64,000 bases of DNA. Source: Microbacterium luteolum. Lineage in GTDB: Bacteria > Actinomycetota > Actinomycetes > Actinomycetales > Microbacteriaceae. The notes beneath the pieces are model-generated. The model worked only from the letters and a program-made list of their open reading frames with translations, made no database searches and was not told the DNA's origin. Position numbers and translations under genes: made by a program. Location: contig NZ_BAAAUN010000001.1 of the NCBI RefSeq assembly GCF_039533965.1, forward strand, positions 3,632,950 to 3,696,949. Direction: 5' to 3'. Positions 1-64,000 of this stretch are shown one piece after another; within the stretch, counting starts at the first letter, position 1, and the number at the start of each line of letters is the position of its first letter.

Positions 1-971
1 TCGTGTTCTTCGCCGGCGCCGCGATCGTGCAGGCGGTCAACGGCAACGGGTTCGACTATCAGCCGTTCGACCTCAACTGGTTCAACCCGTTCGCGATCTC
101 GTCGTTCAGCGCCGTCGCCGCCGGGCTCTCGCTCTCGATCTTCATCTTCTGGGGCTGGGACGTCACCCTCACGATGAACGAGGAGACCAAGGACCCGGAG
201 AAGACCCCGGGACGCGCAGCCACCCTGACCGTGCTCACGATCGTGTCGCTGTACCTGCTCCTCGCCGTCGCGATGATCATGTTCGCGGGCGTCGGCACCG
301 GCGACCTCGGGCTCGGCAACGAGGACATCCAGGAGAACGTGTTCTTCCACCTGTCCGGTCCGATCCTCGGCCCGCTCGCGTTCCTCGTGTCGCTCGCCGT
401 GCTCACCAGCTCCGCGTCGTCGCTGCAGTCGACCTTCGTGGGGCCGGCGCGCACGCTGCTGGCGATGGGCCACTACGGCGCTCTGCCGAAGTCGTTCGCC
501 AAGGTCAGCCCGCGCTTCTTCACCCCGGGGTATGCGACCATCGTCTCGGCCATCGTGGCCTCCGCGTTCTACGCCGTCATGCGCGTGGTCAGCGAGGACA
601 CGCTGTGGGACACGATCCTCACCCTCGGCATGATGATCTGCTTCTACTACGGCATCACCGCGTTCGCGTGCGTCTGGTACTTCCGCAAGCAGTGGTTCGA
701 CTCGACGCGGAACTTCTTCTTCACGTTCCTGTTCCCGCTCGTCGGCGGCGTCATCCTCGCGGTGCTGTTCTTCACGACCCTGATCGACTCGATGGATCCG
801 GCGTACGGCTCCGGATCGCAGATCGGCGGCGTCGGCATCGTCTTCATCCTCGGGATGCTCATCATCGTGGTGGGTATCGCGGTGATGATCTGGCAGCGGG
901 TCAAGCGGCCCGCGTTCTTCCGCGGCGAGACCCTCGGCATCGACGCCCCGCCGAGCCTTCGCCGCCGCTGA
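1..971 (+). CDS. APC-family amino acid permease, 3' part
   Basis: The gene enters from the left edge, so only the C-terminal ~322 residues are visible. They hold about seven hydrophobic segments and the cytoplasmic loop NEETKDPEKTPGRA, typical of amino acid-polyamine-organocation permeases, followed by a basic C-terminal tail. The protein would import an amino acid or related amine across the plasma membrane. The stop at 969-971 lies 31 nt before an aldehyde dehydrogenase of the succinate-semialdehyde class, so GABA or polyamine uptake coupled to catabolism is a reasonable inference. The substrate cannot be read from the sequence. Confidence 0.85.
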   Translation, partial: VFFAGAAIVQAVNGNGFDYQPFDLNWFNPFAISSFSAVAAGLSLSIFIFWGWDVTLTMNEETKDPEKTPGRAATLTVLTIVSLYLLLAVAMIMFAGVGTGDLGLGNEDIQENVFFHLSGPILGPLAFLVSLAVLTSSASSLQSTFVGPARTLLAMGHYGALPKSFAKVSPRFFTPGYATIVSAIVASAFYAVMRVVSEDTLWDTILTLGMMICFYYGITAFACVWYFRKQWFDSTRNFFFTFLFPLVGGVILAVLFFTTLIDSMDPAYGSGSQIGGVGIVFILGMLIIVVGIAVMIWQRVKRPAFFRGETLGIDAPPSLRRR

Positions 972-1002
972 CCCCGCACTCCTCCCCACAGAAAGAGAAT
1001 CC

Positions 1003-2469
1003 ATGAGCACTCAGACCGAGCAGGCGCTGCTCGACAGCATCCCCACCGGCCTCTTCATCGGCGGCGAGTGGACGGATGCCGAGACCGGCGGCACCTTCGA
1101 CGTGCAGGACCCCGCGACCGGCGCCGTCATCCGGACCATCGCCGACGCGACGCCCGCCGACGGCAAGCGCGCGCTCGACGCGGCAGTCGCCGCGCAGGAC
1201 TCGTGGGCGGCGACCGCTCCGCGCGTGCGCAGCGAGATCCTCCGTCGGGCGTTCGACCTGGTGCAGGTGCACAAGGAGGACCTCGCGCTGCTGATGACGC
1301 TCGAGATGGGCAAGCCGCTCGCGGAGGCGCGCGGCGAGGTCGGCTACGGCGGCGAGTTCCTGCGCTGGTTCAGCGAGGAGGCCGTGCGGATCAGCGGCCG
1401 CTACGGGATCAACCCCGAGGGCACCGGCCACATGGTCGTGTCGCAGCGTCCGGTCGGACCGTCGTTCTTCGTGACGCCGTGGAACTTCCCGTTCGCGATG
1501 GCGACGCGCAAGATCGCGCCGGCGCTGGCCGCCGGATGCACGGTCGTGATCAAGCCCCCGGCTCTGACGCCCCTGACGACGATGTTCTTCACGAAGCTGC
1601 TGGAGGAGGCGGGGCTCCCCGCCGGCGTCGTCAACGTCGTGCAGACCTCGAAGTCGAGCGCACTGTCGGCACCCATCATCGCCGACCCGCGTCTGCGTAA
1701 GCTCTCGTTCACGGGATCGACCGAGGTCGGCCGCAAGCTCATCGCCCAGGCGGCCGAGGGCGTGCTGCGGGTCTCGATGGAACTCGGCGGCAACGCGCCG
1801 TTCGTCGTCTTCGAGGACGCCGACCTGGACAAGGCCGTGGAGGGCGCGCTGGCCGCGAAGTTCCGCAACATCGGGCAGGCATGCACGGCGGCGAACCGCT
1901 TCATCGTGCACAAGGACGTCGCGGGGGAGTTCGCCCGCAAGGTGACCGAGCGCGTCAACGCCATGAAGATCGGCCGCGGCACCGAGGAGGGCGTCGCGAT
2001 CGGACCGCTCATCGATGCGGATGCCGTCGCGAAGGCGGGCGAGCTCGTCGACGACGCCGTCGGACGCGGCGCGAAGCTCCTCGCGGGCGGCAAGGCCGTC
2101 GAGGGCACCGGCACGTTCTACGAGCCCACCGTGCTGACCGATGTCGTGGCAGGATCGGCGATCCTCCGCGAGGAGATCTTCGGACCGGTCCTCGCGATCG
2201 CGACCTTCGACTCCGAGGACGAGGCCGTGCGCCTCGCGAACGACACCGAGTACGGACTCGTCTCGTACGTCTTCACCGAGAACCTGCAGCGCGGCCAGCG
2301 CATGATCGACAAGCTGGAGACCGGCATGATGGGCCTCAACGTGGGCGTCGTGTCGAACGCGGCAGCGCCCTTCGGCGGCGTCAAGCAGTCCGGCGTCGGA
2401 CGCGAGGGCGGCTTCGAGGGCATCCACGAGTACCTGTCCACGAAGTACACGCTGATTCCCGTCTCCTGA
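1003..2469 (+). CDS. NAD(P)-dependent aldehyde dehydrogenase, succinate-semialdehyde dehydrogenase type
   Basis: A 488-residue aldehyde dehydrogenase of full family length. The nucleophile Cys294 lies in GQACTAANR, the general base Glu260 in MELGGNAPF, and TPWNFPF marks the cofactor/active-site loop near residue 158. The overall pattern (EMGKPLAEARGEV, SFTGSTEVG) is closest to GabD-type enzymes that oxidise succinate semialdehyde to succinate in the GABA shunt. The ATG is preceded by AGAAAGAGAATCC and lies 31 nt after the permease stop, suggesting one transcript. Exact aldehyde specificity is inferred; related broad-specificity aldehyde dehydrogenases cannot be excluded. Confidence 0.88.
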   Translation: MSTQTEQALLDSIPTGLFIGGEWTDAETGGTFDVQDPATGAVIRTIADATPADGKRALDAAVAAQDSWAATAPRVRSEILRRAFDLVQVHKEDLALLMTLEMGKPLAEARGEVGYGGEFLRWFSEEAVRISGRYGINPEGTGHMVVSQRPVGPSFFVTPWNFPFAMATRKIAPALAAGCTVVIKPPALTPLTTMFFTKLLEEAGLPAGVVNVVQTSKSSALSAPIIADPRLRKLSFTGSTEVGRKLIAQAAEGVLRVSMELGGNAPFVVFEDADLDKAVEGALAAKFRNIGQACTAANRFIVHKDVAGEFARKVTERVNAMKIGRGTEEGVAIGPLIDADAVAKAGELVDDAVGRGAKLLAGGKAVEGTGTFYEPTVLTDVVAGSAILREEIFGPVLAIATFDSEDEAVRLANDTEYGLVSYVFTENLQRGQRMIDKLETGMMGLNVGVVSNAAAPFGGVKQSGVGREGGFEGIHEYLSTKYTLIPVS

Positions 2470-2477
2470 AAACCCCT

Positions 2478-2558
2478 CGGTCGTTGAGCGACACTTCGAC
2501 TCGCTTCGCTCGCTCAGTGCGGGTCTCCGCGAGACGATAGCTCCTCGCTCAACGACCG
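2478..2558. repeat. palindromic dispersed repeat between the two dehydrogenase genes
   Basis: An 81-bp element with perfect 14-bp terminal inverted repeats: CGGTCGTTGAGCGA at 2478-2491 and its complement at 2545-2558. The interior carries the CTTCGCTCGCTC / GAGCGAGCGGAGCGAG-like motif. The same 14-mer recurs at 58529, and related motifs occur near 36691 and 39399. It resembles the REP-like intergenic repeats of Microbacteriaceae. It fills nearly the whole gap between the two genes and could form a strong RNA hairpin that dampens read-through. Confidence 0.7.
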
Positions 2559-2580
2559 GCACAAATCGAGAGGACACGAC

Positions 2581-3945
2581 ATGACCGACTACGCCGTCAT
2601 CAACCCCGCCACCGGAGAGACGCTGGCGTCCTTCGACACGTTCACGGACGCGCAGATCGACGAGGCCGTCGCGGCCGCCGACGAGGCGCACCGCGACTGG
2701 TCGCGTTCGTCGACCGTCGCGGAGCGCGCGGCGCTCCTCCGCCGCGCCGCCGAGCTGCACCGCGAGCGTCGGGAAGAGCTCGCCGACGTGTTCGTGCGCG
2801 AGATGGGCAAGCCGCGCGAGGCGGCCCTCGGCGAGGTGGACTTCGCCGCCGACATCGCGGAGTACTACGCCGACCAGGCCGAGGCCATCATGGCCGACCA
2901 GCCGATCGCGATCCTCGGAGACGGCTCGGCGATCATCCGCCGTTCGTCGCTGGGGCCGCTCATCGGGATCATGCCGTGGAACTTCCCGGCGTACCAGATC
3001 GTGCGGTTCGCGGCGCCGAACCTCATCGTCGGCAACACGATCCTGCTGAAGCCCGCCCCGCAGTGCCCCGAGTCGTCGACAGCGCTCGAGGCGATCTATC
3101 ACGACGCCGGATTCCCGAAGGGTGCGTACCAGAGCGTGCTCGCCACGAACGAGCAGATCGCCACGATGATCGCCGACCCGCGCGTGCAGGGTGTGTCGCT
3201 CACCGGCTCCGAGCGGGCGGGTGCCGCTGTCGCCGAGGTCGCCGGTCGCAACCTCAAGAAGGTCGCGCTGGAGCTCGGCGGGTCCGATCCGTTCATCGTG
3301 CTGTCGACCGACGACCTCGACGCGACCGTCCAGGCCGGCGTCGACGCGCGCCTCGACAACAACGGCCAGGCGTGCAACGGCGCCAAGCGCTTCATCATCG
3401 TCGACGGCCTCTACGATGCGTTCGTGGAGAAGTTCACCGCCGCGATGGGTGCGGTCGAGGCGACCGATCCGATGCTCGACGACACGGTCCTCGGGCCGGT
3501 TTCGTCGGAGACGGCGGCGGAGAACCTGCAGAAGCAGATCGACCAGGCCGTCGAGCAGGGAGCCACGCTGCTCACGGGCGGCACGCGCGACGGAGCCTTC
3601 TTCGCGCCGACCGTGCTCGCCGACGTCACGCCGGCGATGAACGTCTACCGCGAGGAGCTCTTCGGTCCCGCTGCTGTCGTGTACCGGGTGGCAGACGAGG
3701 ATGCGGCGGTCGCGCTGGCGAACGACACGACCTTCGGTCTCGGCTCCTACGTCTTCACGACGGATGCCGACCAGGCGGAGCGCGTGGCCGACAGGATCGA
3801 GGCCGGCATGGTCTACGTCAACCTCGTGCTGGCCGACAGCCCCGAGCTGCCCTTCGGCGGCATCAAGCGCAGCGGTACCGCACGTGAGCTGGGTCATCTC
3901 GCCGCCGACGAGTTCGTGAACAAGAAGCTCATCCGCATCGGCTGA
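2581..3945 (+). CDS. NAD(P)-dependent succinate-semialdehyde dehydrogenase, GabD1-like
   Basis: A 454-residue aldehyde dehydrogenase with Cys265 in NNGQACNGAKR, Glu231 in ALELGGSDPF and MPWNFPAYQI at about 131-140. The short N-terminus and roughly 455-residue length match the mycobacterial GabD1 type rather than its 488-residue neighbour, so the two are diverged paralogues, not a recent duplication. It would oxidise succinate semialdehyde to succinate with NAD(P)+. The start ATG follows GAGAGGACACGAC. It lies downstream of a palindromic repeat and upstream of a long hairpin, so it may be expressed partly independently. Confidence 0.87.
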   Translation: MTDYAVINPATGETLASFDTFTDAQIDEAVAAADEAHRDWSRSSTVAERAALLRRAAELHRERREELADVFVREMGKPREAALGEVDFAADIAEYYADQAEAIMADQPIAILGDGSAIIRRSSLGPLIGIMPWNFPAYQIVRFAAPNLIVGNTILLKPAPQCPESSTALEAIYHDAGFPKGAYQSVLATNEQIATMIADPRVQGVSLTGSERAGAAVAEVAGRNLKKVALELGGSDPFIVLSTDDLDATVQAGVDARLDNNGQACNGAKRFIIVDGLYDAFVEKFTAAMGAVEATDPMLDDTVLGPVSSETAAENLQKQIDQAVEQGATLLTGGTRDGAFFAPTVLADVTPAMNVYREELFGPAAVVYRVADEDAAVALANDTTFGLGSYVFTTDADQAERVADRIEAGMVYVNLVLADSPELPFGGIKRSGTARELGHLAADEFVNKKLIRIG

Positions 3946-3973
3946 GCGGCGGTCCGTGCCGCGCGCACGTACT

Positions 3974-4040
3974 GAAGGAGATCTCGCGGAATGAAGGAGC
4001 GGATGCCGCATCCGCTCCTTCAGGACGCGAGATCTCCTTC
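3974..4040 (+). terminator. long two-part hairpin after the dehydrogenase gene
   Basis: An outer 15-bp perfect stem (3974-3988 with 4026-4040) and an inner 14-bp perfect stem (3992-4005 with 4009-4022, loop CCG) are separated by a symmetric 3x3 internal loop. No U-run follows, so it is not a classical intrinsic terminator. Its position between the stop at 3945 and the poxB start at 4100 suggests transcription termination or mRNA 3' end protection. Both stems start with GAAGGAG on the left arm. Confidence 0.6.
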
Positions 4041-4099
4041 GTCGTGTGCGCTCTCTCAACGCCCGACCCGGGGCTGCTGCGCGGGCGTAGGGTCGAAGC

Positions 4100-5824
4100 A
4101 TGGCCAACGTCGCTGAGAACATCGTCAAGACTCTGCACGCCAACGGGATCGATCGGGTCTACGGCATCCCGGGCGACTCGCTCAACGGCTTCACGGACGC
4201 GCTCCGCAAGGACGGCACGATCCGCTGGGTGCACGTGCGGCACGAGGAGGCTGCGGCCTTCGCTGCCGCAGCGGATGCCGCCACGACGGGCGAGCTCGCC
4301 GTCGTCGCCGGATCCTGCGGTCCCGGCAACCTTCACCTCATCAACGGGCTGTTCGACGCGAACCGCTCCCGCGTGCCGGTGCTCGCGATCGCGGCGCAGA
4401 TCCCCACGACCGAGATCGGCACCGGCTACTTCCAGGAGACGCATCCGCAGGAGCTGTTCCGCGAGTGCAGCGTCTACGTCGAGTACGTCGCCGACCCCCA
4501 GCAGATGCCCCGCCTGCTCGAGATCGCGATGCGCGCTGCCATCGAGCAGCGCGGCGTCGCGGTGCTCGTCATCCCCGGTGACGTCGCCCTCGCCGAGATC
4601 GCGGACGACCGCGCCGTGGTGATCGAGCGCGCCCGCCCGGTGATCATCCCCAGCGGCGCCGAGCTCGAGAAGGCCGCGACCCTGCTGAATGCCGCGAAGA
4701 AGGTCACGATCCTCGCCGGCGCGGGTGTCGAGGGGGCGCACGACGAGGTCATCGCCCTCGCCGACAAGCTGGCGGCCCCGATCGTGCACGCTCTCCGCGG
4801 CAAGGAGTTCATCGAGTACGACAATCCGTTCGACGTCGGGATGACCGGGCTGCTCGGCTTCGCCTCGGGCTACCGCGCCATGGAGGCGGCCGACGCCCTC
4901 CTGGTGCTGGGGAGCGACTTCCCCTACGAGCAGTTCTATCCGGATCACGCCACCACCATCCAGGTCGACATCCGCGGTGCACAGCTCGGCAAGCGGCATC
5001 CGCTCGATCTCGGTCTCGTCGGCGACGTGCGCGGCACGGCCGAGGCGCTGCTGCCCCGGCTGGCGACGCGCGACGACCGCGGTCACCTCGACGACGCCAC
5101 CGCCCACTACCGCAAGACGCGGAAGAAGCTCGACGAGCTGGCGGTGCCGGCGAAGGGCAAGCGTCCCATCCACCCGCAGTACCTCGCCAGACTCGTGAAC
5201 GAGTACGCGGCCGATGACGCGATCTTCACGGCCGACGTCGGATCGCCGACCGTGTGGGCTGCCCGCTACCTCTCGATGACCGAGGACCGCCGTCTCATCG
5301 GCTCGTTCACCCACGGGTCCATGGCGAACGCCCTGTTGCACGGGATCGGCGCGCAGGTCGCGCATCCGGACCGTCAGGTCGTCGCGCTCGCCGGAGACGG
5401 AGGACTCTCGATGATGCTCGGCGAGCTCCTCACGCTCACGCAGAACAAGCTGCCGGTGAAGACGATCGTCGTGAACAACTCCTCGCTGAACTTCGTCGAG
5501 CTGGAGATGAAGGCCGCGGGCTTCGTCACCTACGGAACAGGCCTCGAGAATCCCAGCTTCGCCGCGATCGCCGAGGCGATGGGCATCTTCGCGCGCCGCG
5601 TCGAGCGCAGCGAGGATCTGCCGGATGCCGTGCGCGAGGTCCTCGACCACGACGGGCCCGCACTGCTCGACGTCGTCACCGAACGGCAGGAGCTGTCGAT
5701 GCCGCCGGCGATCGAGGCCGCGCAGGTCAAGGGCTTCGCCCTTTACGCGATCCGCACGGTCATGTCGGGGCGCGGCGACGAGCTGCTCGACCTCGCGAAG
5801 GCCAACTGGCGCCAGCTCTTCTGA
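4100..5824 (+). CDS. poxB: pyruvate dehydrogenase (quinone) / pyruvate oxidase, PoxB type
   Basis: A 574-residue thiamine-diphosphate enzyme. The N-terminal PYR domain (residues ~1-170) starts VYGIPGDSLNGFTDAL and includes the activating glutamate in RHEEAAAFAA. A central FAD/nucleotide domain follows, then a C-terminal PP domain with the TPP/Mg motif from GDGGLS (~431) to VVNN about 27 residues later. The family decarboxylates pyruvate to acetate and CO2 and passes electrons to the quinone pool at the inner membrane face; the C-terminal helix is consistent with membrane association. It stands alone after a long hairpin. Related acetolactate synthases are less likely given the PoxB-like N-terminus. 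Confidence 0.88.
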   Translation: MANVAENIVKTLHANGIDRVYGIPGDSLNGFTDALRKDGTIRWVHVRHEEAAAFAAAADAATTGELAVVAGSCGPGNLHLINGLFDANRSRVPVLAIAAQIPTTEIGTGYFQETHPQELFRECSVYVEYVADPQQMPRLLEIAMRAAIEQRGVAVLVIPGDVALAEIADDRAVVIERARPVIIPSGAELEKAATLLNAAKKVTILAGAGVEGAHDEVIALADKLAAPIVHALRGKEFIEYDNPFDVGMTGLLGFASGYRAMEAADALLVLGSDFPYEQFYPDHATTIQVDIRGAQLGKRHPLDLGLVGDVRGTAEALLPRLATRDDRGHLDDATAHYRKTRKKLDELAVPAKGKRPIHPQYLARLVNEYAADDAIFTADVGSPTVWAARYLSMTEDRRLIGSFTHGSMANALLHGIGAQVAHPDRQVVALAGDGGLSMMLGELLTLTQNKLPVKTIVVNNSSLNFVELEMKAAGFVTYGTGLENPSFAAIAEAMGIFARRVERSEDLPDAVREVLDHDGPALLDVVTERQELSMPPAIEAAQVKGFALYAIRTVMSGRGDELLDLAKANWRQLF

Positions 5825-5848
5825 GCCGGTGGGAGAGCTCCGCGGCGC

Positions 5849-8647
5849 TCAGCTCTCGGTGAGCGCGCGCACCTCGGCGGCCTCGCTGTGCCGGCCGAGC
5901 GCCTCGAGCACGTCGCCGAGCTCGAGCGCCGCGACCTGACGCAGCTGAGGGATCTCTCCGCCGTGCTCGAGCGCGCTGCGGTAGACGGGCACCGCGTCAT
6001 CCGCGCGCTGGTTCCCCGCGAGCACGCGCGCGGCGAAGAGCTCCGAGCCTCCGGCGGCCCCGCTGTCTCCGAGTCCCGCGAAGCCGTCTGCCGCCGTGAG
6101 CGCCGCCGCGACGGCCTCGTCCACCCGGCCGAGCTCGGCGAGAGCCCGTCCGCGGGAGTCGGTCACATCGGCCAGCAGCCAGCCGGCATCATGCTCCTGC
6201 GCCAGGGCCGCGACCTCGTCGAACAGTCCGAAGGCGCGCTGGTCGCCGCGTCCGCCGTAGGCCTGGCCGAGGCTGTGCAGCACTTCGGCGCGGGCCCCGG
6301 CGGCATCCTCCGCCTGTCGCACGATCTCCGCCGCCGACTCGAGGAGGGCGATCGCGTCGTCGTTCTCGTCGAAGCGGGCGAGGATCTTGGCCTGCTCCGT
6401 CATCGCCATGGCCTGGTCGGCGTGCTCCTCGGCCTCGCCGAACAGCTCGGACGCGTAGCCGTGCGCGCCCACCGCCTGGCCGAATTCGCCCGCGGCGCTC
6501 AGCGAACGCGCGAGCATCGACGCTGTCATGGCTCGTGAACCCGGGGACACCTCGGCCTGCTCCTCCTGCTGGAGCACCTCGCCGAACAGCTCGGCCGCCT
6601 CGACGGCATCACCGGCGCGCAGCATGGCGCGCGCCATCCGGAAGTTCGTCGCGGTCGCGTCTCCTCCGGCCTCACCTCCGATGCGCGCCGCGAGTCGATA
6701 GCGCGCCACGGCCTTCTCCGGCTCGTCGGCGTCTTCCCAGAGCGCGCCCGCGAGCAGGTGCGCCTCGGCCAGCGCGCGGGTCGCTCCGAGCTCGGCGAGC
6801 AGCCGGCAGGATTCGTCCGCGTCGGTGGCCCCCTCGATATAGGCGCTGCCGGCTCCGCGAACCCGCGCCCTGGTCTGGTGCGCCTGCGCCCGATGGCCGG
6901 CACTCACGTCGTCCTGCGCCAGGAACCGATCGAGCAGCGAAGATGCCGCCTCGATGTCGCCCTTGCTCAGCAGGGCTGAGATCGCGACCAGGGTGGTCGT
7001 GTTGGACAACCGCGTGTCCTCCGCCTCGGCGAAGGCCCGTGCCGCCACTTCGGCGAGGTCGAGCGCGGCATCCGCTTCATCGGCCTGCAGGTGCAGAGAC
7101 GCACGGCTGATCGCCAGATCGCCTCGCGACCACGCCGGGAGTGCGGCGGCCGCCGCGATCTCCTCCTCGAGCCCGGCGGTCGCCTCCGGAGTGTTCAGCC
7201 CGAAGGTCGCGAGGCCCAGGCGCTCTTCCAGATCGGCCTGCTCATCCCGACCGGCGGCGCGCAGAGCAGCGATGCGCTCGGGCAGTAGCTCCGCGGCCTC
7301 GTCGGCGCGATCGAGGGCGATCAGGATCCCGAGACGCATGGACTGCAGCTGTGCGAGCTTCGCGGGGTCCTCGACCTCGAGTGCACGCGGCAGGGCTTCG
7401 AGCATCTCGTGCTCCGCGCCGAACTGCGCGAGCTGCATCGCGCGCTCGTACCAGCCGTCGGCGTCGACCGGCGCGACCGACGGCGCCGGAGCGGTGAAGG
7501 CATCGGAGCGGATCGGCACGTCGTACTGCTCGGCCTCGAGCGCCCGCATCCGTGCCAGGGCGCGCGAGTGACCGTCGGTGCCGTCGCGCTGGTCGAAATC
7601 CGCGCCGATCCGCTCGGCGGCGGCCCAGGCGGATGCGGCGAGGTCGGCAGCGCCCCACGCGCCGTCGTGCGGGCCGAACAGGGGGACGAGGGAGGCGGCA
7701 TCGGCGCCGCGCACCGGAGTCTCGCCATGCCCCGCGGCGGTCACCCGGTCGAGCGCGACCGCGAAGGCCGCGAGTGCGGCGAAATGGGCGTCGACGTTCA
7801 GCCCGTCGTGCGCCAGCCATCCGATGTGCCGTTCGACCATCGCGAGTGCGCGGGCCTCGTTGCCGGTCACCGCGGCGAAGACGATGTTGCCTGCGACGAT
7901 GCGCAGATTGTCGGGGTTGTCCTTGGCCAGCCGGTAGCTGCGCAGGTGCGCGGTCTTCGCGTCGTCGAGGCGTCCCGCGCGCAGATAGGGCAGCAGCACC
8001 CGCGACAGCGCGTGCTCCGGCTCCTCGCCGCAGGAGAAGCCGCCCTCGATCATCTCCTCGACGAGGCGGATGGCGTCGGCATCGCGGTCCGTCTCGGCGA
8101 AGAAGCCGGCGAACTGGCTGCGGCCGCAAGCGTCGCAGTGGCTGTGCTCGTCGCGAGGGGTGGCCTCGAGCTGCACCCGCAGGGTCTCGGCGTCGTCGAA
8201 GCGCCCGGCATCCCAGGCATCCTCGAAGCGCGCCGTGAGCACGCCGCTCAGTCCGAGGCCGGCGGCGCGGTAGTGCGACTCCATGTCGTCGAGCACGGCG
8301 GCGATCTGTTCCTGCGAGAAGGCGGGGGAGGAGCGCAGCGACGAGGCCATCCACTTGAACTGCCACATCAGGTCGGCGCTGCCGTTGTCGATGTCGGCGG
8401 GGAAGCGCTGCGGGTCGGCATCGTGGTGGGCGAGGCACCACGCGAACGAGTTGAGCATGACGTCGGTGGCGCCGCCCATGTTGGCGGATGCCGTCTGCCG
8501 CATGCGCGCCTCGTACTCGAGCCGCTCATCGCCGAGCTCGACGGCCAGGGCGACGGCCTCGGCGACGAGCGCCTGTTCCGCCGGGCCCCACGGGGTGCGG
8601 TCGATCTCCTCGATGAGCTGCTGGAAGCGCTTCTTCGGACGAGCCAT
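5849..8647 (-). CDS. TPR-like repeat protein partnered with Hsp90
   Basis: A 932-residue, alanine/glutamate-rich, almost entirely alpha-helical protein without signal peptide or membrane segment. Helix-pair repeats such as AVARYRLAARIGGEAG and A(x)LELGDVLEALGR in the C-terminal two thirds read as tetratricopeptide-like units. An HCDACG motif near residue 185 could bind metal. I start it at the ATG at 8647 (MARPKKRFQQ), because the reading frame further upstream is only a shadow of the chaperone gene. It begins 23 nt after the hsp90-family stop, so the two are one operon. The pairing suggests a co-chaperone or client-scaffold role, as eukaryotic TPR proteins play for Hsp90; that is inference. 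Confidence 0.75.
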   Translation of the reverse strand: MARPKKRFQQLIEEIDRTPWGPAEQALVAEAVALAVELGDERLEYEARMRQTASANMGGATDVMLNSFAWCLAHHDADPQRFPADIDNGSADLMWQFKWMASSLRSSPAFSQEQIAAVLDDMESHYRAAGLGLSGVLTARFEDAWDAGRFDDAETLRVQLEATPRDEHSHCDACGRSQFAGFFAETDRDADAIRLVEEMIEGGFSCGEEPEHALSRVLLPYLRAGRLDDAKTAHLRSYRLAKDNPDNLRIVAGNIVFAAVTGNEARALAMVERHIGWLAHDGLNVDAHFAALAAFAVALDRVTAAGHGETPVRGADAASLVPLFGPHDGAWGAADLAASAWAAAERIGADFDQRDGTDGHSRALARMRALEAEQYDVPIRSDAFTAPAPSVAPVDADGWYERAMQLAQFGAEHEMLEALPRALEVEDPAKLAQLQSMRLGILIALDRADEAAELLPERIAALRAAGRDEQADLEERLGLATFGLNTPEATAGLEEEIAAAAALPAWSRGDLAISRASLHLQADEADAALDLAEVAARAFAEAEDTRLSNTTTLVAISALLSKGDIEAASSLLDRFLAQDDVSAGHRAQAHQTRARVRGAGSAYIEGATDADESCRLLAELGATRALAEAHLLAGALWEDADEPEKAVARYRLAARIGGEAGGDATATNFRMARAMLRAGDAVEAAELFGEVLQQEEQAEVSPGSRAMTASMLARSLSAAGEFGQAVGAHGYASELFGEAEEHADQAMAMTEQAKILARFDENDDAIALLESAAEIVRQAEDAAGARAEVLHSLGQAYGGRGDQRAFGLFDEVAALAQEHDAGWLLADVTDSRGRALAELGRVDEAVAAALTAADGFAGLGDSGAAGGSELFAARVLAGNQRADDAVPVYRSALEHGGEIPQLRQVAALELGDVLEALGRHSEAAEVRALTES

Positions 8648-8670
8648 GCACGTGCCTTTCGGTGGAGATG

Positions 8671-10494
8671 TCAGTGGGCGTCGCCGAAGGGGATCGAGTC
8701 CCCTTCCAGGCCGGCCGAGAGCGAGACGAGATCGGAGAGCGCGCTGGTCATCAGCGCGCGGTCGGCATCGCCGAGCGGATGATGACCCGCGAGCAGGGCC
8801 TGGATGTACAGGAGCTGCACGGTCCGGGCGAACACGGCGTCGTCCTGCACCCGCACGAGCGCCCGCACCACGCGGTTCGACCAGTTCAGGCACAGCCGGG
8901 CGCGGAGGTCGTCTTCGCGCGCCGTCGAGAGCGTCCGGTCGATGCGGTCGAGCACGCCGCCCCACAGCGCCCCGGTGACGCCCTTGGTGCGTCCGCGATC
9001 GATCGCGCGCAGCACCTCGGGGTCGGCGACGTAGAGGCCGGCGAGGTCGGGGCGGTCGATCGAGCGGACGACGACCGAGCAGTCGGACGCCGCGAGCACG
9101 GCGCCGGCGCGCGCTTCGAGGGCCACAGCGGCATCGCGGTCGTCGAGGGGTGGCGGATCGAGCCGGTCGAGCTCTCCCGTGACGTCGACCTGTTCGACCG
9201 AGACGTGCGGATGCAGCTCCGGCAGCATCCGGATCAGATCGGCGTCGTACAGGTAGCCGCCGTTCACGAGCACCTCGTCGGCGGGGGAGATGCCGGCGAC
9301 CTGGCGGAACTCGTCCACGCTCTGGGCATAGCGGATGTGCGGATACCGCTCGACGAGATCGCCGATCCGCATCGTCCCGTGCGTGGTCTCGACGGTCAGC
9401 CAGCGCGTGATGAAGCGGGCGAGTTCCTCGTCGTGGCGTACGAGCGACTTGAGGCCCACCTCGTGCACCGCGACGAACTGGGCGAGACGATGGGGTTCGC
9501 GCAGGCCGAGTTCCAGCACCCAGCGGCGGATGCCGGCGCCGAGCTGCTCGCGGACCCGCTCCAGCGCCGCGTCCTCGACCAGCGACTCCCGGCTCGCGGT
9601 GGGGGCGAGTCCGGTGGAGTCGACGACCGCGCGCACGAAGAACGCCCAGTCCGGCAGCACGTCGTCGACGCGCTCGGAGAGCAGCATCCGTCCGAGGTAC
9701 ATCCGGGTCGCCTGGCGAGCGCCCGGCGGGGGCGCGTAAGGGAGCACGTAGGCGAGGCCGCGGGTTCCGGTCGCGGACTCGGCGAGCTCGATGACGTCGA
9801 GGGGAGCTGCGCCGAGCATGTCCCGTCCGTAGACGACGGCCGCCTCGAGGTCGTCGGCCGGGTCGAGGAAGGGCGGATCCCTGGTGATGTCGACGTCGCC
9901 GCCGGGCGCGTCGACGGTCACCCGCACGGGGAGGAACTCGCCGAACGTCGTCGCGAGCTCGTGCACGGCCGCGGGGCGCAGCAACTCGTCGGCGTCGAAG
10001 CGCGGCACGAGGTGCACGCTGGTGCCGATGGGGAGCTCCTCATCGATCTCTGAGACCTGGAAGGTGCCGTCGGCGCTGCCGGTCCACTCGACCGAGGCGC
10101 CTCCCTTCGCACTCCGGGAGCGGATGACGATGGTGTCGGCGACCATGAAGCAGCTGAGCAGTCCGATACCGAACTGGCCGAGGTAGTCGCTGCGGGGCAG
10201 GTCGAAGATGTCGCGCTTCGAGCTCCGTCCCACGGTGGCGAGGAGATCGGCGACCTCGGACGCCGTCAGGCCGACGCCGTCGTCGCGCAGGACGAACTCA
10301 CCGTTCTCGGCGGTCAGCGGGGTGATCCGGATGCGGCCCCCACCGCCGTCGACCTCGCGACGGGCCGTGATCGCATCGCGCGCGTTCTGCAGGAGCTCGC
10401 GCAGATACACCCGAGGACTGGAGTAGATGTGCCTGCTGAGCAGGTCGACGACTCCGCGCAGGTCCACCTGGAACTGCTGCACATCAGCGCTCAC
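8671..10494 (-). CDS. Hsp90-family molecular chaperone (HtpG-related)
   Basis: A 607-residue protein with an N-terminal GHKL ATPase domain: ELLQNARDAI (N-box), LRDDGVGLT (G1) and YLGQFGIGLLSCFMVAD (G2) correspond to HtpG motifs but are clearly diverged. Middle-domain features such as SRESLVEDAALERVREQ follow. The start is the GTG at 10494, with GGGAGGGAG about six bases upstream; in-frame upstream codons lack a good ribosome site. It would be an ATP-dependent cytoplasmic chaperone. It is first in an operon with the TPR-like protein and transcribed divergently from tRNA-Trp. It is likely the actinobacterial HSP90-like lineage rather than housekeeping HtpG. Confidence 0.85.
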   Translation of the reverse strand: MSADVQQFQVDLRGVVDLLSRHIYSSPRVYLRELLQNARDAITARREVDGGGGRIRITPLTAENGEFVLRDDGVGLTASEVADLLATVGRSSKRDIFDLPRSDYLGQFGIGLLSCFMVADTIVIRSRSAKGGASVEWTGSADGTFQVSEIDEELPIGTSVHLVPRFDADELLRPAAVHELATTFGEFLPVRVTVDAPGGDVDITRDPPFLDPADDLEAAVVYGRDMLGAAPLDVIELAESATGTRGLAYVLPYAPPPGARQATRMYLGRMLLSERVDDVLPDWAFFVRAVVDSTGLAPTASRESLVEDAALERVREQLGAGIRRWVLELGLREPHRLAQFVAVHEVGLKSLVRHDEELARFITRWLTVETTHGTMRIGDLVERYPHIRYAQSVDEFRQVAGISPADEVLVNGGYLYDADLIRMLPELHPHVSVEQVDVTGELDRLDPPPLDDRDAAVALEARAGAVLAASDCSVVVRSIDRPDLAGLYVADPEVLRAIDRGRTKGVTGALWGGVLDRIDRTLSTAREDDLRARLCLNWSNRVVRALVRVQDDAVFARTVQLLYIQALLAGHHPLGDADRALMTSALSDLVSLSAGLEGDSIPFGDAH

Positions 10495-10555
10495 CGGCGC
10501 TCCCTCCCACTGCATCCGCTCGCCGAGCCTAACAACAACACCGGGCCCTCCTCGG

Positions 10556-10585
10556 TTCGGCTTCCCTCGGAGGATGCCGTATGCT
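10556..10585 (+). promoter_or_regulatory. possible promoter for tRNA-Trp/secE
   Basis: TTCGGC at 10556-10561 and TATGCT at 10580-10585 are separated by 18 bp and point toward tRNA-Trp about 100 nt downstream. Assigned by consensus only; the -35 match is poor. Confidence 0.3.
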
Positions 10586-10686
10586 GGGTGAGCAGTTGTT
10601 GTCTGCATTCTTTCGCCGTGCCTGGGATCTCCCGATCACAGTTCGGTGGCAGAGTGGGGAGAACACCCCGAGGCTTCCGGGCCTCT

Positions 10687-10759
<73 letters not shown>

Positions 10760-10799
10760 CGCGTCAGCGCAACGCTGACACACGAAAGGTACATTCAGG

Positions 10800-11072
10800 A
10801 TGGATCAGGAAGAACCGCGCGGCGAGCTGGTCGCGGCCGGCGCCACCCGTGAGAAGAAGGGCAACCCCTTCTCCCGGTTCTTCGGGGGCATCGCCCTGTT
10901 CATCCGTCAGGTCATCTCCGAACTGCGCAAGGTCGTCACGCCGACTCGCAAGGAGCTGTTCAAGTTCACCGGTGTGGTGCTCGTCTTCGTTCTGATCGTC
11001 ATGGGCATCGTCTACGGCTTGGACACTCTGTTCGCGTACGTGACGCACTGGGTATTCGGAATCCCCGACTGA
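10800..11072 (+). CDS. secE: preprotein translocase subunit SecE
   Basis: A 90-residue protein with a charged cytoplasmic N-terminus, the conserved amphipathic stretch FIRQVISELRKVVTPTRKEL and a single C-terminal membrane segment (~57-80). SecE clamps SecY and is essential for the SecYEG protein-conducting channel. Length and architecture fit the short single-span SecE of Gram-positive bacteria. The ATG is preceded by GAAAGGTACATTCAGG. It lies between tRNA-Trp and nusG, a near-universal context that makes the assignment secure. Confidence 0.96.
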   Translation: MDQEEPRGELVAAGATREKKGNPFSRFFGGIALFIRQVISELRKVVTPTRKELFKFTGVVLVFVLIVMGIVYGLDTLFAYVTHWVFGIPD

Positions 11073-11114
11073 TGACGCCCGCGGCTCACGCCGCAGCTAT
11101 GGAGAAGAAGCAAC

Positions 11115-12146
11115 GTGTCTGAACGATATTCCGACGACGCCGACTGGGCGACCGCCGCAGAGCAGTCCAGCGAGGAGGACGAGGCCCAGGAGGGCAACGT
11201 CCTCGCCGCGGAGGAGCTCTCGGTCACCTCGGCCGAGCATGTCGCCGTCCACGTCGAAGACGAGGACGAAGACGAGGGCAGCACGGAAGACATCGACATC
11301 GACATCGACGACCCGGAGGCGGACGCGATCGTGAACGACGCTCTGAACTTGGACGAGACGGCTGAGACCGAGGCTGCGGCCGAGGTCCTCAACGATTCCG
11401 TCGCAGAGGAGACCGCAGAGCAGGAAGCTGCGGCGGCCGACGAGGTCACCCCCTACGACGGCCCCGACGTGAACGGCGAAGACGACCGTCCGTCCGAGGA
11501 CGACGAAGACGACGACGCCGAGGAGGACCCGTACGAGGCCTTCCGCCTGGACCTGCGCATGCTCCCCGGCAAGTGGTACGTCATCCACTCCTACGCCGGC
11601 TTCGAGCGCAAGGTGAAGGCCAACATCGAGCAGCGCAAGTCGACGCTCGAGGTCGAGGACGAGATCTACCAGATCGAGGTCCCGATGGAGGACGTCGTCG
11701 AGATCAAGAACGGCCAGCGCAAGATGGTCACGCGCGTGCGCATCCCCGGCTACGTGCTGGTGCGCATGGAGCTCACCGAGGACACCTGGTCGGTCGTCCG
11801 TCACACGCCGGGCGTCACCGGCTTCGTGGGCAACGCCCACAACCCGACGCCGCTGCGCTTCGAAGAGGCCTTCAACATGCTGAAGTCCCTCGTCGAGGTC
11901 AAGGACGTCCCCACTGCCAAGAACATCGCGTCGAAGGGCGGCGTCGCCGTCGCTCGTCCGCTGCCGGCCGAGGTCGACTTCGAGGTCGGCGAGACCATCA
12001 CGATCAAGGAGGGCTCGTTCGCGGGTCTTCCCGGTTCGATCAGCGAGATCAAGCCCGAGAGCGGCAAGCTCACGGTCCTCGTCTCGCTCTTCGAGCGCGA
12101 GACCCCGGTCGAGCTGTCGTTCGACCAGGTCACCAAGATGGTCTGA
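11115..12146 (+). CDS. nusG: transcription termination/antitermination factor NusG
   Basis: 343 residues, much longer than the ~180-residue E. coli protein because of a ~150-residue acidic N-terminal extension (runs of D and E, e.g. DEDEDEG and [12 protein letters not shown]) typical of actinobacteria. The NGN domain begins at [16 protein letters not shown] (~155), and the KOW domain is at the C-terminus ([17 protein letters not shown]). NusG binds RNA polymerase and modulates pausing, Rho action and coupling to ribosomes. The start is the GTG at 11115 behind GGAGAAGAAGCAAC. It follows secE by 42 nt and ends before a strong hairpin. Confidence 0.96.
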
Positions 12147-12172
12147 CCCCACGGGGTCGCGAACCAGACGCA

Positions 12173-12209
12173 CGAGAACGGCCGTCCCTTTCGGGGGCGG
12201 CCGTTCTCG
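12173..12209 (+). terminator. terminator after nusG
   Basis: A 12-bp perfect stem CGAGAACGGCCG / CGGCCGTTCTCG (12173-12184 with 12198-12209) encloses a GC-rich loop. It lies 27 nt after the nusG stop and just before the convergent VOC gene, so it probably ends transcription from both sides. No long U-tract. Confidence 0.75.
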
Positions 12210-12222
12210 CGTCTGCCGGCGG

Positions 12223-12618
12223 TCAGGCGTGCTGGGCGGCCCAGTGCGGGCTCTGGATGAGGCCGAGCAGATTGCCGAACGGGTCGCTGACGGATGCCGA
12301 CCACCAGCCTTCGCCGCGCTGGGTCACCGGGTCGAACGCCGTCGCGCCGAGCGCGATGAGCCGATCGAATGTCGAGCGGACGTCGTCGACGTGGATGCTC
12401 ATCAGTGCGCCGCCCGGCTGGGCGAGCGCCGGACGGAACCGGGCGTCCATGAGGGCGAACTCGTCGTCGTCGTCGCCGAAGCGCCACTCGGCGTACTGCA
12501 CGGGGCCCTGCTCGGGGCGGACGAAGTACGGAGGAGTGCCGAAGACCTCGGCGTACCAGGCGACGGCAGCGGTCATGTCATCGGCGACGAGGTTGAGATT
12601 GGCGAGTCCACGGAACAT
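12223..12618 (-). CDS. VOC (glyoxalase/bleomycin-resistance fold) family protein
   Basis: A 131-residue single-domain protein with the paired beta-alpha-beta-beta-beta layout of the vicinal oxygen chelate fold: LANLNLVADDMTAAVAWYAEVFG at the start, a central ALMDARF strand and SVSDPFGNLLGLIQSP near the end. The start is the ATG at 12618, which has AAGGAG six bases upstream; the ATG at 12633 has no ribosome site. Members are metal-dependent lyases, dioxygenases or binding/immunity proteins, and no specific substrate can be assigned. It is transcribed divergently from a WYL regulator across a short intergenic region carrying a perfect dyad. Confidence 0.82.
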   Translation of the reverse strand: MFRGLANLNLVADDMTAAVAWYAEVFGTPPYFVRPEQGPVQYAEWRFGDDDDEFALMDARFRPALAQPGGALMSIHVDDVRSTFDRLIALGATAFDPVTQRGEGWWSASVSDPFGNLLGLIQSPHWAAQHA

Positions 12619-12666
12619 GTTCTTCTCCTTCATCGGTGGGGCTGTTCTCTTCTATGCTTCCGGGTG

Positions 12667-12689
12667 AAGTGATCACCGAATGATCACTT
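12667..12689. promoter_or_regulatory. operator dyad between VOC and WYL genes
   Basis: Perfect inverted repeat AAGTGATCA (12667-12675), spacer CCGAA, TGATCACTT (12681-12689). It lies six bases before the regulator's ATG and about 50 bp from the VOC start, in a divergent promoter. The likely ligand is the WYL-domain regulator encoded next to it, which would control both genes. Confidence 0.75.
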
Positions 12690-12694
12690 AAGAA

Positions 12695-13681
12695 ATGAGT
12701 TCGGAGATGCGCGCCGACCGCCTCATCCAGGCGCTCCTGTTCCTCCAGGGGCGCCCCCAGGTGACGGCATCCGAGCTCGCTGCAGAGCTCGAGGTCTCCG
12801 TGCCGACGGCACGGCGAGACCTGGAGGCGCTCGCGATGTCCGGCGTCCCGATCTACCCGACACGGGGGAGAGGGGGCGGCTGGCGACTGATCGGCGGCGC
12901 GCGCACCGATCTCACCGGACTCACTCAGGGCGAGGTGAACTCGCTGCTGGTGGCGCTCACGCAGAGCGGAGCGGCGACGCCGGAGCGGGTTGCCGCGATG
13001 CGGAAGCTCGTCCGCGCGGTTCCGGAGCCGTTCCGGGAGGGTGCACAGCGCGTCGCGGTCTCGACGGTGCGCGAGGCGCCCTGGGGCGTCACGGAAGACG
13101 ACACCCCTCCCCTGGTCGTGGCGGAGCTGCAGCGGGCGATCGCCGCATCCGTGCAGGTCGCGCTGCAGTACGTCGGCTCGTCCGGTCGGAGCGAGGCGGA
13201 GGTCGTTCCGCTGATGGTGGGCAGCAGGGGGCCGCGCTGGTATCTCATCGCCGCGCCGGTCGTCGAAGGGACGGATGATGCGGACACCCGACGGTTGCGG
13301 ACCTATCGGGCGGATCGCATCCTCGAGCTGCGTCTGCTGGGGTCGCGGGGGACGGCCCCTGCCGAGTTCGACGGGGCGCTCGCCTGGGCCGAGATGGTGG
13401 AACGGGTCGAGGGATTCCGCGGCGCCGTGCGCGCGGTCGTGCACGTCGAGCCGTGGGCGGTGAAGGCGATCAGCGATCGGTTCGGGGTGCAGGCGCGGAT
13501 GATCGACGGACAGCCCGACGGCGCCGGCCGCGTGCGGATGGAGGTCAGTGCCCACCGTGCCGACGCGCTCGCCGAGCAGCTCGCCGGATGGACCGGTGTC
13601 GCCGAGGTCGTGGAGCCGACCGAGGTGCGATCCGCTCTCCGTGACCTCGGGGAGCGGATCGCGGCCCTGTACCGGGGCTAG
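12695..13681 (+). CDS. WYL-domain transcriptional regulator (YafY-like)
   Basis: 328 residues. An N-terminal DeoR-type winged helix (residues ~8-60: RLIQALLFLQGR, VTASELAAELEVSVPTARRDLEAL) is followed by the WYL ligand-sensing domain (~140-215, with GPRWYLIAAP and RLRTYRADRI) and a C-terminal WCX-like extension. Such proteins sense nucleotides or other small ligands and regulate an adjacent gene. The chosen ATG lacks a clear Shine-Dalgarno site; a second ATG four codons later is possible. Divergent from the VOC gene, which is the probable target. Its stop overlaps the stop of a convergent hypothetical gene. Confidence 0.85.
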   Translation: MSSEMRADRLIQALLFLQGRPQVTASELAAELEVSVPTARRDLEALAMSGVPIYPTRGRGGGWRLIGGARTDLTGLTQGEVNSLLVALTQSGAATPERVAAMRKLVRAVPEPFREGAQRVAVSTVREAPWGVTEDDTPPLVVAELQRAIAASVQVALQYVGSSGRSEAEVVPLMVGSRGPRWYLIAAPVVEGTDDADTRRLRTYRADRILELRLLGSRGTAPAEFDGALAWAEMVERVEGFRGAVRAVVHVEPWAVKAISDRFGVQARMIDGQPDGAGRVRMEVSAHRADALAEQLAGWTGVAEVVEPTEVRSALRDLGERIAALYRG

Positions 13682-14235
13682 GAGGCGTCCGGCTCAGGCG
13701 TGCTCCGCAGATCGGCCAGAAGGAATCGGCCGAAGAACGCGAGGCTGTCCTCGTTGCCGTTCTCCACTCGCTTGAATGCCTTGTTCACGATGTTCGACTG
13801 GGCATCGTCCCCGGGTGCGGAGATCGCGAATCCGAGAGCCCGCGGAGCGTCGAACTCCTGCATGAGCGGGTTCTCCTCCGGTGCGTGCCAGCGGAACCCG
13901 TGGTTCCGCACGAACACCTCGCCTGCGTAGAACCCGGCGCACGCGGTGACCTCGGCGGTGCGCTCGCTGCCGCGCTCCTCGAACTCGGCCAGGATGCTGT
14001 CGACATCCTCCAGGCTCCTCACCGAGTAGTCGAGCGTCACATCGGTCTCACCGGCGAAGACGTCGACGAACCACTGGGCCAAGGCGGGGGCCGATGCGAT
14101 CTCGAGCGGCGCGGGGAGATCGAGCTCACGGCCGCCGTACACCGTGCCCCAGGGGATCTCGTCCTTCCATTCCTGTCGCGCGTTGGGCAGCGGCTCGTCG
14201 GCAGGCTTCTTCTTGCGGCGGTTGAACAGACCCAT
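13678..14235 (-). CDS. hypothetical protein of 185 residues
   Basis: Not recognised. The N-terminus is basic (MGLFNRRKKKPADE); the remainder is acidic and soluble, with no signal peptide or membrane segment. Motifs such as EWKDEIPWGTVYGGRELDLP and GFYAGEVFVRNHGFRWHAPE resemble small cytoplasmic DUF proteins with an alpha/beta fold. ATG at 14235; the stop TAG shares bases with the stop of the convergent WYL gene. It sits between nusG and rplK, where these genes are contiguous in most bacteria, and is divergent from the rplK promoter. Confidence 0.7.
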   Translation of the reverse strand: MGLFNRRKKKPADEPLPNARQEWKDEIPWGTVYGGRELDLPAPLEIASAPALAQWFVDVFAGETDVTLDYSVRSLEDVDSILAEFEERGSERTAEVTACAGFYAGEVFVRNHGFRWHAPEENPLMQEFDAPRALGFAISAPGDDAQSNIVNKAFKRVENGNEDSLAFFGRFLLADLRSTPEPDAS

Positions 14236-14355
14236 GGCGGGGATTCCTCACTCTCGTGGATTCGACCCAAGTCAAACATCACCCCTCCGCGAGCCGTCGA
14301 GGGACCCGATATACCGTGCCCGGAGCCTCGGTGATCGGTCGTTCCGCTGATCGGG

Positions 14356-14470
14356 TAGACTTGTGTGGTTTGTGCGACGCTTCTGCGCGCGCAGACGACC
14401 ACGACCCGGAGATGCCGGGCCCGTGGGAGAAACGGATGCTCCGGCATCCGGTTCGATGAAAGGAAAGAGA
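14356..14470 (+). promoter_or_regulatory. rplK promoter -10 and mRNA leader
   Basis: TAGACT at 14356-14361 is a good -10 hexamer; no convincing -35 is seen. The ~100-nt leader contains a GGATGC / GCATCC hairpin with loop TCCG at 14435-14450, just before the ribosome site GAAAGGAAAGAGA. In other bacteria L1 represses this operon by binding the leader; whether this hairpin is that site is unknown. Confidence 0.45.
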
Positions 14471-14902
14471 ATGGCACCGAAGAAGAAGGTGACCGGCCTG
14501 ATCAAGCTTCAGATCAACGCCGGTGCAGCCAACCCGGCGCCGCCGATCGGCCCCGCGCTCGGTCAGCATGGCGTCAACATCATGGAGTTCTGCAAGGCGT
14601 ACAACGCCGCGACCGAGTCGCAGCGCGGCAACGTCATCCCCGTCGAGATCACCGTCTACGAGGACCGCAGCTTCACGTTCATCCTGAAGACCCCGCCTGC
14701 TGCGGAGCTCATCAAGAAGGCCGCCGGCGTGCCCAAGGGTTCGTCGACGCCCCACACGGTCAAGGTCGCGAAGATCACCAAGGACCAGGTCCGTCAGATC
14801 GCCGAGACCAAGCAGGCTGACCTGAACGCCAACGACATCGAGGCCGCCTCGAAGATCATCGCCGGCACCGCCCGTTCCATGGGCATCACGGTCGAGGGCT
14901 GA
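14471..14902 (+). CDS. rplK: 50S ribosomal protein L11
   Basis: 143 residues beginning [18 protein letters not shown], with the L11 N-terminal domain ([19 protein letters not shown]) and the C-terminal RNA-binding domain ([19 protein letters not shown]). L11 forms the GTPase-associated centre with 23S rRNA and mediates stringent factor response. The ATG at 14471 has GGAAAGAGA upstream; the open frame extends further 5' but lacks homology there. Co-transcribed with rplA 11 nt downstream. Confidence 0.98.
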
Positions 14903-14913
14903 GGAGAATAATC

Positions 14914-15600
14914 ATGGCTAAGTCCAAGGCTTACAACGCTGCCGCCGAGAAGATCGAGGCAGACCGTTTCTACACCCCGTCCGAGGCAGTCGCCCTCGCG
15001 AAGGAGACCGGCTCCGCGAAGTTCGACTCGACCGTCGAGGTCGCGCTGAAGCTCGCCGTCGACCCCCGCAAGGCCGACCAGATGGTGCGCGGCACCGTCA
15101 TCCTTCCCCACGGCACCGGCAAGACCGCCCGCGTCATCGTGTTCGCGACGGGTCCGGCCGCTGAGGCCGCGATCGCCGCGGGCGCCGACGAGGTCGGTGG
15201 CGCCGAGCTGATCCAGAAGGTCGCCGACGGCTGGACCAACTTCGACGCCGCGGTCTCGACCCCGGAGCTCATGGGCCAGGTCGGTCGTCTCGGAAAGGTC
15301 CTGGGTCCGCGTGGCCTGATGCCGAACCCGAAGACCGGCACCGTGACCCCGAACACGGCCAAGGCCGTCGAGGAGATCAAGGGCGGAAAGATCGAGTTCC
15401 GCGTCGACAAGCACGCCAACGTGCACTTCGTCGTCGGCAAGGCCTCCTTCACCGCCGAGCAGCTGAACGAGAACATCGACGCAGCGCTCGAGGAGATCGT
15501 GCGCCTCAAGCCGTCGAGCTCGAAGGGCCGTTACATCCAGAAGGGTGCGGTGTCGACCACGTTCGGCCCCGGCATCCCGCTGGACGTCAACGCCATCTGA
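14914..15600 (+). CDS. rplA: 50S ribosomal protein L1
   Basis: 228 residues of normal length, with the L1 signature [19 protein letters not shown] near 130-150 and the rRNA-binding N-terminal region [19 protein letters not shown]1 builds the mobile stalk at the ribosomal E site and in many bacteria autoregulates the rplKA mRNA. ATG preceded by GAGGAGAATAATC. It lies 11 nt after rplK and is followed by a strong terminator, so the transcript is bicistronic and separated from rplJL by about 15 kb. Confidence 0.98.
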
Positions 15601-15613
15601 GTCTGACTCACCG

Positions 15614-15643
15614 AAACGCCCCCGGGTCCGCCCGGGGGCGTTT
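15614..15643 (+). terminator. intrinsic terminator after rplA
   Basis: A 13-bp perfect stem AAACGCCCCCGGG / CCCGGGGGCGTTT (15614-15626 with 15631-15643), tetraloop TCCG, located 13 nt after the rplA stop. Confidence 0.88.
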
Positions 15644-15764
15644 CTGCGTCCGCCGCCCGAAACCTGACGTCATCGGATGCATCCCGTGGCGGCGGGGGCG
15701 CGTACTGTGGATGGGTTCCATCAACGCGCCACAGCCCTGCGCACATCGCACCCCAGGAGGGTCC

Positions 15765-16586
15765 ATGTCTCGTCGCCTCATCGCCGTCACGACACTCGTT
15801 CTCACCGCCGCCGCGCTCACCGCGTGCAGCGGCGCGAGCGCACCGGAGGAATCGAGCGCGAGCGACGACAGCGGCACCGCATCCGACTTCGGTCTCGTGA
15901 AGGACGGCACGCTGACGGTCGCGACCGAGGGCACGTATCGCCCCTTCAGCTTCCACGACGACAACGGCGCCGGAGCGCTCACCGGGTACGACGTCGAGAT
16001 CATCGAGGCCGTGGCCGACAAGCTCGACCTCGACGTCACCTTCGAGGAGACCCAGTGGGATGCGATCTTCGCGGGGCTCGACGCCGGCCGCTTCGACGTG
16101 ATCGCGAATCAGGTCACGATCAACGACGAGCGCACGGCGAAGTACCTCTTCAGCGAGGCCTACACCGTCTCGCCCGGCGTGATCGTGGTCGCCGAGGACG
16201 ACGACTCGATCTCGTCGTTCGCCGATCTCAAGGGCAAGACCACGGCGCAGTCGCTCACGAGCAACTGGAACGACCTCGCCACCGAGTCCGGCGCCACCGT
16301 CGAGGGCGTCGAGGGCTGGGCCCAGGCCGTCGAGCTGCTGCGTCAGGGACGCGTGGACGCGACCATCAACGACAAGCTCACGTTCCTCGACTACGAGACG
16401 ACCAACAGCCCGTCCGGGCTGAAGATCGCCGCCGAGACCGACGAGGCCGGCGAGCAGGCCTTCGTGTTCACGAAGGACAAGAAGAGCCTGGTCGAGGCCG
16501 TGGACGCCGCGCTCGAAGAGCTCAGGGCGGACGGCACCCTCGCGGAGATCAGCGAGAAGTACTTCGGCGAAGACGTCACGCAGTAA
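15765..16586 (+). CDS. amino acid (cystine-type) ABC transporter substrate-binding lipoprotein
   Basis: 273 residues. The lipoprotein signal ends in LTAC at Cys21, so the protein would be lipid-anchored outside the membrane. The mature part is a family 3 solute-binding protein: TLTVATEGTYRPFSFHD, LTGYDVEIIEAVADKL, WDAIFAGLDAGRFDVIAN. These motifs and the following permease resemble the L-cystine binding protein FliY/TcyJ group. The start is the ATG at 15765 with AGGAGGGTCC upstream; an earlier in-frame ATG would bury the signal peptide. First gene of a three-gene importer. Another polar amino acid is possible as ligand. Confidence 0.87.
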   Translation: MSRRLIAVTTLVLTAAALTACSGASAPEESSASDDSGTASDFGLVKDGTLTVATEGTYRPFSFHDDNGAGALTGYDVEIIEAVADKLDLDVTFEETQWDAIFAGLDAGRFDVIANQVTINDERTAKYLFSEAYTVSPGVIVVAEDDDSISSFADLKGKTTAQSLTSNWNDLATESGATVEGVEGWAQAVELLRQGRVDATINDKLTFLDYETTNSPSGLKIAAETDEAGEQAFVFTKDKKSLVEAVDAALEELRADGTLAEISEKYFGEDVTQ

Positions 16587-16589
16587 CCC

Positions 16590-17261
16590 ATGGAACCGAC
16601 GTCGCCCTGGCAGCTGTTCCTCGACTCGCTCGGCCCCATCGCTCTGGCGGGGCTGACGGCGACGGTTCCGCTCGCCCTGGCGTCGTTCGCCCTGGGACTG
16701 GTGATCGCGGTCGGCATCGCCCTGATGCGGATCTCGGTCAACCCGCTCCTCTCGGGGATCGCGCGTTTCTACATCTCGGTCATCCGCGGCACCCCGCTGC
16801 TCGTGCAGCTTTTCGTGATCTTCTACGGCATGCCCTCGATCGGCATCACGATCGACCCGTGGCCGAGTGCGATCATCGCGCTCTCGCTCAACGTGGGCGG
16901 CTACGGAGCGGAGGTGGTGCGCGCGGCCATCCTCTCGGTGCCCCAGGGGCAGTGGGAGGCGGCCTACACCGTCGGCATGAACCGCACACACACGCTCACA
17001 CGCGTCATCCTGCCGCAGGCGGCTCGGGTGTCGGTTCCGCCGCTGTCCAACACCTTCATCTCGCTCGTGAAGGACACGTCGCTGACATCGCTGATCCTGG
17101 TGACGGAGCTGTTCAAGGTGGCGCAGCAGATCGCGTCCACGACCTACGAGTTCATGATCCTGTATCTGACGGCGGCTCTGGTCTACTGGGTGTTCTGCCT
17201 GGTGCTGTCCGCCGGCCAGAGCGCCCTGGAGAGGAGGCTCGACAGCCGTGTCGCACACTGA
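16590..17261 (+). CDS. amino acid ABC transporter permease
   Basis: 223 residues with about five membrane segments of the HisM/GlnP class. The signature RGTPLLVQLFVIFYG (66-80) and the EAA-loop region GQWEAAYTVGMNRTHTLTRVILPQA are intact and close to YecS/TcyL cystine permeases. It starts three nt after the binding-protein stop, and its stop lies inside the ATPase gene (14-nt overlap), indicating translational coupling. It would form a homodimeric membrane channel. Confidence 0.9.
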   Translation: MEPTSPWQLFLDSLGPIALAGLTATVPLALASFALGLVIAVGIALMRISVNPLLSGIARFYISVIRGTPLLVQLFVIFYGMPSIGITIDPWPSAIIALSLNVGGYGAEVVRAAILSVPQGQWEAAYTVGMNRTHTLTRVILPQAARVSVPPLSNTFISLVKDTSLTSLILVTELFKVAQQIASTTYEFMILYLTAALVYWVFCLVLSAGQSALERRLDSRVAH

Positions 17262-18060
17262 CCCCGCTCTCACGCCCACGGCGCCGCCGCTGCTCACCGC
17301 GCGCGGCCTCCGCAAGAGCTTCGGCGACAACGAGGTGCTGCGCGGCATCGATCTGACGCTGCACCGCGGCGAGGTCCTGGTGCTGATCGGGCCGAGCGGC
17401 TCCGGCAAGACCACCGTGCTGCGCGCGCTCAACGGACTCGAAACGCCGGATGCCGGCACGATCGAGGTCGCCGGCGGACCGGACGTCGACTTCGCGGCGT
17501 CGGGGGTTCCTGCCCGCATCGCGAAGCAGCAGCGGCTCGCCCTGCGCGATCGTTCGGCGATGGTGTTCCAGCACCACAACCTGTTCCCGCACTTCACCGT
17601 GCTCCAGAACGTCATCGAGGGACCCTGGCGCGTGCAGGGAAGACCGAAGGACGAGGTGGTCGCCGAGGCGCGGGTGCTGCTCGACCGGGTCGGCCTGAGC
17701 GACAAGGCGGATGCTCGTCCGCATCAGCTCTCCGGCGGGCAGCAGCAGCGGGTCGGCATCGTCCGCGCGCTCGCGCTCAAGCCGGACCTGCTGCTGTTCG
17801 ACGAGCCGACCAGCGCGCTCGACCCCGAACTCGTCGGCGACGTGCTCGTCGTGATCAAGGAGCTCGCCGACGAGGGATGGACCATGGCTGTGGTCACGCA
17901 CGAGCTGAGCTTCGCCCGCGAGGCCGCGGACCACGTGCTGTTCATGGACGGCGGGGTCGTCGTGGAGCAGGGCGCGCCGACGCAGTTGTTCACGGCACCG
18001 CAGCACGAGCGCACGCAGCGCTTCCTGACTCGCATCATGCGGCCGCTGGACGGTGCCTGA
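17248..18060 (+). CDS. amino acid ABC transporter ATP-binding protein
   Basis: 270 residues. Walker A is GPSGSGKTT (~49-57), Q-loop in MVFQHHNLFPHFTV, ABC signature LSGGQQQRV, Walker B LLLFDEPTSALDPELV, H-loop VVTHELSFA. This is the polar amino acid (TcyN/GlnQ) class. GTG start at 17248, 14 nt inside the permease gene. It drives the importer formed with the two preceding genes. The next gene is convergent and begins its stop 10 nt away. Confidence 0.92.
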   Translation: MSHTDPALTPTAPPLLTARGLRKSFGDNEVLRGIDLTLHRGEVLVLIGPSGSGKTTVLRALNGLETPDAGTIEVAGGPDVDFAASGVPARIAKQQRLALRDRSAMVFQHHNLFPHFTVLQNVIEGPWRVQGRPKDEVVAEARVLLDRVGLSDKADARPHQLSGGQQQRVGIVRALALKPDLLLFDEPTSALDPELVGDVLVVIKELADEGWTMAVVTHELSFAREAADHVLFMDGGVVVEQGAPTQLFTAPQHERTQRFLTRIMRPLDGA

Positions 18061-18070
18061 ACCAGCCGGT

Positions 18071-18733
18071 TCAGCCGCCGAGGACCGGGAGGACCAGGCT
18101 GACCGCGATGGTGATCATCACCACCGCGATCACCGCGTCGAGGATGCGCCACGACAGCGGGGTGCGCAGCCAGCGCCCGAGATAGCGCGCGCCGAATCCC
18201 AGGGCGGTGAACCACAGGAGGCTGGCTGTGACGGCGCCGGCAGCGAACAGCCACCGTTCCTCGCCGTGGGTCGCCGCGATCGACCCGAGCATGAGAACGG
18301 TGTCGAGGTAGACGTGCGGGTTCAACCAGGTGAGCGCGAGGACGGTGAGGATCACGGGTGCGAGCCGGGCGCGCGTCGGCGTCGCGGTGCGTGTGCCGCC
18401 GGATCCCGTCGGGGCGGGCGCCTCAGGGCTGTCCACCTGCAGTGCCTCGCCGGTGCCGCGCCAGGCGCGGCGCGCAGCCAGCAGCCCGTAGACGAGCAGG
18501 AACACGGCCCCGGCCCACCGCGCGACCACCACGAGCCACGGCGCGGCGGAGATGACGAAGCCGAGGCCGGCGACGCCGGCGATGATGAGCACGGCGTCGG
18601 AGACGGCGCAGATCACGACCACGGCCAGCACGTGCTCGCGTCGGATGCCCTGCCGCAGCACGAAGACGTTCTGCGCGCCGATGGCGACGATGAGGGAGAG
18701 GCCGAGGCCGAGACCGGCGAGAACGGAGAGCAT
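18071..18733 (-). CDS. LysE/ArgO-family amino acid exporter
   Basis: About 220 residues and six hydrophobic segments. The family motif [15 protein letters not shown] lies in the first segment, and [17 protein letters not shown] is the conserved NPxxxLD-like site in the middle. These proteins export basic amino acids such as lysine or arginine. I start at the ATG at 18733 ([14 protein letters not shown]); the in-frame ATG at 18754 would overlap the divergent regulator region. It is divergent from a LysG/ArgP-type regulator, the standard regulator-exporter pair. Confidence 0.9.
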
Positions 18734-18788
18734 GCTCTCAGAGTAGGAAACCATGGGCGACAGCACCAGCGAAGATTCCTATCGAACC

Positions 18789-18803
18789 ATTAGCATCACT
18801 AAT
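18789..18803. promoter_or_regulatory. LysR-type dyad in the exporter/regulator intergenic region
   Basis: ATTAG-CATCA-CTAAT (18789-18803) is a perfect dyad in an otherwise GC-rich intergenic region, fitting the T-N11-A rule of LysR-type sites. It abuts the proposed GTG start of the regulator at 18804 and lies about 55 bp upstream of the exporter start. Confidence 0.6.
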
Positions 18804-19682
18804 GTGAGGATCGATCCGGAACTGGCCGCCACCGTCGCCGCGGTGGCGGACGAAGGCACGCTCGACGCGGCATCGCGACGCCTGCGGATCACCCCGTCGG
18901 CCGTCAGCCAGCGACTCAAGGCCCTCGAACAGCAGCTCGGTCGCATCCTCGTCGTCCGGACGAAGCCGGCGACCCTCACCGAGGCGGGGGAGGCCGTCGT
19001 GCGCCTGGCGCGGCAGATCGCCCTGCTCGAGCACGATGCGCTCGCCGGCGTGGGCGTCGACGACGGCGACGGATCCCGGCGCACCAGCATCCCGCTCGCG
19101 GTGAACGCCGACTCGATGGCGACCTGGTTCCTGGCGCCCCTCGCACGGCTCTCTGCTCGACACGGCATCGACTTCGATCTGCACCGCGACGATCAGAACT
19201 TCACGGCACGGCTGCTCGAGTCCGGCACCGTCATGGCGGCGGTCACGAGCGAGGAGAGCCCCGTGGCCGGATGCTCGGTCGCACCGCTGGGCATGATCGA
19301 GTACCGGGCCGTGGCCGCACCCGCCTTCGCGGAGCGCTGGTTCGCCGACGGCGCCGACCGCGCGGCCCTGGCGGCTGCCCCGTTCGTCGACTTCGATCGA
19401 CGTGACACCCTGCAGCACGAATGGCTGCGTGCGCAGGGCGTGCCGCATCAGGGGGTTCCACGGCACTATGTGCCGGCATCGCACGACTACGCGCTGGCCG
19501 TGCAGCTCGGTCTGGGGTGGGGCATGCTCCCTCGGCTGCAGGAGGTGCCGGGACTGGTTCCCCTGGGCGGGCCGCCGCTGCGGGTCAAGCTGTACTGGCA
19601 GCAGTGGAACCTGCGCTCCGACCTCCTCGACACGATCGCGGCCGAGGTGGCCGACGAGGCGCGACGGGTCCTGCAGGCCTGA
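18804..19682 (+). CDS. LysR-family regulator, LysG/ArgP type
   Basis: About 292 residues. The N-terminal winged helix (VAAVADEGTLDAASRRL, ITPSAVSQRLKALEQQLG) is characteristic of ArgP/LysG, which activate export of basic amino acids when effector levels are high. A type 2 periplasmic-binding-like effector domain follows. I choose the GTG at 18804 because homologues begin with this xRIDPELAATVAAV pattern; it lacks a Shine-Dalgarno site, so the mRNA may be leaderless. An ATG at 18753 would add 17 residues and run across the operator. Confidence 0.85.
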   Translation: MRIDPELAATVAAVADEGTLDAASRRLRITPSAVSQRLKALEQQLGRILVVRTKPATLTEAGEAVVRLARQIALLEHDALAGVGVDDGDGSRRTSIPLAVNADSMATWFLAPLARLSARHGIDFDLHRDDQNFTARLLESGTVMAAVTSEESPVAGCSVAPLGMIEYRAVAAPAFAERWFADGADRAALAAAPFVDFDRRDTLQHEWLRAQGVPHQGVPRHYVPASHDYALAVQLGLGWGMLPRLQEVPGLVPLGGPPLRVKLYWQQWNLRSDLLDTIAAEVADEARRVLQA

Positions 19683-19698
19683 TCGGCGTGCTGCCGGA

Positions 19699-20181
19699 TC
19701 AGGTCGTGGCGCCAGGGCTGACGCCGGACGCCAGGGCGTGCAACATCCGGGACAGGTTCCCGATGTCGTCGATGCTCCAGTCCTGCAGCGTCTGCAGCAG
19801 GACCCCCTCCTGGGGAAGACGTGCCGCCGCGAGGCGCTCGGTGCCGAGTCCGGTGAGTCGCAGCAGCGAGGATCTGCCGTCGCGCGGGTCCGGAGAGCGC
19901 TCGACGAGACCGAGCTCCTCCAGTTCCCGGAGGGTCCGGCTCACCTGCCCCTTGTCCATCAGCATCCGCTCCGCGAGCGCCGACGCGGTCACCGTCTCGC
20001 AGTGGGCGATCGTGGTGAGCGTCTTGTAGGCGCCCGGGAGCATGCCGGGGCTGACCCGGTTCGCGTTCTCCATGATGATCCGGCGGAAGTTCGTGATCAG
20101 CCCGCTGAACTCCGCCTCGAGGGAGCGGACCGCGTCGGCCCGCTCCTCGGGGGACTCGGCGGTGTGCTCAGCGGCGGTCAT
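19699..20181 (-). CDS. MarR-family transcriptional regulator
   Basis: 160 residues with the winged-helix core: VTASALAERMLMDKGQVSRTLRELEELGLVERSPDPRDGRSS includes recognition helix and wing. MarR dimers usually repress a linked efflux gene and release DNA on binding small aromatic compounds. The chosen ATG at 20181 (MTAAEHTAE) lies 14 nt inside the upstream MFS gene, so the two are translationally coupled. Two identical operator-like dyads in front of that MFS gene are the probable binding sites, giving autoregulation of the operon. Confidence 0.88.
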   Translation of the reverse strand: MTAAEHTAESPEERADAVRSLEAEFSGLITNFRRIIMENANRVSPGMLPGAYKTLTTIAHCETVTASALAERMLMDKGQVSRTLRELEELGLVERSPDPRDGRSSLLRLTGLGTERLAAARLPQEGVLLQTLQDWSIDDIGNLSRMLHALASGVSPGATT

Positions 20182-21880
20182 CGGATGCCGCATCGCCGCG
20201 GCCGTCGTTCGACCGGGTGACCACCGTGACGCTGCCCGTGGGTGCGCCGGAGAGGGCGGTCGCGTCGGCGATCGCGACGTCAGCCGCGTCGTCCACCGGC
20301 GAGCCGGTCTTCGCGGCATCCGCGTGCGCCCTCTCGCTCGTCGTCATGGTCGTGAGAGGACGGTTCGGCAGGAACAGGATCGCGATGAGACTGATCACCG
20401 CGAGCGGGATGCCGATCAGGAACGCGTGCGAGATGGCCTGCGCGTAGAAGTCCTCGATGATCGAGCGGACGGGCTCGGGGAGGAGGCGGACCTCCGGGAG
20501 TGTTCCGCTGGAGAGCTGCGCTGCGACCTCTGCGCCCTTGTCGCCGAGCTTGGCGATCGCCTCGCCGATGCGCTCCTTGCCGTCGCTGAAGAGCCCGGTG
20601 AGGCTGTTCGCGAGCACGGCGCCCATGACCGAGACGCCGACCGTGCCGCCGAGGCTGCGGAAGAAGGTCACTCCCGAGCTCGCCACACCCATCTCGCTGG
20701 GCTTCGCGACGTTCTGCACGATGAGCACGAGGTTCTGCATCGTCATGCCGACGCCCGCACCCATGGCGAACATGTAGAGCGAGACGAGGAAGAAGTTCGT
20801 GTCGTAGTGCAGGGTCGACAGCGTCACCGAGCCGACGATCAGCAGCACCGAGCCGAGGATCAGGTAGCCCTTCCACTTGCCGAAGCGGGTGACCAGCTGG
20901 CCGACGACCATCGATGCGATCAGGAGCCCCGCCATCATCGGCAGCGTCATCAGGCCGGCCTCCGTCGGCGTCGCGCCGCGGGAGAGCTGCATGTACTGCG
21001 CGAGGTAGACCGAGGTGCCGAACATCGCGACGCCGATCGAGATCGACGCGAGCACCGACAGCGTGAAGGTGCGGCCCTTGAACAGCGAGAGCGGGATCAG
21101 CGGCTCGCGCACCTTGAGCTCGACGATGACGAAGGCGACAGCGGCGACGATCGCGCCGCCGACCATCAGCACGGTCTCGGTGCCCCACCAGTCGAAGCTC
21201 GAACCCGCGTTGGTGATCCAGATGAGGATCAGGGATACCGCCGCCGAGAGCAGCACGATGCCGGTGTAGTCGATCGACGCCTTGCGGGTCCGTGCCGTGC
21301 TGATGTGCAGGGTCTTCTGCAGGATGATGAGCGCGGCGATCGCGAACGGCAGGGCGACGAAGAAGTTCCAGCGCCAGTTCGCGGCATCCGTGATCCATCC
21401 GCCGAGCAGCGGGCCGCCGACCGTGGCGACCGCCATGACGGCACCGAAGAGACCCATGTAGCGGCCGCGCTCGCGCGGGCTGATGATGTCGGCCATGATC
21501 ACCTGGCTGAGGGCGGCGAGCCCGCCGCCGCCGATGCCCTGGACGGCACGGAACGCGATGAGCGTGTTCGTGTCCTGCGCGAATCCGGCGGCGGCCGTCG
21601 CGCCGACGAAGATGACGATGGCGAGCTGGATGAGCAGCTTGCGGTTGAAGAGGTCGGCGAGCTTGCCCCAGATCGGGGTGGAGATCGCCGTGGTGAGCAG
21701 GGTGGCCGTGATCACCCAGGTGTACGCGGCCTGGTCGCCGCCGAGGTCGTGCACGATGACGGGCATCGAGGTGGAGACGACCGTGGTGGCGATCATCGAG
21801 ACGAACATGCCGAGCAGGAGGCCGGTGAGGGCTTCCAGCACCTGGCGGTGCGTCATCTTGACGGGGGAGTCCGTGGTCAT
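20168..21880 (-). CDS. DHA2-family MFS multidrug efflux transporter
   Basis: 570 residues with about 14 hydrophobic segments, the size of EmrB/QacA transporters. Motif C is VGGPLLGGWITD near 150, motif A-like WGKLADLFNRK near 75, and IGGGGLAALSQVIMAD is typical. The C-terminal tail is long, hydrophilic and Ala/Asp-rich. It probably expels drugs or toxic amphiphiles by proton antiport. The ATG at 21880 has GAAAGG upstream; a GTG three codons earlier is an alternative. First gene of the operon with marR. Confidence 0.88.
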   Translation of the reverse strand: MTTDSPVKMTHRQVLEALTGLLLGMFVSMIATTVVSTSMPVIVHDLGGDQAAYTWVITATLLTTAISTPIWGKLADLFNRKLLIQLAIVIFVGATAAAGFAQDTNTLIAFRAVQGIGGGGLAALSQVIMADIISPRERGRYMGLFGAVMAVATVGGPLLGGWITDAANWRWNFFVALPFAIAALIILQKTLHISTARTRKASIDYTGIVLLSAAVSLILIWITNAGSSFDWWGTETVLMVGGAIVAAVAFVIVELKVREPLIPLSLFKGRTFTLSVLASISIGVAMFGTSVYLAQYMQLSRGATPTEAGLMTLPMMAGLLIASMVVGQLVTRFGKWKGYLILGSVLLIVGSVTLSTLHYDTNFFLVSLYMFAMGAGVGMTMQNLVLIVQNVAKPSEMGVASSGVTFFRSLGGTVGVSVMGAVLANSLTGLFSDGKERIGEAIAKLGDKGAEVAAQLSSGTLPEVRLLPEPVRSIIEDFYAQAISHAFLIGIPLAVISLIAILFLPNRPLTTMTTSERAHADAAKTGSPVDDAADVAIADATALSGAPTGSVTVVTRSNDGRGDAASDDRR

Positions 21881-21941
21881 TGCCGGCACCTTTCGGGTAG
21901 TCGCGGAGGGATGCGGCGACAGCTCTGGCGCGCACGAGATG

Positions 21942-21985
21942 GTTGAACTTCGTCAACTATACGCACATCGTTGACAACGATCAAC
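21942..21985 (-). promoter_or_regulatory. promoter with twin MarR-type operators
   Basis: Two dyads of identical design, GTTGA-N6-TCAAC, lie at 21942-21957 and 21970-21985, with centres 28 bp apart. On the minus strand, TTGATC (21984-21979) and TATAGT (21961-21956) form a -35/-10 pair with a 17-bp spacer, placing transcription start near 21949. Both dyads overlap promoter elements, as expected for repression by the MarR protein of the operon. Confidence 0.75.
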
Positions 21986-22173
21986 CATTCGATGGAGAAG
22001 CGGAGGAGTTTCTGTGACCAGACAGAGGGCCGCTGCGCGCGATGTGCGTTCTTCGTGCGCAGAAACAGCTTGTCACCTGGGATTTGCCTGGGAGACTGAA
22101 ACCGGCGGAACCGTAGGTCTCGGAGGAGGGGCCTGTGGTTCACGCCGTCGACCGATTCCTGAGGGGGACGACC

Positions 22174-22809
22174 ATGGTCAAGAAGCAGAATCAGCGGAAA
22201 GTGCTCGCGGTGCTCGCGGGCGGACTCGTGCTCGGTGTCGGCGTCGCGGTGACGCTCGCCGTCTGGAACGATTCCGAGTTCGCGACCGGCACCTTCACGG
22301 CCGGATCCTTCAACCTCGAGGGTTCCACGGCGGGTGACGTCGATGCGAACTACAGCGACCACAACGTCGACGACGGTGATACCGCCGCCACGCTCGCCTT
22401 CGATCTGCCGGCCGACATCGTCGACAACATGTCTCCCGGAGACGCGGTGTACGCCGGGTTCTGGGTGCGACTCGCCGCCGGCACCACCACCGGAGCCGAC
22501 CTCGTCGCCGCCGGCACCACGGCCGACCCCGCCGTCTCCTCGAACTCCGAGCACCTGGGCTACGCGATCTACGCGCTGGCTCCGGGCGCCACCTGCAACG
22601 CGGCATCCGCCGTCGGCACGCCGATCGCCACCGGGGCCACGCTCGACGCCCAGGCCGGCGTGACGACCGTCCCGCTGCTCGAAGGAGCGACCGCCGCTGT
22701 GGCGGGAACCGCCGTGCAGCTGTGCTTCGCGGTGACCGCGGACGCGACCCTCGAGCAGGGCCTCGAGACGACGGCGACGTGGGAGTTCACGGCGACCTCG
22801 ACGGACTGA
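22174..22809 (+). CDS. secreted protein with SipW-type (alternate) signal peptide
   Basis: 211 residues. The N-terminus (KVLAVLAGGLVLGVGV, then TLAVWNDSEFATGTFTAG) has the form of signal peptides cleaved by SipW-type peptidases, where the mature protein begins around the WNDSE/F-TAG region. The mature part is a Thr/Ala/Gly-rich beta-sandwich-like domain with a Cys pair (GATCNAAS and VQLCFAV). It resembles TasA/CalY-type matrix proteins in N-terminal organisation only. The start is the ATG at 22174 after GAGGGGGACGACC. First gene of a five-gene operon; a paralogue follows 7 nt later. Confidence 0.8.
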   Translation: MVKKQNQRKVLAVLAGGLVLGVGVAVTLAVWNDSEFATGTFTAGSFNLEGSTAGDVDANYSDHNVDDGDTAATLAFDLPADIVDNMSPGDAVYAGFWVRLAAGTTTGADLVAAGTTADPAVSSNSEHLGYAIYALAPGATCNAASAVGTPIATGATLDAQAGVTTVPLLEGATAAVAGTAVQLCFAVTADATLEQGLETTATWEFTATSTD

Positions 22810-22816
22810 GCCCCTG

Positions 22817-23440
22817 ATGGACACCCGCAGAGACGTGCGGGAGGCGAGGCGACTCCGCTCCCGCCGTATCCGTGCTGTCCTGGCGGGAGGGCTGGTGCTG
22901 GGCGTCGGGGTGACGATGACGCTCGCCGCATGGAACGACTCGGAGTACGCCACCGCGACATTCACCGCCGGCCGGTTCGACATCGTCGGAGCCGCCGACG
23001 GCGCCACGTTCGCGAGCCATGCCACCACGGGCACGGCGGCCGCGCTGACCTTCGTCGCGGCGCCGACCGCCATGGCTCCGGGGACGACCACCTATGCGCT
23101 GTACAGCGTGAAGACCGCGAATCCGTCGATCGCAGGGACCCTGCAGTGGTCGGCGGGAACACCCGGCGGCACCGGGCTCGCGACCTATCTGACGTACGGC
23201 GTCCGGACGATCGGCGGCACCGCCTGCAATTCGACGACCTACCCGCTCGGAACCGCGCTGGTCGCGGACGGCTCCGCCTTGACCGCGAACGGGACGACGA
23301 CGCAGACGGTGTCGGCGAACGGCGGCAACCAGATCAACTACTGCGTCGCCGTCACGCTGCCGCTCGCGGCTCCGAGCGCGGCGCAGTCGCTGACGATGTC
23401 GCAGACCTGGCAGATCCTCGGGACCTCGTCCGCCCCGTGA
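22817..23440 (+). CDS. second secreted protein with SipW-type signal peptide
   Basis: 207 residues, a paralogue of the preceding protein over the signal region (RAVLAGGLVLGVGVTMTLA, then AWNDSEYATATFTAGRFDI). The mature domain is Thr/Ser/Ala-rich with two Cys in GGTACNST and INYCVAV, which may form a disulfide outside the cell. It starts 7 nt after the upstream stop, and a dedicated peptidase gene follows at 23478. The pair could be subunits of an extracellular fibre or surface layer; this is inferred from TasA-like systems and not shown by sequence. Confidence 0.8.
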   Translation: MDTRRDVREARRLRSRRIRAVLAGGLVLGVGVTMTLAAWNDSEYATATFTAGRFDIVGAADGATFASHATTGTAAALTFVAAPTAMAPGTTTYALYSVKTANPSIAGTLQWSAGTPGGTGLATYLTYGVRTIGGTACNSTTYPLGTALVADGSALTANGTTTQTVSANGGNQINYCVAVTLPLAAPSAAQSLTMSQTWQILGTSSAP

Positions 23441-23477
23441 TCGAGCAGACGACGGAGAGGTGCAGGAGGAGGACGGG

Positions 23478-24098
23478 ATGACGACGCCGACGACGAGACG
23501 GAGCCTGCGTGAGCAGCCCGACTCGATCGGCGCGCCCGCCGCCGCGAGCACGACGCCCGCCCGTCACCCGGCGCGCCGCGGAGTGGGTCGGATCCTCGCC
23601 GACGCGCTGCTCTGGATCGCGGCCGTCGGCGGAGTGATCTGCATCGTGCTCGTCGTTCTCGCGTTCACGGCGCAGATCACCCTGATCATGTTCCGCACCG
23701 GATCGATGTCGCCGACCATCCCGGCCGGATCCGTCGCGGTCGTGCAGCGTGTCCCGGCGAGCGAGATCGCCGTCGGTGACGTCGTGACCGTGGATCGGCC
23801 CGGCGACCTCCCCGTCACTCACCGCATCACGTCGGTCGAGCCCGGCGCGAGCAGTCAGGAGCGCGTCATCACGATGCGCGGCGATGCGAACGCCGCGGAG
23901 GATCCGTTTCCCTACGCGGTGACCTCGGTGCGGATCGTCCTGTTCTCGATCCCCGGCATCGCGACGGTGATCGTCGGCATGGGCAACCCCTTCGTCCTGG
24001 GCGGTCTCACACTGGCCACCACGACCCTGGTCGTCTGGGCCTTCTGGCCGCGGTCGGCCGGCGGGTCGCGGGGTCGACGAAGGCGAGGCGTCACATGA
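23478..24098 (+). CDS. SipW-type signal peptidase I
   Basis: 206 residues with a membrane segment at ~38-70, the catalytic serine in GSMSPTIP (Ser76) and a histidine in VTHRIT (His115) at the position where bacterial SPase I normally has lysine. A Ser-His dyad is the hallmark of the ER/SipW-type (S26B) enzymes. MRGDANAAED is the conserved box near the active site. A second membrane segment is at the C-terminus. The start ATG has AGGAGGAGGACGGG upstream. It lies between genes encoding SipW-type substrates, so it is the dedicated processing enzyme. Confidence 0.88.
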   Translation: MTTPTTRRSLREQPDSIGAPAAASTTPARHPARRGVGRILADALLWIAAVGGVICIVLVVLAFTAQITLIMFRTGSMSPTIPAGSVAVVQRVPASEIAVGDVVTVDRPGDLPVTHRITSVEPGASSQERVITMRGDANAAEDPFPYAVTSVRIVLFSIPGIATVIVGMGNPFVLGGLTLATTTLVVWAFWPRSAGGSRGRRRRGVT

Positions 24099-24733
24099 GG
24101 AGAAGGCTCATCGCCGGGCTCGCCGCGCTCGCCGCCGCCGGCACCCTTCTGATGCCGTCGCCGGCATGGGCCGCTCCGACGACCCAGGTGATCCAGGGAG
24201 AGGTGCTGCGGCTCGTCTCGGTGGCGGATTGGGATGCCGCGTCCAGCCTGCTGCCCGGGGTTCCGGTGCAATGGGACGTCGAGGTCAGCGCAGACGCGCC
24301 CGACCCCGGCCTCGTGCGCATCGGCGTGAGCGCGACCGGTTCGGCGACGCTGCTCCTCGACGTCCTCCTCTGCGCACGCGCGTGGGACGCCTCGGGCTGC
24401 CCCGGAGGCGCGACCGCTCTGCGCACGGACTGGATCATCCCGCGCGACGGCGCGGAGATCCGGCTCATCGAGATCGCCGACACCGAGATCGCGCACATCC
24501 GGCTCGCGATCACCCTCGACCCCGCCGATGCGGCAGGCAGCACCGACATCCTGGTGCACGCTCAGGGCGCGGGGGAGACGGCGGTCGTCGGGCCGGACGG
24601 AGGGCTCGCGACCACAGGACTCGCACCGATCGCGCCCTGGGCGTGGGCTGGCGGCGCGCTGCTGATCCTGGCGGGCGCGGTCCTCGTGATCATCCGCCGA
24701 CGCACCCGGCGCGACGTGGGGGACGGCGCATGA
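24095..24733 (+). CDS. surface protein with LAxTG sorting signal
   Basis: 212 residues. A standard Sec signal ends AWA-A near residue 27, so this member is not a SipW-type substrate. The C-terminus has LATTG, a hydrophobic stretch (WAWAGGALLILAGAVLVII) and the basic tail RRRTRR, which together form an LAxTG signal of class E sortases used in actinobacteria. The middle is a beta-rich domain with one Cys pair. It overlaps the peptidase stop by 4 nt (ATGA). No sortase gene is present in this window. It may anchor the neighbouring secreted subunits to the cell wall. Confidence 0.72.
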   Translation: MRRRLIAGLAALAAAGTLLMPSPAWAAPTTQVIQGEVLRLVSVADWDAASSLLPGVPVQWDVEVSADAPDPGLVRIGVSATGSATLLLDVLLCARAWDASGCPGGATALRTDWIIPRDGAEIRLIEIADTEIAHIRLAITLDPADAAGSTDILVHAQGAGETAVVGPDGGLATTGLAPIAPWAWAGGALLILAGAVLVIIRRRTRRDVGDGA

Positions 24734-25305
24734 TGTCGCGGGGAGGGCGGCGGATGCTGGCCGGAGTCGCGGGACTCTCGGTCCTGGCCGGGCTCGCGAT
24801 CCTGCCGTCGGCGGAGATGACGGACGCGCAGTTCACCGACAGCGAGTACGCGTCGGCGACGGTCACCGCCCTGAAGCTGCTCCCGCCCGTCGTGGAGCCG
24901 CTGCCCGGGGGACTGACCTGTCCGAATCCGCTGAGCACCCTGCTGGGCGGCACGGCCCTGACGATCAAGTGGAAGTGGCCGACGACGGTCGGAGACTATC
25001 CGGCGACGACCGCCCTCAACGTGTTCCTCACGGGAGCCGCGGACGGGACGGGAGGGAGCACGGTCGCTCCCGGAACAGCCACCGGTGGCGTGTACACGAC
25101 GGCCGTGAGCAAGGGCGTGTTCGACGGGCTCCTCGGCGGCCTCGGCTTCCTGCTCGGAGGAGGCTCGTACGTCGTCTACTTCGGCACATCCTGGGTGACA
25201 CCCGGGGGGATCACCTGGCGCTCGCCGCAGAAGGTGAAGATCACGGTCACCTACGCGTCGATCCTCGCCGGCGGTGCGACGACCTGCACGTTCACGACCG
25301 TCTGA
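24730..25305 (+). CDS. third SipW-type secreted protein
   Basis: 191 residues. An N-terminal hydrophobic segment (MLAGVAGLSVLAGLAILPS) is followed by AQFTDSEYASATVTAL, the same D-S-E-Y/F-A-T motif as the two other substrates. The rest is Gly/Thr-rich with a Cys pair (GLTCPNP and TTCTFTTV). It overlaps the preceding gene by 4 nt (ATGA) and ends the operon, facing a convergent gene 6 nt away. It is more diverged than the other two and may be a minor subunit. Confidence 0.75.
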   Translation: MMSRGGRRMLAGVAGLSVLAGLAILPSAEMTDAQFTDSEYASATVTALKLLPPVVEPLPGGLTCPNPLSTLLGGTALTIKWKWPTTVGDYPATTALNVFLTGAADGTGGSTVAPGTATGGVYTTAVSKGVFDGLLGGLGFLLGGGSYVVYFGTSWVTPGGITWRSPQKVKITVTYASILAGGATTCTFTTV

Positions 25306-25311
25306 GTGACG

Positions 25312-25992
25312 TCAGTCCGCCAGCGCGAGGGCCCGGAAGGCGTCGCGCTCGCGCAGCTGCTCCCGGCGGCTGGCCGCGGCGTCGGCGATGCGCGTCGGCG
25401 GCTGCTGTCCGGTGGTGCGGCGGTAGAGCTCATCGATCAGGTCGGTCGCGAGGCCGATGAGCTTCGCGATCTCCCGGTCGTCCCTGTCGATCCAGACGCA
25501 GCGGGGTTCGTCGTGGATCGGCGAGAAGTCGACGTGCTCCTCCCACACGAACAGCGTGCGCTCCGCGCCCAGCACATGCTGCTGCCACCAGATCTGGCGG
25601 AGATACGTGCGAGGAATGCCGCGCCATGCCTTGTTGGTCGTCTTGATCTCGGCGAGCTTCACCCGGCCTGACGCGTCGACGGCGATGCCGTCGGGGGTGG
25701 CCAGGTGCCGGTGCTCGACCTCGGCGCGGAACAGCGCCGATGACGGGAGGATGCCGTGGGTCGCTGCCACCCACGCGGCGATCTCCGGCTCGCGGCGGCG
25801 TCCGTGGTCGGTGTAGGCGTTGCCGCCGAAGCGCGGACCACCGCCGAGCTTGGCATCCGCGGCACGGGCGATCGACTTCTCGCTGGTGAGCCCGGCGACA
25901 TCGGTCGCGGTGATGCCGCGCGACCGTGCCCGCAACCACGCCACCCTGTCGCGCGAGTCCGCGACGATGCGTGCGGCGAGTTCGGGGTTCAC
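25312..25992 (-). CDS. YqaJ-like viral recombinase/nuclease family protein
   Basis: 226 residues matching the PD-(D/E)xK layout of YqaJ/lambda-exonuclease-like proteins: GITATDVAGL near 27, HGRRREPEIAAWVA near 64, TPDGIAV then KLAEIKTTNKAW (catalytic D...ExK) near 97-120, and YLRQIWWQQHVLGA. Such enzymes are 5'-3' exonucleases of phage recombination modules, but stand-alone chromosomal copies are known. GTG start at 25992 with GAGGA directly before it. No recombinase or other phage gene adjoins it, so it may be a domesticated nuclease. Confidence 0.78.
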   Translation of the reverse strand: MNPELAARIVADSRDRVAWLRARSRGITATDVAGLTSEKSIARAADAKLGGGPRFGGNAYTDHGRRREPEIAAWVAATHGILPSSALFRAEVEHRHLATPDGIAVDASGRVKLAEIKTTNKAWRGIPRTYLRQIWWQQHVLGAERTLFVWEEHVDFSPIHDEPRCVWIDRDDREIAKLIGLATDLIDELYRRTTGQQPPTRIADAAASRREQLRERDAFRALALAD

Positions 25993-26080
25993 TCCTCGAC
26001 CCTAACCCCGTCCGCCGACGTCTCGGTCCGTACACGCCGCGCCGCGGCATCCGCCGGCGTGGGGGAGTGGTCATCTGAAC

Positions 26081-26160
26081 GCGAGCCGCCCCTTTGCGTA
26101 CGAGCCACCCCCGTGAATCCGCCGCAAGAGGGGCGGTTCGTACGCAAAGGGCCGGCTCGC
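26081..26160. repeat. imperfect inverted repeat upstream of AbiEi/DUF559-like gene
   Basis: Arms of 26 nt (26081-26106 and 26135-26160) with two mismatches around a 28-nt spacer. The right arm contains CGCAAAGGGCCGGCTCGC, which recurs nearly unchanged at 27310-27328 on the far side of the gene. The 225-nt intergenic region holds no other signal beyond the ribosome site of the next gene. Confidence 0.7.
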
Positions 26161-26218
26161 GGAGCCTACGGGAGAGAACGTCTCGTCCTGCACAGGAGGC
26201 GATGCATCGAGGAACTGC

Positions 26219-27283
26219 ATGAAGACGGCATTCGTCGGACAGACGGCACTGAGCCAGGGGCAGGATCAGCGGATGCGCCATGCAACGGTCGACGAGATCA
26301 CGAACCTCCTCATCAGCAGTCGAAGACTCCGTGACGAGGGTTGGAACTCACGAGGTCTTCGCGTCGCCGTCGAGTCACGCAGGCTTCATCGCGTGCGCCG
26401 CGGATGGTTCATCGAACAGTCGCATTGGCGTGAGCTCCTGCCGGAGTCGCGGCATCGCGCGGAGGTCGTCGCGGCGGCGTTCTCCGCGGCAGGGAGCGAC
26501 CCGGTGTTCTCGCACGTCTCGGCGGCCGTGCTGTGGGGCCTGCCGCTCTACCGCGTCCGACCGACGCGCGTGCATGTGATGACCTCGCCGCACAAGCGGC
26601 ACAGCGTCGACGGGATGCTTCGGCACGAAGGGCCGCTGCCGCAATCCGACATCTCCGATATCGACGGCATCCGCTGCACTTCGCTCGCACGGACAGTGCT
26701 CGACATGGCGCGTACGGTCAGCCCCGAGGCGGCGCTCGCGCTCACGGACGGCGCTCTCGCATCGGTCGGCGGAGCGGCGTGGGACTACGACGATGAGGCG
26801 GCTGAGTCGCTGTTCGGCGAACTGGTGGCGCGTGCGCGCCGACCAGGAGCACGCGGCATCCTGCAGGCACGTCGCATCGTGGATCTCGCGAACGGCCGAG
26901 CGCAGCTCCCTCTCGAAAGCGTGACCCGGTACCGCCTGCACCAGCTGGGTTTCGCGCGTCCGCGCCTGCAGGTACCCGTTCAGCGACCAGACGGCGGCAG
27001 CTTCTGGATGGATATCGCGGTCGATCAGTCGCACGCGTTCATCGAGTGCGACGGCCGTGCGAAGTATCTGAACGACGAGCTGCGCGGCGAACGAGCGGCA
27101 GATCAGGTCGTTCTGCAGGAGAAGACGCGGGAGGACTGGGTGCGCGGCGTGACCGGATGGCGCGTCGTGCGCGTTATGAGCGAGCACATGGCGTCGCTGG
27201 ATGCTGCGGAGTCATACTTCCGGGCGGTCGGGCTCTTCGGGCGTCGGTCGACCCGGCCCCTTTCGTTCGACCCGGCCCCTTGA
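26219..27283 (+). CDS. AbiEi-like winged-helix / DUF559-type endonuclease-fold protein
   Basis: 354 residues. The N-terminal half has the AbiEi-antitoxin-like layout (SRRLHRVRRGWFIEQSHW, SHVSAAVLWGLPLYRVRPTRVHV, GIRCTSLARTVLDMAR). The C-terminal part (QVPVQRPDGGSFWMDIAVD, AFIECDGRAKY, EKTREDWVRGVTGWRVVRV) resembles the Vsr/DUF559 endonuclease fold, with D..ECDGR as candidate active-site residues. ATG at 26219 has GAGGAACTGC upstream; 26273 is an alternative. The family is frequent in Microbacteriaceae without a proven role. The last codons are formed by a flanking repeat. No toxin gene adjoins it. Confidence 0.7.
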   Translation: MKTAFVGQTALSQGQDQRMRHATVDEITNLLISSRRLRDEGWNSRGLRVAVESRRLHRVRRGWFIEQSHWRELLPESRHRAEVVAAAFSAAGSDPVFSHVSAAVLWGLPLYRVRPTRVHVMTSPHKRHSVDGMLRHEGPLPQSDISDIDGIRCTSLARTVLDMARTVSPEAALALTDGALASVGGAAWDYDDEAAESLFGELVARARRPGARGILQARRIVDLANGRAQLPLESVTRYRLHQLGFARPRLQVPVQRPDGGSFWMDIAVDQSHAFIECDGRAKYLNDELRGERAADQVVLQEKTREDWVRGVTGWRVVRVMSEHMASLDAAESYFRAVGLFGRRSTRPLSFDPAP

Positions 27284-27330
27284 GCTCGTGCACAGAGGGC
27301 CGGCTCGCGCGCAAAGGGCCGGTTCGCGCA
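27247..27330. repeat. GGCCGG-rich repeat cluster at the gene's 3' end
   Basis: TCGACCCGGCCCCTT occurs twice in tandem (27248-27262 and 27268-27282) and supplies the last codons of the gene. GAGGGCCGGCTCGCG and GCAAAGGGCCGGTTCGCG follow. These motifs match the repeat at 26135-26160 upstream, so the gene is bracketed by related sequence. Confidence 0.65.
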
Positions 27331-27358
27331 TGAGGGGGACTCGGCGTGGGGCGAGCGG

Positions 27359-28723
27359 TCACGCGACGGGAGGCCAGCCCTCGGGGCCGGCGGAACCTGC
27401 GGCGTACTCCTCCAAGGGCACGTCGCCGCGGCGCCACGCCTGCAGGATCGGGTCGACGATCCGCCAGCACTGCTCGGCCGCGTCGCCGCGGACGGCCAGC
27501 AGGGGGTCGCCGTCGAGGACGCCGGACAGCACCTCGGCGTAGGCCTTGAGAGCGCCTTCGCCGAGCTCCGCCGAGAGCGTCGCCCGCTCCAGCTCGAAGG
27601 GGTCCTCCGCGGCATTGAGGTTCAGCTCGAGAGACATGCGGTCGGGGCCGAGCGAGAAGCGCAGCACCGCTCCTTCGGCCGATCCGGTGAGTCCGGTCGG
27701 CACGTGCCGGACCGGACGGAAGCGCACGACGATCTCCCGCGCGGGGTCGCCGAGGGCCTTGCCCGAGCGCAGACGGAACGGCACCCCGGCCCAGCGGGCG
27801 TTGCGCACCTCGAACGTCGCCTCGGCGAGCGTCTCGGTGTGGCGCGCAGGATCGACCCCGGGCTCGTCGACGTACGAGGGCTTGTCCGCGCCCTCGACCC
27901 GACCCGCCGTGTAGCGCGCGCGGCGGGAGGAGGCGACCGGGTCGTCACCCCAGACGGTGGTCGCGCGCAGCACCGCACCGGTCGCCGCGCGGAAGTCGAC
28001 CTCGTCGAGCGTCGCCGGCTCCTCCATCGCCAGGACCGCCAGGACCTGCAGCAGGTGGCTCTGGACCATGTCGACCAGGGCGCCGGCGTTGTCGTAGTAC
28101 CCCGCGCGGCCTTCGAGGCCGAGCGCCTCGTCGTAGACGATGTCGACGGATTCGATGCTCTCGGCGGACCAGAGCGGTTCGAGGATGCGGTTGGCGAAGC
28201 GCGCGCCCAGCAGGTTCAGCGTCGTCGACCGGCCGAGGAAGTGGTCGACCCGGAAGACCTGGCTCTCCGGCACGAGGGCCGTCAGCGTGCGGTTCAGCGC
28301 CCGGGCGCTCGCCTCGTCGGTGCCGAAGGGCTTCTCCATCACCAGGACGGCGCCCTCGGGCAGCATCTCGGATGTCATGGCGGCCACGGACGCCGCGGCG
28401 ATCGAGGGCGGGACGGCGAAGTAGAGGGCGACCTGGCCGGTGCACTCCTCCAGGAGCGCGCGCAGATCCTCGGGGCGCGTGATGTCGGTCTTGCGATACA
28501 CGGCGTCGACGCGGGCGGCCGCGTCTTCGGCGTCCATCGTCGCGAAGGCCTTCCGGACGATCTCCCGGAGCCCGGCATCCGTCCCGTCCTCGCGGTCGGC
28601 GCCGACGATGTGGACAGTGCGCGCGGGCTCCCGCATCAGCAGCTGGCCCAGCGCGGGCAGGAGGAGCCGGGAGGCGAGATCGCCACCGGCCCCGAAGATC
28701 ACGAGCGTCGTCGCATCCGTCAT
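27359..28723 (-). CDS. zwf: glucose-6-phosphate 1-dehydrogenase
   Basis: 454 residues. NADP-binding GAGGDLASRLLLPAL lies at the N-terminus, MEKPFGTDEASARALN follows, and the active-site block FRVDHFLGRSTTLNLLGARFAN corresponds to RIDHYLGKE with the catalytic His. The C-terminal beta domain has RSGKALGDPAREIVVRFR. The enzyme oxidises glucose-6-phosphate to 6-phosphogluconolactone, generating NADPH. It is somewhat shorter than the ~500-residue main Zwf and stands alone, so it may be a secondary isozyme. ATG at 28723 chosen; a GTG three codons upstream is possible. It is divergent from a GH15 gene across 52 bp. Confidence 0.86.
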   Translation of the reverse strand: MTDATTLVIFGAGGDLASRLLLPALGQLLMREPARTVHIVGADREDGTDAGLREIVRKAFATMDAEDAAARVDAVYRKTDITRPEDLRALLEECTGQVALYFAVPPSIAAASVAAMTSEMLPEGAVLVMEKPFGTDEASARALNRTLTALVPESQVFRVDHFLGRSTTLNLLGARFANRILEPLWSAESIESVDIVYDEALGLEGRAGYYDNAGALVDMVQSHLLQVLAVLAMEEPATLDEVDFRAATGAVLRATTVWGDDPVASSRRARYTAGRVEGADKPSYVDEPGVDPARHTETLAEATFEVRNARWAGVPFRLRSGKALGDPAREIVVRFRPVRHVPTGLTGSAEGAVLRFSLGPDRMSLELNLNAAEDPFELERATLSAELGEGALKAYAEVLSGVLDGDPLLAVRGDAAEQCWRIVDPILQAWRRGDVPLEEYAAGSAGPEGWPPVA

Positions 28724-28775
28724 GCCACCCACCGTAATCGCTCCCGCACCGGGTCAGGCGTGCAAGACTCGGTCG

Positions 28776-30566
28776 ATGCCTGCTCCGATCGAGGATTACG
28801 CCCTGCTCAGCGACTGCCGGACAGGTGCGCTGGTGTCGCGGGACGGGAGCATCGACTGGCTCTGCCTTCCCCGCTTCGATGCGCCGTCCCTGTTCGGCGC
28901 GCTCCTGGGGGAGCCGAGCAACGGATGCTGGAGCCTCCGGCCGGTGGATGACTCGGCGGTACCCCACCGGCACTACATCTCCGACACGTTCATCCTCGTG
29001 ACCCGCTGGGAGACCGCAGGCGGGATCGCGGAGGTGCACGAGTTCCTGCCGCTCCACGCGACGCGCACCGATGTCGTGCGCCGGATCGTCGGCATCTCCG
29101 GGCAGGTCGAGTTCGCCACGGAGCTGCGTCTGCACTTCGACTACTCCCGACGGCTGCCCTGGGTGCGCCAGGTCGGCACGCCCGAGGCGCCGGCGCTGCG
29201 CGCGACCGCAGGCCCCGAGGCCGTGATCGTCCGAGGCCTGCGGCTCGTCGCCGAGGATCATGTGCACCGGGCGACGGCGACCGTCGGTGCGGGAGAGCAC
29301 CGCGACCTGGTGCTCAGCTGGTTCCCGTCGCACGAGCATCCGCCGAAGCCTCTGGACGTCGAGGAGGCCATCGCCGCGACCCGCTCCTGGTGGCAGGGGT
29401 GGGCGAGCGGGATCGAGCACGACGGTCCGTATCGCGGCGAGGTCGTCCGATCGCTGCTGGTCCTGCGGGCGCTGACGAACAAGGACACCGGCGGCATCGT
29501 CGCCGCCGCGACGACCTCGCTGCCCGAGCAGTTCGGCGGCTCGCGCAACTGGGACTACCGCTTCGTCTGGCTGCGGGATGCCGCGCTGACGCTCGAGGCG
29601 CTGATCGCCCACGGCTTCCTCGACGAGGCGCACGACTGGCGGCGGTGGCTCCTGCGGGCGGTCGCCGGCGAGCCGAGCGAGGTGCAGATCATGTACGGGA
29701 TCGCGGGGGAGCGCGACCTGATGGAACGCGAGATGCCGAGCCTGCCGGGCTATCACGGCGCGGCGCCCGTGCGCATCGGCAACGGAGCGGTCGACCAGTA
29801 CCAGGGCGACGTCGTCGGCGAGGTGCTCGTCGCGCTGGAGGCGGCCAGGATCGCCGGCCTCGCGGAGGGGGACTTCTCCTGGCCGTTGCAGCGGGCGCTC
29901 ATCGAGCACGTCGTCGCGTCGCTCGACCGTCCGGACAACGGCATCTGGGAGATCCGCGGCGAACCCCGCTGGTTCACCCACTCGCGCGTCATGATGTGGG
30001 CCGCCGTGGACAGGGGCATCCGCGCCGTGCGCGAGCACGGGCTCACCGGTGACGCGGAGCGGTGGGAGCGGACACGCGACGAGCTGCGTCGGGAGATCGA
30101 CGGTCGCGGGGTGCATGCCGACGGCTTCTTCGTGCAGCACTATGACTCCGCCGAGGTGGATGCGTCGCTGCTGATCCTTCCGCAGGTCGGGTACTGCGCC
30201 CCCGACGACCCCCGGATGCTGCGGACCGTGGAACAGATGGAGCGCACGTTGCTCCAGGACGGGTTGCTGCTCCGCTATCGCACGGAATCCGGGGTCGACG
30301 GGCTCGCCGGCGGGGAGCATCCGTTCCTCGCCTGCAGCTTCTGGCTGGTCGAGCAGTACGCCGCGACCGGGCGTGCCGCCGAGGCCGCCGCGCTGATGGA
30401 GCGGTTGATCGCGATGGCGAACGACGTCGGTCTGCTGTCCGAGGAGTACGACGTCGGCCACGGCCGTCAGGCCGGGAACACCCCGCAGGCGCTCTCCCAC
30501 CTGAGCCTCATCCGCGCCGCGGACGCACTGGCAGGGCATCGCGGCCGTGCCGCCGATCGCCGCTGA
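28776..30566 (+). CDS. glycoside hydrolase family 15 (glucoamylase/trehalase-like)
   Basis: 596 residues without signal peptide, so cytoplasmic. N-terminal beta-sandwich begins IEDYALLSDCRTGALVSRDGSIDWLCLPRFDAP, the classical opening of bacterial GH15 proteins. The (alpha/alpha)6 barrel contains SRNWDYRFVWLRDAALTL, YQGDVVGEVLVAL and LLSEEYDVGHGRQAGNTPQALSH, which carry the substrate-binding and acid/base regions. The family inverts alpha-glucosidic bonds in maltodextrin or, in actinobacteria, trehalose. The start ATG at 28776 has no clear ribosome site. Substrate cannot be decided. Confidence 0.85.
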   Translation: MPAPIEDYALLSDCRTGALVSRDGSIDWLCLPRFDAPSLFGALLGEPSNGCWSLRPVDDSAVPHRHYISDTFILVTRWETAGGIAEVHEFLPLHATRTDVVRRIVGISGQVEFATELRLHFDYSRRLPWVRQVGTPEAPALRATAGPEAVIVRGLRLVAEDHVHRATATVGAGEHRDLVLSWFPSHEHPPKPLDVEEAIAATRSWWQGWASGIEHDGPYRGEVVRSLLVLRALTNKDTGGIVAAATTSLPEQFGGSRNWDYRFVWLRDAALTLEALIAHGFLDEAHDWRRWLLRAVAGEPSEVQIMYGIAGERDLMEREMPSLPGYHGAAPVRIGNGAVDQYQGDVVGEVLVALEAARIAGLAEGDFSWPLQRALIEHVVASLDRPDNGIWEIRGEPRWFTHSRVMMWAAVDRGIRAVREHGLTGDAERWERTRDELRREIDGRGVHADGFFVQHYDSAEVDASLLILPQVGYCAPDDPRMLRTVEQMERTLLQDGLLLRYRTESGVDGLAGGEHPFLACSFWLVEQYAATGRAAEAAALMERLIAMANDVGLLSEEYDVGHGRQAGNTPQALSHLSLIRAADALAGHRGRAADRR

Positions 30567-30567
30567 T

Positions 30568-30596
30568 TTGGGACACGGCCGCGGGTGAGGTAGCCT
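30568..30596 (+). promoter_or_regulatory. rplJL promoter
   Basis: TTGGGA (30568-30573), 17-bp spacer, TAGCCT (30591-30596). Transcription would start near 30603 and give a ~190-nt leader upstream of rplJ, typical of the L10 operon. Consensus match only. Confidence 0.5.
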
Positions 30597-30692
30597 GTTC
30601 CTAACCGAAGACCGCTGGTCATCGTCGTGCGTGCGAACGCGAGGCGATCGAAGCTCTGCACAGCAGGGGCCCGCGCAGGACACGAACTTCTC

Positions 30693-30729
30693 GAAGCTCC
30701 GTGCGCTTGCGCCGGAGCTTCTTTCTTTT
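30693..30729 (+). terminator. attenuator hairpin in the rplJ leader
   Basis: Nine-bp stem GAAGCTCCG / CGGAGCTTC (30693-30701 with 30713-30721) followed directly by TTTCTTTT (30722-30729). This is a complete intrinsic terminator 63 nt before the rplJ start, with no gene ending at it. It therefore fits the L10-leader autoregulation seen in many bacteria, where L10(L12)4 binding to the leader controls expression. Confidence 0.75.
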
Positions 30730-30792
30730 GCAGGGGGTCCCAGGCCGGCGCCCCACCACCGTGCGGCGCCACGTACACACCAAGGAGTGACC

Positions 30793-31281
30793 ATGGCGCA
30801 GAAGGATGCATCGGTCGCCGAGCTCACGAAGTCATTCGAGAACTCGAACGCCGTCCTGCTGACCGAGTACCGCGGTCTGACGGTTGCCCAGCTCAAGGAG
30901 CTGCGCAACAGCATCCGTCAGGACGCCGAGTACGCCGTGGTGAAGAACACGCTGACCAAGATCGCTGCCAACAAGGCTGGGATCACTGCGCTGGACGACG
31001 ACCTCAAGGGTCCGTCGGCTGTCGCTTTCGTGCACGGTGACTTCGTCGCCACCGCCAAGGCTCTGCGTGACTTCGCCAAGGCCAACCCGCTTCTCGTGAT
31101 CAAGTCCGGCGTCTTCGAGGGCAATGCCCTCTCCGCCGACGAGGTCAACAAGTACGCCGCGCTGGAGAGCCGTGAGGTTCTGCTGGCGAAGGCTGCGGGC
31201 ATGATGAAGGCGACGATGGGCAAGGCTGCCGCCACCATCGACGCGCTTCGCGAAAAGCTGGAGACCGCTGAGGCCGCGTAA
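30793..31281 (+). CDS. rplJ: 50S ribosomal protein L10
   Basis: 162 residues starting [18 protein letters not shown], with the rRNA-binding N-terminal domain ([20 protein letters not shown]) and the C-terminal helix that binds L7/L12 dimers ([18 protein letters not shown]). ATG at 30793 behind AAGGAGTGACC; the longer open frame upstream is the leader. It forms the stalk base and is likely autoregulated through the leader hairpin. rplL follows 47 nt later. Confidence 0.97.
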
Positions 31282-31328
31282 GCGTCCGGCGTTCTTTTTC
31301 ACAAACCCCATCTATTAGGAGATACATC

Positions 31329-31712
31329 ATGGCGAAGCTTTCCACTGAGGAGCTGCTCGAGCAGTTCGCTGGCCTGACCCTCGTCGAGCTCAACGACTTC
31401 GTGAAGGCGTTCGAGGAGAAGTTCGAGGTCACCGCTGCTGCACCCGTCGCCGTTGCCGGCGCTGCGGGCGCGGGTGGCGCTGCCGAGGCCGAGGAGGAGA
31501 AGGACTCGTTCGACGTCATCCTCGAGGCTGCCGGCGAGAAGAAGATCCAGGTCATCAAGACCGTCCGCGAGCTCACCTCGCTGGGTCTCGGCGAGGCCAA
31601 GGCTGTCGTCGACGGCGCTCCCAAGGCCGTGCTCGAGGGCGCGAACAAGGAAGCTGCCGAGAAGGCCAAGGCTGCTCTCGAAGAGGCAGGCGCCACGGTT
31701 ACCCTCAAGTAA
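31329..31712 (+). CDS. rplL: 50S ribosomal protein L7/L12
   Basis: 127 residues. The N-terminal dimerisation domain ([18 protein letters not shown]), Ala/Gly-rich hinge ([20 protein letters not shown]) and C-terminal factor-binding domain ([23 protein letters not shown]) are all intact. It recruits translation GTPases. ATG preceded by TTAGGAGATACATC. A strong terminator follows and rpoB is not next, so the usual rplJL-rpoBC continuity is broken here. Confidence 0.98.
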
Positions 31713-31735
31713 TCACCGCGTCTCCACGCTTCACC

Positions 31736-31763
31736 GAAGGCCCCGGGTTCGCCCGGGGCCTTC
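31736..31763 (+). terminator. intrinsic terminator after rplL
   Basis: Perfect 12-bp stem GAAGGCCCCGGG / CCCGGGGCCTTC (31736-31747 with 31752-31763), tetraloop TTCG, 23 nt after the stop. It also lies just before the stop of the convergent LacI gene. Confidence 0.88.
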
Positions 31764-31796
31764 GTGCATCCCCCGGGTGTGCGTTCCGGTCGGTGA

Positions 31797-32801
31797 TCAG
31801 CGGCGCGGAGCCGTCGAGCTGCGCACGACGAGAGCGGATGCCGCGGCGACGTGCTCCAGGGGATCGTCGGGTCGGCTCATCCGCTGGGTGAGAAGCCGCA
31901 CGGCTTCGTGGCCCTGTTCCCGCGGCGACTGGCCGATCGTGGTCAGGGCGAACATCTCCGCGTGCTCGTGGTCGTCGATGCCGACCACGCTCAGCTCGGT
32001 CGGCACGGCGATGCCGAGACGCCGTGCCGCGATGACGGCGCCGATCGCGGCCTCGTCGCAGACGCCGACGATGGCCGTCGGCCGATGCCGCCGGTCTCCG
32101 AGCAGACCGGCCGCCGCGGTGTACCCGCCCGGCATCGTCGGGGTCGCACCGACGACGCGCGCGCGATGCGCGAGACCCGCGGCCTGCAGGGCGACGAGGT
32201 AGCCGTCGAGGCGTCGTGCGTCGCCGAAGCTCAGCTCCCCGGCATCCGTCGACCCGCCCACGAAGGCGATGTCCTCGTGGCCCAGCTCGATGAGGTGCTC
32301 GGTGGCGATGCGTGCGGCGTCCGTGTCGTCGATCGACACGGCGCTCGAACCCTCGCTGTAGGGTCCGACGCTGACGAGCGCGCGCTCCGCGCGCTGCAGC
32401 CGTTCCAGCTCCCTGGCGCTCGGCTGGATCCCCACCGCGATGATCCCGTCGAATCGCCGTCGGGGGAGCACGTGCTCGAACAGCCGCTCCCTGGTGCGCG
32501 AGCCCTCCGGCACGCCGTAGAGCGAGAGATCGTAGTCGAGCGCGAACAGGGACTCCTGGATCCCGGCGAGCAGCTCGGCGAAGAACCAGCGATCGACAGG
32601 AGGCATGACGACCCCGACGGTCTGGGTCCTACCCGTGGCGAGGCTCGTGGCGGAGGAGTGGGCGACGTAGGAGAGATCGCGCGCGGCATCCGCCACTCGC
32701 TGACGCGTCTCCTCCGAGACGTACCCGCGCCCGGTGAGCGCGCGGCTCGCCGTCGCCTTCGACACGCCGGCACGGGCGGCGACATCCGCGATCGTGCTCA
32801 T
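31797..32801 (-). CDS. LacI-family transcriptional regulator of the sugar transporter
   Basis: 334 residues. N-terminal LacI helix-turn-helix with hinge: TIADVAARAGVSKATASRALTGRGYVSEETRQRV. A periplasmic-binding-protein-like core follows (QTVGVVMPPVDRWFFAELLAGI, DGIIAVGIQPSARELERL, LIELGHEDIAFVGG, VVGIDDHEHAEMFALTTIGQ). ATG at 32801 has AGGAGGACCG directly upstream. It is divergent from a sugar ABC operon, and three operator-like palindromes lie between them, so it most likely represses the transporter and itself in the absence of a sugar. Confidence 0.9.
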   Translation of the reverse strand: MSTIADVAARAGVSKATASRALTGRGYVSEETRQRVADAARDLSYVAHSSATSLATGRTQTVGVVMPPVDRWFFAELLAGIQESLFALDYDLSLYGVPEGSRTRERLFEHVLPRRRFDGIIAVGIQPSARELERLQRAERALVSVGPYSEGSSAVSIDDTDAARIATEHLIELGHEDIAFVGGSTDAGELSFGDARRLDGYLVALQAAGLAHRARVVGATPTMPGGYTAAAGLLGDRRHRPTAIVGVCDEAAIGAVIAARRLGIAVPTELSVVGIDDHEHAEMFALTTIGQSPREQGHEAVRLLTQRMSRPDDPLEHVAAASALVVRSSTAPRR

Positions 32802-32890
32802 CGGTCCTCCTCGACCTGTCACGCTGCGATGCGTGCGGCGACGCGGCCGGCGCGTGCCGGGTGACAGCGTAGTCCTTCGACAGACGAAAG

Positions 32891-32902
32891 GGAACCGGTT
32901 CC
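32891..32902. promoter_or_regulatory. LacI-type operator 1
   Basis: Perfect 12-bp palindrome GGAACCGGTTCC with a central CG, the classic LacI/CcpA-family operator form. 90 bp upstream of the regulator start. Confidence 0.7.
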
Positions 32903-32915
32903 ACAATGGATTCGA

Positions 32916-32927
32916 GGGAGCGCTCCC
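32916..32927. promoter_or_regulatory. LacI-type operator 2
   Basis: Perfect palindrome GGGAGCGCTCCC, 25 bp centre-to-centre from operator 1. This GAGCGCTC core is common for LacI-family regulators of alpha-glucoside genes. Confidence 0.6.
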
Positions 32928-33014
32928 ATCCTTCGCGGCGGAGGACGGCGAATGGTTGCGAGCTTGTGACCCTTGCTTGTTGTGTCGGGGAGCGGAAGCC
33001 CAGTAGGTTTGCCT

Positions 33015-33026
33015 GGAATCGGTTCC
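33015..33026. promoter_or_regulatory. LacI-type operator 3
   Basis: GGAATCGGTTCC, one base off the operator 1 palindrome, 63 bp upstream of the solute-binding gene and probably within its promoter. About 124 bp from operator 1, a distance compatible with looping. Confidence 0.55.
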
Positions 33027-33088
33027 CGAACGACGCCGGGGGTGGCGTCTGTCGAAGCGGGACCCTGTACTCGAAGAGGAGAATTCAC

Positions 33089-34408
33089 ATGGCTCTGTCA
33101 CAGCGTTCACGGCGGCTCGTACCGCTCGCCCTGCTGGGGGTCGCGGGCATCGCGCTCGCTGGTTGCGGGGCTCCGGGCGGTGCGCCCGGCGGCGGCGGCG
33201 GCGATGACGGCGGCGACTCCACCGTCACGATCTACGGAACGATCGTCGACGCGGAGGCGGAACTCCTCCAGCAATCCTGGAAGGACTGGGCTGACGAGAA
33301 CGGCATCACGATCAAGTACGAGGGCAGCCAGGACTTCGAGACGCAGCTCGGCACGCGTGCACAGGGCGGTAACCCGCCCGACATCGCGATCTTCCCGCAG
33401 CCTGGTCTGTTCGCGGACTTCGCCAAGCGCGACTTCCTGAAGCCGGCGCCCGAAGAGGTCGAGAAGAACGCCAACGAGTACTGGACCGAGGACTGGGTCA
33501 ACTACGGCACCGTCGACGACACCTTCTACGGCGCACCGCTGATGGCCAACGTCAAGGGATGGATCTGGTACTCGCCGGCGAAGTTCGCCGAGTGGGGCGT
33601 CGAGGTTCCGACCACGCTCGATGAGATGACGGCGCTGACGGAGACCATCCAGGCCGCCACCGGCACGCCGGCGTGGTGCGCCGGCTTCGAGTCCGGCACC
33701 GCCACCGGCTGGCCGGGCACCGACTGGGTCGAGGACTACGTCCTCCGCCAGGCCGGTCCCGAGGTCTACGACCAGTGGGTCACGAACGAGATCCCGTTCA
33801 CCGACCCGCAGATCAAGGAGGCCTTCGACGCGGTCGGGGCGACCCTGCTGAACCCGGCCAACGTCAACGCCGGTTTCGGCGACGTGCGCTCGATCAACTC
33901 CACCGCCTTCGGCGACGTCGCTCCGGCGCTCGCCAGCGGAAGCTGCGCGCTGACGCACCAGGCCTCGTTCCTCTCCGGGTTCTTCCCTGAGGGCACGAAC
34001 ATCGCCGAGGACGGCGACGTCTGGGCCTTCATGCTCCCGGGCGAGAGCGCCGACGACAAGGCCGTGACCGGTGCCGGCGAGATCGTCGGAGCGTTCAGCG
34101 AGTCCGAGGCCACGCAGAAGGTGCTCGCGTACCTGTCCAGCCCCGAGTGGGCGAACAGCCGCGTCAGCCTCGGCGGTGTCACCTCCGCGAACAACGGGCT
34201 CGACCCGGCGAACGCCAAGGACCCGATCCTCCAGGAGACCATCAAGATCCTGCAGGACCCGGACACCACGTTCCGCTTCGACGCCTCCGACCTGATGCCC
34301 GGTGCCGTCGGCGCCGGAACCTTCTGGAAGGGCATCGTCGCCTGGGTCAACGGCACCTCGACCGATGAGGTTCTCACGCAGATCGAGACCGGCTGGCCTT
34401 CGAGCTGA
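33089..34408 (+). CDS. sugar ABC transporter substrate-binding lipoprotein
   Basis: 439 residues. Lipoprotein signal with LAGC, Cys26, followed by a Gly/Asp-rich linker (GGAPGGGGGDDGG). The mature domain is a family 1 solute-binding protein (VTIYGTIVDAEAELLQQSWKDW, GNPPDIAIFPQPGLFADF, GWIWYSPAKFAEWGVEVPTTLDEM) of the alpha-glucoside type (AglE/ThuE-like). ATG at 33089 with GAGGAGAATTCAC; the frame upstream is non-coding. First gene of the transporter operon. An attenuator-like hairpin follows, consistent with higher expression than the permeases. Exact sugar unknown. Confidence 0.87.
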   Translation: MALSQRSRRLVPLALLGVAGIALAGCGAPGGAPGGGGGDDGGDSTVTIYGTIVDAEAELLQQSWKDWADENGITIKYEGSQDFETQLGTRAQGGNPPDIAIFPQPGLFADFAKRDFLKPAPEEVEKNANEYWTEDWVNYGTVDDTFYGAPLMANVKGWIWYSPAKFAEWGVEVPTTLDEMTALTETIQAATGTPAWCAGFESGTATGWPGTDWVEDYVLRQAGPEVYDQWVTNEIPFTDPQIKEAFDAVGATLLNPANVNAGFGDVRSINSTAFGDVAPALASGSCALTHQASFLSGFFPEGTNIAEDGDVWAFMLPGESADDKAVTGAGEIVGAFSESEATQKVLAYLSSPEWANSRVSLGGVTSANNGLDPANAKDPILQETIKILQDPDTTFRFDASDLMPGAVGAGTFWKGIVAWVNGTSTDEVLTQIETGWPSS

Positions 34409-34415
34409 TCGGAGC

Positions 34416-34445
34416 AGGAGGGCCGTCCTCGCGGGCGGCCCTCCT
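34416..34445 (+). terminator. intra-operon attenuator hairpin
   Basis: Ten-bp stem AGGAGGGCCG / CGGCCCTCCT (34416-34425 with 34436-34445) followed by TCTCTC, located eight bases after the binding-protein stop and 65 nt before the first permease. Partial termination here would give excess binding protein over permeases. Confidence 0.6.
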
Positions 34446-34509
34446 TCTCTCACGGTGCGCACACCGACGTGCGCGCCGTTGATCCGCAACGCGTGACGAA
34501 GGGGATTCC

Positions 34510-35649
34510 GTGAACGCGACAGTATTCTTCCAGTGGATCGGGACGCTCCCCCCGATCCTGCAAGCCGTCGTCGTGGTCATCGCGTTCGCGGTGGTCGTGG
34601 CGATCATCCTGCTCCTCGTGGACGTGGCTCCGCGCCGAGGGGCGATCTACACGTGGGTGCGGTTGGCGATGTGCCTGCTCATCCCGCTCGCCGTGATGTT
34701 CTTCTTCAGCTCCTACTACTGGGCGATGGCCGTGGCCGTCGTCGTGGGTGCGCTGTTCTTCCTCCTGGACTATCGGTCCCGCGACGGCGCGGGCTACCTG
34801 ATCCAGCTGGTGGCCTTCATGGCCCCGGCCCTCCTGCTCCTGCTCGTCGGGCTCATCCTCCCGTCGATCCAGACGATGTACTCCTCGTTCCTGAACTCCT
34901 CGGGGAAGGAGTTCGTCGGCTTCGCGAACTATCTCTGGATCTTCACGCAGTCCGACGGGATCACCTCGGTGATCAACTCGATCATCTGGGTGCTGCTCGT
35001 GCCGACGGTGTCGACGATCGTGGGCCTCGCCTACGCCGTCTTCATCGACCGCACGCGCGGCGAGAAGATCTACAAGGTCCTCGTGTTCATGCCGATGGCG
35101 ATCTCGTTCGTCGGCGCCAGCATCATCTGGCGGTTCATGTACGAGTACCGCGGCGGCGATTTCAAGCAGATCGGCCTGCTCAACCAGATCCTGGTCTGGT
35201 TCGGCGGCGAGCCGCAGCAGTGGCTCCTGAACGAGCCGTGGAACAACCTGTTCCTGATCGTGGTGCTGATCTGGGTGCAGACCGGTTTCGCGATGGTCGT
35301 GCTGTCGGCATCCATCAAGGGAGTCCCGGCCGAGCTGCTCGAGGCGGCGGAGCTCGACGGCGCGAACGCCTGGCAGCGTTTCCGGTCCGTCACGATCCCG
35401 TCCATCCGGCCGGCGCTCATCGTGGTCCTCACCACCATCTCGATCGCCTCGCTGAAGGTGTTCGACATCGTCCGCACGATGACCGCAGGAAACTACGGCA
35501 CATCGGTGCTCGCGAACGAGATGTACACGCAGTTCTCGAAGTTCGAGGCCGGCCGCAGCGCCGCGCTGTCGGTCATCCTGTTCATCCTGGTGCTGCCGAT
35601 CGTCATCTACAACGCGAGACAGATCAAGAAGCAGCGGGAGGTGCGCTGA
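34510..35649 (+). CDS. sugar ABC transporter permease (AglF/MalF-like)
   Basis: 379 residues with about eight hydrophobic segments; the first three (to ~85) form an N-terminal extension as in MalF-type permeases. The EAA motif is ELLEAAELDGANAWQRFRSVTIPSIRP at ~275-300. GTG start at 34510 behind GAAGGGGATTCC. Its stop overlaps the next permease start (ATGA). With its partner it forms the membrane channel; no ATPase is encoded here, so a shared MsiK-type ATPase elsewhere is expected. Confidence 0.88.
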   Translation: MNATVFFQWIGTLPPILQAVVVVIAFAVVVAIILLLVDVAPRRGAIYTWVRLAMCLLIPLAVMFFFSSYYWAMAVAVVVGALFFLLDYRSRDGAGYLIQLVAFMAPALLLLLVGLILPSIQTMYSSFLNSSGKEFVGFANYLWIFTQSDGITSVINSIIWVLLVPTVSTIVGLAYAVFIDRTRGEKIYKVLVFMPMAISFVGASIIWRFMYEYRGGDFKQIGLLNQILVWFGGEPQQWLLNEPWNNLFLIVVLIWVQTGFAMVVLSASIKGVPAELLEAAELDGANAWQRFRSVTIPSIRPALIVVLTTISIASLKVFDIVRTMTAGNYGTSVLANEMYTQFSKFEAGRSAALSVILFILVLPIVIYNARQIKKQREVR

Positions 35650-36635
35650 TGACCATTTCCACGAGCTCCGGATCCGCGGAGCAGAAGACCCCCACCGGCG
35701 CGACCAGCACGCGGGCGATCACGACCGGTGGCGGCCTGGACGGCGCTGCGGGGCGGGCGCGCAAGAGGCTGTCCCGCCCGTGGGCATCCGTCGGCTCGAT
35801 CATCATCGCGGTGCTGTGGACGATCCCGACGCTGGGGCTGTTCATCTCGTCGTTCCGTCCTCGTGACCAGATCCAGTCGAGCGGTTGGTGGGAGTTCTTC
35901 GCCAATCCTCAGGTCACACTGGAGAACTACGTCGACGTGCTGCAGTCGGGCACGACGCAGCTGACGATCCTCGAGTCCTTCGTCAACTCGATCGCGATCA
36001 CCATCCCGGCGACCGTGATCCCGCTGATGATCGCAGCGATGGCGGCGTACGCGTTCGCCTGGATCGACTTCAAGGGTCGCAACGCCCTGTTCATCTTCGT
36101 GTTCGCGCTGCAGATCGTGCCCATCCAGATGGCGCTCGTGCCCCTGCTGAGCTCGTTCTCGCGGGGAATCAACCTCTTCGGGCTGCAGGTCACGCTGCCG
36201 CTCGATGCCTCGCAGGGCTACGCGCAGGTGTGGATCGCGCACACGATGTTCGCCCTCCCGCTGGCGATCTACCTGTTGCACAACTTCATGTCGGAGATCC
36301 CCGGCGAGATCATCGAGGCGGCGCGGGTCGACGGCGCATCCCGCGGACAGATCTTCTTCCGGATCGTGCTGCCGCTGACGATGCCGGCGATCGCCTCGGT
36401 CGCGATCTTCCAGTTCCTCTGGGTCTGGAACGACCTGCTCGTCGCCCTCGTCTTCGCCGACGGAGCGGCCGCGCCGATCACCAAGCTCCTCGCCGAGATT
36501 ACCGGTACCCGCGGAAACGACTGGTACCTGCTCACGGCCGGTGCGTTCGTGTCGATCATCATCCCGCTGATCGTCTTCTTCGCCCTGCAGCGGTACTTCG
36601 TCCGCGGCCTCCTGGCGGGGTCGACCAAGGGCTGA
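35649..36635 (+). CDS. sugar ABC transporter permease (AglG/MalG-like)
   Basis: 328 residues. A hydrophilic Ser/Thr/Gly-rich N-terminus of ~45 residues precedes six membrane segments. The EAA motif is EIIEAARVDGASRGQIFFRIVLPLTMP. The ATG at 35649 overlaps the previous stop by one base (ATGA), so translation is coupled. It pairs with the upstream permease to import a glucoside under LacI-type control. A repeat cluster follows immediately after the stop. Confidence 0.88.
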   Translation: MTISTSSGSAEQKTPTGATSTRAITTGGGLDGAAGRARKRLSRPWASVGSIIIAVLWTIPTLGLFISSFRPRDQIQSSGWWEFFANPQVTLENYVDVLQSGTTQLTILESFVNSIAITIPATVIPLMIAAMAAYAFAWIDFKGRNALFIFVFALQIVPIQMALVPLLSSFSRGINLFGLQVTLPLDASQGYAQVWIAHTMFALPLAIYLLHNFMSEIPGEIIEAARVDGASRGQIFFRIVLPLTMPAIASVAIFQFLWVWNDLLVALVFADGAAAPITKLLAEITGTRGNDWYLLTAGAFVSIIIPLIVFFALQRYFVRGLLAGSTKG

Positions 36636-36716
36636 CCCTTCGTCAAGCTCAGGGACCGCCCTTCGTCAGGCTCAGGGACCGGGTCTCCGGTTCCTGAGCG
36701 AGCGGAGCGAGACGAA
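36636..36716. repeat. tandem and REP-like repeats after the sugar transporter
   Basis: Two 23-bp direct repeats (36636-36658 and 36659-36681) reading CCCTTCGTCARGCTCAGGG then ACCG, differing by one base, abut the permease stop codon. They are followed by TTCCTGAGCGAGCGGAGCGA (36691-36710) and GACGAAG, the same core as the repeats at 2478 and 58529. Confidence 0.75.
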
Positions 36717-36768
36717 GGACGGATGCCGCGGGAGGGGTGCAACACAGCCCCACCCGCGGCATCCGTCC
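36717..36768 (+). terminator. long hairpin between sugar operon and cbs
   Basis: Perfect 16-bp stem GGACGGATGCCGCGGG / CCCGCGGCATCCGTCC (36717-36732 with 36753-36768) around a 20-nt loop that can pair internally (GGGG with CCCC). It ends 15 nt before the cystathionine beta-synthase start, so it would terminate the upstream transcript or fold in the leader of the next gene. Confidence 0.65.
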
Positions 36769-36783
36769 CCGTACCCTGAAGTC

Positions 36784-38172
<1,389 letters not shown>

Positions 38173-38226
38173 CGCGTGGCGTAACGGGAGGGATGCCGCG
38201 CAGGCGGCGGACGTAGGCTGAGGAGC

Positions 38227-39381
38227 ATGTCCGAGCACTCCTTCGCCACCCGAGCCATCCACGCGGGCCAGGCGCCCGACCCCGTCACGGGCGCGATCAT
38301 CCCGCCGATCTACCAGGCCTCCACGCATGTGCAGGACGGCATCGGCGGTCTCCGGGAGGGCTTCGAGTACAACCGGTCCGGCAACCCGACCCGCTCCTCG
38401 CTGGAGACGCAGCTCGCGGCACTCGAAGGGGGAGCGAGCGCGCTCTCCTTCGCCTCCGGGCTCTCCGCGGAGGACGCGCTGCTGCGGGGACTCCTGGGCC
38501 CGGGCGATCACGTGTTGCTCGGCAACGACGTGTACGGCGGCACCTACCGGTTGCTGACGAAGGTCCTGGCGAAGTGGGGCATCACCACGACCACGGTGGA
38601 GCTCGCGGACGCCGACGCGATCCGCGCGGCGCTGCGCCCGGAGACCAAGATCGTGTGGCTCGAGACGCCGAGCAACCCGCTGCTGAAGATCGTCGACATC
38701 GCGCAGATCGCCGAGATCGCGCACGCCGCCGGCGCCGTGCTCGTCGTGGACAACACGTTCGCCTCGCCGGCCCTGCAGCTGCCGCTGTCGCTCGGTGCCG
38801 ACCTCGTCGTGCATTCGACGACCAAGTACCTCGGCGGGCACTCCGACGTGCTGGGCGGCGCCGTCGTCTTCGGCGACGACCGTTTCCGTGAAGACGTCAA
38901 GTTCCAGCAGTTCGCCGTCGGCGCGGTGTCCGCCCCGCTGGACGCGTGGCTCACCACCCGGGGCATCAAGACGCTCGCCGTGCGGATGCGGCAGCACTCC
39001 GAGAACGCGCAGGCGATCGCCGAGTGGGCGTCGGACCGTGCGGACTTCTCCGAGGTGTTCTATCCCGGTCTCGCCGCGCACTCGGGGCATGAGATCGCGG
39101 CGAAGCAGATGAGCGGATTCGGCGGCATGCTGTCGCTCGGTCTCGCCGCCGGAGCGGATGCGGCACGGACCTTCGCCGAGAGCACCGAGCTGTTCCAGCT
39201 CGCCGAGTCGCTCGGCGGCGTGGAGTCGCTCATCGGGTACCCGTCGGACATGACGCACGCATCGGTGCGCGGCACGGCGCTCGCAGTGCCGGAGAATGTG
39301 GTGCGTCTCTCCGTCGGCATCGAAGACGTCGGCGACCTGATCGCGGACCTCGAGCAGGCACTCGCGCGCCTCGGTCGCTGA
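38227..39381 (+). CDS. metB: cystathionine gamma-synthase / gamma-lyase
   Basis: 384 residues, a PLP fold type I Cys/Met-metabolism enzyme. RAIHAGQAPDPVTGAIIPPIYQAST opens the domain, YNRSGNPTRSSLE follows, and Lys200 in HSTTKYLGGHSD binds PLP. SLGGVESLIGYPSDMTHAS is typical of the CGS/CGL branch. Synthase and lyase are not separable by these motifs; next to cystathionine beta-synthase, gamma-lyase activity releasing cysteine is also plausible. ATG with GAGGAGC upstream. Confidence 0.88.
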   Translation: MSEHSFATRAIHAGQAPDPVTGAIIPPIYQASTHVQDGIGGLREGFEYNRSGNPTRSSLETQLAALEGGASALSFASGLSAEDALLRGLLGPGDHVLLGNDVYGGTYRLLTKVLAKWGITTTTVELADADAIRAALRPETKIVWLETPSNPLLKIVDIAQIAEIAHAAGAVLVVDNTFASPALQLPLSLGADLVVHSTTKYLGGHSDVLGGAVVFGDDRFREDVKFQQFAVGAVSAPLDAWLTTRGIKTLAVRMRQHSENAQAIAEWASDRADFSEVFYPGLAAHSGHEIAAKQMSGFGGMLSLGLAAGADAARTFAESTELFQLAESLGGVESLIGYPSDMTHASVRGTALAVPENVVRLSVGIEDVGDLIADLEQALARLGR

Positions 39382-39398
39382 GCAGTCCGGCCCCGGAT

Positions 39399-39423
39399 GG
39401 GTCGCTGAGCCTGTCGAAGCGAT
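39399..39423. repeat. dispersed GTCGCTGAGCCTGTCGAAGC repeat
   Basis: GGGTCGCTGAGCCTGTCGAA at 39399-39418, then GCGAT, lies in the 113-nt gap before the MFS gene. It is the complement of the widespread TTCGACAGGCTCAGCGACC repeat, a relative of the motif at 36636. Confidence 0.6.
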
Positions 39424-39494
39424 AGCATGGGTTCTTCCCCCGGTCGAATCGTTTCGATCTCGCACGCCACCGCCTGACCCCCGGAAGGACCGTC

Positions 39495-40901
39495 GTGTCC
39501 GACGCTCCACGCACTGACTCCATCCCGACGACCCCGCAGCCCGAGCCCACCCCGACGGGCAGCATCCGCACGTCCACGGGCAGTATCCGCACGTCCACGG
39601 GCACCATCCGCACGTCCAGCGCCACCGGCGCGATCCGCACTCTGGGCAGCAACCCGGCGACCGCGCCGATCATGCTGCACCCGGGAGATGCGATCTCGCT
39701 CGGCCGCCGCACCCTGTACATCGTGCTGCTCGGGGCCCTCACGGCGCTCGGGCCGTTCACGATCGATCTCTACCTGCCGGCGTTCCCCGTGCTGGAGGAG
39801 GACTTCCAGACGACGGCTGCCGCGATCCAGCTGACGCTCACCGGCACGATGATCGGCTTCGCGCTCGGTCAGCTCGTGGTCGGGCCGCTCAGCGACAAGG
39901 TGGGTCGGCGCTTTCCGCTCATCGCCGTCACCGCGCTGCACGTGCTCGCGAGCGTCGCGGCGGCGTTCGCTCCCGACCTCGGACTGCTCAGCGCCGCCCG
40001 CGTGCTCATGGGGATCGGCGCCGCGGCCGGCGGTGTCGTGGCCATGGCCATCGTCCGCGACCTCTTCGGCGGCCGACGGCTGGTCGTGATGCTGTCGCGG
40101 CTCGCCCTGGTGTCGGGCGTCGCCCCTGTCGTCGCACCGCTGATCGGCTCCTGGCTGCTGACGCTCATGCCCTGGCGGGGCATCTTCGTCGTGCTCGCCG
40201 CGTACGGCGTGATCATGCTGCTCTCCGCGATCCTGTTCATCCCCGAGACGCTGCCCGTCGCGCGTCGACAGGGGCGCGGCGGCGCGACCATGCTGCAGCG
40301 GTACAAGTCCGTGCTCTCGGATCGCGTGTTCATCGGCGTGCTCATCATCGGCGGGATGAGCTTCTCTGGACTGTTCTCCTACCTGTCTGCCTCGCCGTTC
40401 CTGTTCCAGGAGACGCACGGCCTCGACGCCCAGCAGTACGGTCTGCTGTTCGCGGTGAACTCGCTCGGTGTGGTCACGGGCGTGCAGGTCGCCTCCCGAC
40501 TCGCGGCGCGCTTCGGCCCGCAGTGGGTCCTGGCCTACTCGACCGCGATCCTGCTGCTCGCGGGCTCGGCGATCATCGTCACCGACCAGCTCGGCCTCGG
40601 CCTGTGGGGCACGGTCGTGCCGCTGTTCGTGTTCATGACCGCGTGCGGGTTCACGTTCCCGAATGTGCAGGTCCTGGCGCTCGACCGGCATGGCAAGGCG
40701 GCCGGCACCGCGGCGTCGATCCTCGGCGCAGTGAACTTCGGCGTCGCGGGGCTCATCTCCCCGATCGTCGGCTGGATCTCCAAGGACGCCGGGATCACGG
40801 CGACGACCATGGCGTCGGTCATGGTGGGCTGCGCCACGATCGGCATCCTCTCGCTGTGGCTGATCGTGCGTCCGCGCACGGTGGCGATGCTCACTCCCTG
40901 A
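39495..40901 (+). CDS. Bcr/CflA-family MFS drug efflux transporter
   Basis: 468 residues with 12 hydrophobic segments from residue ~75. The first segment GALTALGPFTIDLYLPAFP and GQLVVGPLSDKVGRRFPL (motif A) are diagnostic of the Bcr/CflA group. About 70 N-terminal cytoplasmic residues are unusual: Ser/Thr/Pro-rich with three tandem TGSIRTS-type heptads. GTG start at 39495 with GGAAGGACCGTC. It is likely a proton-coupled exporter of drugs or amino acids. It stands alone after a repeat. Confidence 0.87.
   Translation: MSDAPRTDSIPTTPQPEPTPTGSIRTSTGSIRTSTGTIRTSSATGAIRTLGSNPATAPIMLHPGDAISLGRRTLYIVLLGALTALGPFTIDLYLPAFPVLEEDFQTTAAAIQLTLTGTMIGFALGQLVVGPLSDKVGRRFPLIAVTALHVLASVAAAFAPDLGLLSAARVLMGIGAAAGGVVAMAIVRDLFGGRRLVVMLSRLALVSGVAPVVAPLIGSWLLTLMPWRGIFVVLAAYGVIMLLSAILFIPETLPVARRQGRGGATMLQRYKSVLSDRVFIGVLIIGGMSFSGLFSYLSASPFLFQETHGLDAQQYGLLFAVNSLGVVTGVQVASRLAARFGPQWVLAYSTAILLLAGSAIIVTDQLGLGLWGTVVPLFVFMTACGFTFPNVQVLALDRHGKAAGTAASILGAVNFGVAGLISPIVGWISKDAGITATTMASVMVGCATIGILSLWLIVRPRTVAMLTP
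39555..39617 (+). repeat. three 21-bp tandem repeats inside the MFS gene
   Basis: Copies at 39555-39575, 39576-39596 and 39597-39617 differ by one to three bases and encode TGSIRTS, TGSIRTS, TGTIRTS. A degenerate fourth unit (ATGAIRT) follows after SS. Confidence 0.9.
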
Positions 40902-40932
40902 GTGCACAGGGTTCATCGGCCATGATGGGACG

Positions 40933-41565
40933 ATGAACAGACGGATGCTGTTGTGGTGGGGCGTGGGGTGTCTCGTCCTCGCGACGGCTCTGGGTGCGTT
41001 CGTGGTCTTCGGGTACTCCGAGACGCCGGGGTTCGACCGGTGGTGGAATGAGCTCATCGCGAGCATCCGCGGTGACTGGATGTACTCGTTCGCGCTGGCG
41101 CTGAACTGGATCGGCGGCGGATGGGTCGCGATCCTCGGAGTGCCGGTCGTCGCGATCGTCGCGTTGCTGCTCGCCCGCCGCTGGCGCAGCGCCCTCTTCG
41201 CGGCGATCTGCTTCGCGGCCAGCGCCGGAGCCGTGCAGCTGCTCAAACAGCTGTTCGGGCGGGCCCGGCCGGAAGACATGCTGGTGGTGAGCGACTACGG
41301 GTCGTTCCCCTCCGGGCACACCGCGAACGCCGCGACGATCGCCCTCGTCGTCTGGGTGCTGTTCCCGAAGGCCTGGACCGCGCTCCTCGGCGCCCTCTGG
41401 GTGCTCGCGATGGCGCTCTCGCGCACCTTCCTCTCGGTGCACTGGGCGAGCGACACGCTCGGCGGCGCCCTCGTCGGAGCCGGCGTGGTCCTGGTGCTCG
41501 CCGCCTGGCTGCTGCCGTGGGTGCGGCAACGTCGCGAAGAGCCTGTCGAGGCGCCGGTAGGCTGA
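40933..41565 (+). CDS. PAP2-superfamily membrane phosphatase
   Basis: 210 residues and about five to six membrane segments. All three phosphatase motifs are intact: KQLFGRARP (KxxxxxxRP), FPSGHTAN (PSGH) and SRTFLSVHWASD (SRxxxxxHxxxD), giving the catalytic His pair and binding Arg/Lys. Members dephosphorylate undecaprenyl diphosphate or phosphatidate at the outer membrane face. ATG at 40933 with GGGACG before it. A GNAT gene follows 30 nt later. Confidence 0.9.
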   Translation: MNRRMLLWWGVGCLVLATALGAFVVFGYSETPGFDRWWNELIASIRGDWMYSFALALNWIGGGWVAILGVPVVAIVALLLARRWRSALFAAICFAASAGAVQLLKQLFGRARPEDMLVVSDYGSFPSGHTANAATIALVVWVLFPKAWTALLGALWVLAMALSRTFLSVHWASDTLGGALVGAGVVLVLAAWLLPWVRQRREEPVEAPVG

Positions 41566-41595
41566 CGGGACCCCGATCCGTTCAGAGGAGTCCTC

Positions 41596-42204
41596 GTGCC
41601 CAGCAGCATCCGTCCCTACCGTCCGTCGGACCGGGCAGCCGTCTCCGAGATCTGCGCGAAGACGGCCGATGCGGGAGCGGACGCGACCGGGATCCTGTCG
41701 GACGACGATCTGTGGGGCGCCCTGTTCGCGATTCCCTATGTGGAACGGCATCCGGATCTCGCCTGGGTCGTGGAGACCGACGACGGGCGCACGATCGGGT
41801 ACATCGTCGCGACGGATGACACCGACGCGTTCTACACGTGGTTCCGTGACGAGTGGTGGCCGGCGTTCCGGGAGCGCTTCCCGCGTGCCGAAGAGGCCGT
41901 CACCCGCGAGGATCGCATGGTCGAGTACGGATACGAGCGGATGCCGGGCATCGAGCCGAATGCCGTCGACTACCCGGCCCACCTGCACATCGACCTCCTG
42001 CCCGAGACGCAGGGCCAGGGACTCGGGCGTCGGCTCATGGAGACGCTGTTCGCCGAGCTGACCCGGCGGGGAGTGCGCGGACTGCACCTCGGCATCGATC
42101 CGAACAACGCCGGTGCGGCCGCGTTCTACGAGCGCCTCGGCATGACGCGGCTGCCCGGCGCGGGGCACATGTACGGAGTGACGTTCGACGCGGCTGCCGA
42201 CTGA
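41596..42204 (+). CDS. GNAT-family N-acetyltransferase
   Basis: 202 residues. The acetyl-CoA-binding motif A is LPETQGQGLGRRLMETLFAEL near 135, preceded by the HIDL strand; motif B contains NNAGAAAFYERLGM. The N-terminal SSIRPYRPSDRAAVSEICAKT is typical. The substrate is unknown; the aromatic-rich segment FYTWFRDEWWPAF near 78 may line its pocket and resembles acetyltransferases linked to O-GlcNAcase-type proteins. GTG start at 41596 behind GAGGAGTCCTC. Last gene before tRNA-Ser, which is convergent. Confidence 0.88.
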   Translation: MPSSIRPYRPSDRAAVSEICAKTADAGADATGILSDDDLWGALFAIPYVERHPDLAWVVETDDGRTIGYIVATDDTDAFYTWFRDEWWPAFRERFPRAEEAVTREDRMVEYGYERMPGIEPNAVDYPAHLHIDLLPETQGQGLGRRLMETLFAELTRRGVRGLHLGIDPNNAGAAAFYERLGMTRLPGAGHMYGVTFDAAAD

Positions 42205-42211
42205 AAAGACA

Positions 42212-42374
42212 GAAGGGCCCCGCTGGCGCGGAGACCCTTCATGCGTTTGGCGGTGACGGCGGGACTCCGGTGCTCGCTGCGCTCGCTCCTCCCCGAATCC
42301 CCAGTGCTCGATAAACGCATGAAGGGCCCCCGCTGGCGCGGAGACCCTTCATGCGTTTGGCGGTGACGGCGGGA
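42212..42374. repeat. direct repeat duplicating the tRNA-Ser 3' end and terminator
   Basis: A 53-bp block at 42212-42264 recurs at 42321-42374 with a single inserted C. Each copy contains the minus-strand terminator segment (GAAGGGCCCC...GACCCTTC), ATGCGTTTGG and the last 14 nt of the tRNA-Ser gene (CGGTGACGGCGGGA). The 56 nt between the copies carry no gene. The arrangement looks like an att-type remnant or a local tandem duplication at a tRNA 3' end. Confidence 0.85.
42313..42358 (-). terminator. terminator of tRNA-Ser
   Basis: Perfect 14-bp stem AAACGCATGAAGGG / CCCTTCATGCGTTT (42313-42326 with 42345-42358) directly downstream of the tRNA-Ser 3' end on the minus strand. The upstream GNAT gene is convergent, so it may serve both directions. 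A partial copy is in the duplicated block. Confidence 0.75.
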
Positions 42375-42445
42375 TTCGAACCCGCGGTTGCTTGCACAAC
42401 ACACGCTTTCCAAGCGTGCTCCTTCGGCCGCTCGGACACGTCACC
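42361..42445 (-). tRNA. tRNA-Ser (GGA anticodon)
   Basis: 85-nt class II tRNA on the minus strand. Acceptor GGTGACG (42445-42439) pairs with CGTCACC (42368-42362), discriminator G at 42361. Anticodon loop CTTGGAAAG gives GGA, reading UCC/UCU. The long variable arm (TTGTGCAAGCAA) and T-arm GGTTCGAATCC are intact. A -10-like TAAGAT (complement of 42461-42466) precedes it. Its 3' end is duplicated 110 bp downstream. Confidence 0.97.
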
Positions 42446-42496
42446 AGGAACAACCTGTTCATCTTATCCGATCGGCCGGGTGCCGCGTGACCGCGA

Positions 42497-42853
42497 CTAT
42501 GCGGCAGGGATCTCCTCGATGCGGTGATAGACCGGCAGGCCGCGTTCGAGGGCGATGGCGACGTCGTTGTCCGCGCCGGCGGATTCCCCCGGAAGGCGCA
42601 GCACCGCGTCGCAGTGCTGCAGCAGTCGGGCGGCCGTCTCGTACATGACGTCGCCGTCCGCGGCTTCGGCCGCATCCAGGCCGCGAAGCGTCGGGAGGGC
42701 GACCCATTCGCCGATCATGGGCACGTGGCCGAGGCGGTGGATGGGGGCCGCGGCGGTCTCGAGGCGTTCGAGGTTGCGGGCGATCGCGGACGCGTCGCCG
42801 TCGGTGCCGGAGCGGTAGGGGCCGGCGATCAGGATCAGGAGTGGCTTCTTCAT
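42497..42853 (-). CDS. DUF4406-like nucleoside deoxyribosyltransferase-fold protein
   Basis: 118 residues. The N-terminus LLILIAGPYRSGTDGD and the later LLQHCDAVLRLPGESAGADNDVAIALERGLPVY match the DUF4406 family, which shares the fold of nucleoside 2-deoxyribosyltransferases. The enzymatic role is unproven. I start at the ATG at 42853; a GTG three codons upstream exists, and neither has a good ribosome site. Divergent from a DeoR-family regulator across 56 bp, suggesting shared control. Confidence 0.72.
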   Translation of the reverse strand: MKKPLLILIAGPYRSGTDGDASAIARNLERLETAAAPIHRLGHVPMIGEWVALPTLRGLDAAEAADGDVMYETAARLLQHCDAVLRLPGESAGADNDVAIALERGLPVYHRIEEIPAA

Positions 42854-42909
42854 GGAGGACACTGTAGCGTTAACCGTGCAAGAACATGCAACAACAGGAA
42901 GAAGTGCGG

Positions 42910-43629
42910 ATGCTGAGTGTGCAGCGCAAAGAACATCTCCTCGGACTCCTCGCCGCTGAGGGGCGCATCGTCGCGAAGGCGGTCGCCGCGGATCTCGGCG
43001 TCTCCGAGGACTCCATCCGCCGCGACCTGCGGGAGCTCGCCGACGCGGGGCTGTGCATCCGCGTCTACGGCGGTGCGCTGCCCGTGCCGGCGGCCGACGC
43101 GCCCGTGGTGCAGCGTCTGGGGGTGGCGAGCGAGAGCAAGGAGCGGGTCGCCCGTGCGGCGGTCGCGCTGATCCGCCCGTCGTCGACGATCATCCTCGAT
43201 GCAGGCACCACGACCCTGGCGATGGCCCGGAGGCTTCCGCATGATGCCGGACTGACGGTGATCACCCCGAGCCCCGCGGTGGCGCTGACGGCGATGGAGC
43301 ATTCGGCCGCGCGCGTGCTGATGGTGGGCGGCGAGCTCAGCCGGCATTCGGCCGTGGCGGGAGGCGCTCTCGCTCAGGAGGCGATCTCCCGGCTCTCGGC
43401 CGACGTGTTCTTCCTCGGTGTGACAGGGATCGACCCCGTGCACGGTCTCACCACCGGAGAACTGGATGACGCGGTGACGAAGCGCGCCCTCGCCGCGCGC
43501 AGCGCCGAGGTGCTCGTGCTCGGCAGTGCGGAGAAGATCGGGGCGGTCTCGCGGTTCCCCGTGCTCGGGATCGACGAGGTCTCGGGTGTGATCGTCGATC
43601 CTCAAGGGCCCGAACTCCGCATCGGCTGA
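42910..43629 (+). CDS. DeoR/GlpR-family transcriptional regulator
   Basis: 239 residues from the ATG at 42910, which has AGGAAGAAGTGCGG upstream; an in-frame ATG at 42886 would add eight residues. The DeoR helix-turn-helix is RKEHLLGLLAAEGRIVAKAVAADLGVSEDSIRRDL, and the sugar-phosphate sensing domain includes ILDAGTTTLAMA and DVFFLGVTGIDPVHGLTT. It senses a phosphorylated sugar or nucleotide sugar. The adjacent DUF4406 gene is divergent, hinting at regulation of nucleoside metabolism. It also borders the RiPP cluster, but belongs by codon use to the core chromosome. Confidence 0.87.
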   Translation: MLSVQRKEHLLGLLAAEGRIVAKAVAADLGVSEDSIRRDLRELADAGLCIRVYGGALPVPAADAPVVQRLGVASESKERVARAAVALIRPSSTIILDAGTTTLAMARRLPHDAGLTVITPSPAVALTAMEHSAARVLMVGGELSRHSAVAGGALAQEAISRLSADVFFLGVTGIDPVHGLTTGELDDAVTKRALAARSAEVLVLGSAEKIGAVSRFPVLGIDEVSGVIVDPQGPELRIG

Positions 43630-43679
43630 GGGTTCCCCGGCGCTCACCTCTCCTCCACAGCGGGGGTACAGCTGAAATA

Positions 43680-43731
43680 TTGCACTCGATGGAGTAATCC
43701 TTATATCCTCATATGAGGACGTAAAGTCCTC
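43680..43731 (+). promoter_or_regulatory. promoter and palindromic operator of the RiPP cluster
   Basis: TTGCAC (43680-43685) and TATATC (43702-43707) are spaced 16 bp and head the cluster in an AT-rich patch. The perfect palindrome TCCTCATATGAGGA (43706-43719) overlaps the -10 and start point, and GAGGAC-GTAAA-GTCCTC (43715-43731) overlaps it in turn, giving three half-sites. A repressor probably binds here. The region 43630-44022 is otherwise a ~300-nt leader with one small open frame. Confidence 0.6.
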
Positions 43732-43801
43732 GCATGGGGATGCGGAAGAGTCGACCGGATGACGCCTTCGTTGCCTCCTCGGCGCATCTTCTGGGGGACG
43801 A

Positions 43802-44023
43802 ATGGACATGGGATCAGCGTGGTCGGCGGGGCGTCGTCAACGTACCGCGACAGCTGGCGCGCCGGACCTGACCGGCCGACGGCCGGTGGTCGACTTCGTC
43901 ACAGCGCCGATACCACCGCAGGATACTCCGGTCGACTCCTTCCCGACGGCGGGCGTGACGCTGATGGCAGGGGACGGTGCACTCAGACGGCTTGGCCGGA
44001 ACACACCGCGAGGAGGCGTCTGA
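43802..44023 (+). CDS. possible small protein in the RiPP cluster leader
   Basis: An open frame of 73 codons starting at ATG 43802 with GGGGGACGA upstream and ending in TGA that overlaps the next ATG by one base (TGATG at 44021-44025). It encodes a Pro/Gly/Arg-rich product without membrane segment and without the precursor features (no ELE-type leader motif, no C-terminal Thr). Third-position G/C is lower than in core genes but similar to the cluster genes. It may be real or only a coupling frame that delivers ribosomes to the recognition-protein gene. No homologue recognised. Confidence 0.35.
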   Translation: MDMGSAWSAGRRQRTATAGAPDLTGRRPVVDFVTAPIPPQDTPVDSFPTAGVTLMAGDGALRRLGRNTPRGGV

Positions 44024-45072
44024 TGCGAACTGACGAAACGGTGGCTGACCTGGAAGTCGTCGGAGCACGGGCGCTTCGCGAATGGATCACCGGACGTCGT
44101 GAGGAGTACTCGCGGGTCTTCCTCGTGGAGAGCGGAGCTGCCGCCGCGGACATCGACGACGTGGCCGGCCGCGATGATGTGGTCCTTCTGCCGACGGCCG
44201 GCGAACCGTACAACGGACGTGCCCGCGCAGTTCGCTACAGCGGAGCGTTGGACGAGATCGGTGACGAGCTGTTCTTCGGAGAGCGTTCGGTCGAGCTTCA
44301 GGACTACGTCGCCGCGGCGTTCGTCCAGATTCTCGGACCGACGGCAGTGTGCCTCATCGACCCGCCCGGCTGGCACGCCTTCCTGGCTGATGCGGACATC
44401 GCTCGGGAGACCGGGGTCTTTCCATCGGCGTTGATCGATCCTCGGGTGATTCTCGGGGATCGAACTGCCCTTGCGAAGCCCGGCGAGCGGGCGACTCCGA
44501 GCGCCCTCAGAGTGCGCTCGGACGGCAGAGTCAGCGTCGGTCTCAGGGGCGAGGTCATCGGCAGCGTCGACGATCTTCGTACCCTGCTCGCCGTTCCTCT
44601 GCCTCGCGTCGCGGCGCTGGGAGGCATCGCGCCGCGCGATGAGCTCACGGCCGACCTGACCAGCCGCGGCTGGATCGGGCGCTACCTCAACGCGACGGAT
44701 CTCATCAAGATGCTCCAGCTCGGGAATGGCGGCGCCAAGATGGCGGGCTTCGGCTGGGAGCTCGTCGAGGACGGACGCGCAGACGCCGAACCGCTGATGT
44801 CGGATCCGTTCCTGCTGGAGACCACCGACGGCTTTCTCCTCGCCGACACCGGAACCCTGCGCCGTCAGCTGCTGTCGCCGGTCACGGCCACGGTGGTCGC
44901 CATCCTTCAGACCTCGAGCGCGCCTGAGGTCGCGGCAGAGCGCATCACGCGACTGCTGGGTACGACAGCCTCTGACGCGAGCAGGCTGTGCCTCGATGCT
45001 GTCGGCGCGCTCGACGTCCATTTCGGCAGGCGAGCCGACTCGTCGAATCCGACATCGGGAACACGCAGGTGA
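44023..45072 (+). CDS. daptide-type RiPP recognition protein (RRE-containing)
   Basis: 349 residues from ATG 44023 with AGGAGGCGTCTG. The C-terminal ~80 residues (FLLETTDGFLLADTGTLRRQ, LLSPVTATVVAILQTSS, then AERITRLLG) fit the PqqD-like winged helix used as RiPP recognition element, which binds precursor leaders. The N-terminal part has no recognised catalytic motif. In daptide clusters an RRE protein is known to work with the oxidative decarboxylase on the precursor's C-terminal Thr; this gene is in the right place for that. Its TGA overlaps the next GTG by four bases, so the two are coupled. Annotation rests mainly on context. Confidence 0.72.
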   Translation: MRTDETVADLEVVGARALREWITGRREEYSRVFLVESGAAAADIDDVAGRDDVVLLPTAGEPYNGRARAVRYSGALDEIGDELFFGERSVELQDYVAAAFVQILGPTAVCLIDPPGWHAFLADADIARETGVFPSALIDPRVILGDRTALAKPGERATPSALRVRSDGRVSVGLRGEVIGSVDDLRTLLAVPLPRVAALGGIAPRDELTADLTSRGWIGRYLNATDLIKMLQLGNGGAKMAGFGWELVEDGRADAEPLMSDPFLLETTDGFLLADTGTLRRQLLSPVTATVVAILQTSSAPEVAAERITRLLGTTASDASRLCLDAVGALDVHFGRRADSSNPTSGTRR

Positions 45073-46328
45073 GCGCCCTGCACGCGCTCTGGGCCTCGAT
45101 GCTCCCGGCCGACACCACCTTCACGCAAGATCGAGTAGCTGTCGGCGCCGCTGGGCATCGGATCGACTTCGCCGACGGCTCCTCGCGCCTCTGCGCGACG
45201 AGCGGACTGTGGAACGTTCCGCTCGGCTTCGGCAACCCGGCGGTCGCCGATGCCGTGAGCAGGGCCACCCACGACGCGTCCTACCTGACTCTGTTCCGCG
45301 CGTCGCATCGGTACGCGGAGGCCGCCGCTGAGGCTCTCGTGGAGCTCGCGAACCCGATGAGGTACAGCCGCGTCATCTTCTCCACGTCGGGCGGGGCGGC
45401 GAATGACGCCGCGATGAAGCTGGCACGCCAGTACTGGGCGCAGAAAGCGGCCGGATCCCGCTCGCTCGTCGTGGGTCTGAAGGGCAGCTATCACGGCACG
45501 ATGTACGGCAGCCATGCGCTGAGCGGAGACGATCTCCTTCAATCCGCCTACGCCGTCGACCGCAGATCGGTGAGACATGTCTCTCACTCCGATGACGGAG
45601 AGGAACTCGAGACGCTGCTGAAGCGTGAGGGGGCCAGGGTCGCGTCTGTCGTCGTCGAGCCGGTCCTGGGCAGCGGAGCGCACGCGCTGTCCGATGCGTT
45701 CGTGGATCGTCTGCTGGCTCTGCGAGAGGAGTACGGGTTCCTGATCGTCGCGGATGAGGTCGCCACGGGCTTCGGTCGCACAGGCACGATGCTCGCCACC
45801 GATGGTTGGGCCGCCGCACCCGACGTTCTCCTTCTCTCGAAGGCGTTGACGAACGGTGCCATGGGCGCCGCGGTGCTCGTGGTGGGTTCTCGCGTCGCAT
45901 CCGAGTTCGCGCGCGGCGGGTGGACCTTCGTCCACGGTGAGACGCAGGCGGGAACGCCGGCGTGCGCCGCGGCCATCATCGCGGTGATCGAAGAGCTGCG
46001 CCGGATCGACGTGCAGTCGACCGCGAGGGCGCTCGCGACGGGCCTGTGGGAGATGGCGACGTCGTTGAAGTCGGAGGGTCTGGTCGCTGAGGTGACGGGC
46101 CGGGGTTGCTTCGTGGGACTCGGGCTTCGCAACCCCGATGACAGCCTCCTCTCGGCGAATGAGGTCCTTCGAGTCGTCTCCGCCATCGCGGACAACGGCG
46201 TTCTGGTACAGCCCGGGCCCAGTTCCGTCGAGCTGATCCCGGCGTACGGATTCACGGCGGCTGAGCTCCTCCAGACGGACACGGCTGTGCGCGCGGGGTT
46301 GGCGCACGCAGCGGAGTCGGCAGCATGA
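45069..46328 (+). CDS. daptide-type class III aminotransferase
   Basis: 419 residues from GTG 45069 (GTGA overlap with the previous stop); the ATG at 45096 is an alternative. This is a PLP class III (omega) aminotransferase: FSTSGGAANDAAMKLARQY near 105, GSYHGTMYGSHALSG, the PLP-binding Asp in LIVADEVATGFGRTG and Schiff-base Lys258 in LLLSKALTNG. In daptide biosynthesis the aminotransferase converts the C-terminal ketone, left after oxidative decarboxylation of Thr, into an amine. It overlaps the dehydrogenase gene by four bases. Individually it could be any omega-aminotransferase; the cluster defines its role. Confidence 0.85.
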   Translation: MSALHALWASMLPADTTFTQDRVAVGAAGHRIDFADGSSRLCATSGLWNVPLGFGNPAVADAVSRATHDASYLTLFRASHRYAEAAAEALVELANPMRYSRVIFSTSGGAANDAAMKLARQYWAQKAAGSRSLVVGLKGSYHGTMYGSHALSGDDLLQSAYAVDRRSVRHVSHSDDGEELETLLKREGARVASVVVEPVLGSGAHALSDAFVDRLLALREEYGFLIVADEVATGFGRTGTMLATDGWAAAPDVLLLSKALTNGAMGAAVLVVGSRVASEFARGGWTFVHGETQAGTPACAAAIIAVIEELRRIDVQSTARALATGLWEMATSLKSEGLVAEVTGRGCFVGLGLRNPDDSLLSANEVLRVVSAIADNGVLVQPGPSSVELIPAYGFTAAELLQTDTAVRAGLAHAAESAA

Positions 46329-47509
46329 CCCCCGAGTTCACGGGGCGGGTTCCGACGCTCTGGCACGGGCGAGGGGTCGCGCGTCAGTTGACGAAGCGCC
46401 TGACCGCCGGGCGTGAGACTCTCGTGATCGCAGATTCCGCGCTCACGGTCCCCGTCCTGATCGCCGGCTCGGCGAGGACAGTGAGGCTGGACGCGCGCTC
46501 GATCGACGTCACCACTGTCGTCACGATCGCGCAGGAGATCGTACGCCGGCCGCCGAGCGTCATCGTGGCGATCGGCGGGGGCAGCATCCTCGACGCCACC
46601 AAGATCGCCGCCCTCGCGCTCGCCGGGGGGCGCGTCTTCGACTACGCGGTCGGACACGCGTCGAGGTTCGCGCTGACCCTGCTGCCCGATGCACCACCAC
46701 CCGTCGAGGTCGTCGCCGTGCCGACGACGATCGGCACGTCGTCGGAGACGAACAGCGTCGGCATCCTCCGGAACGAGAGCGGCTACCGGCTCATCGTCGG
46801 GCGCCTCCTGCGACCGCGCCACGCCATCATCGATCCGGACAACCTGAGCACTCTCACGCGTACCGCAGTGAGAGAGGGGGCGATCGAGGCATTCCTCCGC
46901 CTGGCCGGAGTGTCGACGAGCGAGCGGCGCAGCACCAGGGCGAAGAGTGATGCCGTCCTTCTCGCCCGGGCGCTTCTCGAGACGGCCATGTACGACGAGG
47001 GCTCCGCTGCGGGACGGTTGCGTCTCGCCCGATTGAGCGCGGCCACGCAGCGCAGCGCCGCACTCCGTGGCGACGACCCGTACGGCGCTCGTCACTGGTA
47101 CCTGGCGAACGAGGTCGCTTTCGCGCTCGGGGTCCGCAAGATGGTCGCCACGGCGGCGGTCATCGCCGCGGTCTGGCGTCGAATCTGCGCGGGCGACTCG
47201 CGATGGGGAGATCGGGAGAGTCTCGAGGACTTCTGGGAGAGGGGGACGAGCGGGTCGGGACTGCCCCTCGAACCGGTCGCCGGAATCGCGTCCCTCGTCG
47301 ACCAGTGGGAGATCCCGCTTCCGCAGACTCCGACCGCGGACGTCCTCAGCCGCATCGCCTCCGACACAGAGAAGTCGTGGGGGTCTCGCCAGCCGATGCT
47401 TCGCGATCTCGCGTCAGACGACTTCCGCGATGTGCTCCGCGATTCCCGCTGGAGTGCTCAGCCGGTCGGCAACGCATGCCGACCTTCGGAACCGCTTGGA
47501 AGGAGGTGA
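46325..47509 (+). CDS. daptide-type oxidative decarboxylase, iron-alcohol-dehydrogenase fold
   Basis: 394 residues. The Rossmann-like NAD site GGGSILDATK (84-93) and VPTTIGTSSETNS near 137 identify the iron-containing alcohol dehydrogenase family. The usual metal-ligand motifs (xDAxxHAxEAY and HG) read here as TAVREGAIEAF and RK, so canonical Asp/His ligands seem absent. In daptides an enzyme of this kind oxidatively decarboxylates the precursor's terminal Thr. It starts in the aminotransferase stop (ATGA). The ribosome site of the first precursor (GGAGGT) lies within its final codons, five bases before the precursor ATG. Confidence 0.8.
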   Translation: MTPEFTGRVPTLWHGRGVARQLTKRLTAGRETLVIADSALTVPVLIAGSARTVRLDARSIDVTTVVTIAQEIVRRPPSVIVAIGGGSILDATKIAALALAGGRVFDYAVGHASRFALTLLPDAPPPVEVVAVPTTIGTSSETNSVGILRNESGYRLIVGRLLRPRHAIIDPDNLSTLTRTAVREGAIEAFLRLAGVSTSERRSTRAKSDAVLLARALLETAMYDEGSAAGRLRLARLSAATQRSAALRGDDPYGARHWYLANEVAFALGVRKMVATAAVIAAVWRRICAGDSRWGDRESLEDFWERGTSGSGLPLEPVAGIASLVDQWEIPLPQTPTADVLSRIASDTEKSWGSRQPMLRDLASDDFRDVLRDSRWSAQPVGNACRPSEPLGRR

Positions 47510-47514
47510 ATTGA

Positions 47515-47649
47515 ATGAACAGCAACGTTGAAATGCAGATCCATTTCCAGGAGCTGGACGAGATGGAGGCCCCGAGCTGGGAGAGCTTCTACAGAGGCAC
47601 GATAAGTGCGCTGGTTCTCATCGGCGCCGCCGCGGCCATGGCGACATGA
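47515..47649 (+). CDS. mpaA: daptide-type precursor peptide 1
   Basis: 44 residues, MNSNVEMQIH FQELDEMEAP SWESFYRGTI SALVLIGAAA AMAT. The leader carries IHFQELDEMEAP, shared with the two following peptides. The rest is a hydrophobic helix ending in Thr, the residue that daptide enzymes convert to a dimethylated diamine. ATG at 47515 has AGGAGGTGAATTGA upstream; a second ATG at 47533 would give a leader aligned with the other two. Too short and too context-dependent for ordinary gene finders. Where the leader is cut cannot be read from the sequence. Confidence 0.82.
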   Translation: MNSNVEMQIHFQELDEMEAPSWESFYRGTISALVLIGAAAAMAT

Positions 47650-47689
47650 TCGCGGCGATCGAAGGAATCGAACGAGGAAAGGAGTGAGC

Positions 47690-47815
47690 ATGCAAACTGC
47701 AGCACCGAAGCTCGAGTTCACGGAGCTCGAGGCCATGGAGGCGCTGAATGACACCGATGACTTCATGCGCGGCTTCGCCGTTGGCGTCATCATCGGGATT
47801 CTCGCTCTGACGTAG
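47690..47815 (+). CDS. mpaA: daptide-type precursor peptide 2
   Basis: 41 residues, MQTAAPKLEF TELEAMEALN DTDDFMRGFA VGVIIGILAL T. It has the leader motif LEFTELEAMEAL, then an amphipathic, Gly/Val/Ile-rich helix ending in Thr. Ribosome site GAGGAAAGGAGTGAGC. The core differs strongly from precursors 1 and 3 while the leader is conserved, the usual pattern for RiPP precursors sharing one enzyme set. Confidence 0.82.
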   Translation: MQTAAPKLEFTELEAMEALNDTDDFMRGFAVGVIIGILALT

Positions 47816-47851
47816 GAAGAGCATTCGCAAGGTTGACCCAGGAGGTAGGAA

Positions 47852-47971
47852 TTGCAGACAGAGACGCTGGACTTCATCGAACTCGAACAGATTGACGCAC
47901 CTCTCGAATGGTGGGAGCACGCGAGCTATATCGTCCTCATCATCGGCGGTGCCGCAGCGATCGCGACCTGA
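47852..47971 (+). CDS. mpaA: daptide-type precursor peptide 3 (TTG start)
   Basis: 39 residues, (M)QTETLDFIE LEQIDAPLEW WEHASYIVLI IGGAAAIAT. The only start with a ribosome site (CCAGGAGGTAGGAA) is TTG at 47852. The leader motif LDFIELEQIDAP aligns with precursors 1 and 2, and the product again ends in Thr; its C-terminal GGAAAIAT resembles GAAAAMAT of precursor 1. Recognised by alignment with its neighbours, since ATG/GTG searches miss it. Confidence 0.8.
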   Translation: MQTETLDFIELEQIDAPLEWWEHASYIVLIIGGAAAIAT

Positions 47972-47973
47972 AC

Positions 47974-48009
47974 ATCGGGTGCGGGCGCAACACCGCGCCC
48001 GCACCCGAT
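47974..48009 (+). terminator. attenuator hairpin after the precursor genes
   Basis: Perfect 15-bp stem ATCGGGTGCGGGCGC / GCGCCCGCACCCGAT (47974-47988 with 47995-48009), loop AACACC, followed by TCTTCCC. It begins three bases after the third precursor stop and ends 26 nt before the methyltransferase. Partial termination or 3' protection would raise precursor mRNA relative to downstream genes. Confidence 0.75.
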
Positions 48010-48035
48010 TCTTCCCATCGAAAAGTGAGGTGTGC

Positions 48036-48863
48036 ATGTCACGACTGATCACCGATGCCATGGCGGCGCGACTCGACATTGCCGGTGCGGTCCCGAAGGA
48101 GCAGGACCTGTACGCGGGTACCGGCACCGACTTCTACGAACGGCTGGTCGGGCCTGACCGAGCAGAGATTCGAGAAGTGCTGGCGCTTGCGAGAGATTCC
48201 GCGGATCCGATTCTCGATATCGCGGCGGGTACAGGGAGATTGACCATCCCGCTCGTGAGATCCGGACGACGGGTGACCGCGATCGATCTCTCCGACGACA
48301 TGCTCCGCCACCTTCGACGCGCATTGCCCGACCACCCGATGCTGGATTGCGCTGTTGCGGATATGCGCGACTTCGCGTTGGCGGGTCGATATGGGCTCGT
48401 CATCATCGGTGCGACGTCGATCACCCTGCTCGATCGCACAGGGAGATCGCGTCTCTACGCGAACGTGCGACGCCACCTCGCGGCCGACGGCGTCTTCGCC
48501 TTCACCGTCGCGGCAGGCATCTCTGCGGAGACCCTCTCGGAGTCCAGAGATCAGGAGATCCGGGTGCCCGGGCCCGACGGAGACGAGATCTACCTCTTCT
48601 CTCAGCAGATCGAAGACGAGGGCGCGGTGCGCGTCGTCAACTGGGTGCGGGCCTCCGACGTGACGGAAGGTGGCGAAGTCACCGTCCTCACCAGTCGACT
48701 ACGAGTGCTCGATCACGCGATCCTCTCGCGAGAGCTCGTCGAAGCCGGCTTCGACGCACCTGCCGTCTCTCCGGTGCGAACGCACCACGGAGCGGACATC
48801 CTCCTTCTCGCCACGTCGTGGGCGGGACCGCCGGAAGTGGTGGATGACGATGCCGCTCACTAG
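48036..48863 (+). CDS. mpaM: daptide-type SAM-dependent N-methyltransferase
   Basis: 275 residues from ATG 48036 with GTGAGGTGTGC. Class I methyltransferase fold: motif I PILDIAAGTGRLTIPL at ~58-72, motif II acidic loop VTAIDLSDDML, then CAVADMRDFAL. In the daptide pathway the methyltransferase dimethylates the new C-terminal amine. The first 45 residues (IAGAVPKEQDLYAGTGTDFYE) are typical of small-molecule methyltransferases. Its stop lies 20 nt inside the protease gene. Alone it would be a generic methyltransferase; placement directly after the Thr-ended precursors supports the role. Confidence 0.85.
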   Translation: MSRLITDAMAARLDIAGAVPKEQDLYAGTGTDFYERLVGPDRAEIREVLALARDSADPILDIAAGTGRLTIPLVRSGRRVTAIDLSDDMLRHLRRALPDHPMLDCAVADMRDFALAGRYGLVIIGATSITLLDRTGRSRLYANVRRHLAADGVFAFTVAAGISAETLSESRDQEIRVPGPDGDEIYLFSQQIEDEGAVRVVNWVRASDVTEGGEVTVLTSRLRVLDHAILSRELVEAGFDAPAVSPVRTHHGADILLLATSWAGPPEVVDDDAAH

Positions 48864-50523
48864 GTTCACTCACCGACGGAACTCACCGGAAGCGGCCCCG
48901 CTCGCTGCCGACGCTCGGCCGCGGCTCGCTTCCGGCGTCGTGTTCGAGGGAGCGCCTGATGAAGCGGTGCGGATCACGATGTTGCATGGAGTGCCGACGT
49001 CGAGGGTCTCCCGGACGGTCGCCGAACTGCTGAAAGCGATGAACGGCGAAACGGCGCTCCACGATCTGCACCAGCGCTTCGCCGCATCCGAGTCGCTGGA
49101 GAGCTTCCTCCAGTTGGTCCAACGCTTCCGCGCCAACGGGCTCCTCGACGGGGACACGAAGCTCCCGCCGGGCCGAATCACCTACCGCCCCCCGTTCACC
49201 CTGCAGCTCGCGACGCTTCGTGCGCCGGGCATCTTCGACCGCCTCGACCGATCGATGGTGCCGATCTCCTGCCGGACGGCTCTGATATCAGGTGCCGTGC
49301 TGTTCTGCCTGGGGCTGGTTGCCGCGGTCCTGCAGGCGAGCGAGCTGCTGGAAGTTCTGTCCACGCCGGTACCGTTGCTCGGTCTGGTGAGTCTCCTCGC
49401 GGCACTCTCGATCCTGACATTGCTCCACGAGAGCGCCCACGGACTCACGCTCACGAGGTTCGGCGGCAGCCCACGCCGCGCGGGTTTCATGCTGTTCTAC
49501 CTCACACCCGCGTTCTTCGTGGATGTCACTGACGGGTGGCGCCTCCCCGATCGTCGGCAACGTGTCGCGGTCGCGCTCGCGGGGCCTGCCGTGCATGCCG
49601 TCGTCGCCGCGATCGCGCTCGGCGCCGCGCTCATTCTTCCTCAGCCGGGGTTCAGGCAGACGCTCCTGCTCCTCGCGGTCGCGTGCGGGGGCATCGTCCT
49701 GGTCAACCTGATTCCGTTCGTGCGATTCGACGGGTACATCGCGCTCATGAGCGCGCTGGACGAGCCGAACCTCAGAGATCGATCGATTCGGGACGGCGCG
49801 AACTTTCTGACTCGGCTGCTGTTCGGCGGACAGCGGACGAGCAGAAGCCTGGAGAGGTGGTGGAGCGTGCCGTTCGGTCTGGCGAGCCTCATGGCTCCGG
49901 TCTTCCTGGTGCTGTTCGCGGTCTCTCGCGCAGTTCGGGCGCTCGCCGGAGGAGGACCCGTCCTCGGCCTGCTCGTGGTGGCGCTGGAAGCGGTCGTGGT
50001 CCTCGTCGGCATCGGGATCGTCTTCCGGGCACTGCACCGCGTCCTGAGATCGGGGGTCTCACGGCTCCGCTTCGTCTCGGTCAATGCCGCTCTCGTCGCG
50101 AGCATCGTGATCGCCGGAGCCCTCATCCCCGTTCCGATGACGGCCACGTACGGCTTCACCGCACACGGTGACCGCGTGGTCCTCGTGCACGCGGGCGACA
50201 GGGCCGAGGTGGAGGTGCCCGCCGGGTCCCGTGTGGAGCTCATGAGCAGCGGTCTTCTCGTCAACGAGCAGATCGGCGCAGGAACGGCCCTCCCCCGGCG
50301 ACCCCAACCGACCGAGGTCCCGCTCGACGCTCTGGTTCCCGTGAGGGCGCACGATGTGTCCGTCCCCGCGGTGATCGTCGCCGGGGTGGACGTGTCCGAG
50401 GGGAGCGGGAGCGTGCCTTCGACGGGACAGGCGCGCGTCGAGCTCGGCGTGGGAAACCTGTGGCAGACGCTCTGGGTGACGGGCGTGATATGGCCGCTGT
50501 CGGCCCTTCAGATCGAGAAGTAG
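48844..50523 (+). CDS. M50-family intramembrane metalloprotease with N-terminal PqqD-like domain
   Basis: 559 residues from ATG 48844 (48850 possible). Residues ~25-115 read as a PqqD/RRE-like winged helix (VSRTVAELLKAMNG, then LHDLHQRFAAS). A multi-span region follows with zinc motif HESAH (195-199) and the distal ligand in NLIPFVRFDGY near 295, as in site-2 proteases. The C-terminal ~120 residues after the last membrane segment form an exterior beta-rich domain (VVLVHAGDRAEVEVPAGSRVEL). It probably removes leaders during export, as the intramembrane protease known from daptide clusters. The fused RRE-like domain could dock the leader. Confidence 0.82.
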   Translation: MTMPLTRFTHRRNSPEAAPLAADARPRLASGVVFEGAPDEAVRITMLHGVPTSRVSRTVAELLKAMNGETALHDLHQRFAASESLESFLQLVQRFRANGLLDGDTKLPPGRITYRPPFTLQLATLRAPGIFDRLDRSMVPISCRTALISGAVLFCLGLVAAVLQASELLEVLSTPVPLLGLVSLLAALSILTLLHESAHGLTLTRFGGSPRRAGFMLFYLTPAFFVDVTDGWRLPDRRQRVAVALAGPAVHAVVAAIALGAALILPQPGFRQTLLLLAVACGGIVLVNLIPFVRFDGYIALMSALDEPNLRDRSIRDGANFLTRLLFGGQRTSRSLERWWSVPFGLASLMAPVFLVLFAVSRAVRALAGGGPVLGLLVVALEAVVVLVGIGIVFRALHRVLRSGVSRLRFVSVNAALVASIVIAGALIPVPMTATYGFTAHGDRVVLVHAGDRAEVEVPAGSRVELMSSGLLVNEQIGAGTALPRRPQPTEVPLDALVPVRAHDVSVPAVIVAGVDVSEGSGSVPSTGQARVELGVGNLWQTLWVTGVIWPLSALQIEK

Positions 50524-50535
50524 GAAAGAGCGAAG

Positions 50536-51252
50536 ATGAACGACAACGCAATCGAAGTCCGAGGACTCACGAAGAGGTACGGCCAGCGGGTCGCAGTGGA
50601 GGAGCTGTCGTTCGTCGTACCGCGCGGGTCGATCGTCGGCCTGCTGGGGCCGAACGGCGCCGGCAAGTCGACCACGCTGCGGACGATCGTCGGCCTGCTC
50701 AAGCCGACGATCGGCGACAGTCTGATCGACGGCGCGCCCTTCGCCGCACTCGAGAACCCCGCAGCGCACGTCGGTGTCCACATGGACGGGTTCGGTTTCG
50801 AAGCAGGCATCACGGCGCGCCGGCATCTGGAGATCACCCGGCTCGCGGCGGGCGTTCCTCGGAGCCGAGTCGATGCGGTGCTGGAGGAGGTGGGACTGGC
50901 CGCGGATGCCCGTCGTCGCGTGAAGACGTTCTCGACGGGGATGGCGCAGCGCCTCGGTCTGGCCGCCGCTCTCATCGGTTCGCCTCGAACACTCGTCCTG
51001 GACGAGCCGGCGAACGGGCTGGACCCCGACGGCATCCGCTGGCTGCGCAGATTCCTGCGCGGCTATGCCGAGCGCGGCGGCACCGTGCTGATCTCCAGCC
51101 ATCAGCTCGCCGAGCTGGAACAGGTCGTGGATGAGGTCGTCGTCATCAAGCGGCGTGCGCTCTTCGCCGGGCGACTGGAAGATCTCGTCACGAACGAATC
51201 CGACTCGCTGGAGAGCAAGTACTTCGATCTCGTCGAAGGAGTGTCGGCATGA
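50536..51252 (+). CDS. ABC transporter ATP-binding protein (peptide export/immunity)
   Basis: 238 residues. Walker A GPNGAGKST (~38-46), signature FSTGMAQRLGLA, Walker B TLVLDEPANGLDPDG, H-loop ISSHQLAE. This is the DRA/CcmA-type class used by ABC-2 exporters and lantibiotic immunity systems. It starts 12 nt after the protease stop and overlaps the next permease by four bases, so it powers the following two membrane proteins. Likely role: export of the mature peptides and producer self-protection. Confidence 0.88.
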   Translation: MNDNAIEVRGLTKRYGQRVAVEELSFVVPRGSIVGLLGPNGAGKSTTLRTIVGLLKPTIGDSLIDGAPFAALENPAAHVGVHMDGFGFEAGITARRHLEITRLAAGVPRSRVDAVLEEVGLAADARRRVKTFSTGMAQRLGLAAALIGSPRTLVLDEPANGLDPDGIRWLRRFLRGYAERGGTVLISSHQLAELEQVVDEVVVIKRRALFAGRLEDLVTNESDSLESKYFDLVEGVSA

Positions 51253-51977
51253 GAGGTGTGATCCAGAGCGAGGTCCTGCGCTCCCTGAGCGGGCTCTCCA
51301 TCCTGGCCGTCTATTTCGTCGCGCTCCTCATCCCGGCGTTCGTTCTCTTCTCCGACGGTTCGCGCTTGGCTCTCGCCGGGCTCGACTCCGGCGCGGCCAC
51401 CGTTCGACTTCTGGAGCCGCTCGCCTGGTCCGGGATCTCCGCGGCGTTCGTGGGTGCGTACGGGGTCACACGTGAGTACTACTACGGCTCGATCGAAAGG
51501 ACGCTCACCGGAGTCGGCTTCGGTCGCGCCTTCTCGGGAAAGCTGGTGGCGGGTGCCGCCATCGCCATCGTGTTGTCCGTGGGCATCTTCGTGATCTGGA
51601 CAGCAGGCGTCTCGCTCATCCTGGCCCAGAACGGGTTGGGGCTCGCTCTCACACAGGATGCGTGGCGCGTGTATACGGGTGGTCTGGCCGGTGCGATTCT
51701 CGGCGCACTCATCGGAGGAGCTGTCGGCTGGATCACCCGGAACTACTACGTCACCGCCGCCATCGTCCTGGTCTTCCCGATGGCGGTGGAGTTCGCATTG
51801 CTGCGCACAGCACCCGAGGTGGCGAGGTTCTCGCCGGGGATGGCCATCGCCGCCTTGAGTGTCCCGGGATATCAGGACCGCCTGCTCGAGTTCCTCCCGG
51901 CCCTCAGCGTCGGCGTTGCGTGGGCCGCCGCGCTGGTCGCGATCGCGTGGGTCCGTGGCCGCAGGAGGGTGGGGTGA
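51249..51977 (+). CDS. ABC-2-type transporter permease 1
   Basis: 242 residues with six hydrophobic segments and no other motif. The N-terminus MRGVIQSEVLRSLSGLSILAV, the membrane layout and the segment TREYYYGSIERTLTGVGFGRAFSGKLV resemble ABC-2 permeases of the bacteriocin-immunity type. The ATG lies in the ATPase stop (ATGA), and its own stop overlaps the next gene by four bases (GTGA). Confidence 0.82.
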   Translation: MRGVIQSEVLRSLSGLSILAVYFVALLIPAFVLFSDGSRLALAGLDSGAATVRLLEPLAWSGISAAFVGAYGVTREYYYGSIERTLTGVGFGRAFSGKLVAGAAIAIVLSVGIFVIWTAGVSLILAQNGLGLALTQDAWRVYTGGLAGAILGALIGGAVGWITRNYYVTAAIVLVFPMAVEFALLRTAPEVARFSPGMAIAALSVPGYQDRLLEFLPALSVGVAWAAALVAIAWVRGRRRVG

Positions 51978-52708
51978 TCGGCCAGGCTCTTCGAGCGCAC
52001 GTGCGCACGTTCGCGGGCGACATCGTTCTGCTCTGGGTGGTGGTGGCGGCGTTCGCGGTCTCTCTCTCCTTGGCGACCAGCATCCCGCCGGAACTCGCCG
52101 AGGCGCCGGCCAACGTCCGGACAGCGCTCGCCGCGCCATTCACCGCCGTGCTCGCGACGTACGGCGCAGTCCTCGCGTCCGTCTACGGTTCTTTCCGCTA
52201 CACCCTCGATCGGCGCGACGGTGTGGTGGCCCAGCGTCTGATGCTGCAGCCCCGGTGGGTGACTCTCCTCGTCAGGGCGCCCGCTTCCGCCGTCGGTGGG
52301 GCGGTCGTGGCGCTTGCGGCGCTCGTCGGCGGTCACGCGGTGCTGACCTTCGCGATCGGCGGCATAGCGCTGGACTGGACAGCGGTCGGATCCACGCTCG
52401 CGCTCGGCGCCATCGCAGGGCTCTGGGGGATGGGGCTCGGAATCGTCGTCCAGGTCCATCTCGTCGCGCTCTTCGCTGCATCGATGTCGATGGGTGCTGC
52501 ACTTCTGGTCGCGATCCTCTGGAAGGTCGGGGCCGTCTATCTGCCCCTTCTCGCGATGCTCGAGGCCCTTCGGTTCGACGTCACTGCAGTGGGGATCTTG
52601 CCGGGAGAGAGTCTCGATGGCTCCACGGCCGTCCTGGTGACGGCCGGGTGGGTGACGGCGGCCCTCCTGGCAGGGGGACTCTCGTTCATGAACCGTGACG
52701 TGAGATAA
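51974..52708 (+). CDS. ABC-2-type transporter permease 2
   Basis: 244 residues from GTG 51974 with GCAGGAGGGTG upstream. Six hydrophobic segments (e.g. IVLLWVVVAAFAVSLSLA, TAVLATYGAVLASVYGSF) and a cytoplasmic loop RYTLDRRDGVVAQRLMLQ after the second one, parallel to the loop in permease 1. The two permeases probably pair as a heterodimer with the upstream ATPase. Last gene of the cluster; codon use returns to core type in the next gene. Confidence 0.82.
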   Translation: MIGQALRAHVRTFAGDIVLLWVVVAAFAVSLSLATSIPPELAEAPANVRTALAAPFTAVLATYGAVLASVYGSFRYTLDRRDGVVAQRLMLQPRWVTLLVRAPASAVGGAVVALAALVGGHAVLTFAIGGIALDWTAVGSTLALGAIAGLWGMGLGIVVQVHLVALFAASMSMGAALLVAILWKVGAVYLPLLAMLEALRFDVTAVGILPGESLDGSTAVLVTAGWVTAALLAGGLSFMNRDVR

Positions 52709-52767
52709 CGCAGCCGCGCAGCGTCCCGGGGTTCGGACCGGCCGGGGACACGACGTAGGATCCCTAG

Positions 52768-53658
52768 GTGGCAACCCCGAAGATCGTCCTGTTCTACGCT
52801 TTCACGCCGCTCGCCGACCCCGAGGCCATCCGCCTCTGGCAGCGCGACCTCGGCGAGGCGCTCGGCCTACGCGGGCGGGTGCTCATCTCGAAGGACGGCG
52901 TGAACGGCACCCTAGGGGGCGACGTCCGGGCGCTGAAGAAGTGGTCGCGCTCCTTCCGCTCCTACGCGCCGTTCGCGGACGCCGACATCAAGTGGAGCGA
53001 GGGGACGGGCCTGGATGCCGAGGGTCGAAGCCTCGACTTCCCGAAGCTCAGCGTCAAGGTGCGCGATGAGATCGTGTCCTTCGGCGCCCCGGGTGAGCTG
53101 AAGGTCGACGAGCACGGCGTGGTCGGCGGTGGGACGCGACTCACTCCCGAGGCGCTTCATGAGCTGATCGACGAGCGCGGCGACGATGTGGTCTTCTTCG
53201 ACGGACGCAACGCCCTCGAGGCGCAGATCGGAAGGTTCCGCGGCGCGGTCGTGCCCGACACCGAGACCACGAGGGATTTCGTGCAGCTGCTCGACTCGGG
53301 AGCGTACGACGACCTGAAGGGCAAGCCTGTGGTCACGTACTGCACGGGGGGCATCCGCTGCGAAGTGCTCTCCAGCCTCATGACCGCGCGTGGCTTCGGC
53401 GAGGTCTATCAGCTCGAAGGCGGGATCGTCCGGTACGGAGAGCAGTACGGCGACGACGGCCTGTGGGAGGGATCCCTCTATGTGTTCGACAAGCGCGGCT
53501 CCGTCGACTTCTCCGACCATGCCCAGGTGGTCGGCGAGTGCGTCGGCTGCGGCGCCGCGACCAAGCGCACGGCCAACTGCCCCGACCTCTCCTGTCGCGC
53601 CCAGTTCGTCGTCTGCGCCGACTGCGAGTCCGTGCCCTGCGCCGCGCACGCGGCCTGA
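52768..53658 (+). CDS. trhO: tRNA uridine(34) hydroxylase TrhO (rhodanese-related)
   Basis: 296 residues. An N-terminal acylphosphatase-like domain ([26 protein letters not shown]) is followed by a rhodanese domain with Cys192 in [11 protein letters not shown]. The C-terminal tail is Cys-rich ([19 protein letters not shown], then CADCESVPC), probably zinc-binding. TrhO hydroxylates U34 of certain tRNAs to 5-hydroxyuridine. The family is widely annotated as rhodanese-related sulfurtransferase. GTG start at 52768. Convergent with the transglutaminase gene, 7 nt apart. Confidence 0.9.
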
Positions 53659-53665
53659 GCGGCGC

Positions 53666-55930
53666 TCAGATCGCGGCGGCCGTCGTGCTTCTCGTGGCGA
53701 ACAGCGAACGCGGCAGGAGCTTCGCGCGCAGTTGCGTGGGGCGATCGACGGTGCCGTGCAGGCGCCTCAGCGCGATACGCAATGGCTCTGCGAGATCGAT
53801 CGGCTCCGAGCCGGCGCGGGCGTAGTTCGCTCGTTCGACGGCATCCGTCAGCGCGTTCATCGTCGCAGCGTCCACGTCTCGCTCTTTGATGAGTGCTGCC
53901 GCACGCATCCTCGGCGTGTCCGCATCCGATGCCGGAAGCTGGAGGTCGATCAGGGTGTCGCGAAGTTCCGCCCACACGGCCGCCGAATCGCCGGAACGCG
54001 CTCGCCGCAGGCGCATCCAGCGCTCCACGCGGCGGATCAGAGCGGGGAGGAGCAGCAGCACGATCGCGCCCAGAGCCGTGAGCACCACGGGCATCGGGTC
54101 GAGGCGGCGCAGCTCTCCGCCGGTGCCCGCACCTTCTGCCTCGTCGCCGCGCTCGATATCCGGGCCCGCGGACTCCTCGGCCTGCGGAGCCGTCGTCGGG
54201 GCCGGAGCCGCAGGTCCGCCGGTCCCTGCGCCGTCGGCGGCACCCGCGCGGAAGGCGGTCGGCACGCCGAGCGAGGCGGTGGGCTCGAACGGGACCCACC
54301 CCACACCCGGGAACAGCACCTCCGGCCAGGAATGCAGCTGATCGCTCGAGACCGAGAACACGGACTCGTCGCCGCGCTTCTCATCGGTCAGCGATCCGGG
54401 GAGGTAGCCGACGACGATGCGCGTCTGCATCCCGAGGCTCTCCGCCATCAGCGCGAACGCTCCGGCGAAGTGCACGCAGTAGCCCGATCGTTCTTCGAGG
54501 AACTGGGCGACTGCCTCTGCCCCGGTCCCGTCGAACCCCTCTTCCACCGGCGTCTCCAGCGAGTAGATGAACTCGGAGCGGAACCAGGTCTGCAGGGCGA
54601 CGAGACGGTCGTAGTCGGTTCCGGCCTCCGCGGTGACATCGTTCGCGAGGGTGGCGATGATCTCCGGCAGCTCCACCGGTTCCGCGTCGGGGTCGACCAC
54701 GGGCTCCGCAGCGTCGAGGGCGCGGATCTGCTCGAGGGTCGGGATCACCCGCGTCGATGCGACGGTGTAGTCGTTGCCCGCGGCATCCGCGCTTCGGGAG
54801 ACGAGCGTGCGGTTGTCGACGGCCACGCGCCACGAACCGGTGAGCCCCTGAACGTCGGTCGCCGGGTAGGGCACGGGCAGCCAGGAGCTCGACATGCGCA
54901 GGATGCGGATCGAGGTCGTCTGCTCCTCGGTCGCCACGTCGGGACTCCACTCGGGGCCGCCGAAGCCCTCCTCCTGCGACTGCACGTCGCCCCGATCGGG
55001 CTGCCATACCCGGCCGTCGAAGCGCGACAGGGTGGTCAGGCGCAGGTACGGTGCGATCTCGCCCTTCGCTGCGACGGTGAGCACCTCGACCGGGTTCGGC
55101 TGACGAAGGTCGTCTCCGAGCCGCAGGGACGCATCGACCGTGACGCCGACGCCGGTTCCCGCGAGGTTCGCGGTCACCGGGAGCGCGGGGGCGATCGCGA
55201 CGGTCACAGCCAGGGCCGCGGCGCCGACGGCCACGGCGATCGTCGTGGAGGACCGGCGCGGGGAGAGCGGATGCCGCCGTGCGGTGAACCGGAACAGGAT
55301 GAGGACGAGCACGCCGAGCATCACGAACCAGACGACGTGCGGTTCGCCCATCGTGACGATCATCGGGATCGCGCCGACGACTCCGGTCAGCAGGGCCGCG
55401 ATCACGACGGAGCGGTGCGCCACGAGGTGATCGAGGAGGATCGCGATGACCGCGAACCCCGATCCCATGGCCGCCGCGAGTCCCGGCGAGGCGTCGAGCG
55501 GTGCGGTGCCGAAGACGATCTGCTCCCAGGCGGCGGCGCCGAGGGCGCCGAAGACGGTCAGCGTCGTGGATGTCGGGAAGATGCCGAGGAACGCGGTGTC
55601 GCCGGCGACGAGCTGCGTGACCACGGCGACGGCGACCACGAGCTGCACCACGAACGTCGTGACGTCGCAGAGCCACGGGGTCTGCCGCCGCAGGAGGTGG
55701 CGCATCAACATGCCGGTGGCCGCCGTGATGACCACGACGATGACGACGGTGATCGACCAGGCTCCCGGATCGATGACCGAGGTGAACGGCCACATCGCGA
55801 CGAACGATGCCGCCGCGGCCAGCGCGCCGGGCGCGACGACGCCGAACGGCTCCTCGTGCTCGCGGTGCCAGCGCGGCGGCGTCTGCGGCTGCGCGGTCGG
55901 CGTGCTCGGCGCGCGCTCAGCCCGGAACAT
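53666..55930 (-). CDS. TgpA-like transglutaminase/DUF3488 membrane protein
   Basis: 754 residues. The N-terminal ~230 residues have six to seven membrane segments. A large exterior domain follows, with a transglutaminase-like core: catalytic Cys in RSGYCVHFAGAFALMAESLG, GMQTRIVVGYLPGS and the His in HSWPEVLFPGVGWVPFEPT. A further membrane segment (VVLTALGAIVLLLLPAL) and a cytoplasmic tail end the protein. The class is found with MoxR and DUF58 genes and is thought to act in envelope maturation. It overlaps the DUF58 stop by 14 nt and is third in its operon. Confidence 0.87.
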   Translation of the reverse strand: MFRAERAPSTPTAQPQTPPRWHREHEEPFGVVAPGALAAAASFVAMWPFTSVIDPGAWSITVVIVVVITAATGMLMRHLLRRQTPWLCDVTTFVVQLVVAVAVVTQLVAGDTAFLGIFPTSTTLTVFGALGAAAWEQIVFGTAPLDASPGLAAAMGSGFAVIAILLDHLVAHRSVVIAALLTGVVGAIPMIVTMGEPHVVWFVMLGVLVLILFRFTARRHPLSPRRSSTTIAVAVGAAALAVTVAIAPALPVTANLAGTGVGVTVDASLRLGDDLRQPNPVEVLTVAAKGEIAPYLRLTTLSRFDGRVWQPDRGDVQSQEEGFGGPEWSPDVATEEQTTSIRILRMSSSWLPVPYPATDVQGLTGSWRVAVDNRTLVSRSADAAGNDYTVASTRVIPTLEQIRALDAAEPVVDPDAEPVELPEIIATLANDVTAEAGTDYDRLVALQTWFRSEFIYSLETPVEEGFDGTGAEAVAQFLEERSGYCVHFAGAFALMAESLGMQTRIVVGYLPGSLTDEKRGDESVFSVSSDQLHSWPEVLFPGVGWVPFEPTASLGVPTAFRAGAADGAGTGGPAAPAPTTAPQAEESAGPDIERGDEAEGAGTGGELRRLDPMPVVLTALGAIVLLLLPALIRRVERWMRLRRARSGDSAAVWAELRDTLIDLQLPASDADTPRMRAAALIKERDVDAATMNALTDAVERANYARAGSEPIDLAEPLRIALRRLHGTVDRPTQLRAKLLPRSLFATRSTTAAAI

Positions 55931-57107
55931 CGCCGACCCCGATCCGCGCGGAGACCGCGTCCTCCCAGGCCTCGGCGACGTCCGGCCCCAGCGGCGCCAC
56001 GGTCCAGCCGTGCTGAGCGGCCGCTTCGGCGGCGCCGTCGAGCAGCTCGGTGCTGAACAGCATCGGCGCGGCCGCGCCGGACGGGCGCAGCAGCGCCGCG
56101 TCCTCCTCGTCCAGGCGGCCCGTGATGTACACCAGCGGACCCGGCGGCGTTCCGCCGATGAGGGTCGCGAGATCTCGGCTGTCGCCGCGCGGGGCGACCA
56201 TGGCGAGCGCCACGAGCAGCCCGTCGCGATCGTCTTCGTGGCCGCGCAACGTGCCGAGGAGGGTGCCGGCGCTGTCGATCACGTCGACGCTGTAGCCCTC
56301 GGACGACAGGTGGACGGCCGTCGAGGCGCACAACGACACCGCGGCTTCGAAGGCGGGGTCGGCGTGCGCGCCCGGGGTGTCCCAGCGACGGCCGCTGCGA
56401 TCGATCACGACCACGGCATCCGGGCTGGACTCCTCTTCTTCCTGACGCACCATCAGCTGCCCGCGATGCGCGGTCGCCCGCCAATGGATGCGGCGCATGG
56501 AGTCGCCGGGGATGTAGCCGCGCGGTGAGAGGTTGTCGCTGCCCTGACCGAGCCGGCTCGACGAGGTGTGCGCGGTGCCGCCGGCAGCGCCTACCCGCAC
56601 GGCCAGAGGGGCGAGCGTGAAGATCTCGGGCACGACCGTGATGCTCCGCGTGTCGCCGAACGACTGCTCGCGCTGGGCCAGGCCGAAGGGGTCGACGGTG
56701 CGCAGCATCAGCGGTCCGAGCGGCCACACGCCACGGCGGACCCCGGTGATCAGGTAGCTGAGCTGTCCCGTCTCCGGCGGATATTCCCCGCCGGAATCGC
56801 CGGTGACCGCATCGGGGAGCTCGTCTCGCCAGAGTCCGTGCGGGACCCGCAGTGCGCGCAGAGTGAATCGCACGGTCACCCGCGACGCCTCCGAGACCGT
56901 GAGCAGGTCGGTGGAGATGCGCCGCGTGACGGTGCCGGAGCGCCGCGGCACACGGACGGCGATGACCGAGAACAGCGTCAGCAGCGCCAACAGGAGGCCG
57001 AGGTAGAGGAGGATGCGGGCGCCGACGAGGTTGGCCGCGATCATGCACCCGAGCGCTGCGACGAGCGCGCCCGTGCCCCGTGCGGTGAGGGTTCTGCGGC
57101 GGCGCAT
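55917..57107 (-). CDS. DUF58 / vWA-like protein of the MoxR operon
   Basis: 396 residues. Two N-terminal membrane segments (~10-50), then a beta-rich region, and the DUF58 signature SPRGYIPGDSMRRIHWRATAHRGQLMVRQ near 205, followed by a vWA-like fold with AVVVIDRSG (MIDAS-type start). These proteins are assembled with MoxR ATPases and a membrane transglutaminase-like partner. It lies 12 nt downstream of moxR and overlaps the transglutaminase gene. Confidence 0.86.
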   Translation of the reverse strand: MRRRRTLTARGTGALVAALGCMIAANLVGARILLYLGLLLALLTLFSVIAVRVPRRSGTVTRRISTDLLTVSEASRVTVRFTLRALRVPHGLWRDELPDAVTGDSGGEYPPETGQLSYLITGVRRGVWPLGPLMLRTVDPFGLAQREQSFGDTRSITVVPEIFTLAPLAVRVGAAGGTAHTSSSRLGQGSDNLSPRGYIPGDSMRRIHWRATAHRGQLMVRQEEEESSPDAVVVIDRSGRRWDTPGAHADPAFEAAVSLCASTAVHLSSEGYSVDVIDSAGTLLGTLRGHEDDRDGLLVALAMVAPRGDSRDLATLIGGTPPGPLVYITGRLDEEDAALLRPSGAAAPMLFSTELLDGAAEAAAQHGWTVAPLGPDVAEAWEDAVSARIGVGDVPG

Positions 57108-57119
57108 CGGGGGTCCCGG

Positions 57120-58109
57120 TCAGGTGCGCGTCGCGACGGGGACGCGCACCCGTTCCACGATCTGGGTGAGGGCGGCCTCGACGGGCTGGGCGCCGGCGCG
57201 ATGCGCACCGCGTGCGGGGAGCAGCCGATGGGCGAGCACCGGGATCAGCAGAGCGGTGATGTCGTCCGGGATCACGAAGTCGCGCCCGTCGAGGGCCGCC
57301 CACACCTTCGCCGATCGGACGAGCTGCAGCGTGGCGCGGGGGCTCGCGCCGAGGTGGAGATTCGGATCGGAGCGCGTGGCCTGGGCGAGTGCCACCGCGT
57401 ACTCCTCGAGGGCCGGGGCGACGTGCACCGATCGAGCCCAGGCGATCAGCTGCGAGATCGACGCCGCGTTCGCCACGGGCGACACCGCGGCCAGAGGATT
57501 CACGACATCACGCTGGCGGAGCATGAGGGCTTCCGCGGCGGCATCCGGATATCCCATCGAGATGCGCATCATGAATCTGTCCCGCTGGGCCTCCGGCAGA
57601 GCGTACGTGCCCTCCATCTCCAGAGGGTTCTGCGTGGCGACGACGAGGAACGGCTTCGGGAGGGGGTGGGTGGCGCCGTCGACCGTGACCTGTCCCTCCT
57701 CCATCGCCTCGAGCAGGGCGGACTGCGTCTTGGGGGAGGAGCGGTTGATCTCGTCGGCGATCACGATGTGCGCGAAGATCGCGCCGCGCTTGAACTCGAA
57801 CTCCCGGTCGACCGGGTTGTAGACCGAGACGCCAGTCACATCACCGGGAAGCAGATCGGGGGTGAACTGGATGCGCCGCACCGTCGCGTCGACGCTCGCG
57901 GCGAGGGCGCGAGCCAGCATGGTCTTGCCGACCCCGGGGACGTCCTCGATGAGGAGGTGGCCCTCCGCCAGCAGACAGACGAGGGCGCTGCGCACCGCGT
58001 CCGGCTTCCCGTCGATCACCTGGCCGATCGACGAGAGGATCGCCGAGGTCTGCACGGCGAACGCGTCGGCGTCGATCATCGCCGGGATCCGGGGGGAGTT
58101 GTCTGGCAT
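57120..58109 (-). CDS. MoxR-family AAA+ ATPase
   Basis: 329 residues. Walker A is EDVPGVGKT (GVGKT at 59-63), Walker B HIVIADEINRSSPKTQSALLEAMEEGQVT near 112, sensor-1 FLVVATQNPLEMEGTYALPEAQRDRFM, and a C-terminal lid domain (ASPRATLQLVRSAKVWAALDGR). It is a chaperone-like ATPase acting on the DUF58/vWA partner. ATG at 58109 with GAGAGGGAACGC upstream. First gene of the minus-strand operon, divergent from the SRP RNA gene. Confidence 0.92.
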   Translation of the reverse strand: MPDNSPRIPAMIDADAFAVQTSAILSSIGQVIDGKPDAVRSALVCLLAEGHLLIEDVPGVGKTMLARALAASVDATVRRIQFTPDLLPGDVTGVSVYNPVDREFEFKRGAIFAHIVIADEINRSSPKTQSALLEAMEEGQVTVDGATHPLPKPFLVVATQNPLEMEGTYALPEAQRDRFMMRISMGYPDAAAEALMLRQRDVVNPLAAVSPVANAASISQLIAWARSVHVAPALEEYAVALAQATRSDPNLHLGASPRATLQLVRSAKVWAALDGRDFVIPDDITALLIPVLAHRLLPARGAHRAGAQPVEAALTQIVERVRVPVATRT

Positions 58110-58243
58110 GCGTTCCCTCTCGCGTTGGCGCCTCGGTGCGCGTTACTCGATCGTAACCCTGTACGGTCGACGGCGCTCTGGCAGGTTCCCCTGAGGATGC
58201 GGGCGCGGGCGCCCCTCGATTCGAGGGACCGTGCGTGTCGGGT

Positions 58244-58249
58244 TAGGAT
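58244..58249 (+). promoter_or_regulatory. -10 element of the SRP RNA gene
   Basis: TAGGAT placed seven bases before the first paired nucleotides of the SRP RNA; no strong -35 is visible. Confidence 0.5.
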
Positions 58250-58256
58250 AGATCTC

Positions 58257-58343
58257 GGCTCTCCGCGTGGCGGCATCCAGGCCAATTCCCCCAGGGCGGA
58301 AACGCAGCAAGGGTAACCGGGCTCTGCTGGGTGCGCGGAGGGT
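58257..58343 (+). ncRNA. ffs: signal recognition particle RNA, 4.5S type
   Basis: About 87 nt folding into one long rod: CTCCGCG (58261-58267) pairs with CGCGGAG (58334-58340). The apical SRP54-binding domain reads CCCCCAGGGCGGAAACGCAG then CAAGGGTAA, with the GGAA tetraloop-type tip and the symmetric AGCA/CAGG internal loops. It binds Ffh for co-translational membrane targeting. The T-rich stretch ATTTTCTTTG after the 3' end is a likely termination site. Ends are approximate within a few bases. Confidence 0.92.
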
Positions 58344-58528
58344 CATTTTCTTTGCCCTCGGGCGGGTCTCTGCGATGTGCGTCCCTGCGTCCGCGGCATC
58401 TTCCCCTGATGCCGAAATCGTGGAGGCGCCGGATGCCGCGGGTCTCTGAGTTCGTCGACGAGCCGTGTCTGTGCTGTCGCGGCTTCGGCGGTGGTCGTCT
58501 GCTCGGGCGGAGACGGGTGTCGTGTCTG

Positions 58529-58565
58529 TCGGTCGTTGAGCGAGCGGAGCGAGACGAGACGAAGA
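58529..58565. repeat. dispersed CGGTCGTTGAGCGA repeat
   Basis: CGGTCGTTGAGCGA (58529-58542) is identical to the ends of the element at 2478-2558 and continues GCGGAGCGAGACGAGACGA. It lies in the 313-nt gap between the SRP RNA and the HNH gene. The rest of that gap has only an AT-rich patch near 58575-58620. Confidence 0.7.
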
Positions 58566-58577
58566 CTCTGGAACTGC

Positions 58578-58606
58578 ATTCTGATAGACCGGAAAAGTAT
58601 TCTGAT
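58578..58606 (+). promoter_or_regulatory. paired direct repeats upstream of the HNH gene
   Basis: ATTCTGAT occurs at 58578-58585 and again at 58599-58606, 21 bp apart (two helical turns), in the only AT-rich segment before the HNH start at 58658. Probably promoter or activator/repressor half-sites. Confidence 0.4.
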
Positions 58607-58657
58607 CAGGGTCTTTTAGGAGTCCGAATGTCGGTGGCCCCAGGTTGACTGGGGGTT

Positions 58658-60154
58658 ATGAACAGCCGCACGGACATCTTGGATCGGGTCGTCGCCGACC
58701 TCGATTCTGTGCTGTCCGGTGACGGGTTGGCGGGTCTGCCTGACGCGGAGCGGATGGATGTGCTGCGTATCGCGGGGGCGGCGTTCCGGCGTATCGAGGC
58801 GGTGGTGGTCGAGACGACCGCGTCCGCGGATCCGGACTTCTCCCACTCGTTCGGCTGTCGGGGTCAGAACGAGTTGTTGCAGCGGGTGTTGCGGGTGGAT
58901 GTGGCCGGGGCGACGCGGGTCGGGAAGGTCGCGGATGCGGTGCGCCGGGACGTGAGCCCGTCGTCAGGGGAGCGGTTGCCTGCCCGGTATCCGGCGTTGC
59001 GGGAAGCGCTGCTCGACGGTGTGGTCGGGGTTGCGGGTTTCCTTGCGGCGATCACGCCGATCGACAAGGCCGCGCACCGGTTCGGCCGCGAAATTCTCTG
59101 GGAAGCGGATGCCGCCCTGGCGGACTACGCCCGCGGGTGCCGTGCAGCGGAGCGGGATGTCGAGACCGACGCGGATGACAGCGACATCGACGCTGCACCC
59201 GAGGCGGAAGCTGATGCCGCGCCCGCGGCGACGCCGGAGGATCTGCGGCAGTTCGCGCAGGTGTTGGCGATGGTGTTGGACCCGGACGGTCCGGAGCCGT
59301 CGGAGCAGGGCGCGCGGCATCAGCGATCCCTCACGATCGGCCGGTTGAAGGACGGGTTGCATGCGATCCGCGGGCATCTGCTCCCGGATGTCGCGGCGCA
59401 GTTGCAGGCGATCATCGACGCGCAATGCAACCCGAAGATCGACGGACCCCCGATGCCCGGCGTGCAGTTCCAGGACTCCGATCAGTCGCCAGGGGGCGCA
59501 GCGCGCACGGATGAGTCGCCCCGGAATGACTCGGCCGCCGATGAGCCGGAGGCGTTTGATCGGCGCAGTGCGGGACAGAAGCGGCACGATGCTCTCGCTG
59601 CGGCGCTGGGGATCGCGGCCCGTCATGAGGAGATGCCCACTCTGGGTGGAGCGTCGCCGACGCTGGTCGTGCACGTGGACGCGAAGGATGTCGCGGCCGG
59701 TACCGGGTGGGCGCGGATCGCCGGCTCCCTCGCCCCGGTCGGGCTGCATGTTGCTGCGCACACGGCCTGTGCCGGGGCGATCCAACGTGTCCTTTTCGAT
59801 GAGGGTCGGATCGTGGGCATCAGTGTCACCGATCGGGTGTTCCCGGTGCATCAACGGCGCGCGATCCTCGCCCGCGACAAGGAGTGCCTGATCCCCGGGT
59901 GTCATGTCCCGGCGTCGTGGTGTGAGATCCATCACGTGGTCGAGCATGCGCGGGGTGGGCCGACCCATACCGATAACGGGGTCGCGTTGTGTTGGTGGCA
60001 TCACCGGTCGCTGGACACGTCGGGGTGGGAGATCCGGATGAACGCCGGCGTCCCCGAGATCCGCGGACCGGCCTGGTGGGACCCCCACGGGAGATGGCGC
60101 GCCCCGAGACCGAGCATCCCCACCCGCCTCACACGCACCCGCGCCGGCACCTGA
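58658..60154 (+). CDS. DUF222 / 13E12-repeat-family HNH endonuclease-like protein
   Basis: 498 residues. A helical DUF222 region (~20-330) with an acidic insert near 170-195 is followed by a C-terminal HNH domain: CLIPGCHVPASWCEIHHVVEHARGG and THTDNGVALCWWHHRSLD, with zinc-type Cys pairs and the H-N-H residues in place. This family is present in many copies in actinobacterial genomes and is suspected to be a mobile or selfish gene. Catalysis appears possible. ATG at 58658 with GGGGG nearby. A dispersed repeat lies upstream. Confidence 0.88.
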   Translation: MNSRTDILDRVVADLDSVLSGDGLAGLPDAERMDVLRIAGAAFRRIEAVVVETTASADPDFSHSFGCRGQNELLQRVLRVDVAGATRVGKVADAVRRDVSPSSGERLPARYPALREALLDGVVGVAGFLAAITPIDKAAHRFGREILWEADAALADYARGCRAAERDVETDADDSDIDAAPEAEADAAPAATPEDLRQFAQVLAMVLDPDGPEPSEQGARHQRSLTIGRLKDGLHAIRGHLLPDVAAQLQAIIDAQCNPKIDGPPMPGVQFQDSDQSPGGAARTDESPRNDSAADEPEAFDRRSAGQKRHDALAAALGIAARHEEMPTLGGASPTLVVHVDAKDVAAGTGWARIAGSLAPVGLHVAAHTACAGAIQRVLFDEGRIVGISVTDRVFPVHQRRAILARDKECLIPGCHVPASWCEIHHVVEHARGGPTHTDNGVALCWWHHRSLDTSGWEIRMNAGVPEIRGPAWWDPHGRWRAPRPSIPTRLTRTRAGT

Positions 60155-60265
60155 ACCTGAACCCGGCGTCCGCGCCCGACGTCGCTGCCGCACGCTCGAC
60201 CGCGATGTGGCCGATCGGCTTGCGGTGCTCAGTCGCCTCCGGGCTACGCCTGCGACAATCAGCAC

Positions 60266-60892
60266 GTGACCGTCATACCGCCTCGCAACAGCCCGAACAC
60301 GCAGAGCACCTCGAACGCTCTCGGCCGTTTCGTGTCGCCGGTCGCGCTGCTCGCGTTGATGTGGCTCGTCCAGACTCTCGACGCGATCCTGCCCGGTTCG
60401 TTCACCGGATTCGGTCTGCGGTCCTGGGACGTCACCGGTCTCGGCGGCATCGTGCTCGGCCCGCTGCTGCACGCGAACTGGGGTCACCTCATCGCGAACT
60501 CCGTGCCTTTCCTCGTGCTCGGCTGCCTGGTCGCCGTCGAAGGCGCACGCCGGTTCTGGGCCGTCACGGCGATCGTCGCGATCGTGGGCGGACTCGGCAC
60601 CTGGCTCGTCAACGCTCCCGGCACCCTGACGGTCGGCGCCTCCGTCCTGGTATTCGGCTACTTCGGCTATGTCGTGATGCGCGTCTTCGCTCCCGGCCGT
60701 GTCTCCCATCGCATCCTCTACGCCGTCATCGCCCTCATCGTCATCTCCCTCTACGGCGGGTCGATGCTCGCGGGCGTCTTCGGCGCGGCCGAGGGCGTGT
60801 CCTGGCAGGGGCACCTGTTCGGAGCCCTCGGCGGCGGCGTCGCAGCCCTCGCCGGCAGGCGCCGCAGACCGGATCGTGACGTGACCCCGTGA
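60266..60892 (+). CDS. rhomboid-family intramembrane serine protease
   Basis: 208 residues with six membrane segments. The nucleophile is Ser126 in TVGASVLVFGYFGY and the base His183 in SWQGHLFGALGG; the N-terminal HANWGHLIANSVPF is the conserved HxxxN-type segment. GTG start at 60266. Substrates unknown. Its stop overlaps the next gene's GTG (GTGA), and the two are therefore likely co-translated. Confidence 0.9.
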   Translation: MTVIPPRNSPNTQSTSNALGRFVSPVALLALMWLVQTLDAILPGSFTGFGLRSWDVTGLGGIVLGPLLHANWGHLIANSVPFLVLGCLVAVEGARRFWAVTAIVAIVGGLGTWLVNAPGTLTVGASVLVFGYFGYVVMRVFAPGRVSHRILYAVIALIVISLYGGSMLAGVFGAAEGVSWQGHLFGALGGGVAALAGRRRRPDRDVTP

Positions 60893-61632
60893 GCCGCGGT
60901 CGGGCCAACCCGCAGCGAAAGGCGCGACCTCGGAAGACCTCGAAGTCCCGCGCCACCGCAGCGCGAAGCGCCACCAGGGGAACCACGAGGAAGGGGACGG
61001 CGAATCGCCGCAAGCCGGGAGCCCGCCGACAGGCGCTTCTCCGCCTGCGTCGTCGACGGATGCTGCGCCGCATCCTGATCTCGGCGGGAGCGGTGGCCGC
61101 CGGCGTCGCACTCCTGGTCCTGATCCCGCTGGGCCTCGCCCGCGATCCCGCGGCGATCTGCATCGACGACCCGCGGACTTTCCCGGAGGCGGGCATCGAA
61201 GGGTGGAGCGGCGAGCAGCTCGAGAACGCCGCGACCATCGTGCGTACGGCATCCGCCCTCGGGTTCGGACGCGACGGCCAGATCCTCGGCGTCATGACGG
61301 CGATGGGGGAGAGCAGTCTGGAGAACATCGACTACGGCGACTGGGAGACCCGCGGTTTCACCAACCCCGACGGCACGCCCACCAGCAGCATCGGCCTGTT
61401 CCAGCAGCAGGAGTGGTGGGGCAGCGTCGAGGCCCGGATGGACCCGGCCACCGCCGCGACGATGTTCTTCGAACGACTCGGACGCCTGCCCGACTGGCAG
61501 CAGCTGCCGCCCTCGCACGCGATCCATCGCGTGCAGGTGAACACCGATCGGGACTACTACGCCCGCTTCCAGGAGGACGCCGCCGCGATCGTCGACGCCC
61601 TGTCCGGCACGTGCACGGCAGACCCCGCCTAA
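60889..61632 (+). CDS. membrane-anchored lysozyme-like domain protein
   Basis: 247 residues. An extremely basic N-terminus (~58 residues rich in Arg/Lys) precedes one membrane segment (RRILISAGAVAAGVALLVLI), and the rest lies outside. The exterior part resembles the lysozyme-like domain often fused to M23 peptidases: AMGESSLENIDYGD with candidate catalytic Glu141, SSIGLFQQQEWWGS, MDPATAATMFFERL, HRVQVNTDRDYYARF. It may cleave peptidoglycan glycan strands. GTG start overlaps the rhomboid stop by four bases; pta follows 9 nt later. Confidence 0.78.
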   Translation: MSRGRANPQRKARPRKTSKSRATAARSATRGTTRKGTANRRKPGARRQALLRLRRRRMLRRILISAGAVAAGVALLVLIPLGLARDPAAICIDDPRTFPEAGIEGWSGEQLENAATIVRTASALGFGRDGQILGVMTAMGESSLENIDYGDWETRGFTNPDGTPTSSIGLFQQQEWWGSVEARMDPATAATMFFERLGRLPDWQQLPPSHAIHRVQVNTDRDYYARFQEDAAAIVDALSGTCTADPA

Positions 61633-61641
61633 GCTGAACCC

Positions 61642-63768
61642 GTGGCGCGGAGCATCTACATCACCTCGGCCGAAGGCCATTCCGGAAAGTCGACGATCGC
61701 CCTCGGGGCGCTCGACGCCTTGATGCGCGTGTCGCCGCGGGTGGGCGTGTTCCGTCCGATCGCCCGGTCGGTCACCGAGCGCGACGAGATCCTCGATCTG
61801 ATGCTCGCCCACGACGGCGTGCACCTCGACTACGAGGACTGCATCGGCGTCACCTACGACGATGTCCGTCGCGACCCCGACGCGGCGCTGTCGACCATCG
61901 TCGCGCGCTTCAAGGCCGTCGAGGCGCAGTGCGACGCCGTGGTCATCATCGGCAGCGACTACACCGACGTCGCGAGCCCGGCCGAGCTCGGCTACAACGC
62001 CCGCATCGCCGCGAACCTCGGCGCGCCCGTGCTGCTCGCGCTCAGCGGCCGCGATCAGCAGCGGCAGGCGGAGCAGCTCGGCACGACGACCGCGCGCACC
62101 GCGGCGGCGGTGAGCCAGATCGCCGCACTGGCGCTGTCCGAACTCGCCGAGGAGCGCGCGGAGCTGTTCGCGGTCGTCGTCAACCGCGCGGATCCGGCAG
62201 CCCTCGACGACATCGTCGCCGAGGTGTCGGGAGCGCTTCCCGAGGAGGGCACCCCCGTCTGGGCGATCCCGGAGGACCGTGCGCTGGTCGCACCCTCGAT
62301 CCGCAGTATCCTCGCCGCGGTCGACGGGAAGCTCCTCAAGGGCGACGACGACAGGCTCGGACGCGAGGCGCTCACGATCGTCGTCGCCGGCATGTCGATG
62401 GTGAACGTGCTCCCGCGGCTCACCGAGGAGGCGGTCGTGGTGATCCCCGCCGACCGCACCGAGGTGCTGCTCGCCGCCCTGCTGGCCGACTCGTCCGGCA
62501 CGTTCCCTCGCATCGCCGGCATCATCCTCAACGGACCGTTCCCACTTCCCGAGCCGATCGTGCAGCTTCTCGACGGCTTCTCCTCGACGGTGCCGATCAT
62601 CACGACCGACCTCGGCACCTACGACACCGCGGTGCGGGTCATGGGCACCCGCGGCCTGATCTCGCCGGACTCGCGCGCCCGCTACGATCGCGCCCTCGGC
62701 CTCTTCCAGACCCATGTCGACATCGCCGAGCTGACCACGCAGCTGGGGCTCGCCGAATCGCGGGTCGTGACGCCGCTCATGTTCGAGTACGGCCTGATCG
62801 AGCGCGCTCGGGCCGACCGTCGCCACATCGTCCTTCCCGAGGGCGACGACGATCGCATCCTCCGCGCCGCCGCCACCCTGCTCGCCAGGGAGGTCGCGGA
62901 TCTCACGATCCTCGGCGACGAGGCATCGGTGCGGGCACGGGCCGTCGAGCTCGGGGTGGACATCTCCGCGGCCAGGGTGATCAGCACCACCGATCCCGAG
63001 CTGGTCGAGCGCTTCGCCGCAGAGTACGCCCGGCTGCGGGCGCACAAGGGCATCACCCTCGCGCAGGCGGCCGACACCGTGACCGACGTGTCGTACTTCG
63101 GGACGATGATGGTGCATCTGGGCCTCGCCGACGGCATGGTGTCGGGTGCCGCGCACACGACGGCGCACACGATCCGGCCGTCCTTCGAGATCATCAAGAC
63201 GAAGCCCGGTGTGAACGTGGTCTCCAGCGTCTTCCTGATGGCGCTCGCCGACCGTGTGCTCGTCTACGGCGACTGTGCCGTGATCCCTGACCCCACCAGC
63301 GAGCAGCTCGCCGACATCGCCGTCTCCTCGGCGGCGACCGCCCGTCAGTTCGGCATAGAGCCGCGCATCGCGATGCTCTCGTACTCGACGGGGGAGTCGG
63401 GGTCCGGAGCCGACGTCGACAAGGTCCGTGCGGCCACCGCCCTGGTGCGCGAGCGAGCTCCCGAGCTGCTCGTCGAAGGACCGATCCAGTACGACGCGGC
63501 AGCGGATGCCGCCGTCGCGAAGGCCAAGCTCCCCGACTCCGCGGTGGCGGGCAGGGCGACGGTCTTCGTCTTCCCCGACCTCAACACCGGCAACAACACC
63601 TACAAGGCCGTGCAGCGCTCCGCCGGCGCCGTCGCCATCGGGCCGGTGCTGCAGGGGCTCAACAAGCCCATCAACGACCTCTCCCGCGGCGCGCTCGTCG
63701 ACGACATCGTGAACACCGTGGCGATCACCGCGATCCAGGCCCAGAGCGCGGGGGAGGGCGCGGCATGA
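61642..63768 (+). CDS. pta: phosphate acetyltransferase, long form
   Basis: 708 residues in three parts: an N-terminal P-loop domain of BioD type (SAEGHSGKSTIALGALDAL), a central DRTGG-like region, and the C-terminal catalytic PTA domain (~390-705) with HIVLPEGDDDRILRAAATLLA, SGAAHTTAHTIRPSFEIIKT and VFPDLNTGNNTYKAVQRSA. It interconverts acetyl-CoA and acetyl phosphate. GTG start at 61642. It overlaps ackA by four bases (ATGA), the standard acetate-metabolism pair, and connects with the PoxB acetate route at 4.1 kb. Confidence 0.95.
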   Translation: MARSIYITSAEGHSGKSTIALGALDALMRVSPRVGVFRPIARSVTERDEILDLMLAHDGVHLDYEDCIGVTYDDVRRDPDAALSTIVARFKAVEAQCDAVVIIGSDYTDVASPAELGYNARIAANLGAPVLLALSGRDQQRQAEQLGTTTARTAAAVSQIAALALSELAEERAELFAVVVNRADPAALDDIVAEVSGALPEEGTPVWAIPEDRALVAPSIRSILAAVDGKLLKGDDDRLGREALTIVVAGMSMVNVLPRLTEEAVVVIPADRTEVLLAALLADSSGTFPRIAGIILNGPFPLPEPIVQLLDGFSSTVPIITTDLGTYDTAVRVMGTRGLISPDSRARYDRALGLFQTHVDIAELTTQLGLAESRVVTPLMFEYGLIERARADRRHIVLPEGDDDRILRAAATLLAREVADLTILGDEASVRARAVELGVDISAARVISTTDPELVERFAAEYARLRAHKGITLAQAADTVTDVSYFGTMMVHLGLADGMVSGAAHTTAHTIRPSFEIIKTKPGVNVVSSVFLMALADRVLVYGDCAVIPDPTSEQLADIAVSSAATARQFGIEPRIAMLSYSTGESGSGADVDKVRAATALVRERAPELLVEGPIQYDAAADAAVAKAKLPDSAVAGRATVFVFPDLNTGNNTYKAVQRSAGAVAIGPVLQGLNKPINDLSRGALVDDIVNTVAITAIQAQSAGEGAA

Positions 63769-64000
63769 GCGCGATCCTGGTGATCAACAGCGGATCCTCG
63801 TCGCTGAAGTACAGCCTGATCGACGTGGACACCGAGGACGAGCTCGCGAGCGGACTCATCGAGCGGATCGGTCAGGACGCCAGCCCGGTCTCGCACACGG
63901 TCCGCCCGGAGACGACGGCGGATGCCGTGCCCACGATGCTCGATGCGACGTACCGGTCCGAGCAGCCGGTCGCCGATCACCGCGCCGCCTTCGCGGTGAT
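63765..64000 (+). CDS. ackA: acetate kinase, 5' part
   Basis: Only the first 78 codons are inside the window; the gene runs past position 64000. The N-terminus ILVINSGSSSLKYSLID is the conserved acetokinase phosphate-binding signature, with an Asn and Ser-rich loop. It makes ATP and acetate from acetyl phosphate. ATG is embedded in the pta stop. Confidence 0.95.
   Translation, partial: MSAILVINSGSSSLKYSLIDVDTEDELASGLIERIGQDASPVSHTVRPETTADAVPTMLDATYRSEQPVADHRAAFAV

What the first reader, a model, noticed from the sequence alone, without database searches (positions are those of the whole stretch)
43680..52708. Complete daptide-type RiPP gene cluster
Seen directly: RRE-like protein, class III aminotransferase, iron-ADH-fold enzyme, three tiny peptides each ending in Thr, SAM methyltransferase, M50 protease and an ABC exporter, mostly overlapping by 1-20 nt. 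Established knowledge: daptides, a RiPP class described from Microbacterium paraoxydans, use an oxidative decarboxylase with an RRE partner, an aminotransferase and a methyltransferase to turn a C-terminal Thr into a dimethylated propanediamine. Inference: this cluster makes three such peptides with two positively charged termini, likely membrane-active.
Basis: partly seen in the sequence, partly recalled or inferred. Interest (0 to 1): 0.95.

Follow-up and report, generated by a model that had tools for sequence, protein, structure and literature searches.

The report
A three-peptide daptide cluster in Microbacterium
This stretch of a likely Microbacterium chromosome holds a complete set of daptide genes, predicted to make three small peptides whose tail would be swapped for a positively charged group; the class is already known, but every close relative examined carries exactly one copy of each of the same three peptide types, which suggests that they act together.

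Summary
All eight biosynthetic genes (B, D, C, M, P, three precursors) pass the curated NCBIfam cut-offs for named daptide families, the precursors each in its own model: MpaA1, MpaA2, MpaA3. It is not the published mpa cluster: predicted masses differ (2469.3, 2321.3, 2367.3 here; 2363, 2232, 2339 published), while relative L104 reproduces the published masses.

Refinements: the unit likely starts at a conserved promoter/operator at 43677; there are three transporter genes, the ATPase closest to (but below cut-off for) a lantibiotic-protection family; DapP models as RRE, site-2 protease and a further beta domain; only A1 would be net cationic; A2 has Leu, not Pro, at the presumed cleavage position.

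Added here: 58 of 58 loci with DapB at least 38% identical (about 41 distinct) hold exactly one A1-, A2- and A3-type precursor; 0 of 13 others do. The operator occurs once per genome in 13 of 247 genomes, 12 with DapP over cut-off. Relatives lack all or most of the cluster at the same address.

Verdict: real, correctly identified, a new member of a known kind. Chemistry and activity are predicted, not shown.

The parts
43677..43731 (+). Conserved promoter/operator-like element: ATATTGCA (43677-43684), perfect palindrome TCCTCATATGAGGA (43706-43719), overlapping inverted repeat GAGGAC-GTAAA-GTCCTC (43715-43731)
   Evidence: upstream of related daptide operons, one perfect copy in the own genome; role inferred
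44023..45072 (+). dapB, RRE accessory protein of the oxidative decarboxylase
   Evidence: NF041823, 271.5 bits, cut-off 150
44782..45015 (+). RRE domain of DapB (residues 254-331)
45069..46328 (+). dapD, class-III aminotransferase
   Evidence: NF041821, 560.7 bits, cut-off 450; K258 invariant in 42 of 42 rows; tree
46325..47509 (+). dapC, PF00465-fold oxidative decarboxylase
   Evidence: NF041822, 330.9 bits, cut-off 300; metal-ligand positions altered
47515..47649 (+). dapA1 precursor; predicted core SWESFYRGTISALVLIGAAAAMAT
   Evidence: NF041805, 95.0 bits, cut-off 40
47690..47815 (+). dapA2 precursor; predicted core NDTDDFMRGFAVGVIIGILALT, Leu at position -1
   Evidence: NF041806, 97.3 bits, cut-off 40
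47852..47971 (+). dapA3 precursor (TTG start); predicted core LEWWEHASYIVLIIGGAAAIAT
   Evidence: NF041807, 81.1 bits, cut-off 40
48036..48863 (+). dapM, SAM methyltransferase
   Evidence: NF041820, 258.5 bits, cut-off 175
48850..50523 (+). dapP, intramembrane site-2 leader protease
   Evidence: NF041824, 398.2 bits, cut-off 300; H193, E194, H197 and D294 invariant in 40 of 40 rows
48913..49152 (+). RRE domain of DapP (residues 22-101)
49225..49950 (+). Site-2 protease membrane core of DapP (about residues 126-367)
50131..50451 (+). C-terminal beta domain of DapP (residues 428-534), outside the part matched by NF041824 (24-396)
50536..51252 (+). dapT1, ABC ATPase
   Evidence: Best of 197 NCBIfam families TIGR03740, 191.8 bits, cut-off 309.75 not reached; PF00005
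51249..51977 (+). dapT2, membrane protein, presumed permease
   Evidence: No NCBIfam family, no Pfam family over cut-off; 5 hydrophobic segments
51974..52708 (+). dapT3, membrane protein, presumed permease
   Evidence: No NCBIfam family, no Pfam family over cut-off; 6 hydrophobic segments

Best explanation
This is a complete daptide-class RiPP gene cluster of the Microbacterium (mpa) type, predicted to turn the C-terminal Thr of three precursor peptides into a dimethylated propanediamine and to release three peptides that likely act together on membranes. Predicted steps: the RRE of DapB would bind the leader and hand the C-terminus to DapC, which would oxidise and decarboxylate Thr to a ketone; DapD would aminate it; DapM would dimethylate the amine; DapP, with its own RRE and a site-2 protease core, would cut off the leader; and DapT1-T3 would move the hydrophobic products out of the producer's own membrane, which may serve export and self-protection at once. 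Shown here: gene set, order, family membership, conserved catalytic-motif residues in D and P, altered metal ligands in C, and 1:1:1 conservation of the three precursor types. Inferred: the chemistry (from the published M. paraoxydans and T. fusca work), the cleavage sites, joint action and the transporter role.
For: 8 of 8 biosynthetic genes pass NCBIfam daptide cut-offs. L104 gives three cores whose Dmp masses (2363.3, 2232.3, 2339.3) match the published mpa products 2363, 2232, 2339, and the window's cores are 71%, 82% and 91% identical to them. DapD: 17 Dap rows against 4 same-genome paralogues, 100/100. DapC: R192 in 43 of 43 rows and E188 in 42 of 43 at positions where the PDB alignment puts His and Asp, as reported for TfDapC in general terms. 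DapP and DapB models contain RRE-like folds. Exactly one A1, A2 and A3 type in 58 of 58 loci with DapB at least 38% identical, none in 13 of 13 others; within-type core identity 0.74-0.80 against 0.21-0.33 between types (on a typed subset). Some combinations of the published peptides were more hemolytic than single ones (1+3, 2+3, 1+2+3).
Against: No expression or mass data. A2 has Leu at -1 where the publication reports cleavage after a conserved Pro; 16 of 23 mpa-type A2 leaders have Leu, 6 Pro, 1 Gln (my count). DapC passes its cut-off only narrowly (330.9 against 300). In the published assays the three peptides showed no significant growth inhibition of the strains tested, so a role in nature is unproven. 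The 58 loci are one lineage and not independent: 17 occur twice by identical DapB match values, leaving about 41; the patterns were drawn from known members and the 38% line was set after one search had shown the split. Thirteen diverged or partial loci carry none of the three types. T2 and T3 match no family, so the transporter role is weak.
Confidence: 0.9

Rival explanations
1. The cluster makes daptides, but the three products work independently (for example as single surfactants or signals); the fixed trio only reflects common descent of one locus.
For: The loci with the trio are all from one genus; the class as a whole shows little conservation of precursor number, and B2-type clusters, three of them at the same address, carry other precursors.
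Against: The three types stay distinct and single-copy although DapB falls to 39% identity; published synergy of the mpa peptides in hemolysis.
Confidence: 0.35
2. T1-T3 are a self-protection transporter of the LanFEG/BcrA kind and not the exporter; release depends on DapP or another system.
For: T1's best NCBIfam family is lantibiotic protection TIGR03740; one ATPase with two separate membrane proteins of 242 and 244 aa. The LanFEG/BcrA comparison itself is recalled.
Against: T1 is far below that family's cut-off (191.8 against 309.75); the later daptide paper predicts TfDapT1T2 to export. mpaABCDMP without the transporter gave fully modified peptide in a foreign host at lower signal, which fits either role.
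Confidence: 0.45
3. A generic metabolic operon (class-III aminotransferase, alcohol dehydrogenase, methyltransferase) with chance small ORFs.
For: The folds of D, C and M are common, and long open frames arise by chance in such GC-rich DNA.
Against: All three small ORFs score more than twice their precursor-family cut-offs, and their types recur in 58 of 58 loci with a DapB of at least 38% identity.
Confidence: 0.01
4. The pathway stops short of dimethylation, or ends in another group, because a gene is inactive.
For: No product data. YcaO and LanKC genes occur in other daptide clusters, e.g. L158.
Against: None of the eleven genes of 44023-52708 matched a YcaO or LanKC family in the scans made; M, D and P are matched over nearly the whole of their family profiles.
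Confidence: 0.08

Closest known systems
mpa daptide cluster of Microbacterium paraoxydans DSM 15019 (PMC10036551; parts 1-3 of 8 and found passages seen)
   Same: Genes A1-A3, B, C, D, M, P; precursor families MpaA1, A2, A3; C-terminal Thr; leader motif
   Different: Core sequences and predicted masses differ; A2 has Leu at -1. The mpa DNA itself was not seen; L104 was used as stand-in because its masses agree
tfDap and saDap clusters, T. fusca and S. azureus (PMC12338566; parts 1-2 of 7 and found passages seen)
   Same: DapB, C, D, M, P and T genes; DapC without canonical metal ligands (stated for TfDapC)
   Different: Those carry a YcaO gene (tfDap also LanKC- and LanJ-like genes) and five or four precursors; no such tailoring gene was found here
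Microbacterium sp. TPD7012 cluster (L086)
   Same: DapB 94%, DNA 95% identical over 9.1 kb, same two flanking genes
   Different: A1 and A3 cores differ at two residues each; A2 core identical
Streptomyces sp. NBC_01351 plasmid cluster (L158)
   Same: mpaB, M, D, C, P and four daptide precursors, as annotated
   Different: Linear plasmid; LanKC and YcaO genes present; gene order differs

Membership tests
Daptides | DUF-RRE accessory protein (DapB) with C-terminal RRE | tested here: met
   NF041823 271.5 bits over cut-off 150; RRE-like fold at 254-331
Daptides | PF00465-type oxidative decarboxylase (DapC) | tested here: met
   NF041822 330.9 over 300; PF00465 66.3 over 31.3
Daptides | Daptide class-III aminotransferase (DapD) | tested here: met
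   NF041821 560.7 over 450; tree 100/100
Daptides | SAM methyltransferase (DapM) | tested here: met
   NF041820 258.5 over 175
Daptides | RRE fused to a site-2 protease (DapP) | tested here: met
   NF041824 398.2 over 300; RRE and S2P folds in the model; H193, E194, H197, D294 invariant in 40 of 40. PF02163 itself just missed: 26.7 against 27.2
Daptides | Short precursors with an ELExMEAP-like leader motif and C-terminal Thr | tested here: met
   A1 ELDEMEAP, A2 ELEAMEAL, A3 ELEQIDAP, all ending in Thr; family models over cut-off. Deviations: Leu at -1 in A2, Ile at -4 and Asp at -3 in A3
Daptides | Product with (S)-N2,N2-dimethyl-1,2-propanediamine at the C-terminus | not testable with these tools
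   Needs mass spectrometry and structure work; predicted MH+ 2469.33, 2321.27, 2367.32
LanFEG-type lantibiotic protection transporter (T1) | TIGR03740 curated cut-off 309.75 bits | tested here: not met
   191.8 bits; kept only as a resemblance
Metal-dependent Fe-ADH (DapC) | Asp and three His metal ligands | tested here: not met
   Glu188 and Arg192 at two positions by the alignment to 9knp. The other two positions, and which residues are ligands, rest on a recalled motif: His257 (40 of 43 rows) kept, Arg271/Lys272 in place of the last His

The most novel reading that the evidence does not exclude
The Microbacterium daptides are one three-component membrane weapon: A1, A2 and A3 are distinct, non-interchangeable subunits kept at strict 1:1:1 gene dosage under a dedicated operator, assembling into one pore-like complex, with the DapP outer domain handing the freshly cut peptides to the T1-T3 transporter.
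Probability: 0.3. Interest if true: 0.6.

Novelty: new member of a known kind. Interest (0 to 1): 0.35.

Why it matters
It adds a close natural variant of the founding daptide cluster with new cores and masses that can be tested directly. The functional role of daptides is stated as unclear in print. The 1:1:1 conservation of three precursor types across the loci examined turns that into a concrete test (is one of three enough?), and relatives without the cluster at the same address offer natural comparison strains.
Full report
What is there. The interval holds eleven genes in one direction from 44023 to 52708. Against NCBIfam, DapB, D, C, M and P score 271.5, 560.7, 330.9, 258.5 and 398.2 bits over cut-offs of 150, 450, 300, 175 and 300, and A1, A2, A3 score 95.0, 97.3 and 81.1 over cut-offs of 40, each in its own Mpa family. 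Pfam agrees for D (PF00202), C (PF00465), M (PF13649) and T1 (PF00005); it has nothing over cut-off for B, the precursors, T2 or T3, and P falls just short of PF02163 (26.7 against 27.2). So the daptide reading is right for every biosynthetic gene. ORF length alone would not have shown it.

Relation to the founding cluster. The published mpa products have m/z 2363, 2232 and 2339. With cleavage after position -1 and Thr changed to Dmp, the window's cores give 2469.33, 2321.27 and 2367.32. Locus L104 (Microbacterium sp. LCT-H2) gives 2363.3 and 2232.3, and its A3 core, read, is the sequence that gives 2339.3 elsewhere; its A1 composition also fits the residues reported for compound 1. I therefore use L104 as stand-in for mpa; the mpa DNA itself was not seen. 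Window against L104 core identity: 0.71, 0.82, 0.91. The nearest named cluster found is L086 (DapB 94%).

The trio. A pattern scan of 71 loci found exactly one A1-, one A2- and one A3-type precursor in 58 of the 58 loci whose DapB is at least 38% identical to the window's (lowest 39.4%), and none in the other 13 (DapB 34.4% or less, or no DapB found: L048, L049, L051, L056-L063, L116, L117; L049 is cut by a contig end). Seventeen of the 58 have the same DapB match values as another and are probably the same record, so about 41 are distinct; they are one genus and not independent. The 38% line was drawn after (39 loci plus the window: 33 with the trio, window included, 7 without). Mean core identity within types is 0.75, 0.74, 0.80 and between types 0.31, 0.33, 0.21 on the typed subset. 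With published synergy this makes joint action likely but not shown. Counting side chains and two cationic termini, A1 is +2 and A2 and A3 are 0.

Leader cleavage. The publication reports cleavage after a conserved Pro. Of the 23 mpa-type A2 leaders, 16 have Leu, 6 Pro and 1 Gln at -1 (my count); the window has Leu. The A2 cleavage site here is therefore assumed by register.

Control region. Upstream of B lies ATATTGCA and, 21 bases on, TCCTCATATGAGGA with an overlapping inverted repeat; the palindrome has one perfect copy in the genome. A relaxed pattern occurs within 1300 bases upstream of B in 19 of 42 loci and in 0 of 840 block-shuffled controls; 23 of 42 lack it, among them all nine testaceum-type loci (one of these, L110, has only 217 bases upstream). 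Some variants keep the symmetry, e.g. TCTTCATATGAAGA in L066, L068 and L104; others break it, e.g. L087, L092 and L107. A strict pattern occurs in 13 of 247 genus genomes, once each, with no hit for the reversed pattern; 12 of the 13 have DapP over cut-off. Fisher's test on 12 of 34 against 1 of 213 gives p about 8e-11, without correction for kinship. In G082 the element and DapP lie on different contigs. No regulator was identified. In the two daptide papers the word 'promoter' occurs once, in a cloning method; I read neither whole.

Address and loss. The cluster sits between a DeoR-family gene (42886-43629) and a rhodanese-type gene (52768-53658). Of the 30 rhodanese loci inspected (the best 30 of 102 genomes with a match, 119 searched), 10 have T2 or T3 beside it, 4 have DeoR instead, and 16 neither within the 1.5 kb held. 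Of the four, L120 shows, by eye, a relic of the control element; the pattern does not match it. Among the 16, L119/L167 (G138) has DeoR, the element and a DapB of near full length (residues 1-337, 68%), then directly the rhodanese gene, so D to T3 are missing there. I read this as deletion in relatives; the direction was not tested on a tree. DapP was found in 40 of 247 genus genomes, 34 over cut-off.

Transporter. T1's best NCBIfam family is TIGR03740, lantibiotic protection, at 191.8 bits against a cut-off of 309.75. T2 and T3 show 5 and 6 hydrophobic segments and no family. I take T1-T3 as removing the peptides from the producer membrane, export and protection together; this is inference.

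Verdict. Ordinary in kind, sound in detail: a new member of a known class, with a testable three-part hypothesis as the added value.

Noticed in passing
43677-43731: Operator-like element found once per genome in 13 of 247 genus genomes, 12 of them with DapP over cut-off; regulator unknown
   Followed up: partly
L119/L167 (G138), L120 (G088), L128, L131, L137: Same chromosomal address without the full cluster: DapB alone left, only a relic of the control element (by eye), or DeoR directly beside the rhodanese gene
   Followed up: partly
L046, L047, L067, L071, L073, L075, L077, L081, L082: A second, diverged DapB (33-37% identity to the window's) directly upstream of the usual one, in 9 of 39 loci; that type is the only DapB in L048, L051, L056, L057. 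Role unknown
   Followed up: partly
[not shown]
   Followed up: partly
L079: Here the DeoR gene lies between the cluster and the rhodanese gene, unlike the window
   Followed up: no
L058, L059: Diverged daptide-like loci with different gene order and DapP below cut-off
   Followed up: no
42215-42377: Two 53-nt direct repeats (96% identical, 110 apart), the second running into the 3' end of a tRNA-Ser gene at 42358-42445 (- strand)
   Followed up: no
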